Both the position numbers and the translations under genes were made by a program. Shown piece by piece: positions 1 to 37,742 of a stretch of 37,742 nt of DNA. Each line of letters starts with the position of its first letter. The stretch's first letter is position 1. Below the pieces are notes generated by a model. It made no database searches and was not told the origin of the DNA. It saw only the letters and a list, made by a program, of their open reading frames with translations. Where the stretch lies: positions 1-37,742 of IMG/VR virus record IMGVR_UViG_3300044809_000123; one strand, given 5' to 3'. This DNA comes from a virus.

Positions 1-264
1 TTGGGGCCTCCTAAAACGCGAAACCCCGCCACGGGAAATGGCAGGGTCAATCGCAAGTCTCAGGCTTTGTCGGGCACTGAGGCTCCACAATATCCCCCGG
101 GTAAATCGAACGCAAGCCTCTCGGTGTATGCCGGCCGGCTCCATGTCGGCTGGATCTGCGAGGTCGACGGGCAGCACCAAGCCTATGCCCCCGATGGCGC
201 CCCGCTCGGGACATTTCCGACCCGCACCGCCGCCGCCCGCGCCTTCAGCGGGGTGCGGTCATGA
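1..264 (+). CDS. Small phage hypothetical protein, 5' end probably cut
   Basis: The frame is open from the first base (TTG) and has no internal ATG, so the true start is either this TTG or lies left of the window. The C-terminal half (SLSVYAGRLHVGWICEVDG, then LGTFPTRTAAARAFS) reads like a small beta-rich domain followed by a helix, a pattern I associate with short hypothetical proteins in rhizobial prophages. The stop overlaps the ATG of the next gene (ATGA at 261-264), so the two are probably translationally coupled. No function can be assigned; the overlap is the main support. Confidence 0.5.
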   Translation: MGPPKTRNPATGNGRVNRKSQALSGTEAPQYPPGKSNASLSVYAGRLHVGWICEVDGQHQAYAPDGAPLGTFPTRTAAARAFSGVRS

Positions 265-1262
265 TGCCCTCGCTACAGGCGATAGCCGCAGCGCTGGGAG
301 GCCGCGTCGTTCGGGGCCGGGCCCCTCATGTCGCGGCACCATTCCCGGGCAAGAAGAAGAACGATCGCAGCTTGCACGTTTTCATCAACGGCGACGACAT
401 CGGCGTGCACGTGTTCCGGGACGGCGGCGACGACCCGATCGAGATTAAGGACCACGTCCGCCGCGTCTGCGGTCTTCCTGCTTGGCAACCCAAGCGACGC
501 AAGCCCAAACAGAAACCGGCCGTTCCGCTCGCCATCCGGAACCATTTTTTTGGCGAGGCGCTGGCGGTGTGCCGCCTGCGCCGGAAGATCGCGCCCGAAC
601 ACTTGGCGCTGTTGATCAATGACCTGCGCCTACGCGGGGATACCAAAGACGCCGTCAAATACATTCGCGAGTTCGGCTTTGGCCCGGCCGACCTGGAGCG
701 CTGTATGGCGACCGCGCCGCGGCATTACACCGCCGACGAGCGAGCCAAGATTTTGAACCTTACCTACCGGGAGCGGCAGCAACTTGGACTGCGCCGCACC
801 GGCTCTATCGACGTTGACAAGGCAGGCCGAGAGCGGGCGCGACGCGACCGTTACAACGCCAAGCGACGCGCGACCCGCGCAGGCGCTGTCAGCCTTGGCG
901 TCAATAAGAGATACCCAGTTGAAGGAAGACCAAGTAGTAACCAGAAAGAGGAGGATATTTCGACGTTAGTTGTTGAGCGAGAGACGAATTCCGAGGGCAA
1001 GACGTCATTGACCACGTGCCCCTCCAATGTTTACCCGGAAAGCAGCGATGACCGACAAACCGCGAGATTACGATATTCTAATGGAATCCGGCACGATTGT
1101 TCACGGAGTCGGCAAACTTCTCATGATCGACGGCACATGGGTTGGATCCTACTTTCCAACCAACGATGGCCTCCACCATGTTCTCGACGACAACGGGAGT
1201 CGACTGGACGCTTTTGCGACCGCGGAAGAGGCCGAAGCGTTCATCAAGGCGCATTGGAATGA
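261..1262 (+). CDS. Primase-like N-terminal domain protein with basic C-terminal segment
   Basis: Residues 1-75 (LGGRVVRGRAPHVAAPFPGK, then RSLHVFINGDDIGVHVF, then GDDPIEIKDHVRRVCGLPAW) resemble the DNA-binding N-terminal module of phage and plasmid primases, but without the zinc cysteines. Residues ~150-215 carry the Y..DERAKIL.LTY.ERQ.LGLRRTGSIDVDKA pattern followed by an Arg/Lys-rich helix, which I recall from rhizobial early genes. A DNA-replication or DNA-binding role is therefore likely but inferred. The start overlaps the upstream stop (ATGA). The last ~70 residues (Arg/Ser/Cys rich) lie out of frame over a convincing gene at 1048-1308, so the native C-terminus was probably shorter and the present end may reflect a frame change or lost stop. 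No catalytic primase domain follows. Confidence 0.6.
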   Translation: MMPSLQAIAAALGGRVVRGRAPHVAAPFPGKKKNDRSLHVFINGDDIGVHVFRDGGDDPIEIKDHVRRVCGLPAWQPKRRKPKQKPAVPLAIRNHFFGEALAVCRLRRKIAPEHLALLINDLRLRGDTKDAVKYIREFGFGPADLERCMATAPRHYTADERAKILNLTYRERQQLGLRRTGSIDVDKAGRERARRDRYNAKRRATRAGAVSLGVNKRYPVEGRPSSNQKEEDISTLVVERETNSEGKTSLTTCPSNVYPESSDDRQTARLRYSNGIRHDCSRSRQTSHDRRHMGWILLSNQRWPPPCSRRQRESTGRFCDRGRGRSVHQGALE

Positions 1263-1308
1263 CGATGGCACAATCGACGCCGCCTTCACACCGATCAAAC
1301 TTCAATAA
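1048..1308 (+). CDS. Small hypothetical protein (86 aa)
   Basis: The acidic 86-residue protein contains VHGVGKLLMIDGTWVGSYF, a short beta-sheet segment, followed by the helix FATAEEAEAFIKAHW. ATG 1048 is preferred over an in-frame ATG at 1027 because GGAAAG lies just upstream; the 1027 start has no visible ribosome site. The gene lies almost wholly inside the 3' end of the preceding reading frame in another frame, and its amino-acid composition looks natural whereas the overlapping one does not. Family and function are unknown. It is followed by a 223-base gap (1309-1531) in which I see no convincing gene. Confidence 0.6.
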   Translation: MTDKPRDYDILMESGTIVHGVGKLLMIDGTWVGSYFPTNDGLHHVLDDNGSRLDAFATAEEAEAFIKAHWNDDGTIDAAFTPIKLQ

Positions 1309-1531
1309 AACACCGACGCGGCGGCCTGCGCGCGGGGATTCGTCGAACCGAAAATGGGCTCTGGCGTTGATAGGTCGGCGCCAAAGCGCGCTTAGGGATT
1401 CCCAAATCAGATTTTCAAACTTATGGCTGAGTCGTGCATCGCGCGGACGCCATTCGGGATCGCAGCAAAATAGTGCGATTTACTGGCGACCTGGAACCTG
1501 CCGCCGGCGCATGGTGAGGAGGATGACAAGC

Positions 1532-1708
1532 ATGAACCGCGCAATCCGATGGGGTGACAACGATCGTTATTTTGGGCCGAAGGGATCATGGAAAGGCGGG
1601 ACCGTCGGTCATTCAATCGCGATGTTGCCCGGTGAGCTGCACGGCGCCGCCTTCGCGCGCTATTGCGAACAGCACGAAATGACCCTCCAAGCGGAACCGG
1701 AGGGCTAA
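1532..1708 (+). CDS. Small hypothetical protein (58 aa)
   Basis: A GAGGAGG ribosome site at 1516-1522 sits nine bases before ATG 1532, which decides this start over two in-frame upstream ATGs at 1511 and 1523. The 58-residue product (IRWGDNDRYFGPKGSW, then GELHGAAFARYCEQHEMTLQ) has no domain I recognise. Its stop overlaps the next start (TAATG at 1706-1710), so it belongs to the same translationally coupled early operon. Confidence 0.6.
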   Translation: MNRAIRWGDNDRYFGPKGSWKGGTVGHSIAMLPGELHGAAFARYCEQHEMTLQAEPEG

Positions 1709-2532
1709 TGAGGATCCTGCGATATCGTCGACACGAGCGGTTTTCGCGCGAAGTCGCCGCCGATCCGGATATGCAACGCCATAGCGAGGCGGCAACGCAG
1801 GCCGAACGCGATTTTGTTCTGGACTGTCTCGACCTGGTCGAAGGCCGCGCCACGCCTGGAGCTCTACGCGCCGGCGCAGAGCGGGACCGGCTACAGCACT
1901 TAACCCGCGAAGCTAAACGCCGCGCCCTGGTCGGCGCCGATCCGCTCAATATTACCGGTCACACCAAGGGCGCAGCGCCGAGACAGAAGTTGGCGGCGGA
2001 CCCGGTCGAATACATCGGCAATCTGACGCGGACGCGCTCGGCAACCGACCGGCTGACTGGCAAAAATAAGCTCGACCAGCGGCAGGTCGCGGCGGCCGAT
2101 ACCTATCGCTCCGCCTTTGAGGCTTTGCATGCGTCGCTCGGCGGTTCGATGGACTTCGACCGTATCCGCGGCGGCGCCGGCTGCAAGTCGCCGCCAGAAG
2201 CCGCATTGGCAGCAAGCGAGACGCTGAAACAGGCGCGGCATATTCTGGGCATCCAGGCGACCATCATCGTTGAGCAGATCGTCTGCCATGGGCAGACCAC
2301 GGAAGCCTGCGCGCGCCTGGTCTGCAGCTATTCGGACGGCGAGACGGTCAAGGCGCGGGACGTGAACTATATCGGTCGCGTACTCCGCGAAGGGCTAACA
2401 CAACTCGGGCTAGTTTGGCATCCGAACCCGATCAGGCGGGCCGTCAGAACGTGGCGGACGGAATCAGCGAAAGTTGGCGTCGGTGGTGCGGGTTTGTGCA
2501 CGATCACCGGGGAGCCCTACGTCAGCCGTTGA
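1708..2532 (+). CDS. DUF6456-like early or late-control phage protein
   Basis: The 274-residue protein starts at the ATG overlapping the previous stop. Residues ~118-160 (KLDQRQVAAADTYRSAFEAL, then SMDFDRIRGG) match the pattern I know from DUF6456-type proteins of alphaproteobacterial prophages. These have an L..RQ.AAGD.YR helix followed by a glycine-rich turn and a C-terminal helical region ending in a winged-helix-like segment (residues ~200-250, ARDVNYIGRVLREGLTQLGL). Such genes commonly sit at the end of the early region just before packaging genes, as here, which would suit a regulatory DNA-binding role; that is inference. A strong terminator follows 60 bases downstream and closes the early operon. 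Confidence 0.55.
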   Translation: MRILRYRRHERFSREVAADPDMQRHSEAATQAERDFVLDCLDLVEGRATPGALRAGAERDRLQHLTREAKRRALVGADPLNITGHTKGAAPRQKLAADPVEYIGNLTRTRSATDRLTGKNKLDQRQVAAADTYRSAFEALHASLGGSMDFDRIRGGAGCKSPPEAALAASETLKQARHILGIQATIIVEQIVCHGQTTEACARLVCSYSDGETVKARDVNYIGRVLREGLTQLGLVWHPNPIRRAVRTWRTESAKVGVGGAGLCTITGEPYVSR

Positions 2533-2592
2533 CTTGACAATGTGACAGACACAGAGCAACTATCCGGTAACGGCGCAAATCGCGTCGGAAGG

Positions 2593-2622
2593 AAACCCGC
2601 TCGGCTTTGCCGCGGCGGGTTT
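2593..2622 (+). terminator. Nested-stem terminator, probably bidirectional
   Basis: AAACCCGC (2593-2600) pairs with GCGGGTTT (2615-2622), enclosing an inner CGGC/GCCG stem with a TTT loop. It is followed by a short T run on the plus strand. It lies between the convergent ends of the plus-strand early operon (2532) and the minus-strand gene ending at 2642, so it could stop transcription from both sides. Confidence 0.8.
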
Positions 2623-2641
2623 TTCATTGGCGATTCAGGCG

Positions 2642-2914
2642 TCAAAGCTCGATGATATCGCCCTGCTTAAAGGCGGCCGTAAAATCGCCTTCTATGCCCT
2701 CGCCGCGGTCTTTGGGGCCGAAAAGTTCGGCTAAGGTACTTTCTGGGACAAACACCCCAACTCGCATTATTTGCGTATTGGATCGACCGCGGATCATTAC
2801 CTCCGTTTCAGTGATACTGCCTGAATAATCTCCGGGAGGCAGGGTTTTGCCGCCTCCCGCATCGACATTGTTGGTCAATACAAGCAGTCGCGCTGGCCTA
2901 GTGAATGTTCTCAC
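2642..2914 (-). CDS. Small minus-strand hypothetical protein (90 aa)
   Basis: The frame stays open further upstream, but a GTG at 2914 has a GAGGG ribosome site seven bases before it and removes an N-terminal stretch that looks like a shadow of the opposite strand. The 90-residue product is beta-rich (RLLVLTNNVDAGGGKTLPPG, then SGSITETEVMIRG) and ends in a helix and acidic tail (DFTAAFKQGDIIEL). I do not recognise the family. It is the only minus-strand gene in the left half and shares the 2593-2622 terminator with the early operon. It faces the 2990 gene across a 75-bp divergent gap. Its isolated position suggests a moron or a small regulator. Confidence 0.55.
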   Translation of the reverse strand: MRTFTRPARLLVLTNNVDAGGGKTLPPGDYSGSITETEVMIRGRSNTQIMRVGVFVPESTLAELFGPKDRGEGIEGDFTAAFKQGDIIEL

Positions 2915-2940
2915 AATAATTCCCTCGCTTTCGAACCCAG

Positions 2941-2962
2941 CCAATCTACCAGTTGCGATTGG
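2941..2962. promoter_or_regulatory. Inverted repeat in divergent gap
   Basis: CCAATC (2941-2946) and GATTGG (2957-2962) form a 6-bp inverted repeat with a 10-base spacer. The repeat lies between the divergent starts at 2914 (minus) and 2990 (plus). It could be an operator, but the arms are short and no clear -35/-10 pair was found beside it. Confidence 0.25.
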
Positions 2963-2989
2963 TTGGATCGACTCCTGGATCGGCCACGC

Positions 2990-3247
2990 ATGATCCAAAT
3001 CCCGTTGGGCCAGATCGCATCGCCGCGCGTCAGCGCCGGGCGTGGCCGGCTCGAGAAAAGCGCGACCCTTGTCGACGACCACGCGGACGAGCTGTTCCAG
3101 CTGATCGCCGGTGGCATGTCGAGCGCGGACTCTTCATGGCTCATCGATGGCTGCGGCCCGCGTTTCCGGCCATTGCATCCGGCTTTATCTGCAAGAAAGT
3201 ACCGCGTCAGGTCAGCGCCCAATGTTTCGTTTGTGGCGCCGCCTTGA
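2990..3247 (+). CDS. Truncated paralogue of the 4960-5505 gene product
   Basis: The N-terminus MIQIPLGQIASP closely matches MMQIPLSQIGSP at the start of the gene at 4960. The match is also visible in DNA over the first 36 bases, and a second match follows (DELFQLI against HELLDQLIL). After about residue 45 the similarity ends and the remainder (CGPRFRPLHPALSARKYRVR) looks unrelated, so this appears to be a partial duplicate whose 3' part was replaced or frameshifted. Its stop overlaps the next ATG (TGATG at 3245-3249), so it could still be translated as a leader for the downstream gene. Function unknown. Confidence 0.45.
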   Translation: MIQIPLGQIASPRVSAGRGRLEKSATLVDDHADELFQLIAGGMSSADSSWLIDGCGPRFRPLHPALSARKYRVRSAPNVSFVAPP

Positions 3248-4389
3248 TGAACTTGAGCGCCGGATGCCGACAAGTTGCCGCGCGCTTTGACGATATCATC
3301 CGTCTGATCGAATCAGGGGAAAGCGTAAATTCGATTGGGCGTCGACCGGACATGCCGGCGACGACACAAATTCATCAACTCATCAAGGGCAGTGATCCCC
3401 AATACGCCCGTCGATATGCCGCGGCTGTCTCGCGTCGAGGATTGTCGCCGGCGGAACTTGCCGGGAAACATAACCGCCGGGTGGCTCGGTTCGACGAAAA
3501 CACGCGTCGGCGAATCCTTGAACTTTTAGAGGCCGGATCCTCTCTAAAATCTGTGCTTGCCGTCGGTAAGATGCCGACGAAACGGACCTTGCGGAAATAC
3601 TGTCGAACCGACCCGAAGTTCACGGCGCAATTGAAGCAGGCATTTTATAAGAAAAGTCGCTCATTTGGTGCTGAAGAAAAATATATTACCGCGTTAGAGA
3701 GAATTGAAAGTGGTGCAGGAGTCTTCTCGGTTTTTGCGGAAATGCGCGTCGGCCATAGTTCGTTCGTGAAATTTCTGAACAGACATCCGTCTCTACATCA
3801 ACGGTATGTTCTAGCAATTGCCGGCAGACCAAATTTTGGAGTTCGCTACTCCGACGAGCAATATCGAAGAGCGCTTGAGGGACTGTCGGCCGCGATCACC
3901 GTAACAAACGAAGAATTCAAGATACCAGGGCTGCCCAGATACGGCGCCATGCTGCGCAAGAGCTACCTAGATCCCGTATTTGCCTCGCAGTTCGCTGAAG
4001 CAAGGCGAGATCGGATCACCAAGCAGTGCGAAGCCGGAATTTCGCTACGCGGATCCTATCGGAAGAAAGGCTCAAAGCGGGTTTATCAGACCGCAGTCCT
4101 TCGCGGGCGATTGCTCCAGGACGAACTCTATCGCACCGCCGATTTAGCTGTGTCGCGTGGACTGCAGGATCACATCCGCGATGACGTCAAGTCCGATATT
4201 GTGGAAGCCGTGCTCGATGGTTCTCTGCGGCTCGAGGATATCTCGAGAGAGGTTGGAAAATACATCGCCGCCCATTTCGCGAAGTTCTCTTCCTACAAGT
4301 TCAGGTCGCTCGATCAAACCTTGTTCGATGATGACGACATAGCGTTCATCGATCGCCTTACTACCGATGATTTCAGCTATGCAGACTGA
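3247..4389 (+). CDS. Multi-repeat DNA-binding protein, terminase-small-subunit-like modules
   Basis: The 380-residue protein contains about five diverged copies of a ~55-residue helical module. Each reads helix, ESG/EAG turn, S-hydrophobic helix, a (G/D)MP-like turn, basic recognition helix, DP-aromatic, then a final Y/F-AxA helix. Copies lie at residues ~12-62 (DMPATT, DPQYARRY), 81-134 (KMPTKR, DPKFTAQL), 141-190 (HPSLHQRY), 201-254 (GLPRYG, DPVFASQF) and ~257-300 (EAGISLRGSYR). The pattern matches the HTH module of terminase small subunits, normally present once. The acidic C-terminus (residues ~320-380) is unrelated. The region is visibly less GC-rich than its neighbours, suggesting separate acquisition. 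Start ATG 3247 overlaps the upstream stop. It could bind phage cos/pac DNA or act as a regulator; this is inference. Confidence 0.65.
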   Translation: MNLSAGCRQVAARFDDIIRLIESGESVNSIGRRPDMPATTQIHQLIKGSDPQYARRYAAAVSRRGLSPAELAGKHNRRVARFDENTRRRILELLEAGSSLKSVLAVGKMPTKRTLRKYCRTDPKFTAQLKQAFYKKSRSFGAEEKYITALERIESGAGVFSVFAEMRVGHSSFVKFLNRHPSLHQRYVLAIAGRPNFGVRYSDEQYRRALEGLSAAITVTNEEFKIPGLPRYGAMLRKSYLDPVFASQFAEARRDRITKQCEAGISLRGSYRKKGSKRVYQTAVLRGRLLQDELYRTADLAVSRGLQDHIRDDVKSDIVEAVLDGSLRLEDISREVGKYIAAHFAKFSSYKFRSLDQTLFDDDDIAFIDRLTTDDFSYAD

Positions 4390-4400
4390 GGGCCGGGCCA

Positions 4401-4718
4401 ATGCTCAGGGAAGGCAATCTGAGGGAAGGCGATATGGCTCGCGCCGGTGGCGGGCGCCTGATGAAAATCAGCAGCATCACGAACGATGTTGCTGAGTGTA
4501 TTTGGTTCGACAGTCGCGGAGCGATCCACGCGCGGGATTTTGAAGTATCCGCCTTAAAGCCCTTCTGGTTGTCGACAACGCTGCGATCCCTATGGCCAGA
4601 GATCATCGACCTGCCCGACGATCTCGTGGCTGCCATGGACGCCGCGGCGGATGCAAAACGCCGCGCAAAATCGACCAGGTCGCGAATGAGCAACAAAATT
4701 AAAAGGCGCGCGGCATGA
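4401..4718 (+). CDS. YodC-like DUF2158 protein
   Basis: The sequence REGDMARAGGGRLMKI, then CIWFDSRG, then DFEVSALKPF follows the DUF2158 (YodC) plan: a GD-V-x-L-x-SGGP-x-M strand pair, a C-x-W-F strand and a final hydrophobic strand, i.e. a small SH3-like beta barrel. Here the barrel covers residues ~8-54 and is extended by a basic C-terminal helix (residues ~70-105). ATG 4401 is chosen because the alternative ATG at 4434 would remove the conserved GD. The biochemical role of this family is unknown. The stop overlaps the next start (ATGA at 4715). Confidence 0.7.
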   Translation: MLREGNLREGDMARAGGGRLMKISSITNDVAECIWFDSRGAIHARDFEVSALKPFWLSTTLRSLWPEIIDLPDDLVAAMDAAADAKRRAKSTRSRMSNKIKRRAA

Positions 4719-4963
4719 CCGACTATACCGCGATGGATGGACCGGAACTGCACGAAGCTTGCGGCGCCGACGGCTCGAAATGGGCGGCGGCCTATGTGCA
4801 GCATGTGAAGAAGGTCGAAGGCGTTGTCGTCGATGAAGGCTTGGCGCTGACCTGGTTCTGCAATGCCATGATGGCGATGCACGATCACATGCGGCCCGAT
4901 CTAGCGCCGGTTCGTTTGCCTGACGGCTCGGCATTCTGTGTGGCAGGGGTCGGCAACAAATGA
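4715..4963 (+). CDS. Small phage hypothetical protein (82 aa)
   Basis: This is an 82-residue helical protein (CGADGSKWAAAYVQHVKK, then LTWFCNAMMAMHDHMRPD) that looks like the short proteins often found just before terminase genes in alphaproteobacterial prophages. Both ends overlap neighbours (ATGA at 4715-4718 and ATGATG at 4960-4965), placing it firmly in the operon. No catalytic motif or membrane segment is visible. Confidence 0.65.
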   Translation: MTDYTAMDGPELHEACGADGSKWAAAYVQHVKKVEGVVVDEGLALTWFCNAMMAMHDHMRPDLAPVRLPDGSAFCVAGVGNK

Positions 4964-5505
4964 TGCAAATCCCGCTCAGCCAGATCGGATCGCCGGAAGT
5001 GCTCAGCGAAGCGCTTGAAGCCTATCGGAAGGCGCTTGCCGATCATCGCATGGGCGAGCCGGACCAGCCGTCGCCGGTAGCGCATGAACTGCTGGACCAG
5101 CTGATCCTGCGCATTCCGGAATCGGGACCGGTGGAAAGCCGCGGGCCTGACCGGTTCGAGATCGCGCCTTATGAGATCGTGGACGATACGCCGCCAGCTC
5201 CACCGCCGCCGACATTGGCAGAGCGCAAGCAATTACTGCTGTTCGATCTGCACCAAGGCGCGCAGGCCGCGATCGACAAAATCCTGTCTCAGGCCCGCGC
5301 TCGGCTGCTCGCCATGGAATACGGCGAAGCGGCGATCAAGCCAGTAAAAAAGCGGACCGCCACCGACAAGGCGAAGATGGCGGAATTCATGGCGTTCAGT
5401 AAGCGCGCTGAGGCAATCCACCGGATAAGTGCGCGCGCGGCCGTGGCTATCGAAGATTTGACCGATACCGATATCAACGACTGGACTATTCCGACTTTCG
5501 AATAA
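4960..5505 (+). CDS. Phage hypothetical protein (181 aa)
   Basis: The N-terminal part begins MMQIPLSQIGSP and ends with ESRGPDRFEIAPYEIVDD. A proline linker (PPAPPPPT, ~residues 79-86) joins it to a helical C-terminal half (residues ~87-170, AERKQLLLFDLHQGAQAAID and onward). The two-part layout, with a short variable head and a helical tail, resembles phage accessory proteins of unknown role. The N-terminus is duplicated in the 2990-3247 gene. Start ATG 4960 overlaps the previous stop. Function not recognised. Confidence 0.6.
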   Translation: MMQIPLSQIGSPEVLSEALEAYRKALADHRMGEPDQPSPVAHELLDQLILRIPESGPVESRGPDRFEIAPYEIVDDTPPAPPPPTLAERKQLLLFDLHQGAQAAIDKILSQARARLLAMEYGEAAIKPVKKRTATDKAKMAEFMAFSKRAEAIHRISARAAVAIEDLTDTDINDWTIPTFE

Positions 5506-5541
5506 TAGGAGCGCTGGGCTCAGACCCCGGCGAGCCACACC

Positions 5542-5853
5542 ATGATCGCCAAAGCAGCGGCCCCGCCGAAACCGAAACCGCCCAATGCAGGCAAGGGGCG
5601 CACCAAGGGAACGCCGAACAAGACAACCGCCATCCTGAAGGAAGCAATCCTCCTCGCCGCGGAGGCCGTCGGCTCAAACAACAAGGGCAAAGGAAAGCTG
5701 GTCGGCTACTGCAGGTTTTTAGCCTGGAACGAACCGAAGGCATTCGCGGGGTTGCTCGGCAGGGTGTTGCCGCTGCAGATCGCAGTGGATCCGGACAGCA
5801 CGGGGAACGTCATTTTCCAGACCGTTTATGAATCCGACCCCAAGGGTAATTGA
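5542..5853 (+). CDS. Probable terminase small subunit-like protein
   Basis: The 103-residue protein has a basic, proline-rich head, then KGRTKGTPNKTTAILKEAIL, a GRPKGxxNK-T motif typical of short DNA-binding proteins encoded directly upstream of TerL. It continues with VGYCRFLAWNEPKAFAGLLG and VLPLQI, which I recall as a recurrent pattern in this position. It overlaps the TerL start by 26 bases. The likely role is recognising phage DNA and loading the large terminase. The lack of a full multi-helix terminase-small-subunit domain leaves room for another DNA-binding role, for example if the 3247 gene product is the real small subunit. Confidence 0.55.
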   Translation: MIAKAAAPPKPKPPNAGKGRTKGTPNKTTAILKEAILLAAEAVGSNNKGKGKLVGYCRFLAWNEPKAFAGLLGRVLPLQIAVDPDSTGNVIFQTVYESDPKGN

Positions 5854-7192
5854 ACGCCGGATTAGGGCGTATCAGCGACCGTTCCACGAATACCTGGTCA
5901 AAGGCGGCAAGCGTGCGATCGAAATCGCGCACCGCCGATGGGGCAAAGACGAGATAGCGCTGCAGGCCACTTGCGAACTCGCACATCAGCGGGTTGCGTC
6001 GTACTGGCATTGCTTGCCGGAATTTGAGCAAGGCCGCAAAGCGCTCTGGACAGCCGTTAACGCACACACCGGGAAAAGGAGAATAGACGAAGCGTTCCCG
6101 CCGGGGATCAGGGCGGCGACCAACGAAAACGAAATGTTCATCCGCCTCAAGTGCGGGTCGACGTGGCAGATCATCGGCTCCGACCGCTACAACGCGACGG
6201 TCGGCGCTGGCGTCGCCGGCATCGTGTATTCGGAATGGAGCCGGGCCAACCCCGCGGCGTGGGCTTATCACCGCCCGATGCTGGAGGAAAACGACGGCTG
6301 GGCGGCGTTCATCACGACGCCATTCGGCCGGAACCACGCCAAAACCATGTTCGACCATGCGAAGGCGAATCCGGGTCGCTGGTTCGCCGAGATAAGCAGT
6401 GTCGAACACACGGGCGCACTTTCGGCAGAACGGCTCGCCGAGGTGAAGGCGGAATATGTTGCCCTCTATGGTGAGGATCTTGGCAACGCGCTTTTCGAGC
6501 AGGAATATCTCTGCTCGTTCAATACCGCGATCATGGGCGCGTTTTACGCGCGCGAAATGCTCAAGGTCCGCAACAGCGGCCGGATTCGATACTTCGAACC
6601 GGTCCCCGGCCTCCCGGTGCATCGGGCGTGGGATATCGGCGTCCGCGACGATACGAGCATATGGTGGTTTCAGGTTATCGCGGGCGTTCCGCACCTAATC
6701 GACTGCTACACGAATTCCGGCTGCGGCGTCGACCATTACGCGGAGATTGTTCACGGCAGGGGTTACGCGCCCGGAATCGATTTTGTCCCGCATGATGCCA
6801 AGGTCAAGGAATGGGGCACCGGCCGAACCCGCATCGAGCAGATGCAGGCGCACGGCCTCAATCCTCAGTTGGTGCCGCTCGCCGGCAAACAGGATGGCAT
6901 TCAGGCGGTCCGGACGACGCTCAAGACGGCGGTTTTCCATCCGCGTTGCGAGGAAGTTGGAATCCCTGCGGTCGAACAGTATCGCCGGGAATGGGACGAC
7001 GACAAAAAGGCGTTCAAGGCGAACGAGGTTCACGACTGGACCTGCCACCTTGCCGACGCGCTGCGATATCTGGCGCTCGCATGGAAAGACGCGCCGATCA
7101 TTATCGTAGAGCCGAAGAAAATTCTATTGCCCGGGCAAGTCACGTTGCCGGGTCCGCCCGCAGAGCGCAGCGGCGTCAAGATCAGGGTTTGA
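5828..7192 (+). CDS. terL: Terminase large subunit
   Basis: The 454-residue packaging motor pumps DNA into the procapsid by ATP hydrolysis and cuts it. Residues 35-41 (HRRWGKD) are a Walker A variant of the phage HRR-x-GKD type; residues 131-136 (GIVYSE) are Walker B; FITTPFGRNH (161-170) fits the coupling motif. The RNase H-like nuclease follows with acids at D269 (AWDIGVRDD), D323 (PHDAKVKEW) and D403/D410 (VHDWTCHLADALRYL). Length fits the compact TerL of podovirus-like temperate phages. The start overlaps the upstream gene by 26 bases. It is complete, with no disrupted motif. Confidence 0.92.
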   Translation: MNPTPRVIERRIRAYQRPFHEYLVKGGKRAIEIAHRRWGKDEIALQATCELAHQRVASYWHCLPEFEQGRKALWTAVNAHTGKRRIDEAFPPGIRAATNENEMFIRLKCGSTWQIIGSDRYNATVGAGVAGIVYSEWSRANPAAWAYHRPMLEENDGWAAFITTPFGRNHAKTMFDHAKANPGRWFAEISSVEHTGALSAERLAEVKAEYVALYGEDLGNALFEQEYLCSFNTAIMGAFYAREMLKVRNSGRIRYFEPVPGLPVHRAWDIGVRDDTSIWWFQVIAGVPHLIDCYTNSGCGVDHYAEIVHGRGYAPGIDFVPHDAKVKEWGTGRTRIEQMQAHGLNPQLVPLAGKQDGIQAVRTTLKTAVFHPRCEEVGIPAVEQYRREWDDDKKAFKANEVHDWTCHLADALRYLALAWKDAPIIIVEPKKILLPGQVTLPGPPAERSGVKIRV

Positions 7193-7194
7193 AA

Positions 7195-7239
7195 ATGAAA
7201 ACCGAACACGACAGCGCTGAATTTGGCATCGCCGCATGA
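7195..7239 (+). CDS. 14-codon leader minicistron before portal
   Basis: An AGGG site lies just before ATG 7195. The 14-residue frame (MKTEHDSAEFGIAA) ends in TGA overlapping the portal ATG (ATGA at 7236-7239). The portal gene itself has no evident ribosome site, so this minicistron could deliver ribosomes to it. The product may have no function of its own. Confidence 0.35.
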   Translation: MKTEHDSAEFGIAA

Positions 7240-9548
7240 TCGACGAACCCGATCCCGACGACGACGACAAGGAAGGCGCGGAGACCACGAAAGACGAGGA
7301 CGCCGAAGAAACGACGGTCGACGCCGAACCGGGCAAGCCGAAGTCGTCGCGCAATTGGCTGGCGCTGATTACCGACAGTCAGCGATATTTCCAGTTTTAC
7401 CAGGACAAAGCCGACGGCATCGACAAGCAATATGCCAGCCTTGAACGGCTGGCGGCCGATGTCAAAGACCCGGAATTTCAATTGTTCTGGGCGAATATCG
7501 CCGTGCTCGGGCCGTCGATCTATTCGCGCCCGCCGGTTTCGGTTGTCGTTCCACGTTTCAAGGATCGCAAGCCGCTACCGCGGGCCGGTGCCGAACTGCT
7601 CGAACGCGCGACCAACGTCGCGTTCGATATGGAAGATATCGATTCCGTCATGCGGGCGATCCGCGACGACATAACGGTTTCGGCGCGCGGCGTGGCATGG
7701 CTAAGATACGAGACCAGCGGCAAGGGCGTGAACTTCACGGAACGCGTTTGCATTGACCAGGCAGACCGCAAGGATTTTGCGCATGATCCCGCGCAGAAAT
7801 GGAAAGATGTAGATTGGGTTTCGAAGCGCTCTTGGCTTTCAAAAAAGGACATGCGCAAGCGCTTCAAGAAGTATTCGGGCGATGCCTATAAGGATTGCAC
7901 CTATACCAAGCGAAAGGACGATGACGACAACGCGGGCGGGATGAAAGCCGGCGTTTGGGAACTGTGGTCGAAGTCGCGCAATCGCGTTGTGTGGGTATCG
8001 CCGGGCTGCGACGTGGTGCTTGACGAAAACGAGCCGCATTTGACGCTGGAGGGATTTTTCCCGTGTCCGCGTCCGGCCTATTCGACCTTGCAGCGCCGAA
8101 CCTTGATCCCCGTTCCGGACATGCTGTTCTACAAGGATCAGCTGGAGGAAATCAACGGACTGACGGCGCGCATATCGGCCCTGACCGATGCGCTGCGCGT
8201 CCGCGGCTTCTACCCGGCCGGCGCTGGCGACATCGGCGACGCGATCGAGATTGCGATAAAGCGGACCGACGACAATCAGATTTTGGTCCCGATCAACAGC
8301 TGGAAAATGATCGGCGACGGGACCGGCGTCAAAGATTTGATTGTCTGGTTGCCGCTGGACATGATCGCAAAGACGGTCACCGGGCTCGTTGCGCTTCGTA
8401 AGCAGCTGATCGACGACGTTTATCAGATCACCGGCCTTTCGGATATCATGCGAGGCCAGACGGCCGCCAGCGAAACGCTTGGCGCCCAAAACCTCAAGAG
8501 CCAATACGGACAAATCCGGATTCGGGACCGGCAGGATGAAATGGTCCGTATGGCGCGCGATATTACGCGCATCGCCGCCGAGATCATGGCCGAAAACTTC
8601 AAGCAGGAAACCCTGCTCGATATGTCGCAACTCGACATGATGACAGAAGCCCTGATTAAAAAGCAGATCGCGCCGCTGCAGCAACAGCTGGACCACCTGC
8701 GCACCGAACTGCGGAACGCGCAGACCGATCCCGAAATTCAGCAAATGGTGAAGGCAAACCCTGACCAGGCCAAGCAGATCATGGCGCAGGTACAGGGCCA
8801 AGCCCAGCATCTGCAAGGCCAGATCGAGCAGCTTGGCAAGGTGCCGACCATTGAAGCCGTGATGAAGATGCTGCGGGAACAGAAGGTTCGCCCGTTTGTC
8901 CTCGATATCGAAACGGACAGCACGATCGCGCCGGACGAAAACACGCACAAGCAGCGCGCCAATGAGTTCACGACTGCATTCGGCGGCTTCATGAAGGAAG
9001 CCTTGCCGCTGGTAGAGACCATGCCAGAAGCTGCACCGGTGGCGGCGCAGATGATGAAATTCGTGACTGGACAATTCCGCGCCGGCCGCGAAATGGAAGG
9101 CATAATCGACACATTCGCCGACGCCATGATTGCGCGCGCCGGTCAGCCGAAACCGCCTGATCCGAAAATGGCAGAAGCTGCTGCAAAGCAACAGGCGGAA
9201 CAGGCGCGCGAACAGGCGGACAACGCCGAGCGCATGGCGGAATCGCAGCGTGTCGCGGCCGAAGCGCAAACCAAGCTGATCGACGCGCAGACCAGGGCGG
9301 CCAACGATGCGAGCAAGCGCAGTATTGAGGAACAGCGCGAACAAGACGCGGCCTTGGCGCGGCAAATCGAACGGGACGGCAAGGTCGCGTTGACCAACAA
9401 GCAGATTGAAATTCTGGACGCCAAGCGCGCCGACGACGCGGCGCGGCACGCGCAGGAAATGGAAAAGGGCGGGCTAGAAATCGCTGCACTGCAGGCGCGC
9501 GGGCTTGCCGGTGAAGCGTCGGCTGCAGTGGCGGGAGCGCTGGCATGA
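7236..9548 (+). CDS. Portal protein
   Basis: The 770-residue dodecameric head-tail connector occupies the expected place directly after TerL. After an acidic, low-complexity N-terminus (residues ~1-30), residues ~40-440 carry features of large podovirus portals: FYQDKADGIDKQYASLERL, NIAVLGPSIYSRPPV, WVSPGCDVVLDENEPHLTLE, YKDQLEEINGLTARISAL and ITGLSDIMRGQTAASETLGA. Residues ~470-540 form a glutamine-rich coiled coil and the C-terminal ~150 residues a second long Ala/Gln/Arg/Glu coiled coil, compatible with the barrel helices seen in P22-type portals. The stop overlaps the next start (ATGA at 9545). Confidence 0.9.
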   Translation: MIDEPDPDDDDKEGAETTKDEDAEETTVDAEPGKPKSSRNWLALITDSQRYFQFYQDKADGIDKQYASLERLAADVKDPEFQLFWANIAVLGPSIYSRPPVSVVVPRFKDRKPLPRAGAELLERATNVAFDMEDIDSVMRAIRDDITVSARGVAWLRYETSGKGVNFTERVCIDQADRKDFAHDPAQKWKDVDWVSKRSWLSKKDMRKRFKKYSGDAYKDCTYTKRKDDDDNAGGMKAGVWELWSKSRNRVVWVSPGCDVVLDENEPHLTLEGFFPCPRPAYSTLQRRTLIPVPDMLFYKDQLEEINGLTARISALTDALRVRGFYPAGAGDIGDAIEIAIKRTDDNQILVPINSWKMIGDGTGVKDLIVWLPLDMIAKTVTGLVALRKQLIDDVYQITGLSDIMRGQTAASETLGAQNLKSQYGQIRIRDRQDEMVRMARDITRIAAEIMAENFKQETLLDMSQLDMMTEALIKKQIAPLQQQLDHLRTELRNAQTDPEIQQMVKANPDQAKQIMAQVQGQAQHLQGQIEQLGKVPTIEAVMKMLREQKVRPFVLDIETDSTIAPDENTHKQRANEFTTAFGGFMKEALPLVETMPEAAPVAAQMMKFVTGQFRAGREMEGIIDTFADAMIARAGQPKPPDPKMAEAAAKQQAEQAREQADNAERMAESQRVAAEAQTKLIDAQTRAANDASKRSIEEQREQDAALARQIERDGKVALTNKQIEILDAKRADDAARHAQEMEKGGLEIAALQARGLAGEASAAVAGALA

Positions 9549-9907
9549 CAGTGGGGTTCGCGATGGGATATCGAGAGAATTTCGCAGCGATCGACTTTTC
9601 CAAGGAAATCCCGGCGCCTCGCAGGATCCTCCGCGAGTCGCCGAAACGATCTGATCTGCCGTTTCCGATGGTGGTCAGCGACACCATGGACCCGGTGCAG
9701 TCGCAGGTCGACGGCAAAGTGTATGACAGCAAGTCCGCCATTCGCGCGTCGTATCGCGCCCATGACGTGACCGAAGTCGGCAATGACGCGGCGCGATTCC
9801 GGACAAAGGTCAAGCCGAAGGTCGAGCGCTCAAAGATCAAGGCGACGGTGGAACGCGCAAAGGCTCGCGTCGAACGCGGCGAGCGCATTCTTTATCCGGG
9901 CAAATAG
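9545..9907 (+). CDS. Conserved phage protein of unknown function (120 aa)
   Basis: The pattern RSDLPFPMVVSDTMDPVQSQ, then YDSKSAIRASYRAHDVTEVG, then a basic C-terminal helix is one I know as recurrent immediately after portal genes in rhizobial and related podoviruses. The SD-x-MDPVQ segment with YDSKSA-x-R-x-S-Y is distinctive, but no activity is known to me. It may be a small virion or assembly protein. ATGA overlap with the portal gene; two bases separate it from the next start. Confidence 0.6.
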   Translation: MTVGFAMGYRENFAAIDFSKEIPAPRRILRESPKRSDLPFPMVVSDTMDPVQSQVDGKVYDSKSAIRASYRAHDVTEVGNDAARFRTKVKPKVERSKIKATVERAKARVERGERILYPGK

Positions 9908-9909
9908 CG

Positions 9910-10539
9910 ATGGCGAATGACGACGCGGTCAGGACGATTGTCGCGGCGATGCCGGCCGAACAACCTGACAAAGCCTCGTTCGGATGGGCCGACACATGGC
10001 CGGCACGCATTGCCCGATCGATCATGAGTGCGGCGACACTGCCGGGTGACGTGTACCAGGGCAACGTTTCGATGACAGGTGACGACGGCCGCACCAATCC
10101 GGAAGTAATCGACCGCGCGGCCCAGCTCGGCGGGTTGATGGCAATGGGCGGCCTCGGCGGCGTACCGGAAAACGCTGTTGGTAGCGGCCTTGCCCGAATG
10201 CGGATGGTCGGCAACGCCGATCTGTTCAAGGAACTGGCGAACCAGCGGCGATCGGCAGGAATGGCAACCGGCAAATCAGCGGCGGGCTGGGATTTTAAGC
10301 GACCCGATGCTCCGCGCGGTTCATGGGGTGACCTGGTCGCGCGAACACAAGCGCAATGGGCAACTGACAAGTCGCGCGCGATCGGCGGATTTGAAGAAGC
10401 CGCGCCGAGTGCGGTTCCGAGCAGCCAATACATGACGCCGGCGGATTGGGCCTTCATCGCAAAGAACGGCGGCCTCGGCGTCTTGCTACCAGGCGCGGCC
10501 GGCGCCGTCCTCTCCCGGCAAAACGACGGCTCAATGTGA
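9910..10539 (+). CDS. Virion-associated hypothetical protein (209 aa)
   Basis: The 209-residue protein has an N-terminal segment (ATLPGDVYQGNVSMTGDDGR, then VIDRAAQLGGLMAMGGLGGV) of a kind found within larger phage structural or ejection proteins: a PGDVYxG turn followed by a glycine-rich hydrophobic helix. Here it stands alone between portal and scaffold genes. The C-terminus ends with a second glycine-rich hydrophobic run (GGLGVLLPGAAGAVLS) that could associate with membranes. Function is unknown. A weak 7-bp hairpin (GACGGCT/AGCCGTC, 10525-10546) spans its stop codon. Confidence 0.55.
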   Translation: MANDDAVRTIVAAMPAEQPDKASFGWADTWPARIARSIMSAATLPGDVYQGNVSMTGDDGRTNPEVIDRAAQLGGLMAMGGLGGVPENAVGSGLARMRMVGNADLFKELANQRRSAGMATGKSAAGWDFKRPDAPRGSWGDLVARTQAQWATDKSRAIGGFEEAAPSAVPSSQYMTPADWAFIAKNGGLGVLLPGAAGAVLSRQNDGSM

Positions 10540-10565
10540 AGCCGTCGACAGAACTTAGTATGCAA

Positions 10566-10580
10566 CCTCTCAGACAGGAA
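10566..10580 (+). repeat. 15-bp repeated translation leader, copy 1
   Basis: CCTCTCAGACAGGAA is repeated identically at 13572-13586. In both places it ends exactly eight bases before an ATG preceded by ACC, so it acts as the ribosome site (CAGGAA) of the scaffold gene. Confidence 0.8.
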
Positions 10581-10588
10581 AAGACACC

Positions 10589-11815
10589 ATGGGCGATGTA
10601 GCAGCCGCAGCCGCGGCACCATCTGGCGGAAACAACCAGGTCGTAATTGAGCCGGCCGCTGCGGCACCGCAACCGCTTTCGAACGAAAGCACCACGGGCG
10701 GCGGCAAGGGCGATGTAGTCGAACCGAAGGCGCCGCCGACTACGCGCGAAGCCTTACGGGCAGCTGCGGAGCGGATCGGGAAGGATAATCCGGAGGACGG
10801 CACCAAGCCCGGCGATCCGAAAGATTTGAACAAGGGCGCTGCGCTTGCGCGGGGCGAGCGCGGTCAGTTCACGCCGAAGGACGGCAAGCAACCGACGGCG
10901 GCGGATACCGCAGAAGCGGCGCGGGTTGCCGCGGCCGCGGCGGCGACGCCAGAAGCGAAGGCAGCAGCAGCGGCTGCAGCAGCCGCAAAGCCCGGTGGCG
11001 ATCAGGCGTCCGCAGCGGTCAAGCACGCCGCGCCGGAACGTTTCTCGCCCGATGCCAAGGCGTCTTGGGAAGTCGCGCCCGAACCGGTCAAGGCCGAAGT
11101 CCATCGGATGCAGCGCGAACTTGAAGCCGGCATCGAAAAGCATCGTGTCGGCGCGCAGAAATACGAGACGGTGAAAGACTTCGACGAACTCGCGTCGAAG
11201 AACGGGACCAATCTGCGAACCGCGCTCACGAAATACGTCAACACGGAACACTTGCTGCGGACAAACCCGCTGAAAGGCCTTGAAGCGATCTGCGGCAATA
11301 TGGGAACATCGCTGCGCGCGGTGGCCGAAATTGTCATGGGGCAGACGCCGGACCAGCAGCGATCGGAATCCGATGCGACGATCCGCGACCTGAATGCGAA
11401 AGTGGCGCGCCTGGAGCAACAGGTCGGCGGCGTGACGCAAACGTTTCAGCAGCAGCAGAACGACAAGGTCACCGACCACGTCGCGGCTTGGTCGAAAGAC
11501 AAGCCGTTCTTTGAAATTCTGGCCCCGCACATCGCTGAGGCGATGGCAGGCGGTGCCTCAAGTCTCGACGACGCCTATCAGGGAGCACTCGCAAAATTCC
11601 CTGAACTGGCGGCGATGGCGAAGGCGGGCAAACCGGCTTCAGAAGATACCACGCTGGCAGCCTCAACAGCCGCAGCGGAAGCCTTGGCGGGTCAGGCCGA
11701 CAAGGGACGCAAGTCAATCGCAGGTGCTCGCAACGGTTCCGGCTCAGACCCGGTTGACCAGCAGCGCCCCACATCAATCAAGGATTCGCTCAAACGCGCT
11801 GCGGCGCGGGTGTGA
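10589..11815 (+). CDS. Capsid scaffolding protein
   Basis: The 408-residue, highly charged, alanine-rich and largely helical protein sits directly before the major capsid gene, the standard place for a scaffold. An unstructured N-terminus (residues 1-150, long Ala runs) is followed by SPDAKASWEVAPEPVKAEVH and a helical domain (residues ~155-330), including DLNAKVARLEQQVGG, a coiled-coil segment, and a VTDHVAAWSKDKPFFEILAP segment typical of scaffolds of this class. The basic C-terminal tail (SIKDSLKRAAARV) would suit electrostatic binding to the capsid lattice, as known for P22-type scaffolds. No protease motif is visible. The start is fixed by the CAGGAA site eight bases upstream. Confidence 0.8.
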   Translation: MGDVAAAAAAPSGGNNQVVIEPAAAAPQPLSNESTTGGGKGDVVEPKAPPTTREALRAAAERIGKDNPEDGTKPGDPKDLNKGAALARGERGQFTPKDGKQPTAADTAEAARVAAAAAATPEAKAAAAAAAAAKPGGDQASAAVKHAAPERFSPDAKASWEVAPEPVKAEVHRMQRELEAGIEKHRVGAQKYETVKDFDELASKNGTNLRTALTKYVNTEHLLRTNPLKGLEAICGNMGTSLRAVAEIVMGQTPDQQRSESDATIRDLNAKVARLEQQVGGVTQTFQQQQNDKVTDHVAAWSKDKPFFEILAPHIAEAMAGGASSLDDAYQGALAKFPELAAMAKAGKPASEDTTLAASTAAAEALAGQADKGRKSIAGARNGSGSDPVDQQRPTSIKDSLKRAAARV

Positions 11816-11842
11816 TTCCGCTTTCTCGAACGAGGTTCTAAA

Positions 11843-12853
11843 ATGTCGCTTTCACCCGTGGAAAAAAATCAGGAAATCTTTGCGTCGGCGCTCGAGGATC
11901 GGAGCACCGGCTATCAAGACCTGGTTTCAAATTCGAACGTGCTGTTGTCCACGCTCAAGGACAAGGGCAAATGGGTTCCGTATTCCGGCCCGACCATCCG
12001 GGAGACGCTGCTTTACGCCAAGACGGGATCGGCCGTCTGGTACAACGGGTTTGACAACCTGAACCCGGTCCCGGCCGAACTGTTCAACGACGCTGAGTAT
12101 CGGCCGAAAATGTGCGCGGTCGCCGTCGTTCTGTCGAACGAAGAAATCCTGAACAACATGGGCACCAATCAGATTTTCGACGTGATGGAAGCCCATATCG
12201 ATGCCGGCGAGCGCGAACTTGTCGACGAGGTCGATATCTCGCTGCACGGCAACGGAACGCGGTTCGGCGGAAAAGAACTCGGCGGCCTGCAGCTTGCGGT
12301 GCCGACCGTGGTCAACTCAGGATCCTACGGCGGCATTCCGCGGTCAAATGCCGTTTGGCAAACCTACTCGTTCGACGTGCAGACCGGTAACGCCGCGATC
12401 GGGACGCAGGTCACGGCGACCACGGTCCGGCCCTTCCTCAACTACATTCTGACCAAGCGCTCCCGCAACAAGTCGGCGGCGGACTTGCTGTTGATGTCGC
12501 CGGAACACTACGGCGCATATGACGCGGCAACCGTGCCTATCCAGCGGGTGGAAGGCTCCAGGCTCGGCAAGCTCGGTTTCCAGTCGCTGAAATACGTCGG
12601 CGCCGGCCGCACGGTCGACATCGTCCAGGACGGAGGTATCGGTTCGAACATGCCGGCGAACACGACATACGGCCTCGACACTGACAATCTGCGGCTGCGG
12701 TATCACCCGGAGCGGAATTTCAACAAGATCGGCAAGGCCATGATGCCGATCAACCAAGACGCGTCGGTCAATTACATCGGGTTCATGGGCGAACTCACCA
12801 TGACCAACCCGCTGTTCCAGTGGAAAATGTTCGACTCCAACCCGGCGGCTTGA
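11843..12853 (+). CDS. Major capsid protein
   Basis: The 336-residue protein after the scaffold gene has the order of elements of phage coat proteins with the HK97-like fold: a helical N-terminus (residues 1-40), an E-loop-like strand region (GPTIRETLLYAKTGSAVWYN), a long spine helix (GTNQIFDVMEAHIDAGEREL), a glycine-rich turn (NGTRFGGKELGGLQL) and a beta-rich C-terminal domain. A GAGG site lies before ATG 11843. A strong hairpin follows the stop, a common device for boosting capsid mRNA relative to downstream genes. Confidence 0.85.
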   Translation: MSLSPVEKNQEIFASALEDRSTGYQDLVSNSNVLLSTLKDKGKWVPYSGPTIRETLLYAKTGSAVWYNGFDNLNPVPAELFNDAEYRPKMCAVAVVLSNEEILNNMGTNQIFDVMEAHIDAGERELVDEVDISLHGNGTRFGGKELGGLQLAVPTVVNSGSYGGIPRSNAVWQTYSFDVQTGNAAIGTQVTATTVRPFLNYILTKRSRNKSAADLLLMSPEHYGAYDAATVPIQRVEGSRLGKLGFQSLKYVGAGRTVDIVQDGGIGSNMPANTTYGLDTDNLRLRYHPERNFNKIGKAMMPINQDASVNYIGFMGELTMTNPLFQWKMFDSNPAA

Positions 12854-12870
12854 TGCCCTCCTGACGTCGT

Positions 12871-12910
12871 GGCGATCCGCTGCGAAACCATCCGCTGCGG
12901 ATCGCCGTCG
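12871..12910 (+). terminator. Hairpin after capsid gene
   Basis: GGCGATCCGC (12871-12880) and GCGGATCGCC (12897-12906) form a perfect 10-bp stem with a 16-base loop, followed within four bases by TTTT. It probably works as a partial terminator or mRNA stabiliser, since virion genes continue downstream. Confidence 0.7.
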
Positions 12911-12950
12911 TTTTGCTTTCACTATTCCCCGTCATTCGAAAGGAGCCATC

Positions 12951-13472
12951 ATGGCTTACGTTTTCTCAGACGCGCGTATCGGCCGGGCGCCGATCGCTTC
13001 CACTCTCGCCGATCCCGGGACTGCAGCCGCGGGCCGCAGCACGCCGGGCCATTTGGGCGAGATCGCCCGCGCATACGACCCGACCTATGGGGAGGGCGAA
13101 TTTATCTATCTCAAGGGCGTTGTGGGAACGCTGCTCGGGATGGTGGTCACCTATGACCAGTTCCTGAAAACGACCACGATCGCGCCGGCTACGGCCGGCA
13201 AAGGTCCGGTTGCGGTCGCCATGTCTGCGAACGTCGCCAACCAATACGGTTGGTATCAGATCACTGGCTCTGCCGTTGTGCTGGCGCCGAACGCGATGAC
13301 CCCGGGCGCCGACGTGTTCATGCTGGCGGCGACGCCGGGCAGCGTGGACGACGCGCAGGTGAACGGCGAGCAGATCGTGAACGCCGTGGTTTCGACCACG
13401 ACGGGCACGCCGGGGGCCGGGTTCGGTGTGATCCAGATCAACCGCCCAGTGCTGCAGGGCCAGATCGTTTAA
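12951..13472 (+). CDS. Capsid decoration or head accessory protein
   Basis: The 173-residue beta-rich protein follows the coat gene. The stretch GEFIYLKGVVGTLLGMVVTY, then GPVAVAMSANVANQYGWYQI, then TPGSVDDAQVNGEQIVNAVV matches a family I recognise as encoded right after the capsid gene in podoviruses and siphoviruses. It is usually abundant in virions and thought to decorate or stabilise the shell. The ribosome site is AAAGGAGCC just before ATG 12951. Role assigned by position and pattern rather than by a known active residue. Confidence 0.7.
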   Translation: MAYVFSDARIGRAPIASTLADPGTAAAGRSTPGHLGEIARAYDPTYGEGEFIYLKGVVGTLLGMVVTYDQFLKTTTIAPATAGKGPVAVAMSANVANQYGWYQITGSAVVLAPNAMTPGADVFMLAATPGSVDDAQVNGEQIVNAVVSTTTGTPGAGFGVIQINRPVLQGQIV

Positions 13473-13488
13473 CCCTGACCAACTCACG

Positions 13489-13526
13489 ACCCGCCGCGGT
13501 GCCAGATCAGGACCGCGGCGGGTTTC
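13489..13526 (+). terminator. 12-bp perfect hairpin
   Basis: ACCCGCCGCGGT (13489-13500) pairs perfectly with ACCGCGGCGGGT (13512-13523), loop 11 bases, followed by TTCCC. A very stable stem with a poor T run; it may be a weak terminator or a processing or stability element. Confidence 0.6.
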
Positions 13527-13530
13527 CCAA

Positions 13531-13561
13531 AAAGTATTGTCCGGATCGCGGACAATACTTT
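13531..13561. other. 13-bp perfect hairpin in tandem with the previous one
   Basis: AAAGTATTGTCCG (13531-13543) and CGGACAATACTTT (13549-13561) form a perfect 13-bp stem around a 5-base loop. It begins only seven bases after the 13489-13523 stem. It could be an RNA stem between the decoration gene and the 13595 gene, or a protein-binding palindrome. There is no strong T run after it. Confidence 0.65.
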
Positions 13562-13571
13562 CCCCTTGCGC

Positions 13572-13586
13572 CCTCTCAGACAGGAA
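13572..13586 (+). repeat. 15-bp repeated translation leader, copy 2
   Basis: Identical to 10566-10580 (CCTCTCAGACAGGAA), again eight bases before an ATG. It serves as the ribosome site of the 13595 gene, directly after two hairpins. Confidence 0.8.
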
Positions 13587-13594
13587 TTTGAACC

Positions 13595-14329
13595 ATGCCG
13601 CAGATCGAAATGAAAAGCGAAAATGATCGGAAGATCATTGTCACGTTTCGCAATCACCAGATGCAGAACGAAGGCAAGTCGAAGGAACAGGGCCGTCCTA
13701 TCTATGACGACCTGGAGGTTTGCGACATTCGTTTCCCCGGTGAAAACCGCGTTTGGGGTTGCTTCCCGGCCGATGAAGTCGAGCCGAACAGCACGCGGGA
13801 ATTGAAATATCCTGTCACCTATAAGGAAGCCTTTGCCGAGCAATACGGGCGTTTCAAATCGTCATTGCCGCAGACCGTCGCCGGTACCGCGCTTGCGGAC
13901 CTGCCGTTCCTGACGGAAGGCAAGCGCATGGAACTGCGTGCGCTCAATATTCACACGGCCGAACAGCTGGCCGGCCTGGAGGGCGCGAACCTGAAAACGC
14001 TCGGCGTCGGCGGTCGCGAACTAAAAACGCAGGCGCAGGCATATATCGACAACGCGGGAGGCAGCGCCAAGGTAACGTCGATGGCGCTGGAAATCGAACG
14101 GCTGCGGCAAATGATCGAAGGAATGCAGCAGTCGCAAGGCCAGCAGCAGGCCGGTGCAGGCGCCGGCGCGAAAACCGAAAAGCCGATAGAGGAATGCTCG
14201 GACGCCGAGTTGAAATCCTTCATCAAGGAAAAGACAGGCGAGCCGGTGCGCGGCAACCCATCCCGCGAAACCCTACAGGCGCGCGTCGCCGAACTGGCGG
14301 CGGAAGCACCCGAACCCGTCGGCGACTGA
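13595..14329 (+). CDS. Head-associated protein with helix-hairpin-helix-like segment
   Basis: The 244-residue protein lies in the head-completion region. The N-terminal ~90 residues (RKIIVTFRNHQMQNEGKSKE, then WGCFPADEV) are beta-rich. Residues ~100-150 (LADLPFLTEGKRMELRALNI, then LAGLEGANLKTLGVGGRELK) resemble a pair of helix-hairpin-helix motifs, which usually contact DNA non-specifically. A coiled coil (residues ~165-185), a Gln/Gly/Ala linker and a LEM/SAP-like terminal helix pair (residues ~200-235) follow. It may sit at the head vertex or bind packaged DNA; this is inference. Confidence 0.6.
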   Translation: MPQIEMKSENDRKIIVTFRNHQMQNEGKSKEQGRPIYDDLEVCDIRFPGENRVWGCFPADEVEPNSTRELKYPVTYKEAFAEQYGRFKSSLPQTVAGTALADLPFLTEGKRMELRALNIHTAEQLAGLEGANLKTLGVGGRELKTQAQAYIDNAGGSAKVTSMALEIERLRQMIEGMQQSQGQQQAGAGAGAKTEKPIEECSDAELKSFIKEKTGEPVRGNPSRETLQARVAELAAEAPEPVGD

Positions 14330-14357
14330 TCGCCGGCACAATCAGCGGAGCAAGCCC

Positions 14358-14507
14358 ATGTCACCCGACAACGTATCGTTTCGAAACCATGACGGCGCAG
14401 ATGTTTGCGAAATCAAGTTGCAGGGCGGCACTGTCGGCGTATTCCCCGCAAACGAGGTCATCGCGGGTTCGGTCCCGCCGATGACCTATGCCGAATCGAA
14501 GAAGTAA
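14358..14507 (+). CDS. Very small phage protein (49 aa)
   Basis: The 49-residue frame (MSPDNVSFRNHDG, then EIKLQGGTVGVFPANEV) has GGAG seven bases before ATG 14358 and fills the gap between the 13595 gene and the adaptor gene, with six bases to the next start. The sequence suggests a tiny beta-sheet protein (two strands, turn, VGVFP strand). The family is unknown. It is supported by ribosome site, fit in the gap and plausible codon use. Confidence 0.5.
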   Translation: MSPDNVSFRNHDGADVCEIKLQGGTVGVFPANEVIAGSVPPMTYAESKK

Positions 14508-14513
14508 CGCGCC

Positions 14514-15320
14514 GTGACCGTTCTCAGCGCAGGCCAGTCGGCCGGGATCACGCTGCTAGGCCGGCGCCCGGTCAGCCTGTTTTTGGATGATGATACTTTC
14601 GGCCTCGAGCTGGGCAACCTCGCGACAGAGGCCGCGATCGATATCGCCGAGTATTACGATTGGCAAAAGCTGAGAGTGCCGCTTAACTTTGCCGGCGACG
14701 GAATATCGATCAGCTTCGACCTGCCGACGGACTATGGCCGGATGCTGAAAGACGGCGAAGTCCATTCGCTTCTTTGGCGCGGCCGATCGTTCCGCAAGGT
14801 CAGCGATGAGAACGAATGGATTTATCTGCAGCAGACAACTCCGCTTGGAGCGCCCGGCGCGTGGATCATCCTCGGCGGCCAGATGCAGATATTTCCGCCA
14901 ATGCCTACGACGGAAATCGCCAGCTTCTATTATATCAGCAAAAACATCGTGGGCGAGACCGGCGCCGACGTGCTCACGAGCGGTTTCAATATCGGGAATA
15001 CCTTGGCTAATGAGTCCGGCGATATCCTGGTGGATAGCGACGGCAATAATCTGATCGATGGCACGGCGCCTTTGCTTAAGCCGGCGTTCACCGAAAACGA
15101 TGATGTTTTCGTTTTGCCGGAACGGCTCTTGACCCTCAGTCTGATCTGGCGCTGGCGGCAAATGAAGCGGATGGAGTATGCCGAAGATTTGACCAATTAC
15201 GAGATAGCGTTGGGCATGGCCGCAGGGACCGACAAGGGCGCGCGCGTCCTGGTTGTCGGCAGGCAGCGGTCGCGGATCGTAAGTAGCCAACCAGTCTATC
15301 CCGGGCGGATCAACGCATGA
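14514..15320 (+). CDS. Head-tail adaptor protein
   Basis: The 268-residue protein starts at GTG 14514. Helical N-terminus (ELGNLATEAAIDIAEYYDWQ) and a central beta-sandwich (FDLPTDYGRMLKDGEVHSLL, then IFPPMPTTEIASFYYISKNI) are followed by a C-terminal helix with SLIWRWRQMKRMEYAEDLTN. This order is that of podovirus adaptor or connector proteins (SU10/P22 gp4-like class), which bind the portal and seal the neck. The position between head genes and the gp10-like gene agrees. The stop overlaps the next start (ATGA at 15317). Confidence 0.7.
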   Translation: MTVLSAGQSAGITLLGRRPVSLFLDDDTFGLELGNLATEAAIDIAEYYDWQKLRVPLNFAGDGISISFDLPTDYGRMLKDGEVHSLLWRGRSFRKVSDENEWIYLQQTTPLGAPGAWIILGGQMQIFPPMPTTEIASFYYISKNIVGETGADVLTSGFNIGNTLANESGDILVDSDGNNLIDGTAPLLKPAFTENDDVFVLPERLLTLSLIWRWRQMKRMEYAEDLTNYEIALGMAAGTDKGARVLVVGRQRSRIVSSQPVYPGRINA

Positions 15321-16921
15321 GCCGGGCCGGGCTCCGAAAGCCGGCGGCGCAGTCGGGACCAAAGCCGCGACTGGCGAAACCGGCAAGTTTCCCGGCGCCG
15401 GTTGGCGGCTGGATTCGCAATACCAACCTTGCGACGCCGGGCGCGCGGATGCCGGATGGCTCAAAGGTCAACGGCGCGCACGTCCTGGACAACTGGTTTC
15501 CGACCGCAACGGGCGTCCGGATGCGCCGTGGCTCGCTCGATTTTGCGACCATCGGCGACGGCTCGCTAGATACCGTTTCGATGTTTTCCTACGTCAACGG
15601 CAACAATGCCAAGCTGTTCGCAGCCACGATCAGCGGGCTTTACGATATCACCGGCGGCGACAATGTGGCATCGCCAGCCGTTGGCAGTCTCAGCAGCGGG
15701 TTTTGGTCGGCGCTTCAATTCGAGACGCCGGGCGGCGTGTTCCTGCGCGCCGTGAACGGCGTCGACACGCCGCTGGTGTTCGACGGGACAAACTGGTCGA
15801 CCGCGCCAGCGATAACCGGCGTCGATCCGCGGTCGCTGTCTTATGTGTGGTCGCACCACCGGCGCATTTTTTTCATCAAGCAGGATTCGCTTAGCGCCTT
15901 TTACCTGCCGGCCGATAGCATCGGTGGCGCGGCCGTGGAATTGCCGTTGGGCGGCGTGTTTCCGCGTGGTGGCTCGTTGCTGTTCGGTTCGGCCTGGTCG
16001 CTGGAAACCGGCTCTGGATTGTCCGAACAATGCGTTTTCGTCACCACGGAAGGCGAGGCCGCGATTTACCAAGGGACTGATCCAAGCGTCGCCGTTAATT
16101 GGTCAAAGGTCGGCGTTTACCGGATTGGAAAGCCACTTGGCGCAAAGGCGCATATCCGCGCCGGTGGCGACCTGGTCATAGCGACCGATATCGGTTTCGT
16201 GCCGTTGTCTCAGGCGATCCAGCGCGACTATTCCGCGTTGTCGCCGTCGGCGGTATCCTATCCGATCGAAGAAGCATGGAACGAAGCGGTAGCGACGCGC
16301 TCGGCTCGGCCTTGGGCTTGCGAGGTTTGGCCGACAAAGCAAATGGTGCTGGTAGCGCCGCCGACGATCGACGAAGCGCCGCAGATGTTTGCCGCGAACG
16401 CGCGGACCGGCGCATGGGCACCCTATACCGGCTGGAATGGGACATGCCTGCAGCTGTTCGGCGATCGAATGTTTTTCGGATCGACGGGCGGTAAGATTGT
16501 CGAGGCGGAAGTGACCGGGACCGACAACGGCATTCCCTATACGTCGGTTTGTGTCGCGCAATTCGATCCGCTCAAGACGCCGCTTAACTTGAAAACGTCA
16601 CTATTGATGCGCGCCACGATCAAGGCGCCGTCGCCGGTTTTGCCGCGGCTATCGCTGCAAAGCGATTTTACCGTGAGCCTGCCACCCGCCCCGGAGCCCG
16701 CCGTTATTTCGGAGGCCGGGGTTTGGGGCGGCGCCGAGTGGGATGAAAGCACATGGGGAGTTTCGGAAGAACCGAACATATACCGCGAATGGCAATCGGT
16801 CGGCGGTAGCGGCTGCTCGATCGCGCCGGGGATACAGATCACAAGCGGAAGCCTTGCGCCCGCCGACGTTGAACTGGTCCAGGTCGAAATGACTTATGAC
16901 ATGGGCGATATAGTCACATGA
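15317..16921 (+). CDS. P22 gp10-like packaged-DNA stabilisation protein (beta-propeller)
   Basis: The 534-residue protein has repeated beta blades: APVGGWIRNTNLA at the start, then NWFPTATGVRMRRGS, SMFSYVNGNNAKLFAATISG, QFETPGGVFLRAVNG, WSHHRRIFFIKQDSL and AHIRAGGDLVIATDIGFVPL. The plan (GGW.....A..P.GAA..L.NWFP....V..R.G) is that of the tail-needle-proximal plug family related to P22 gp10, which stabilises packaged DNA below the portal. Ends overlap both neighbours by four bases. The C-terminal ~100 residues are a separate beta domain. Confidence 0.7.
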   Translation: MSRAGLRKPAAQSGPKPRLAKPASFPAPVGGWIRNTNLATPGARMPDGSKVNGAHVLDNWFPTATGVRMRRGSLDFATIGDGSLDTVSMFSYVNGNNAKLFAATISGLYDITGGDNVASPAVGSLSSGFWSALQFETPGGVFLRAVNGVDTPLVFDGTNWSTAPAITGVDPRSLSYVWSHHRRIFFIKQDSLSAFYLPADSIGGAAVELPLGGVFPRGGSLLFGSAWSLETGSGLSEQCVFVTTEGEAAIYQGTDPSVAVNWSKVGVYRIGKPLGAKAHIRAGGDLVIATDIGFVPLSQAIQRDYSALSPSAVSYPIEEAWNEAVATRSARPWACEVWPTKQMVLVAPPTIDEAPQMFAANARTGAWAPYTGWNGTCLQLFGDRMFFGSTGGKIVEAEVTGTDNGIPYTSVCVAQFDPLKTPLNLKTSLLMRATIKAPSPVLPRLSLQSDFTVSLPPAPEPAVISEAGVWGGAEWDESTWGVSEEPNIYREWQSVGGSGCSIAPGIQITSGSLAPADVELVQVEMTYDMGDIVT

Positions 16922-17307
16922 CGATCGTCACGGACAACCGCGTCGCGCTTTTCGTCGGTCAGCGAAACGAGCAGGTTGTGATTCCGCCGTTCACGGCGAT
17001 GGGCGTTGAACGCGGTGGCGAGATCATTGCCGGCGCGATCTTCCGGAATTTCATCGGTCCCGATTGCGACGTGATGGTGGTCGGCAATCTGGAGGCGTTC
17101 ACGCCTGGATTCGTGCGGTCGATCGGCCGCTATGTCTTTGACCAGCTCGGATGCTGCAGGCTGTCAATGACGACGGATCAGGACCGCGTTATCGAACTTG
17201 CGCAACGGCTCGGCGCGAAAATCGAAGGCGTGAAGCGTGATGGGTTCGGGCCGGGCAGGAATGCAACCTTGCTTGGCGTCCTCGCCGCGGATTGGAAGTT
17301 CAAATGA
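16918..17307 (+). CDS. GNAT-family N-acetyltransferase of phage tail region
   Basis: The 129-residue protein has the compact GNAT layout: beta strands at residues ~30-45 (RGGEIIAGAIFRNF), strand and helix in the centre (VMVVGNLEAFTPGFVRSIGR), a strand (CRLSMTT) and then ARRLGF-like LAQRLGAKIEGVKRDGFGPG near the end. Small acetyltransferases of this kind are regularly encoded among podovirus tail genes; their target is unknown to me. The acetyl-CoA pyrophosphate loop is weak, so an inactive structural descendant is possible. Overlaps both neighbours by four bases. Confidence 0.65.
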   Translation: MTIVTDNRVALFVGQRNEQVVIPPFTAMGVERGGEIIAGAIFRNFIGPDCDVMVVGNLEAFTPGFVRSIGRYVFDQLGCCRLSMTTDQDRVIELAQRLGAKIEGVKRDGFGPGRNATLLGVLAADWKFK

Positions 17308-18344
17308 GCATTTTCAAGCCTGACGTGCAGCAGCCGGCCGCGCCCGATCCCGTCGCCACCGCGGCGGCGCAAGGCAACATGAACCAGAACACGGCTGTTA
17401 CGCAGCAGCTGCTGAATATGACGGACCAGAACACGCCAACCGGCTCGCTGAAATACGATCAGAGCGGAACCAGCAGCTACACCGGCCCCGACGGCAAGAC
17501 GTACACGGTGCCGAAGTTCACGGCGACGACGACACTATCCCCTGCCGAGCAGCAGCTTCTGGACCTGACCAACAAGACGAAAGGCAATCTTGGGCAGATC
17601 GGCGTTGACCAGTCCGCGAAAATCGGCGGCCTGCTCGGGACGAATGTCGATTTGAGCACGGCGACGGAAGGCAAGATCGACGATCTGGGCGCCAAGCGTC
17701 TCACGCCGCAATTCGACCGCAGCGAAGATGCCTTGCGGACCCGGCTTGCCAACCAGGGCATTCAGCCGGGCTCGGCGCCATGGAATGCCGAAATGACGAA
17801 TTTCAACAACAGCAAAAATGACGCCTTCAACCAGCTCTATTTGAGCGGGCGTGGGCAGGGCGCGTCGGAAGCCATCGCCGAGCGCAATCAGCCGATCAAT
17901 GAAATTACGGCGCTGATGTCGGGATCGCAGGTTTCGAATCCGACATTCTCCAGCACGCCGACGACAAGCGTTGCAGGCGTCGACTACGGCGGCATGGTGA
18001 ACAACAATTTCAACGCGCTGACCAATGAATACAACACGAAGATGGGGCAGCAGAACGCGGAAATGGGCGGCATGTTCGGCCTTGCCGGAACGCTGGGCTC
18101 CGCTGGATTGAGTTTCATGAAGCCGGCGGCGCCGCTGATGCTGATGTCCGATCGACGGCTGAAATCGAACGTGGTTCGGATTGGCGTCACGCGTCACGGC
18201 CTGCCTTGGTATGAATATGATATCTTTGGCGAGCGTCATCAGGGCGTGATGGCGGACGAAGTGCTGAGGATCCTCCCCGCCGCCGTCGCGGAGCATCCGA
18301 GCGGCTACCTAATGGTTGATTATGGGATGCTGGAGGCCGCCTGA
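17304..18344 (+). CDS. Virion protein with C-terminal S74 intramolecular chaperone
   Basis: The 346-residue protein starts at the ATG overlapping the GNAT stop. The N-terminus (MSIFKPDVQQ, then NTPTGSLKYDQSGTSSYTG, FTATTTLSPAEQQLLDLTN and GSAPWNAEMTNFNNSKNDAF) matches a tail-proximal podovirus protein I know from this gene position. Residues 282-346 (SDRRLKSNVVRIG, then GVMADEVLRILPAAV, then GYLMVDYGML) are a Peptidase_S74 endosialidase chaperone. This domain trimerises fibres and then cuts itself off; the invariant SDRRLK start is present. The glycine-rich helix before it (GMFGLAGTLGSAGLSFMKPA) is membrane-like. Confidence 0.75.
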   Translation: MSIFKPDVQQPAAPDPVATAAAQGNMNQNTAVTQQLLNMTDQNTPTGSLKYDQSGTSSYTGPDGKTYTVPKFTATTTLSPAEQQLLDLTNKTKGNLGQIGVDQSAKIGGLLGTNVDLSTATEGKIDDLGAKRLTPQFDRSEDALRTRLANQGIQPGSAPWNAEMTNFNNSKNDAFNQLYLSGRGQGASEAIAERNQPINEITALMSGSQVSNPTFSSTPTTSVAGVDYGGMVNNNFNALTNEYNTKMGQQNAEMGGMFGLAGTLGSAGLSFMKPAAPLMLMSDRRLKSNVVRIGVTRHGLPWYEYDIFGERHQGVMADEVLRILPAAVAEHPSGYLMVDYGMLEAA

Positions 18345-20578
18345 TGTTTGAAGCAGAAACGGCGGCCCCGTTCGTTTGGGGAGGCGGCGGCGCCCAAGTC
18401 ACTCCCGGGCAGCTGACGGCGCAACGCAGGATCGCGGAAGCGATGATGCAGCAGGGCATGGATACCAGTCCGATCAAGTCGCCATGGCAGGGCATCAACC
18501 GCGTTGCTCAATCGCTGGTCGGCACGTACCAGGCCGGCAAGGCCGATGATGAGCAGGCCGCGGCGACCCGTGACGCAATTGCAACCGCGATGGCGGCAAT
18601 GCGGGGCGGGCAGCCTGACATAGCAGCCGCGGGTGGCCCGGTGGTCGCGGCTGCGCCTGGAGCCGCGCCCGTCGCAGCGGTGCGGCCGGTGGCCGCGACG
18701 GCAACGGCCGATACCGACCCGGGCAAGATTTACAGCAATAACGAGCCAAGCCCGCTTGACCCTCCCGATTCCGGTTCGGCGCGAGATATGGCAATCCGGA
18801 CCATTGTCGCCGAGGCCGGAAACCAGCCGCTTGCCGGACAGACCGGCGTCGCCGCGGTGCTGCGCAACCGGGCGGTCGATGGTGGCTATGGCGGCGATAC
18901 CTTGCCGGGCGTCATTTCGAAGCCCTTCGCCTTTGAGCCGTGGAACACGCCGGCAGGCCGCGACAAGATGGCGGCAATCTCGCCGGACGATCCGCGCTAT
19001 GCGACGGCGGGACAGGCGCTGGACGCGGCTTACGGGACCGGTGGACGCGCTCCAGACGATCCGACGGAAGGCGCAACCCATTTCGTTGCGCCCGCTGCGC
19101 AGGCTGCGCTGGGCCGTCCTATGCCCAGCTGGGCCAAAGGCGAAAGCACCACGATCGGCGACCATGTATTTTATTCGCCCGATGATCCGCCGGCCCGCGG
19201 CGTCCAGGTGGCATCTGCCGACCCCGCCGCATTGCCGACCGCGGCGAAGCCGACGCAAGGTTTCGTCATTCCCGGGCAGGATGCGCCCGCCGTCTCGCCA
19301 GCGGTTCAAACCGTGGCCCAAGCCATGCCGGCGTCGGCGATGCCAGCCGCGGCGACCCGGCCGGGCGTCGACGCCATCGCCCGGGCGATATCGAACCCGT
19401 TCCTGCCGGCTCCCGTCGCCTCAATGCTCGCTGCGCAATACAAGCCGCGCGAAGTTCACGGGCAGGAAACCGACGCGCAGGGCAACATCTGGGACGTGAA
19501 CAAGACAACCGGTCAGCGCACGGTCGCATTGAAACGCGACCCGACTTTCAGCGCTCCGGAACGCGACGCCGACGGCAATCTGATCCAGCGGGACGCAACC
19601 GGCAAGGTCAGCGTTCTGTCGGCCGCCGATAAAGCGCCGACCAGCGTTTCGGAATACAATTATTATAAGAAGAACTTTGTCCCGACGCCGACGCAGCCGG
19701 CGCCGATGGGCTATGACACCTGGTCAACCGCGAAAGCCCGCGCCGGCGCGACCAATATCACCAACACGATCGGCGGCGAAAAGAAGGGCCTCGAGGAAGC
19801 GAGCAAGCTGGACGCGGAAACCGTTCGCAAGGGCCAGAACGAGTTGATGCCGGCGCTTGAGGATGCCGATCACAATTTCCAACTGATGCAGACGGCGATC
19901 GAGCGCAACGGCGGCAAGCTTCCGACCGGCGGCGAACTCGGCAAGCTAGGCCTCGACTGGAATCGGACCAAGGATTACATCGCGCAGAATTGGGGCATCG
20001 ATCTTGGCAGCGATCCGACCAGGACAACCAGCCTTGAGACCTTCAACAAGGGCGGCATCAAGGCCGCCGGCGACATGGCGAAGGCGATCGGCGGTAGCCG
20101 CGTGCTCAAGGTCGAGTTTGACATGGCGCAGAAAGCCAATCCGGGACTGGAGACCAGCGACGCCGGCAACAAATATATTCTGGACGTCAACCGTCAGGGC
20201 ATCGCGGTAAAGCGCGACTATATGCAGGCGCAGGAAGATTACTGGCGCGCCAACAATCACAGCCTGGACGGTTTCCAGAAGCATTGGAACGCCGAGATTC
20301 ACGCCAACCCGCGACCGTTGTCGAGTTTCAGCGTCGCGCCGCCGGTGCCGCAGGATGATGGAACGCAATTCGTCAAACTGCCGTCGACCGCGAAGGGCGG
20401 ATACTCTTGGTATCGTCAGGGGCAGGACGGCATGACGCCGGTTGCGGATGCCGCAGTTGCGGCACGCTTGGAGGCCAGCGCCGCGCCATTGAAGCCGGCG
20501 CAGCCGGGGCCGGCTGAAAAGGTCATCGGCGGCAAGACGTACATCAAGCAAGACGGCAACTGGTTTGAGAAACCGTAA
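18344..20578 (+). CDS. Ejection protein with SleB-type cell-wall hydrolase domain
   Basis: The 744-residue protein has an Ala/Pro-rich N-terminus and a SleB (Hydrolase_2) domain at residues ~148-279. The domain shows MAIRTIVAEAGNQPLAGQTG (likely catalytic E157), VAAVLRNRAVDGGYGGDTLP, KPFAFEPWN, ALDAAYGTGGRAPDDPTEGA and IGDHVFYSP. This fold cleaves peptidoglycan glycan strands. The remaining ~450 residues are helical and lack signal peptide or transmembrane segments, as expected for a virion-internal protein delivered with DNA to open the cell wall. The S74 protein gene before it and the second ejection gene after it overlap by single bases, suggesting a single complex. Confidence 0.75.
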   Translation: MFEAETAAPFVWGGGGAQVTPGQLTAQRRIAEAMMQQGMDTSPIKSPWQGINRVAQSLVGTYQAGKADDEQAAATRDAIATAMAAMRGGQPDIAAAGGPVVAAAPGAAPVAAVRPVAATATADTDPGKIYSNNEPSPLDPPDSGSARDMAIRTIVAEAGNQPLAGQTGVAAVLRNRAVDGGYGGDTLPGVISKPFAFEPWNTPAGRDKMAAISPDDPRYATAGQALDAAYGTGGRAPDDPTEGATHFVAPAAQAALGRPMPSWAKGESTTIGDHVFYSPDDPPARGVQVASADPAALPTAAKPTQGFVIPGQDAPAVSPAVQTVAQAMPASAMPAAATRPGVDAIARAISNPFLPAPVASMLAAQYKPREVHGQETDAQGNIWDVNKTTGQRTVALKRDPTFSAPERDADGNLIQRDATGKVSVLSAADKAPTSVSEYNYYKKNFVPTPTQPAPMGYDTWSTAKARAGATNITNTIGGEKKGLEEASKLDAETVRKGQNELMPALEDADHNFQLMQTAIERNGGKLPTGGELGKLGLDWNRTKDYIAQNWGIDLGSDPTRTTSLETFNKGGIKAAGDMAKAIGGSRVLKVEFDMAQKANPGLETSDAGNKYILDVNRQGIAVKRDYMQAQEDYWRANNHSLDGFQKHWNAEIHANPRPLSSFSVAPPVPQDDGTQFVKLPSTAKGGYSWYRQGQDGMTPVADAAVAARLEASAAPLKPAQPGPAEKVIGGKTYIKQDGNWFEKP

Positions 20579-22710
20579 TGGCGAAACCCGTCACTGATCC
20601 CGCATTGCTGGCGGCGCTTGAAGCCGTCGCACCGGCCGCGAAGCCGGTCACGGACCCGAAGTTGCTCGAGCAGCTGGAGGGCGGTGGCGCGGCTGCGCAG
20701 GGCTTTAGCGATCCCATGGGTTCCAGCGTTGCCGCGCCGGCTGCGGCGGCTCCGTCCATGGGATACAGCGACCAAATGCGTCGCGTTGGTAGCGCGGTCG
20801 ACGACGCTGTCCGCGCACTCGCCAACGGCGTCACGTTCGGATTGATGGATCGCGCTGCATCGGTTGCAGGTGCTGCAACCGGCATCGGCGGCGATTTCGG
20901 CGACTATGCCGGCAACCTTGAAAAGCAGCGCGCCGAAACCGAAACGTTCCACAACGCGCATCCAATCCTTGCGACCGGAACGAATCTTGTCGGCAGTGCG
21001 GTGGTGCCGATCGGAGCGCTGGTGTCGACCGCGCGGGCGCTATCTCTGGGCGGCAAGTCGCTGCTCGGCGGGCTGACCGGTGCAGGGCTCGGCGGCGTCC
21101 AGGGCGCCGCGGAATCGAAAGATTGGACCGACCCGGCGCAAACCGCGAAGGATGCCGCGATCGGCAGTCTGGCGGGTTTGGCTATCGGCGGGACGCTACC
21201 AGGTGCCGGAAAGCTGATCGGTTCCGGCGTCGAAAAGGTCGCCAATGCGATCCGCGGCAAGGCGGAAGGCATCACGCGCCCGGCAACCGGTCACCTGGTC
21301 AGCGCCATGGAGGCCGATACGCCGGCCGCGGTGCGCTCGCAGATCGACCGGCTGGGACCGGATGCGATGTTGGCCGATACCGGTCCGGCCATGCTCGGCA
21401 AGGCGCAAGGCGCGTCGCTATCGAGCGATGAAGGGCGGACGATCCTGCAGAACGCGCTGACCGATCGCAACACCGGCACGAACCAGCGGATCATGACCGA
21501 TGTCAACCGCGCGCTTGGCCCCGCTGAGGATCCTCAGACGGTTACCAATGCGATCCGCGCGCATAGAGCCGAAGTCGACGCCTTGCATTATCCGGCCGCG
21601 CTCGATAAGGCGCCGCCGGTGGAAACCGCGCCTATCCTGCAGCAGCTTGATGGCATGATCGCCGGTGCGCCGGTTGGCAGCATGGAAAACAAGGCGCTGT
21701 CCAATCTTAAGGAAATGATGCTGCGGAAGGAGAAAAAGCCGCTGCTCGATGCCGAAGGGTATCCGCAGTATGACAAATTCGGCAACGAGCGATTCCGCGA
21801 CGTTCCGGTTTCGGAAAACGACGCCAGCATTCTGCACAAGGTCAAGGGCGAACTGGACAACGTCATTGAATACGACGCGCCCGGGCTTGGCGTCCCGGCC
21901 GGTGCGCTGCAGCGCCAGCAAGGCGCGCTGAAACATCTGCGCGGCGAATTGAACGACGCGCTGGAAGCGCAGGTTCCCGGGTATCTCTTGGCTAACCGTC
22001 AATCGGCCGCCCTCGCGCGGCGCGGGACGGCGGTCGACCTTGGGACGCAATATCTCGGCGCCGGCAAAACGACCGCTTCGCCTGGTCGCTTCGCCGACGA
22101 ATTCACCAAGCTCGAGCCCGGCGAACAGATCGCTTTTGCAAAGGGCAGCCGCGGCAACATCGAACGCGCGCTGGGCACCAAGGCAAACGACCTGCAGGCG
22201 CTGAAAACCGAACTGCAGGGCGAAGGCGGCTGGAATACCGCGAAGATCGCGGCAGTGCATGGTGACGACGCGGCGGCCGATCTTGTCGCGACCGTCGACC
22301 GCAATCTGAAATTCCGCGACACTTACAACAAGGTGGTCGAAAACTCTCAGACGGCGCAGCGCACCGCGGCGAAAGACGCCATGAAGCCGACGCCGTCGAC
22401 CGAAACGCCGTTCCTCAATCCAAACTCGACGCTGACCGGAATGGCCGTGACGGGCGTCAAAAAGGTTGCGCAGGCTGCTCTCAATGCGCTGACCCGATCC
22501 GATCCGACGCGCTCCTATGGAGAGATTGCCAACATTCTGTCGGCGCAGGGTCTGCAGCGGGATCGATACTTTCAGGCGATTGTCGACGCGATGGGCCGCC
22601 GGACGCAAAATCAGGCTATCGGGGAAGCGACTGGCGACAAAGGCGCGCTGGCAACGGCGATCATCGCGAACGCGATGTTGCGCGATCATACGCAAAGGAA
22701 GCAGCAATAG
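20578..22710 (+). CDS. Second ejection or internal virion protein (710 aa)
   Basis: The 710-residue protein starts at the A of the preceding TAATG. The N-terminus repeats VTDPALLAALE and VTDPKLLEQLE, a pattern seen in several podovirus internal proteins. It is followed by glycine/alanine-rich hydrophobic runs (residues ~130-225, ILATGTNLVGSAVVPIGALV, then GGLTGAGLGGVQGAA), able to insert in membranes. The centre is helical (residues ~240-640), with a DAEGYPQYDKFGN segment. It probably forms part of the ejection channel with the SleB protein. The final 50 bases of the gene overlap a small minus-strand gene. Confidence 0.7.
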   Translation: MAKPVTDPALLAALEAVAPAAKPVTDPKLLEQLEGGGAAAQGFSDPMGSSVAAPAAAAPSMGYSDQMRRVGSAVDDAVRALANGVTFGLMDRAASVAGAATGIGGDFGDYAGNLEKQRAETETFHNAHPILATGTNLVGSAVVPIGALVSTARALSLGGKSLLGGLTGAGLGGVQGAAESKDWTDPAQTAKDAAIGSLAGLAIGGTLPGAGKLIGSGVEKVANAIRGKAEGITRPATGHLVSAMEADTPAAVRSQIDRLGPDAMLADTGPAMLGKAQGASLSSDEGRTILQNALTDRNTGTNQRIMTDVNRALGPAEDPQTVTNAIRAHRAEVDALHYPAALDKAPPVETAPILQQLDGMIAGAPVGSMENKALSNLKEMMLRKEKKPLLDAEGYPQYDKFGNERFRDVPVSENDASILHKVKGELDNVIEYDAPGLGVPAGALQRQQGALKHLRGELNDALEAQVPGYLLANRQSAALARRGTAVDLGTQYLGAGKTTASPGRFADEFTKLEPGEQIAFAKGSRGNIERALGTKANDLQALKTELQGEGGWNTAKIAAVHGDDAAADLVATVDRNLKFRDTYNKVVENSQTAQRTAAKDAMKPTPSTETPFLNPNSTLTGMAVTGVKKVAQAALNALTRSDPTRSYGEIANILSAQGLQRDRYFQAIVDAMGRRTQNQAIGEATGDKGALATAIIANAMLRDHTQRKQQ

Positions 22711-22843
22711 CGGCGCCGGCGATGCCGATGCAGATCAGTGCATAGGGCCAAAAGCCCCACGAAAGTAGCGCCTGATTTAGCCCGGACTTCATCGCGACAA
22801 CGAAGCCGATCAGCAATGCAGCGGCGATCAATAGCCGGATCAC
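22661..22843 (-). CDS. Small two-helix membrane protein (60 aa), holin-like
   Basis: GTG 22843 has an AGAGGA site just upstream and overlaps the stop of the neighbouring gene (GTGA, read on the minus strand). The 60-residue product has hydrophobic helices at residues ~3-18 (LLIAAALLIGFVVAM) and ~33-52 (PYALICIGIAGAAIAASFAY) with a basic tail (DRATSRSR). Size, two spans and the positively charged C-terminus fit class II holins or antiholins, but no family match is claimed. Its 3' end is antisense to the last 50 bases of the 20578-22710 gene. Confidence 0.55.
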   Translation of the reverse strand: MIRLLIAAALLIGFVVAMKSGLNQALLSWGFWPYALICIGIAGAAIAASFAYDRATSRSR

Positions 22844-23025
22844 GGGTTCCTCTTTCCTTCGAACATCGTGCCCACCACCGCGAAAAATATGATCACGATC
22901 AACCATAAGACGGTCAGCAGCGCTGCCGTCGCTAGTAGCGTGATGCCCAGCTTGACGTAGTTAAAATCAGTGATGCCGAACAGCGAAAACCACCAAATCA
23001 TCCATGAGACGAAAGTGTCGGACAT
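22840..23025 (-). CDS. Small membrane protein (61 aa), holin-like partner
   Basis: The 61-residue product has an aromatic amphipathic start (SWMIWWFSLFGI) and a long hydrophobic helix (residues ~28-52, GITLLATAALLTVLWLIVII), ending FEGKRNP. GGAG lies before ATG 23025. It overlaps the next minus-strand gene by four bases (GTGA), so the pair is translationally coupled. Paired tiny membrane proteins in phages are most often holin and antiholin. An exclusion or anti-superinfection role is an alternative, since they face away from the late operon. Confidence 0.55.
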   Translation of the reverse strand: MSDTFVSWMIWWFSLFGITDFNYVKLGITLLATAALLTVLWLIVIIFFAVVGTMFEGKRNP

Positions 23026-23102
23026 CGCCGGCTCCGCTCCGCGCCACAGAGACGCTTTTCGCTCCTAACCCAATTCGCTGATTTCTTCAACGCAATTCCA
23101 GA

Positions 23103-23132
23103 AGGCCCTCGTTTCCCACGGGGGTCTTTTTC
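23103..23132 (+). terminator. Rho-independent terminator upstream of tail collar gene
   Basis: AGGCCCTCGT (23103-23112) pairs, with two G-T wobbles, with ACGGGGGTCT (23118-23127) around loop TTCCC, followed by a TTTTT run. It would end late transcription after the ejection genes, only 15 bases before the collar gene start, so the fibre genes may depend on read-through. Confidence 0.75.
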
Positions 23133-23147
23133 ATGGGGTTTAGCTAA

Positions 23148-24062
23148 ATGCCATCAGACGCAAACGGCGTGTTTTCCCTTCTGGCTGGTTACCTTGCGGT
23201 GCCGGGCGCGAAGGTCACCCCAAGCCAGCACAACCCGGTTTTCGAAGATGTCGCCACGGCCCTGTCAGGCCGGCTGTTGAAAAACGGCAACACTGCGATG
23301 ACCGGCCCGCTGCAGGGGTATGGCGGCAACGTAGCCACGCCCGGCTATACGTTCGACGGTGCCGAGAATTTCGGATTTTTCAAGACGGCGAACGGGATAG
23401 GCGTTTCGGTCAACGGCGTGCAGGTGGTAGAGTTTACGGCCTCCGGCGTTCTCAAATCGTCGCGCTATATGGGCGAGCTGATCCCCTGGACGCGCGCGAC
23501 GGCGCCGCCTTTGTGCGTGCTGCCATTCGGTCAGACGTTGAGCCGCACCACTTACGCCGATCTATGGGTTGTCGCGCAGGCCGAAATTGCAGTCGGCAAC
23601 ACGTTTTATAACAACGGCGACGGATCGACCACGTTCGGAATCGGCGATCTGCGCGGGCGCACCATCGCCTGCAAGGATGACATGGGCGGCTCGGCGGCAA
23701 GCCGGCTGACATCGACTTACTTCGGGACCAGCGCGGCGGTGCTGGGTGCGGCAGGCGGCTCGCAAAGCCATACGATGACACTCGGCGAACTGCCGACCGG
23801 CATCACGTCCGCCAATACCGGCACGGTCGCGCTTAGCGTGACGTCGACGGTCAATGACATTCTGCGCGGTGGCGCCTCCGATAACTTCACGTCGACGGTC
23901 GGCTCCGGTCAATTCAACAGTCTCACCAAGAACACCATCACGTCGACCGGCAACATAGGGGTCGGCGCCGCCGCAGTGACATCGAACAACACCGGCGGCA
24001 ATCCGCACTCGATAGCGTCCCCCAGCCTAATCATCAACTTCGCACTTTTCGCGGGAGTATAA
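23148..24062 (+). CDS. Tail collar domain protein
   Basis: The 304-residue protein has a phage tail collar domain at residues ~105-215. It shows GELIPWTRATAPPLCVLPFG, then SRTTYADLWVVAQAEI, YNNGDGSTTFGIGDLRGRTI, and the L..GGSQSHTMTLGELP helix-strand. It ends in the serine/asparagine-rich segment (NPHSIASPSLIINFALFAG) typical of such fibres. The N-terminal ~100 residues (QHNPVFEDVATALSGRLLKN, then TAMTGPLQGYGGN) are the virion-binding part. The role is host-receptor contact or fibre attachment. Start ATG follows a terminator closely and has only a weak GGGG site. Confidence 0.85.
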   Translation: MPSDANGVFSLLAGYLAVPGAKVTPSQHNPVFEDVATALSGRLLKNGNTAMTGPLQGYGGNVATPGYTFDGAENFGFFKTANGIGVSVNGVQVVEFTASGVLKSSRYMGELIPWTRATAPPLCVLPFGQTLSRTTYADLWVVAQAEIAVGNTFYNNGDGSTTFGIGDLRGRTIACKDDMGGSAASRLTSTYFGTSAAVLGAAGGSQSHTMTLGELPTGITSANTGTVALSVTSTVNDILRGGASDNFTSTVGSGQFNSLTKNTITSTGNIGVGAAAVTSNNTGGNPHSIASPSLIINFALFAGV

Positions 24063-24065
24063 GCA

Positions 24066-26498
24066 ATGGCAAGCAAGCGACCGAAAGACGAAACCCGCGT
24101 TACTGCACCGGAGCCCGGCGATGCCTTGCTGCTCGACGGCGTCAGCAGCGGCGTGCGCAGCATTGACGTTACCGATTTTCACGCCACGTCCGGCAAGGCC
24201 GATCTTGTCGGCGGCAATTCGCTTACTGGTTTGCAGACGCTTACGTCACCTAACGCGGTCAACTCAACAGGCAAAAACCCGGTCTTGCTTAGTGTTTTAC
24301 ACGGCAATGCGGGCCCGGATGCCGTCACTTCTCACGCGACGCCAACGGTTCAAATTAGCCGGATTGAGAGAATAACCGATAATGGTTCGAGTGATGGTAG
24401 CGACGCCCCGGCTCTTATTGCTGCATCTACCGGACTCGGAAGCCAACAAAATGTAGCCATTACGGGTTACGGCTACGCGCAGCCTACAGCAACTGCGGAC
24501 GTGGTTGGCGTATATGGCATTGCTATTCAGAATAGTTCTGCGGGCCACAACACCGCCTATTCGTTTTTTGGCATTGCTACGGCTACGATAGCGGGAAATG
24601 GCGCTATCGGGTTTCAAGGGGGAATTGCAAACAACACTGGAGTAAGCAAAGCCTATGACCCTGCGACGTTCTTGAATGGTACTCCTTTTCTAGTTGCAAT
24701 GGATATTGGGGTTAACAGTCCAAGCACTTATGTTCAGGCCGGTATTGTTTTACGAGCCGACGTTGGATCGATGGATGCTGGTCTTGCTCTTCTAAAAGGT
24801 GTTCGCAGTTGGGATATTCGAACCGACACAACTTCCGGAACGATCTTATACGCCGGCCCGACGGCTCACACGAACGGAGTTGATTTATCCGCTGCTACTT
24901 TTGCAGGGGATGCTTTCAAAAGTCCAAACTATCGAGTTTCAGGAATCAACGGCGAGGTATTTATCGGTACACCCGGAGTCGCTGCGGGCGTTATCTCATT
25001 CGCTGGGGCAACAAGCGGAGCAACTTTACTTAGCGGGCCAGCAGTCGCAGGCGGCGCGTCGATTGTTCTTCCCGGCGGATCGACAACTCTTGCCGGGCTT
25101 GCAATGCAGCAGACTTGGTCGGCTCAACAGATTTTTCCGAACAATGATCTTTCAATTCTTCCTGCTACAGGATCAGGGATTCTCACTCTCAACTATGGTT
25201 CAGGTAACACAGTTGGCACGATTACATTCCCGCAAGGCACAACCAATTTCAGCGCGACGGGTGGCGCTGGGCAAGTTGTCAAGCAGGACACCTTGGGGGG
25301 GGCGTTCACAGTAGGCGCGCCATCCGGTTTGACGACGGCGATGTTCGCCGCCAATGTGATCGATGATGACGCCACGCTGACGGCGAACAGCTCGACGCGG
25401 GTGGCGACACAGGCGGCGACCAAGGCTTACGCGCAGTCGCTGTTCGCCTCCAACGACGCCTTGCTGTACAAGGGCGCGCTGGATTGTTCTGGCAATCCGA
25501 ACTACCCGGCCGCCGATGCCGGCAACGTCTGGAAGGTCAGCGTCGCCGGCAAAATCGGTGGTGCATCCGGACCGAATGTCGAAGTTGGCGATACGCTGCT
25601 TTGCACGGTCGATGGCACCGCGTCCGGAAACCAAGCGACGGTCGGCGCAAACTGGAACATCGTACAAGCCAATCTTGATGGCGCGGTGATCGGCCCAGCG
25701 TCATCTACCTCTGGCAATATCGCGACCTTCAACGGCGTCGGCGGCAAGCTGATCCAGGACGGCGGCAAGGCGCTGCCTACGGGCACTATCGTCGGGACCA
25801 GCGATGCGCAATCGCTAAGCAACAAGACGCTGCCCACGCCCATCATTACCGGACTTCCAACCGGAACGGGGGTTGCGAGCGCCAATACGGCGAGCACGTT
25901 GGTAGCCCGCGACGGTTCGGGCAACTTCTCTGCTGGCACCGTCACGGCAGCTCTGACGGGCCATGCGTCGCTGGACCTTGCTTTGAGCGGCGGCACGATG
26001 TCCGGCGCGATCGCGATGGGTGCAAACGCCATTACTGGCGCGAGTTCGATTTCGGTTAATTCGGGCGGCAGTGTCACTCTTGCAGCCGGCAACGGTAGCT
26101 TCGATCTATCCAACGGTACGACCATATCGCGGTCTACTGTGGATGGCAGCCTAGTCCTAGCTTCGCAATCCGGTGTCGTGAATGCGAACGCTGCGGCGCT
26201 CGCTACCAAGGCGCCCGTGACCTTGGGTGGTACTTCGGGCTCGCAGGGCTTAGGCGATAGTTCGCTGATCTTCAATGCTTCTGGCACATTTACGGCGACC
26301 CTCATTGCGGCGTCAGGCGTTCCCGGCCGCTGGTTGTATGTCAAGTCAATCACCGCACAGGTCATCAATAGCGCCAGCTCTAACGTAGTGCCTCTTGCTG
26401 GCGGTGCGGCGGGGACGGCCTTGCTCGCAAGCGGTGCGGGGAAATGGGCCATGCTGCAATCTGACGGCACCAATTGGATAACGATGGCTGGAAACTGA
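24066..26498 (+). CDS. Mosaic tail fibre protein
   Basis: The 810-residue fibre has a short anchor (residues 1-60, TRVTAPEPGDALLLDGVSSG). A central part (~residues 60-410, 24240-25300) is visibly less GC-rich than its surroundings and is predicted beta-rich with many Gly/Ser/Thr turns. The C-terminal half contains widespread prophage-fibre modules: TLTANSSTRVATQAATKAYA, YKGALDCSGNPNYPAADAGN, KIGGASGPNVEVGDTLLCTV and DGAVIGPASSTSGNIATFNG. No chaperone domain is fused here. The GC break and a G8 run at the module joint (25305-25312) point to recombination that swaps host-range segments. Four bases separate it from the collar gene. Confidence 0.85.
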   Translation: MASKRPKDETRVTAPEPGDALLLDGVSSGVRSIDVTDFHATSGKADLVGGNSLTGLQTLTSPNAVNSTGKNPVLLSVLHGNAGPDAVTSHATPTVQISRIERITDNGSSDGSDAPALIAASTGLGSQQNVAITGYGYAQPTATADVVGVYGIAIQNSSAGHNTAYSFFGIATATIAGNGAIGFQGGIANNTGVSKAYDPATFLNGTPFLVAMDIGVNSPSTYVQAGIVLRADVGSMDAGLALLKGVRSWDIRTDTTSGTILYAGPTAHTNGVDLSAATFAGDAFKSPNYRVSGINGEVFIGTPGVAAGVISFAGATSGATLLSGPAVAGGASIVLPGGSTTLAGLAMQQTWSAQQIFPNNDLSILPATGSGILTLNYGSGNTVGTITFPQGTTNFSATGGAGQVVKQDTLGGAFTVGAPSGLTTAMFAANVIDDDATLTANSSTRVATQAATKAYAQSLFASNDALLYKGALDCSGNPNYPAADAGNVWKVSVAGKIGGASGPNVEVGDTLLCTVDGTASGNQATVGANWNIVQANLDGAVIGPASSTSGNIATFNGVGGKLIQDGGKALPTGTIVGTSDAQSLSNKTLPTPIITGLPTGTGVASANTASTLVARDGSGNFSAGTVTAALTGHASLDLALSGGTMSGAIAMGANAITGASSISVNSGGSVTLAAGNGSFDLSNGTTISRSTVDGSLVLASQSGVVNANAAALATKAPVTLGGTSGSQGLGDSSLIFNASGTFTATLIAASGVPGRWLYVKSITAQVINSASSNVVPLAGGAAGTALLASGAGKWAMLQSDGTNWITMAGN
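25305..25312. repeat. G8 homopolymer inside tail fibre gene
   Basis: Eight consecutive G residues occur in codons ~414-416 of the fibre (reading TTG GGG GGG GCG). The run lies at the boundary between the lower-GC centre and the GC-rich C-terminal half. It is an unusual slippage-prone tract, or possibly a sequencing-sensitive site. Confidence 0.9.
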
Positions 26499-26592
26499 TC
26501 CGAACCTGCCCCTGCAACTCCAGCCACCGCAAGCCGCCTAGAGCTACCGGGCTTTGGCCCACCGTCGAATTAAAGAGAAAAGGAAAAAAGCC

Positions 26593-26801
26593 ATGCCGAA
26601 ACTCGCTGCCCAAGCCGGGCAGGGCGGTGCCGTGCGTATCGCCTACGTCAATCAAGCAACCGCTCCGACAAGGCCGCCCCGGCCACCCGCAAGCAGTTCA
26701 TGGACCTGACGGCGGCGATCCATGCGGCGTTGCGGAAGCGGGACGGCGTGACCGTGGTTAGTGAGGGCACGCCCGCAAGGTGGCGGTTGGTCTCCGGTTA
26801 G
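26593..26801 (+). pseudogene. Small phage gene with apparent -1 frame break
   Basis: ATG 26593 follows a strong purine-rich ribosome site (AAAAGGAAAAAAG). Frame one reads MPKLAAQAGQGGAVRIAYVN and then becomes proline-rich and stops. Another frame from about 26655 reads SDKAAPATRKQFMDLTAAIH, then ALRKRDGVTVVSEGTPARW, then WRLVSG and stop at 26801. Moving back one base at CAATCAAGC joins the two into a single coherent ~69-residue protein, so one base is probably missing or a frameshift is used. Function unknown. Its end touches the 3' end of the minus-strand gene at 26798-26995. Confidence 0.5.
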
Positions 26802-26995
26802 CAGCCACCCGACATTTTGCAACCGGCACCCCAACGGGCGCGCATGCCCTTGCCATAGGATGCCTTCTTCGGCCCAACGCTATTTTGCGTGGGAGATGAA
26901 GCGCCGACTTCCGGTGTTTTTTTCTTTGCGGCTTCGGCCGATGAAACGGAAAATGCAAGGGCAGCAACGGCAAAGAATGCGAGAATTTTGGTCAT
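26798..26995 (-). CDS. Small secreted cysteine-containing protein (65 aa)
   Basis: The 65-residue product begins with a clear signal peptide (MTKILAFFAVAALAFSVSSA, likely cut after AEA). A Lys/Pro-rich linker and a short C-terminal motif (MRARWGAGCKMSGGC) with two cysteines that could form a disulphide follow. The GGGAGG site sits six bases before ATG 26995. Similar tiny periplasmic proteins ending in a RARWG-x-GCK-like motif occur in Bradyrhizobium relatives, as far as I recall; no function is known. Its 3' end overlaps the plus-strand 26593 gene by four bases. Confidence 0.7.
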   Translation of the reverse strand: MTKILAFFAVAALAFSVSSAEAAKKKTPEVGASSPTQNSVGPKKASYGKGMRARWGAGCKMSGGC

Positions 26996-27321
26996 TATTT
27001 TCCTCCCTGAAAAGCAGTGCCCGCGACCGTAGCAGAAAACAGGAAGGCTGGCGCGCCTGCAAGGTGGCGGCTGAAAGATGGTCTGTCCGGTGGCGGACGC
27101 TGAAGTTTAAAAATAGGTCACGGGAGACTTAAGGGCCGGAACAATTTTCAGCACTCCCGATTTTCTCGATGTCGCGGACTTCCCCCGCGACCGTTTCGAT
27201 GATCCTCCAAGGCCCCAGCGTCAAAGCCCCCTGCGGCGCTGGGGTCTCTTTTCGGGAAATGCAAACCCCCACTCAACCGTCAATTGGTAGCGCTAGGCTG
27301 AAGACTCGCTATCGTTGAGGC
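26996..27321. other. Intergenic region with hairpins
   Basis: No convincing gene is seen in these ~325 bases. They hold the ribosome site of the minus-strand secreted protein, a 7-bp hairpin (GTCGCGG 27171-27177 with CCGCGAC 27185-27191) and the terminator at 27211-27252. The left half probably includes the minus-strand promoter, but no clear -35/-10 pair was found. Confidence 0.5.
27211..27252 (+). terminator. Rho-independent terminator
   Basis: CCCCAGCG (27213-27220) and CGCTGGGG (27237-27244) form an 8-bp perfect stem, followed by TCTCTTTT. It is placed to end plus-strand transcription coming from the fibre genes and the 26593 frame. Confidence 0.75.
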
Positions 27322-27474
27322 ATGAAAGGTCCGCCCGCCCCTGAGCGTAAATGCCCGACGTGCAACGGAACCGGCTTTCCGCCGGTAAAGCAGCCCGCAG
27401 AACCGGGCCGCAAAATCTATCCTGCGCGATGCGAGAGGTGTGACGGCAAGGGATGGGTAGAGGCCGCCAACTGA
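27322..27474 (+). CDS. Mini DnaJ-type zinc-finger protein (50 aa)
   Basis: The 50-residue protein has two CxxCxGxG motifs: CPTCNGTGF at residues ~11-19 and CERCDGKGW at ~37-45. This is the DnaJ central zinc-finger pattern reduced to one four-cysteine zinc site. Such micro-proteins are common in rhizobial genomes and phages, but their role is unknown to me. GAGG lies very close to ATG 27322, so initiation may be weak or use another signal. Confidence 0.65.
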   Translation: MKGPPAPERKCPTCNGTGFPPVKQPAEPGRKIYPARCERCDGKGWVEAAN

Positions 27475-27492
27475 GATGGTGGAACAAAATTC

Positions 27493-27512
27493 CCCCTCTT
27501 GGGGTTGAGGGG
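27493..27512 (+). promoter_or_regulatory. Hairpin hiding the ribosome site of the 27514 gene
   Basis: CCCCTC (27493-27498) is complementary to GAGGGG (27507-27512), which is the ribosome site two bases before ATG 27514. The 6-bp stem with an 8-base loop would block initiation until opened, for example by translation of the upstream gene or a temperature change. Confidence 0.45.
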
Positions 27513-27513
27513 C

Positions 27514-27654
27514 ATGAAACTAAAATGGACCAAGCGGGAATTTGAGGCCTTCAAGAAATGGGAAAGGCGGTTCGACCGCCCCATTTGGTGGATGCTGGCC
27601 GCCGCCATAGGTTTGCCGATCGTGGGAATCGTGCTCGGCGCAATGACCAAATAA
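27514..27654 (+). CDS. Small single-span membrane protein (46 aa)
   Basis: The 46-residue protein has a charged N-terminal half (MKLKWTKREFEAFKKWERRF) and one hydrophobic span (residues ~24-43, IWWMLAAAIGLPIVGIVLGA). The strongly basic N-terminus predicts an N-in topology. The GAGGGG site is immediately upstream. No family recognised; a regulatory or toxin-like small membrane protein is possible but not shown. Confidence 0.55.
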   Translation: MKLKWTKREFEAFKKWERRFDRPIWWMLAAAIGLPIVGIVLGAMTK

Positions 27655-27660
27655 AGCGGC

Positions 27661-27819
27661 CTAGTTTAGCGTCCTGTCCTGATCTTTTCGGACGTATTGT
27701 TCAAGATCATGGGCGGCCCGGTAGAGGATTAGGGCCAATGTCGTGTCGCCGATCTCAGCGGCGAAGCGGCGGCAGTCTTCCTGAATCTCAGTCAAGGTTT
27801 TGGAGTGTTCCGTCATCAT
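27661..27819 (-). CDS. Small helical protein (52 aa)
   Basis: Read on the minus strand from an ATGATG start (27819 or 27816), the 52-residue product is helical and amphipathic (TLTEIQEDCRRFAAEIGDTT, then ALILYRAAHDLEQYVRKDQD). Codon use and composition look natural and the stop is six bases from the convergent 27514 gene's end. The ribosome site is weak. Unknown family. Confidence 0.5.
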   Translation of the reverse strand: MMTEHSKTLTEIQEDCRRFAAEIGDTTLALILYRAAHDLEQYVRKDQDRTLN

Positions 27820-27897
27820 ATCGGAAGGCTTTAAAGCAGCCGCGCCCCAAAAACTACTAGCCCGCAGTTGTATGGTTACCGGCCATCACCTGATATT

Positions 27898-28176
27898 CTA
27901 CCCACAAACGCCCTTGTTGAAATCGATTACCTCGCTCCAATTCAGCCGCGTATCAACGTAGCCGACCGTTCCGCATTCCGTGCATTTAAGATGTGCTGAA
28001 ATGTCTCGCCAGTCCCAGTCTGGCAAATCGGCTAGCCTGAGATGGCCGCTATGGTGGCACCGCTGGCCACGCGGCGGACCAAGGCAATAGACGATAACCG
28101 TTTTGAATCCCGCGCTGCGGTCAACGGGACCGCTCCAATATTCCAGATAGTTTGCGGGCTTGCGACGCCAAGGCAT
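27898..28176 (-). CDS. Small zinc-ribbon protein (92 aa)
   Basis: The 92-residue protein carries CHHSGHLRLADLPDWDWRDI, then SAHLKCTECGTVGYVDTRLN. The CTEC pair with the upstream C/H residues can form a zinc ribbon. The LPDWDWxDISxHLxCTxCG pattern is one I recall from hypothetical proteins of Bradyrhizobium relatives. No enzymatic motif. The gene is divergent from the PanA-like gene across ~176 bases that hold the likely PanA promoter. Confidence 0.65.
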   Translation of the reverse strand: MPWRRKPANYLEYWSGPVDRSAGFKTVIVYCLGPPRGQRCHHSGHLRLADLPDWDWRDISAHLKCTECGTVGYVDTRLNWSEVIDFNKGVCG

Positions 28177-28291
28177 CGGCGCATTGAAGCGCAGCCAAGA
28201 CGGCTGGGCAAATCACCTCTGTAGGCGCGGTTAAGAGTGGTAAAACACCCCCGGGGTGCGCTGCACCAACGGTGGTAACCCTCGAATTGCG

Positions 28292-28330
28292 TTGCGATTC
28301 AGTAACAACTTACCTATATGATTCGTTACT
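28292..28330 (+). promoter_or_regulatory. Candidate promoter and operator of the PanA-like operon
   Basis: TTGCGA (28292-28297) is followed after 17 bases by TATATG (28315-28320), a plausible sigma70-type promoter giving a ~25-base leader before ATG 28353. An inverted repeat AGTAAC (28301-28306) / GTTACT (28325-28330) spans the -10 element, as expected for an autoregulatory operator. Confidence 0.45.
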
Positions 28331-28352
28331 TGGACTGGAAAACGGGTGTGGC

Positions 28353-28805
28353 ATGCCTCTAACTGCAATGCAGGCGGCCCGCAAAATCTGCGAGCACGGC
28401 TCGTGGAAGATCACCAATCTCGGGCTGCAAAAGATTCTCTACATCGCTCAAATGATATTCATGGGCGAGAACAACGGCGCGCGCCTAGCTGATACTGAAT
28501 TTCAGGCGTGGGATTACGGCCCCGTCGCGCCGGATGTGTACAGGCGCGTCCGCATGTTTGGCGCCGGTCCAATTCAGGACATTTTCTTTAGTGAGTCGCG
28601 CGCGAATGATGGCCTACGGGAATCTTTCCTGCAAAACGTCTGCACTCACTTGACCGGGAAAAAGCCGGGTGAGTTGGTGTCGATTACGCATTGGAAGCAT
28701 GGTGCTTGGGCAAAGAATTATCAGCCCGGCAATCATGGTATAGTAATTCCGGACAGGGACATTCTGGATGAGTACCGGTGCCGAACCGAGCAACGAGCCA
28801 ACTGA
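28353..28805 (+). CDS. Panacea-domain (PanA/SocA/DUF4065) antitoxin-like protein
   Basis: The 150-residue protein is essentially one Panacea domain. It shows the conserved helix KITNLGLQKILYIAQMIFMG (residues ~19-38), then EFQAWDYGPVAPDVYRRVR with the W-x-YGPV signature, and LVSITHWKHGAWAKNY with TH...AW near the C-terminus. PanA proteins neutralise diverse toxins encoded next to them; related SocA domains also act as proteolytic adaptors. ATG 28353 is preferred over a start at 28272 because the candidate promoter lies between them. The next gene overlaps it by 38 bases and encodes a membrane protein, the arrangement expected of a toxin-antitoxin pair. Confidence 0.8.
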   Translation: MPLTAMQAARKICEHGSWKITNLGLQKILYIAQMIFMGENNGARLADTEFQAWDYGPVAPDVYRRVRMFGAGPIQDIFFSESRANDGLRESFLQNVCTHLTGKKPGELVSITHWKHGAWAKNYQPGNHGIVIPDRDILDEYRCRTEQRAN

Positions 28806-29151
28806 CGGCACCCCTCCTGCTGTAAGGCCCATCTCCGAAATTCTAGCACGCGGTGCAGACTCTCTGCCGCCGTTGCCGGTTGATGAAAGCGCTGCGGCCT
28901 TAGAACTGCGCCTCCAAAAAGAAACAGACGGCCGGCAAGAGGATAAGTTTTACGCAATAGCCATCGGCACCGTACTCGCCGATATGGCCGTGTTTCAACA
29001 TCTGCCTTGGGTAGGAATTGTCTGCATTTTCCTGTTGGAAATCGTGATTTTGCTCGGCTTGGCTAAGCGACTTGGCAGTGAGCATGTCACCATGCTTCTT
29101 GACTATTTGTTCTATCAGATTTGCGAAAAAATCGGCTTGGGCCGCAACTAG
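28768..29151 (+). CDS. Two-span membrane protein, candidate PanT-type toxin
   Basis: The 127-residue protein has a soluble N-terminal half (residues ~1-58) and hydrophobic helices at ~60-76 (YAIAIGTVLADMAVF) and ~80-97 (WVGIVCIFLLEIVILLGL), then a C-terminal amphipathic helix. AGGGA lies eight bases before ATG 28768. It starts inside the PanA-like gene. Known PanA partners include small membrane toxins that depolarise the membrane, so toxin function is a reasonable inference, but the sequence itself shows only membrane topology. It is larger than typical membrane toxins, so an exclusion protein is an alternative. Confidence 0.6.
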   Translation: MSTGAEPSNEPTDGTPPAVRPISEILARGADSLPPLPVDESAAALELRLQKETDGRQEDKFYAIAIGTVLADMAVFQHLPWVGIVCIFLLEIVILLGLAKRLGSEHVTMLLDYLFYQICEKIGLGRN

Positions 29152-29161
29152 AAGGGGCCAA

Positions 29162-29332
29162 ATGCGAACTGTTTTGTTAGTCGCGTACTGGAGTGCAGCA
29201 ATCGGTGGCGCATGGCTTGGCGCTAAGATCGCGCCCCCCGGCAGCGAATTTGGCTTTGGCTTTATTGGGCTCGTAACAGGCGCGATATTAGTCATGATTT
29301 GGGAAATTAAAAACAAAGGCGAGGGCTTGTAG
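29162..29332 (+). CDS. Small two-span membrane protein (56 aa)
   Basis: The 56-residue product has helices at residues ~3-20 (VLLVAYWSAAIGGAWLGA) and ~32-47 (FGFIGLVTGAILVMIW) with a basic tail. An AAGGGG site lies just before ATG 29162 and ten bases separate it from the upstream gene. It is therefore the third gene of the PanA-like operon. Unknown family. It could be a second membrane effector or an accessory subunit. Confidence 0.55.
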   Translation: MRTVLLVAYWSAAIGGAWLGAKIAPPGSEFGFGFIGLVTGAILVMIWEIKNKGEGL

Positions 29333-29342
29333 CCGTCGTCGT

Positions 29343-29520
29343 TCACGCGCTTTGAACGTGCCGCTGCCAATAGCCGGTGAAGTCCACGCTCTTGCCGCGC
29401 TTCATCGCCAGTGCGGCTACGCGGCTCACCTGATCGCCATTCGAGACGCGGCGGTTATCCTCCCGCCATGAACTTTCCTGCGCGTAGCGGAGCAGATACG
29501 CGCCCGCAATTCCGACGCCG
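29343..29520 (-). pseudogene. C-terminal remnant of IS1595/ISXO2-type transposase
   Basis: On the minus strand an open frame reads IAGAYLLRYAQESSWREDNR, then RVSNGDQVSRVAALAMKRGK, then SVDFTGYWQRHVQSA and stop at 29343. This is the conserved end of ISXO2-like (IS1595 family) transposases: H-x-IAGAYLLRYAQE-x-W-REDNRR-x-SNG, then GYWQRH. The preceding catalytic DDE part and the expected histidines are absent. The homology breaks within a few bases of the stop codon of the SRAP gene, so an old insertion was truncated by a recombination event at about 29515-29520. Confidence 0.8.
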
Positions 29521-30186
29521 CTAAGCCGCTGCCTGATCTTCCTTCGCTTCGCCCCGCATTACGATTTTCAGTGCCTCATCGGGCAATGGCCGCTGCAGGG
29601 CCGCGGCTTCGTTCCACGGCGCTCGCATCCACACATCGCGTTCTTCGTCGCTGCTCAAAATCACCGGCATCGCCTTCGGGTGTATCGGCTCAACGATCGC
29701 GTTCGGCGCCGTCGTCAGGAATCCGTAGACCAGGTGCGGGCCGGGGATAGGCTTCGACTTGGTCCCGCGGTCGCCCTTGAACTCAGTCCAGATCCCGGCG
29801 AAGGCGAACAGCGGCCGGCCTTCATTGAGCGCAAACCAGACCACGTCTTTCTTCTTCGTCGCGGGGTTAGGCTCCGGAGCGTATTCGGCGAAGCTGTTCG
29901 CGGGGACCAGGCAGCGGTTTTCCGGCCTCAGCCAAGCCCGCCAGTGCGGGGAAGCGGTGTTCCTGATGTTGGTCACCGGGTAGTTGCTCGGGGCGCGTGG
30001 GGGAGGCGGCATGCCCCATCGCATGGTGGCCAGTTCGGTCCCGTGGTCGGTGTTGCGCACCACCGGCGCCGGATAGTCCGGAAAGACTCCGGGCATCGGC
30101 GGGAGGTTGCCGACGTAGCGGTTCATCACGCGGAAGAGCGCAATGATGGCGGCCTGGTTCGTTGTAATCGAATAGAGATTGCACAT
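29521..30186 (-). CDS. SRAP-domain protein (YedK/HMCES family)
   Basis: The 221-residue protein forms a covalent link to abasic sites in single-stranded DNA, shielding them during replication, and can also cleave the link. Catalytic Cys2 directly follows the initiator Met ([10 protein letters not shown]), which fixes the start. N73 ([13 protein letters not shown]), E101 ([10 protein letters not shown]) and H169 ([12 protein letters not shown]), the conserved active-site residues, are all present. The family is universal and often carried by phages and plasmids. It lies in a minus-strand run of two conserved rhizobial genes and directly abuts the transposase remnant. Confidence 0.92.
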
Positions 30187-30199
30187 CGCTTGCGACTTC

Positions 30200-30612
30200 T
30201 CACGGGGCTGAGCTGCTGTGGCGTTCGGCGACGTGGCGGTGTAGCGACGCTATATCAATTCCAGCGCCACAAAAACACAGCGCCCGCCCATCTGCCGTTT
30301 GCGTTGGCAAGCGAAGGCGGGCGTCCCACATTGCATATTTCCAGGCATGCCAGTCCCGCCCATCGCGGTACGCCTGAAAATCAGCCTCCGTCCGCTTCGC
30401 AAGAAACACGGCCCACGCGCGTTCAAAATCGGAGCGGGCCTCCTCGAATGTTGGCGCGGTCCCGTTGGTATGCTCGCCCGGATTACAGCCGGGATAGAAG
30501 CCGCAACCGGGTTGCCAACTCGGATCGCAATCGTTCCGGCCTGCACGTCGCCGTAATAGACGTGCCAGCAGTCCGGGCGTTCATGATAGCGGCGTCGCGT
30601 GAGCTCGGGCAA
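30200..30612 (-). pseudogene. Frameshifted conserved rhizobial gene (MPELTRRRY family)
   Basis: The frame from 30612 reads MPELTRRRYHERPDCWHVYY and TIAIRVGNP. It then loses the family pattern, while another frame continues as GCGFYPGCNPGEHTNGTAPT, then FEEARSDFERAWAVFLAKRT, then DWHAWKYAMWDARLRLPTQT. It ends with a CxCG finger-like end (CFCGAG.....HRHVAERH) at 30200. The joined protein matches the family I know from Bradyrhizobium, with a short deletion at ~30505-30515 that shifts the frame. The gene is thus probably inactive. Original function unknown. Confidence 0.7.
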
Positions 30613-31056
30613 TCATTCCTCCATGTATCGCCGCCGCGGTGCAAGCTGATGCAGGGTCGCCGGCGGTCGTTTCCCGGCCGCCTTGCACTTCTGACAGATC
30701 AACCGGCCGGCGAGATCGTGAACGCAGGTCGTCGGCGGTCGCCTCAACGCGCAGAGGTCGACGTCGCGCTTCGCCTTGCAGCGTGAGCATTCGATTTCCA
30801 GCCACGGGAAGCCGCCGTTGATCGCTTGGTCGATGGTCGGCGACGGATCGATCGGACCGCCGTCGCTCCACATTTTTTCGTTCCAGCTTTGGCAAGCAAG
30901 ATTGTCCGCTTCGCGGATCAAGGCTTCGCCGACGCGCCGCTTCTGCTCAGACTGCTCGGCAAGAATGCCGGTAATGGCGCGAGACTTGACCAACTCCTTT
31001 TTGAGCGCCTTGCGGTCGCCGCCGGATAACGGAGTCGGGTGATATTTCGGAGCCAT
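30613..31056 (-). CDS. Zinc-binding rhizobial hypothetical protein (147 aa)
   Basis: The 147-residue protein has the distinctive order NLACQSWNEKMWSDGGPIDP, then AINGGFPWLEIECSRCKAKR, then LRRPPTTCVHDLAGRLICQK, then CKAAGKRPPATLHQL. The two CxxC pairs (CSRC and CQKC) would bind one zinc. I recall this family as frequent in Bradyrhizobium and near phage-like islands. Function unknown. Its stop directly adjoins the start of the frameshifted gene, so the two and the SRAP gene form a minus-strand operon. Confidence 0.75.
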   Translation of the reverse strand: MAPKYHPTPLSGGDRKALKKELVKSRAITGILAEQSEQKRRVGEALIREADNLACQSWNEKMWSDGGPIDPSPTIDQAINGGFPWLEIECSRCKAKRDVDLCALRRPPTTCVHDLAGRLICQKCKAAGKRPPATLHQLAPRRRYMEE

Positions 31057-31314
31057 CGGCGCATCAAAGCGTAGCGGCGCCGCGTTCGCAAATCGTCCTA
31101 TGGATTGGGCTTGGAACTTTGGCGACCCACTGCCACTGGCGGACGGTCATGGGCGGTTGATCTTCTAGCCCGATCCGGGGGGCGCGGCCGTTTCCCGTGC
31201 CATCTACCTTCGCGGGCCGGCTTGCGTTTCGTTATTGTCGTGGCCATGGTCCTGTTGACGCAGGCAAATCTCCTGCAGCAAAGAGAGATGATGAACGAAT
31301 TGGGGGGGTCAAAC

Positions 31315-32004
31315 ATGACCGACGAACCCATTAGAAGAGCCCTGGATCTGAAGGACGCGGCTGTCCTTGCTCCACTCTTCGCCACCAGCGTAGCAATTTC
31401 CTGGGAAGTCGGACTGTTCTATGTGACTGGCGGCTTTTATTACTTTAGCCTGTCCGAACACTTGGTATATGCCGTTTCGGCTCTGCCACTGGCACTGTTT
31501 TTTGCGGCGGTTTTCCTGCTGGTCACTATTACGTTCGTTCCTATGATCGACAGGTTCATTGGCGGGCGTCGCGGGTTCGCCGTCCTTCTGTTCGTAATTG
31601 GAATAGCATTGGCAATCTGGGCTTATCCAACTGCATCGGTCTTCAATTTTACTATCGGCATGCTCGCATGCTTAGGATCAATCATCATTGGATCGACCGA
31701 TCTACGACGAACGGATCCGCAAAGCCTCGTCTTCCTTGCTATACTCGGAGCCGCATTGCCCTTTGCGACTGGCGTCGACTTGCAAGTTGAAGCAGAAAAG
31801 GCCGCCGCGCGGGGAAACGTCGAAATGATCAAGCTAAAATCTGGCGAGTTAAGGGGTACGATTATGATGGCAGGCGAGCGCGGTTTGCTGGTCTACCAAC
31901 CATCAAAAGAGACTTATATTTTCATCCGGTCAGACGATTTTCTGAGCGCCGAATACCCAAGTTATGATCGGCTCAAGCGTAATCATCCTGGTGTCTTCCG
32001 TTAG
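31315..32004 (+). CDS. Five-span membrane protein of unknown function
   Basis: The frame is open from 31105, but ATG 31315 follows a G-rich ribosome site (GGGGGG, 8 bases upstream) and starts a natural protein of 229 residues. Hydrophobic helices lie at ~15-38, 48-77, 86-104, 108-126 and 136-151. They are followed by a soluble C-terminal domain of ~75 residues with MIKLKSGELRGTIMMAGERG, then LLVYQPSKETYIFIRSDDF, a small beta-sheet seen in some membrane-anchored phage and island proteins. It could be an exclusion or signalling protein; nothing proves it. No neighbour in the same direction. Confidence 0.6.
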   Translation: MTDEPIRRALDLKDAAVLAPLFATSVAISWEVGLFYVTGGFYYFSLSEHLVYAVSALPLALFFAAVFLLVTITFVPMIDRFIGGRRGFAVLLFVIGIALAIWAYPTASVFNFTIGMLACLGSIIIGSTDLRRTDPQSLVFLAILGAALPFATGVDLQVEAEKAAARGNVEMIKLKSGELRGTIMMAGERGLLVYQPSKETYIFIRSDDFLSAEYPSYDRLKRNHPGVFR

Positions 32005-32075
32005 CGTTTATCGCCCCAGAAGACATGGCTACAAACTCGACGCTGCCGGAAACGCCCAAAACATAGGCGCACTGT

Positions 32076-32672
32076 CTATCGCCAAATCGGCATGACATCG
32101 CCATCCAAAGCGTCGATCGCGCGACAGACGCTCCGCTTGCTGATCCCGTAGGTGCGCCACCGACTGCTTCTGAAATAGTTCCCGGTCTTAGCCATCGCGT
32201 CGAGATCCACCATCGTGAGATTAAGGTCAAAGGCCCGCGCGCGAATCGCATCAATAACCGTGATGCCGGTGGGCGCATATGGTCTCCGGATCATCGTGAA
32301 GCCCTTATAATTTGCCATCCGTCGAATTTGGGGCCATCGCAGTCCCGGAAATGATACGAGCAATTCATCTCTCGTTTGTTTCGGGTACAGTCGCCGCAAG
32401 CGGCTGATCTCTGCAGCTGTCCAACGATGGCGAGCTTGAGCAATGCCGAGTACGACGACTCGTTTCTTGATCGCATCATACGATCGCTGCTTCAGCACTT
32501 TGCACAAGGCGTGATAGTCGGGATAAAGACGCCGAAGCGTCTCATCTTCGTTCGCGGTCCACAGAAGCCCGCTCGGACTTCGACCTGTTCGCGCGATCTG
32601 CGCTTTTGCGCGGTCGGAACGAGCGAGGGTTTCTGCGATTGAGCCCAGATGCATTCGGCTGGGGGCCCCCAT
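32076..32672 (-). CDS. Tandem SANT/Myb-like DNA-binding regulator
   Basis: The 198-residue protein has two ~42-residue Myb/SANT-like repeats. Residues 37-78 read LLWTANEDETLRRLYPDYHA, then LKQRSYDAIKKRVVVLGIA. Residues 83-125 read RWTAAEISRLRRLYPKQTRD, then WPQIRRMANYKGF. A C-terminal segment (~137-198) contains a possible helix-turn-helix (LTMVDLDAMAKTG, SKRSVCRAIDAL). Proteins of this make-up look like phage DNA-binding regulators. It is divergent from the 32816 gene across 143 bases containing a palindrome, the layout of a genetic switch. The start codon lies in a GGGGGCCCCC palindrome (32661-32670) that could mask initiation. Confidence 0.7.
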   Translation of the reverse strand: MGAPSRMHLGSIAETLARSDRAKAQIARTGRSPSGLLWTANEDETLRRLYPDYHALCKVLKQRSYDAIKKRVVVLGIAQARHRWTAAEISRLRRLYPKQTRDELLVSFPGLRWPQIRRMANYKGFTMIRRPYAPTGITVIDAIRARAFDLNLTMVDLDAMAKTGNYFRSSRWRTYGISKRSVCRAIDALDGDVMPIWR

Positions 32673-32776
32673 GCCCCCAATCCGAAACTTGAAGCGACCG
32701 CGAAATGATAGAAAAGCCGAACGTCTTTGTTTTCACCGTAAACCACAGCGCGCCAGCCGACTTGTCGCCATTTTTC

Positions 32777-32791
32777 GGGATCCCGGATCCC
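32777..32791. promoter_or_regulatory. 15-bp palindrome, candidate operator
   Basis: GGGATCCCGGATCCC reads as two 7-base arms around one central base and is perfectly symmetrical. It lies between the SANT-like regulator (minus) and the 32816 gene (plus), 12 bases before the latter's ribosome site, a suitable place for a repressor. Confidence 0.45.
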
Positions 32792-32815
32792 TGCATTGAT
32801 TCGGAGGTCGCTTCG

Positions 32816-33130
32816 ATGGTTGGCCGGCACAAGTCGCAGTTCGATAAATGGCAGGACGCTGGCATCGAGCAAGGCCGGAAGGACGCCGCTGAACTCTACG
32901 GCGCGATCACGAAACACGGTGCCGACGTCGCACACAACGCGCAGTCTGATCGCATGGTGAACCGCCTTGACAAGATGAGGGGCGCCGGAATCGCTGATCG
33001 GCAGATTCGAATTTGGAGCGATGCGCACGGCGCGGCATTTACTGCGACGCTCGAGGAATATTCCCGCCACGCCGGGCCTCAACAGAAAACTGCTTCGATG
33101 CTCGCAGGCTCGGGACGATGTAACCACTGA
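32816..33130 (+). CDS. Small hypothetical protein (104 aa) divergent from regulator
   Basis: The frame opens at 32705, but GGAGGT at 32803-32808 sits exactly seven bases before ATG 32816 and decides that start. The 104-residue product is mostly helical and polar (KSQFDKWQDAGIEQGRKDAA, then MVNRLDKMRGAGIADRQIRI, then AAFTATLEEYSRHAG). No family recognised. Because it faces the SANT-like regulator across a palindrome, it could be its counterpart in a lysogeny decision; inference only. A reading frame on the opposite strand covers the same DNA but has no comparable ribosome site. Confidence 0.5.
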   Translation: MVGRHKSQFDKWQDAGIEQGRKDAAELYGAITKHGADVAHNAQSDRMVNRLDKMRGAGIADRQIRIWSDAHGAAFTATLEEYSRHAGPQQKTASMLAGSGRCNH

Positions 33131-33156
33131 CGCGCCGGCTTAATGCCGATGCGCGT
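33130..33156 (+). terminator. Weak hairpin after the 32816 gene
   Basis: ACGCGCCGGC pairs with GCCG...GCGCGT around loop TTAAT, with a 2-base bulge, starting at the stop codon. There is no T run, so termination is uncertain. Confidence 0.35.
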
Positions 33157-33671
33157 CGCGTAACGAATCACCTGTTACTACGGCTGCCCAAGTTATCCCC
33201 GCAACTCTTAAATCGATCCACTTACACAATTTTTTGCGGGATGGGCGTTGGTTTTGCTGGCATTTTAGCACCATCCGGATTGAATCTTCCCCAAGAACAA
33301 ATCACGTTTTTCCACAGTGTGACGGTCGAAAAGATGATCGCGACCTGCGCGCGCTACAGTGCGGATCTCGGGCGCGATGAAAATTGGATTGTCGGCTTCG
33401 CTTGCGTTTCCTGGTTGGACTCTATCGGTTCTGTGGCGGCTTGATTGCGAGTGTCGATCCTTCATTCGATCGGCGAGAACTCGAGGCCGCCTGATCTTGC
33501 GGGGATTGGGGGTTCATGGACCCCGAGGTCGAACGACGTGGTTCGCCATTTCCGTTGCCGTCAGTATTTCGCGGTCAAGCGCGTCGTCGCGGCCTTGCGG
33601 CTCAGCCTGGTAGCCGCGGAGGAGTGCTAGTTCGAATCGGTGACGATTCTTCGAGGCATATTCCGTCTCTA
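33157..33671. other. ~515-base region without a clear gene
   Basis: Between the 32816 gene and the convergent minus-strand operon I see only one weak candidate frame (33241-33444, listed separately). There is also a 7-bp inverted repeat CCCGCAA/TTGCGGG spaced by ~30 bases (about 33200-33240). Frames in 33445-33671 have Arg/Pro/Ser-rich compositions and no ribosome sites. No T-rich terminator for the minus-strand operon was found. Confidence 0.45.
33241..33444 (+). CDS. Doubtful small protein (67 aa)
   Basis: The 67-residue frame (LPQEQITFFHSVTVEKMIAT, then ENWIVGFACVSWLDSIG) has a natural-looking hydrophobic pattern. It lacks a good ribosome site, shows little third-position GC bias and matches no family I know. 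Confidence 0.3.
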   Translation: MGVGFAGILAPSGLNLPQEQITFFHSVTVEKMIATCARYSADLGRDENWIVGFACVSWLDSIGSVAA

Positions 33672-34199
33672 TCAGCGTATGATCCGCCGGACGATATCAA
33701 AGGTTCGAACGGTATCGCGACTGTCGGTGAGGCGGACACGAATTGTAAACTGTAGCTCAAGACCTGGTGTGAGGTTGTCGTTCTTGCCGTCGGTTACTCC
33801 CGACAGCCGCGCCTTCATTGTTCCCGCCGCCTTTGGAGCGATCGTTCCCATGCGGCGCAAGCTTAGAGACGATCTCAGCCTGTCGATGCTCTGCTCGGAA
33901 CTTGAAAAGTAAAATTCTCCCGCTTCCAGGGAAGGCAGGACGGTGATGTCCAACGGCACGATGTTGGATTCGGTGCGATTGAGCACGGAGATCGTCACCG
34001 TGGCGCTAGACGCACCGGCCGGGACAATATCGACATCGACCGTCGGTTCTTTGTCGCCAATCTCACGGTTTTCTTTAACGGCGTTCAAATCGTATGAGCG
34101 TTTTGCAATGTAGACGCTGGCGCCTGTGGCTAAGAGACCGAGGGTTGCAATAACTGCGGTCCAGTGTTGGGTCGTGATTCTCCACCAGCGGGCCGTCAT
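33672..34199 (-). CDS. Membrane-anchored beta-domain protein (175 aa)
   Basis: The 175-residue protein has one transmembrane helix at residues ~13-32 (WTAVIATLGLLATGASVYIA), a short helical linker, then a ~120-residue beta-rich domain (EPTVDVDIVPAGASSATVTI, then NIVPLDITVLPSLEAG, then LELQFTIRVRLTDS), predicted immunoglobulin-like. It ends in RTFDIVRRIIR. The start ATG overlaps the stop of the 38-residue gene (ATGA). This is the fourth and last gene of an overlapping minus-strand operon led by an RHH protein. Function unknown; the anchored beta domain could bind a partner at the membrane. Confidence 0.6.
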   Translation of the reverse strand: MTARWWRITTQHWTAVIATLGLLATGASVYIAKRSYDLNAVKENREIGDKEPTVDVDIVPAGASSATVTISVLNRTESNIVPLDITVLPSLEAGEFYFSSSEQSIDRLRSSLSLRRMGTIAPKAAGTMKARLSGVTDGKNDNLTPGLELQFTIRVRLTDSRDTVRTFDIVRRIIR

Positions 34200-34312
34200 T
34201 TCTTTTTGCGGGGTGCGCGCAACGGCTTCGCTGTCCGCGTGTCCAGCGTTTTTATGCGCGGCTGCAGCATCTTCACGCGCGGCTTTTTGCGAGGCGTCTT
34301 GGGTTCGCTCAT
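34196..34312 (-). CDS. Very basic 38-residue peptide
   Basis: MSEPKTPRKKPRVKML at the start and PLRAPRKKK at the end make this 38-residue product strongly basic (more than a third Lys/Arg). Both ends overlap neighbours by exactly four bases (ATGA at 34309-34312 and 34196-34199 in minus-strand reading), the main evidence that it is translated. It could bind nucleic acid or the acidic partner proteins, or merely couple translation. Confidence 0.5.
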   Translation of the reverse strand: MSEPKTPRKKPRVKMLQPRIKTLDTRTAKPLRAPRKKK

Positions 34313-34527
34313 TTTTTCAAATCCGTTTTTTCGATCAAGCCGCTTCGATTCAGGCCCTGAACCAAGTCGTGCAAATCGACGTTGCGGAGTAGTTCCAAGA
34401 CGCTGTCAAACTTCACCACCAACGACTCAGGCAGATTTCTCTGTAGCGTGTTGACTCCGGTAAGGGCACTGTTGATGAGCCGAACCGCTTCGGTGTGCTC
34501 CGGGCCCTTGGCCGGTGGCTCGCTCAC
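34309..34527 (-). CDS. Small helical protein (72 aa) of the RHH operon
   Basis: The 72-residue, mainly helical protein (TEAVRLINSALTGVNTLQRN, then LPESLVVKFDSVLELLRNVD, then LVQGLNRSGLIEK) starts at the ATG overlapping the RHH stop and ends overlapping the next start. It does not resemble RelE, ParE, MazF, HicA or other toxin families I can recognise, although its place after an RHH gene is that of a toxin. Function unknown. Confidence 0.6.
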   Translation of the reverse strand: MSEPPAKGPEHTEAVRLINSALTGVNTLQRNLPESLVVKFDSVLELLRNVDLHDLVQGLNRSGLIEKTDLKK

Positions 34528-34733
34528 TTGCCCTTCGCCTTCAGCCCGATCTCGACGAGCCGCCGAATGGCCTCTGAGCGGCCGGGCACGTCATCCTGCT
34601 TTACTGCCCAAGCGTCAATCTGTTCAATAAATTCGTCGGACAGCCGCATCGTGCGCACCGGATCCTTTCCGGTCGCCCGGCGACCGGCGCCAGTCCTTTT
34701 GCCGCCGATGGTTTTAGGTATTGCCTTTTTCAC
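34524..34733 (-). CDS. Ribbon-helix-helix (CopG-type) DNA-binding protein
   Basis: The 69-residue protein has a basic flexible N-terminus (GGKRTGAGRRATGKDP) and a ribbon-helix-helix domain at residues ~27-62: strand VRTMRLSD, helix EFIEQIDAWAVKQ, helix GRSEAIRRLVEIGLKA. RHH dimers bind DNA with the N-terminal strands and usually repress their own operon. The palindrome GGGTATTACCC lies five bases upstream of the start codon. It leads four genes joined by four-base overlaps. It may be an antitoxin-like regulator. Confidence 0.8.
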   Translation of the reverse strand: MKKAIPKTIGGKRTGAGRRATGKDPVRTMRLSDEFIEQIDAWAVKQDDVPGRSEAIRRLVEIGLKAKGK

Positions 34734-34737
34734 AAAT

Positions 34738-34748
34738 GGGTATTACCC
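34738..34748. promoter_or_regulatory. Palindromic operator candidate for the RHH protein
   Basis: GGGTATTACCC is an 11-bp palindrome just upstream of the RHH gene. A related site AGGTATTGCCT lies inside the gene's first codons (about 34715-34726), and the half-site ATTACCC recurs at 34823-34829, directly before the divergent 34830 gene. The spacing suggests that both divergent units could be controlled together. Confidence 0.45.
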
Positions 34749-34777
34749 CAATCAGGCTTGAAAAACAAGCGGCTCGC

Positions 34778-34798
34778 CGCGGTGCTGATAACACCGCG
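34778..34798 (+). other. Leader hairpin upstream of the 34830 gene
   Basis: CGCGGTG (34778-34784) pairs with CACCGCG (34792-34798) around the loop CTGATAA, ending 32 bases before the start codon. Possibly a transcript leader structure; no T run follows. Confidence 0.4.
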
Positions 34799-34829
34799 AC
34801 GGGCCTGACCCGCACCATGGAGATTACCC

Positions 34830-35324
34830 ATGCCGCAAGCTGTACACAGCAATAGCACAACTGCGCCTGAACCGCCTCCGTCAGAACACGTCATCAACAC
34901 CACACTCGACCCCATGGGGCGATCTGTGGACATCTTCGTCCGCTCCGCCTTCACGCCCGACCAGATCGCGGAATTTACATCCGTTTTTGTCGCTCGGCAT
35001 TTGATTGCCGACGAGATCGAGCGGTTGTTGGCCGTGTTGGATCAGCTCGACGGCGACGACGATATTGAGCTGAACGTAGCCGGTCGTGGGGATCCCCGCG
35101 TCGACGACGCCGAAGATGACGGCGCCGACGCCGAACCTTCCCTAGCCGGTTTCGGGACGCCCGGTGAGAACAGCTTTCTTGTCGACCGAGAACTCGACGA
35201 CTGCGACCTGGAGGACGGGCACGATCGCGAAGAGGATCTGTCTGATCGCGAGCCGTCGCTGGGCTGGACCGTCGACGGCGTCATGGCGGGATTCGACGAC
35301 CAGGAGGCAACCAGCCATGTGTAA
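34830..35324 (+). CDS. Acidic EPSLGW-type rhizobial protein (164 aa)
   Basis: The 164-residue protein has a helical N-terminal half (SVDIFVRSAFTPDQIAEFTS, then EIERLLAVLDQLDGDDD) and a very acidic C-terminus (DAEDDGADAEPSLAGF, then DRELDDCDLEDGHDREEDLS, then REPSLGW). The EPSL-x-W motif in an Asp/Glu-rich tail is a hallmark I recall of a widespread Bradyrhizobium family of unknown function. GGAG lies seven bases before ATG 34830. A 12-codon frame from 34817 overlaps the start in another phase. The next gene overlaps by eight bases. Confidence 0.75.
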   Translation: MPQAVHSNSTTAPEPPPSEHVINTTLDPMGRSVDIFVRSAFTPDQIAEFTSVFVARHLIADEIERLLAVLDQLDGDDDIELNVAGRGDPRVDDAEDDGADAEPSLAGFGTPGENSFLVDRELDDCDLEDGHDREEDLSDREPSLGWTVDGVMAGFDDQEATSHV

Positions 35325-35811
35325 CCGCCCCGACTGCAATCTGCCGGCGTTTATCTGCTGCTCCGCGGACGACGTCGAACTTGTCGCGTTGCTCGAAAAG
35401 GTCATTGCGCTGAACAACGAGGCTGACGTCGCGCAGCAGGCCATGGATGCAATCCAACCCGAAATTGACCGTCTCGCGAAAGGTGACGCGCTGTGGCGGT
35501 CACGTCCGGCAAGGCAAAATGCGGCACTCAAATATGCCTATAGCTCAGGCTGGCAGGCTCTCTGCACCCTGAATAACGCCAAGCTGGCAGAGGCGGACGA
35601 GTTCGTAAAACGCATGTGGGCTATCCCGGCAACGTCGGCGGTGGGTCGCCAGGCCAAGGTCAAGGCGCTTTACGTGCACTGTGTCCACGGCGACGACTGG
35701 CACGGCGAGATTGGCGACCACGATTGGGGAACCGAAATGGCGCGCCGGCTGCTTGCCGAGTTCGCTGGATTGCCCGATCCGAAGCCGCCCGCCGCCGCGT
35801 CCTCCTCCTAA
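35317..35811 (+). CDS. Hypothetical protein (164 aa) following the acidic protein
   Basis: ATG 35317 has an AGGAGG site nine bases upstream, so the longer open frame is not used. The 164-residue product begins with a cysteine-rich head (MCNRPDCNLPAFICC) that may bind metal. It continues with a coiled helical region (VELVALLEKVIALNNEADVA, then MDAIQPEIDRLAKGD) and a terminal DHDWGTEMARRLLAEF segment. It overlaps the preceding gene by eight bases, so they form a two-gene unit. Family role unknown. Confidence 0.65.
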   Translation: MCNRPDCNLPAFICCSADDVELVALLEKVIALNNEADVAQQAMDAIQPEIDRLAKGDALWRSRPARQNAALKYAYSSGWQALCTLNNAKLAEADEFVKRMWAIPATSAVGRQAKVKALYVHCVHGDDWHGEIGDHDWGTEMARRLLAEFAGLPDPKPPAAASSS

Positions 35812-35825
35812 AACGAGCAACTCCC

Positions 35826-35861
35826 GACCGTGACGTTGACGTAACGAGCAACGTCACGGTC
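35826..35861 (+). terminator. 12-bp perfect hairpin after the 35317 gene
   Basis: GACCGTGACGTT (35826-35837) pairs perfectly with AACGTCACGGTC (35850-35861), loop 12 bases, 14 bases after the stop codon. There is no T run, so it may terminate weakly or protect the transcript end. Confidence 0.5.
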
Positions 35862-36010
35862 TGGACCGACACACCGACGAGCACAGTCCAGACGGGCCAC
35901 AAACTACTGGCGGGTGTTGATTTTTGCGCCCGCTACCGGCCACGCCGACACGGTTCCGAACAAGGTCTCAGCAAGGGGGTATGTCGTTGAAATCCTTCAC
36001 GGCCGACTCG

Positions 36011-36076
36011 ACGACCGTTCAAGCAGAATGGCAACGATCGTTCAACGATCGTTCCCTGACAATTCCACGACCGTTC
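36011..36076. repeat. Four helically phased ACGAYCGTTC repeats
   Basis: Copies begin at 36011 (ACGACCGTTC), 36034 and 36045 (ACGATCGTTC) and 36067 (ACGACCGTTC). The offsets of 23, 11 and 22 bases are close to whole helical turns. The two central copies are each part of the palindrome AACGATCGTT. The arrangement resembles a cooperative protein-binding array such as integrase arm or Xis sites. Confidence 0.7.
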
Positions 36077-36264
36077 CGGGAATGGCCGGGCGTGAGTGTT
36101 CCGGTTGCTGTTCCGGCGCTGTCCCGCCTTTGGGCAGGCCCGGGGCAAAACCGCGCGGGTTTGGGCACACTCACCGAAACGTTGATAGCTCGCCGCGTGG
36201 CCCGTCAAAACGGTTGGCAAATCGCAAAAGCGAACTTACCGATTCAGTCGCAACTGCTCGCGTA

Positions 36265-36295
36265 TTGACTTCAGAGCGGTTCAGGGTTCTAGAAT
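36265..36295 (+). promoter_or_regulatory. Candidate promoter of the Xis/integrase operon
   Basis: TTGACT (36265-36270) resembles a -35 box and TAGAAT (36290-36295) a -10 box. The 19-base spacing is longer than ideal. It lies ~97 bases upstream of the Xis-like start. Confidence 0.35.
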
Positions 36296-36351
36296 GCGCC
36301 TGCCACGGGAAGAGGGGCGACCGCTCATCAGGTCGCGTCCTAGTGCTTTGC

Positions 36352-36371
36352 CTGATCGGGGGGTCGATCAG
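36352..36371. promoter_or_regulatory. Inverted repeat before the Xis-like gene
   Basis: CTGATC (36352-36357) and GATCAG (36366-36371) form a 6-bp inverted repeat around a G-rich loop, 20 bases before ATG 36392. Possible operator or leader hairpin. Confidence 0.3.
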
Positions 36372-36391
36372 TGCGCGGCCCCGGTGATGTA

Positions 36392-36658
36392 ATGCCCCGT
36401 CAAGTTGCGCTTCCTCCGACGCTAGCGCCGCGCCTGATCGCTCGCGAAGCCGCCGCAGCGTTCGTCTGCCTCAGTCCCAATACATTCGATGACCTTGTAA
36501 AAAAGGGCCTGATGCCAAAACCCCGCATACTGGGGGAAAAACGCCGCGCCTGGGATGTCCGCGAACTCGACGCCGCGGCAGACGCCCTGCCGCATGAAGG
36601 TGGAGAGCCGGTCGTCGTCGGAAAGGACGAAGGCTGGGAGGAAGAGCATGCCACGTAA
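36392..36658 (+). CDS. AlpA/excisionase-like helix-turn-helix protein
   Basis: The 88-residue protein has a winged-helix segment at residues ~16-66 (RLIAREAAAAFVCLSPNTFD, then LVKKGLMPKPRILGEKRRAW, then DVRELDAAADAL). This is the MerR/AlpA-like layout used by phage excisionases and integrase regulators: a helix-turn-helix, P-x-P turn and a W-x-x-x-E-L helix. An acidic C-terminal tail follows. It overlaps the integrase start by 11 bases, which supports an Xis role controlling excision. ATG 36392 (with GGTGA upstream) is chosen over an in-frame GTG at 36371. Confidence 0.75.
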   Translation: MPRQVALPPTLAPRLIAREAAAAFVCLSPNTFDDLVKKGLMPKPRILGEKRRAWDVRELDAAADALPHEGGEPVVVGKDEGWEEEHAT

Positions 36659-37742
36659 ACTCCCGCCGCACGTCGAGCGCAACCACGTCAAGGGACACAC
36701 CTACCTGTCCTTTAGGATCGGCAAGGGGCCGCGCATCCGGTTGCCGAGTGATCCGTCGTCCGTCGCATTCCGCGAAGCCTACGTGGCTGCCGTGGCCGGT
36801 GAATCGGCGCCGGCGCGGGCGGTGCTGCAGAAAGACGCGCCCGGCGCCATTGGCGCCCTGGTGACCAGCTATATGCAGACCAGCGCATTCATCTCGCTGA
36901 GGGATACCAGCAAGGCCGGCTACATGACTCGGTTCGAAACCATCCGAGTCGACCACGGTCACCGTGCCGTCGCCGGGCTGACAAAGGATCGCATCAACAC
37001 CGTCATACTGGCGCCGTTCGCCGATCGGCCGGGCTCGGCACTCGACACTCTGAAAAAGCTGCGCATCCTGATACGGCACGCGATCGAAAAGGGACTGCTC
37101 AAGCACGATCCGTCCGCTGGGATCAAACGGCCGAAATCGAAACCAATCAGGGCTTGGACCGATGGCGAGATTGCGGCCTATGAAGCGCGGTGGCCGCTCG
37201 GCACAAAACAGCGCACGGCATACGCGCTGATGCTGGGCGTCGGCACCGCTCGAGTCGACGTCCACCGGATGACCTGGACGCAAGTTGATTCTGCCGGCGT
37301 CGGCTACACCCGCAACAAGACGGGCGTGGCCGTCGATATCGGGCTGGACACCGGCCTGCGCGCCGCACTGGACGCCGCGCCGCGCTCGCATGTTTGCATC
37401 ATCACAACCGAATTCGGCCGGCCCTTCACGGTGGACGGTTTCAGCGGCTTCATGAGGGACGCCATGAAGGCGGCTGGCCTGCCGCTCGATTGCAAGCCGC
37501 ACGGGTTGCGTAAGACCCTCGGCCGGAAGCTCGCCGACGCCGGCGTGTCCGCGCACGACATCATGGCGGCGCTCGGCCACACGACGCTCGCACAAGCCGA
37601 ACTCTACACGAAGGAAGCCAACCGCAGGCGCGGCGGACAGCGCGCCGTCACGCAGCTCAATGATCATAAAGCGAACATCCTTTCCCAAACCGCTTCAGAG
37701 CGTTTGGGGAAAGTGGTCAAAACCGATGGAAAATCAGGATGA
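36648..37742 (+). CDS. int: Tyrosine-family site-specific integrase
   Basis: The 364-residue protein integrates and excises the phage by strand exchange at att sites. The core-binding domain (~residues 60-160) precedes the catalytic domain with R202 (GVGTARVDVHRMTW), K224 (YTRNKTG), H285 and R288 (KPHGLRKTL), H311 (LGHTTLAQ) and the nucleophile Y320 (ELYTKEA): the complete R-K-HxxR-H-Y set. GGAGG lies six bases before ATG 36648, deciding it over the earlier in-frame ATG. It overlaps the Xis-like gene. The stop is the last codon of the window, so the attachment core, if downstream, is not visible. Confidence 0.93.
   Translation: MPRKLPPHVERNHVKGHTYLSFRIGKGPRIRLPSDPSSVAFREAYVAAVAGESAPARAVLQKDAPGAIGALVTSYMQTSAFISLRDTSKAGYMTRFETIRVDHGHRAVAGLTKDRINTVILAPFADRPGSALDTLKKLRILIRHAIEKGLLKHDPSAGIKRPKSKPIRAWTDGEIAAYEARWPLGTKQRTAYALMLGVGTARVDVHRMTWTQVDSAGVGYTRNKTGVAVDIGLDTGLRAALDAAPRSHVCIITTEFGRPFTVDGFSGFMRDAMKAAGLPLDCKPHGLRKTLGRKLADAGVSAHDIMAALGHTTLAQAELYTKEANRRRGGQRAVTQLNDHKANILSQTASERLGKVVKTDGKSG

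Follow-up and report, generated by a model that had tools for sequence, protein, structure and literature searches.

Several described systems resemble parts of the locus reported here. Integron gene cassettes are series of unrelated small genes with a short repeated sequence between them, and prophage morons are accessory lysogenic-conversion genes that lie beside the integrase and vary between close phages. Autoregulating ribbon-helix-helix (RHH) repressors of the MetJ/Arc/CopG type are small proteins with palindromes at their own promoters. At rhs loci, the tail is exchanged and displaced old tails are left downstream (Koskiniemi 2014, PMC3967940).

We analyzed a stretch of 37,742 nt (positions 1 to 37,742 of IMG/VR virus record IMGVR_UViG_3300044809_000123), referred to as the window, in which an RHH gene heads a series of overlapping minus-strand genes adjoining a phage integrase gene. 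Judged from the sequence, a temperate phage here probably carries a cargo operon controlled by an RHH autorepressor, with coupled cargo that would be exchangeable. The features of the locus are as follows.

36555-37742, plus strand: phage integrase gene (PF00589), adjoining the module at the right end of the window
34830-35324, plus strand: divergent gene (164 aa) with a promoter region common with the RHH gene; leader MPQAVHSNST, variable body
34771-34805, minus strand: main hairpin of class B, GGCCCGTCGCGGTG-loop-CACCGCGGCGAGCC, a conserved feature ahead of RHH genes
34756-34770, minus strand: small hairpin GCTTG-TTTTT-CAAGC, between the main hairpin and operator 1
34738-34748, minus strand: predicted operator copy 1, GGGTAATACCC, overlapping the expected -10 region of the RHH gene
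34717-34725, minus strand: predicted operator copy 2, GGCAATACC, lying in RHH codons 3-6 at a spacing of 22 bases from copy 1
34733-34524, minus strand: RHH gene, operon head (69 aa, GTG start); beta strand VRTMRL, C-terminus RSEAIRRLVEIGLKAKGK
34527-34309, minus strand: p72, a 72-aa helical protein whose GTG start overlaps the RHH stop (GTGA)
34312-34196, minus strand: p38, a very basic 38-aa peptide with 15 K/R and the motif PRIKTLDTRTAKPL
34199-33672, minus strand: p175, with one predicted transmembrane helix (about residues 12-34) and an Ig-like beta sandwich
32076-32672, minus strand: p198, beyond p175

With its small RHH protein, the palindromes at that protein's own promoter and the PF01402 matches in its family, the locus is like the MetJ/Arc/CopG repressors. 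Unlike in those repressors, a second copy of the site lies inside the coding sequence, a conserved hairpin stands upstream, and the many copies in one genus show joint diversification of sites and beta strands. The locus family also shares with the orphan toxin-immunity arrays of Rhs/CDI systems a conserved head, an exchangeable tail, and older tails downstream with a fragment of the head gene. The head, however, is a 69-aa DNA-binding regulator and not a large secreted or delivered toxin carrier, the tails are whole coupled genes and not toxin domains, and the fragments are about 30-70 bases long. Tails preceded by a 3' fragment of the head were found in the locus family and were not seen in the window. 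As in prophage morons, the accessory genes of the window lie beside phage genes and are absent from close relatives, but the RHH head and its regulatory element are common to chromosomal copies. Finally, unrelated small genes in series with a short repeated separator recall integron cassettes; here a coding gene contributes its 3' end as the separator, whose boundaries vary, and the hairpin stands before the head instead of between genes. We found no published description of such a locus in the literature on RHH proteins with Bradyrhizobium, prophages or cassettes.

All four minus-strand frames (RHH, p72, p38 and p175) are present as an earlier note on this DNA had described them, each overlapping the next by four bases. 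The note had given ATGA for every junction; the junctions read GTGA, ATGA and ATGA, so the first does not agree. By codon usage, the annotated frame is the best of six for RHH, p72 and p175, and p38 is too short to decide. The RHH, p72 and p38 proteins all end with a lysine codon followed by TGA, which makes an A/GTGA overlap automatic. The overlap alone is therefore weak evidence of design; what matters is the open frame after each Lys-TGA junction and not the overlap itself.

Relatives of the RHH protein occur in 113 of 242 Bradyrhizobium genomes (E<=1e-6) and more thinly across the order, in 19 of 347 genomes at a stricter cut-off. Because of this distribution, the phage probably infects Bradyrhizobium or a close relative of it. 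The family is recognized as predicted ribbon-helix-helix by profile PF01402, matched by 6 of 12 members (best 1.3e-4); the window protein alone falls under the Pfam cut-off (E 0.12), and it matches PHROG transcriptional repressor 4738 with an E-value of 2.9e-6. A structure model of the monomer (pLDDT 69) has helices 33-45 and 52-68 in the expected place and leaves undrawn the strand, which pairs only in the dimer. A match to the RHH query at locus L003 was rejected, as it lies inside a terminase-like frame. Some RHH proteins (L153, L171, L214, L220 and L229) carry a C-terminal extension ending KGPxEFxxxRxD. At L220, an RHH 3' fragment directly follows this extension, which resembles an in-frame cargo insertion.

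Hairpins upstream of RHH genes fall into two sequence classes, A and B. The double hairpin of the window (34756-34805), which the earlier note had missed, belongs to class B and has a predicted free energy of -32.7 kcal/mol (z = -5.1). In class A, eight pairs are changed on both sides, pairing stands at 94%, and none of 500 shuffles was as good. A class A covariance model run on eight genomes, with the best 150 candidates per genome scored, gave 12 hits, every one with an RHH gene just downstream. The hairpin as a dispersed repeat was rejected on this result, and its position upstream of RHH heads is not that of an attC-type hairpin at each cassette boundary. The same model matches 10 of 15 RHH loci of other genera in the order, some of them weakly, and gives no match in the window, whose hairpin is of the other class. 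Rfam holds no family for the hairpin.

The palindrome that had been reported beside the RHH start is real. It reads GGGTA-A-TACCC, with 5-bp arms round a centre base, and is the sole match in the window on both strands, 0.20 being expected with up to one mismatch. Relatives do not conserve the half-site said to recur before the divergent gene, and this half-site is probably due to chance. The copy in RHH codons 3-6 had been missed, and the window thus has a pair of sites, GGTAATACC (within 34738-34748) and GGCAATACC (34717-34725). Such pairing is general: in about 50 RHH loci, a short palindrome stands right before the start codon and a second copy lies within the first codons, the site sequence itself varying by locus (GTAATACC, CGTAGTACG, GTAAAC, GTTAAAC, GATAATC, GGTACACC and others). 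Among 52 hairpin-anchored loci, the 9-mer before the gene and the one inside it match at 8 or 9 of their 9 positions in 65% of comparisons within a locus versus 14% between loci. The mean within-locus agreement was 7.90 against 6.63 after permutation, the top of 200 permutations being 6.92. Of class A, 27 loci have copies matching at 8 or more of the 9 positions, and in every one the sites are 31-33 bases apart. In class B the spacing was 22 bases in four loci (window included), 34-35 in two and 50 in one, so that most spacings are about two or three helical turns (22 or 31-35 bases).

The operator also varies with the RHH beta strand to a degree that overall similarity does not account for (partial Mantel r 0.28, p 0.0005, 39 loci), with the following correspondences.

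Beta strand SAVR/TAVR: operator GTAAAC
Beta strand MGFR: operator GTTAAAC or GCTAAAC
Beta strand VGVRM: operator GATAATC
Beta strand RTFR/RTMR: operator GTAATAC
Beta strand TAIR/TSIR: operator GTAGTACG

This covariation is the evidence that the sequences offer on the predicted recognition of the palindrome through the strand. A consensus scan gave no sigma-70 promoter, and a Shine-Dalgarno sequence is absent before the RHH start of the window. Because operator 1 covers the place of the -10 region and the Shine-Dalgarno sequence is absent, the RHH transcript is likely leaderless and self-repressed. We propose that the RHH protein would bind both copies of its own palindrome, one over the promoter before the start and one in the first codons. 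The two predicted operators would lie on the same face of the helix, and binding would shut off the operon and perhaps the divergent gene. The downstream genes may be translated by stop-start coupling from the RHH gene, as their overlaps suggest. The earlier reading of a regulated operon with a membrane protein appears to hold in view of the RHH family, the conserved paired operator-like sites and the single predicted transmembrane helix of p175.

In most of about 50 loci, the divergent gene starts 80-101 bases from the RHH start, with the hairpin between them. These genes have a conserved leader (M-x-x-A-D-x-V-x-S-T-P-P) and a variable body, with twin-arginine-type signals and acidic 'DEPSLG' proteins among them. 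The leader MPQAVHSNST of the window resembles that of other module copies (MxxADSVHSTPP). At L164, L169, L176 and L212, for example, the leader MTQADSVHSTPPxNTS stands before unrelated bodies. The left side of the module may thus exchange its gene as well.

Downstream of the RHH heads, the cargo is inconstant. Fifty first downstream frames are mostly unrelated by BLAST, with just three groups of more than one member. Many short membrane or exported-looking proteins are included, and the first frame overlaps the RHH gene by four bases in 21 of 52 loci. On the minus strand of L152, the first cargo is a 192-aa protein with an N-terminal hydrophobic helix and a probable beta domain, which is like p175 in build and not in sequence. 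A recognizable RHH gene was found in just 2 of 30 related phage records; in two related phages, the gene lies close to the integrase and has different cargo. The phage whose integrase is the nearest (L065, 88%) has two unrelated genes behind its RHH gene, and these too are joined by 4-base overlaps. In the one whose terminase is the nearest (L240, 92%), a relative of p198 (38% identity) comes directly after the RHH gene, and p72-p38-p175 are absent. Because the p198 relative directly follows the RHH gene there, p72-p38-p175 are either an addition between the RHH head and p198 or were lost from the L240 phage. For p198 itself there was no Pfam match.

Pattern scans of viral and genome collections for p72 and p175 found nothing, and a six-frame search of whole genomes was needed to find relatives of p175. 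That search gave no relative of p72 in 242 Bradyrhizobium genomes. Weak matches to p72, all but one in a single family at an isomerase N-terminus (which we take to be the sugar-phosphate isomerase of KpsF/KdsD type), were rejected as chance. A motif of p38, PRxxxLDTRxxKPL, is also present in HNH nucleases, at their N-terminus, and in a few small separate frames. The E-values against the nucleases are 0.004-0.08 per genome over 242 genomes and not significant alone, and we treat the common DTR motif as a lead only. Loci with PRxxxLDTRxxKPL are L058, L060, L064, L056 and L002:3104-3448, and the motif may be a common interaction tail of phage proteins. For p175, seven clear relatives (47-55% identity over the alignment) were found in the 242 Bradyrhizobium genomes and one more among 296 genomes of the family. 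One relative, at L035, comes immediately after an RHH gene that has a related divergent gene, and others lie downstream of RHH 3' fragments at L032 and, weakly, L033; the rest, which are most of them, have no RHH end nearby. The structure model of p175 has a pLDDT of 55 with generic Ig-like matches (ApaG and adaptin ear), and was set aside as a guide to function. The predicted membrane helix and Ig-like domain could fit a role in the envelope or in exclusion, at low confidence. As the cargo of this phage we take p72, p38 and p175, of which p175 would most likely sit in the inner membrane and might equip the lysogen with an accessory trait, for instance by excluding other phages.

We then searched for remnants of RHH genes with a profile of their last 66 bases, counting matches in loci where a full RHH gene is present. 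The 24 fragments found all lie downstream and on the same strand, 2-1082 bases away; none was upstream or antisense in searched flanks of 205 kb upstream versus 246 kb downstream. If strand and side were random, the chance of this outcome would be about 3e-14 (27% to the power 24, independence assumed). A whole-gene profile gave a few weak, mostly internal matches elsewhere, one of them on the opposite strand (E 0.003). Some cargo is common to a locus with a full RHH gene and one with a fragment: L186 cargo occurs at L032 and L181, L188 cargo at L032, and L169 cargo at L220. Many loci were fetched for holding an RHH gene, which biases counts of cargo-fragment adjacency and affects the strand asymmetry less. 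L032 was fetched through p175 and not RHH, and it has cargo known from other RHH loci right behind fragments. The one-sided fragments suggest a head that exchanges its tail by recombination near its 3' end, with old tails downstream. Cargo would be replaced or stacked in this way, leaving 3' fragments between older cargo. Because the breakpoints vary (fragments start at different points), homologous or illegitimate recombination is a better fit than the action of a site-specific enzyme. No RHH fragment lies between or after the window's own cargo genes, and its cargo may therefore have arrived otherwise; what places the window in the family is its head, not any visible trace of exchange.

The fragments could instead derive from tandem duplication of whole modules followed by decay, a process that their variable boundaries and the tandem pairs of RHH genes at L010 and L004 would fit. 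On that account, 5' halves, hairpins and operators should be left among the cargo genes as well. However, profiles of the first 110 bases of the gene and of the upstream element gave 88 and 89 matches, all of them within full modules, and we regard this origin as rather unlikely. For the window in particular, p175 and its neighbours might be ordinary lysogenic-conversion genes that came in by illegitimate recombination, with the RHH gene as an unrelated neighbour. The adjoining integrase, the absence of the genes from the nearest phages and the lack of an RHH fragment among the cargo agree with such an arrival, but RHH genes head coupled operons in many loci and p175 has a relative directly behind another RHH gene (L035). 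Mere neighbourhood is thus an unlikely explanation.

RHH antitoxins are usual in type II toxin-antitoxin loci, and a small coupled gene behind the RHH gene, the overlap and autoregulation would all suit a locus in which the RHH protein is the antitoxin and one coupled product the toxin. It had been noted before that none of p72, p38 and p175 resembles a known toxin, and our searches bear this out, with no toxin family match to any of the three in Pfam, PHROGs or PADLOC, or to p72 and p175 in NCBIfam. A constant partner gene is likewise absent, the roughly 50 first cargo genes being mostly unrelated and many of them membrane or exported-looking, which leaves a toxin-antitoxin locus very improbable. 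The earlier note had favoured one dedicated membrane complex, drawing on the strict overlaps and on a set of DNA-binding, helical, basic and membrane parts. It had itself named lack of conservation of the 38-aa and 72-aa frames, and p175 without RHH, as findings that would speak against the proposal, and this is largely what we found. Because p72 and p38 lack conservation and most p175 relatives have no RHH gene next to them, RHH-p72-p38-p175 do not form a conserved complex, and we consider the proposal extremely improbable.

A phage cargo operon under an RHH autorepressor thus remains our preferred reading. As a tentative extension, the RHH genes of Bradyrhizobium and its relatives might serve as a gene-capture platform. 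Phages and chromosomes would gain and stack coupled cargo by recombining preferentially at the RHH 3' end, and co-evolved RHH-operator pairs would prevent cross-talk. If true, this would explain why, in the chromosomes and phages of rhizobia, unrelated small genes, many of them membrane or exported, share a single type of repressor. Such a short, fixed capture point could also help as a marker in finding unknown accessory and defence genes, and the loci offer dozens of natural RHH-operator pairs for reading the specificity code of RHH proteins.

Elsewhere in the window, a plus-strand gene at 28272-28805 has a SocA/Panacea-type antitoxin domain (PF13274, E 1.9e-12) and overlaps a plus-strand gene for a 127-aa protein with hydrophobic stretches (28768-29151). 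The two are a possible Panacea toxin-antitoxin pair in the late accessory region of the phage. A gene for an SRAP (HMCES-type) protein lies on the minus strand at 29521-30186 (PF02586, E 1.4e-23).
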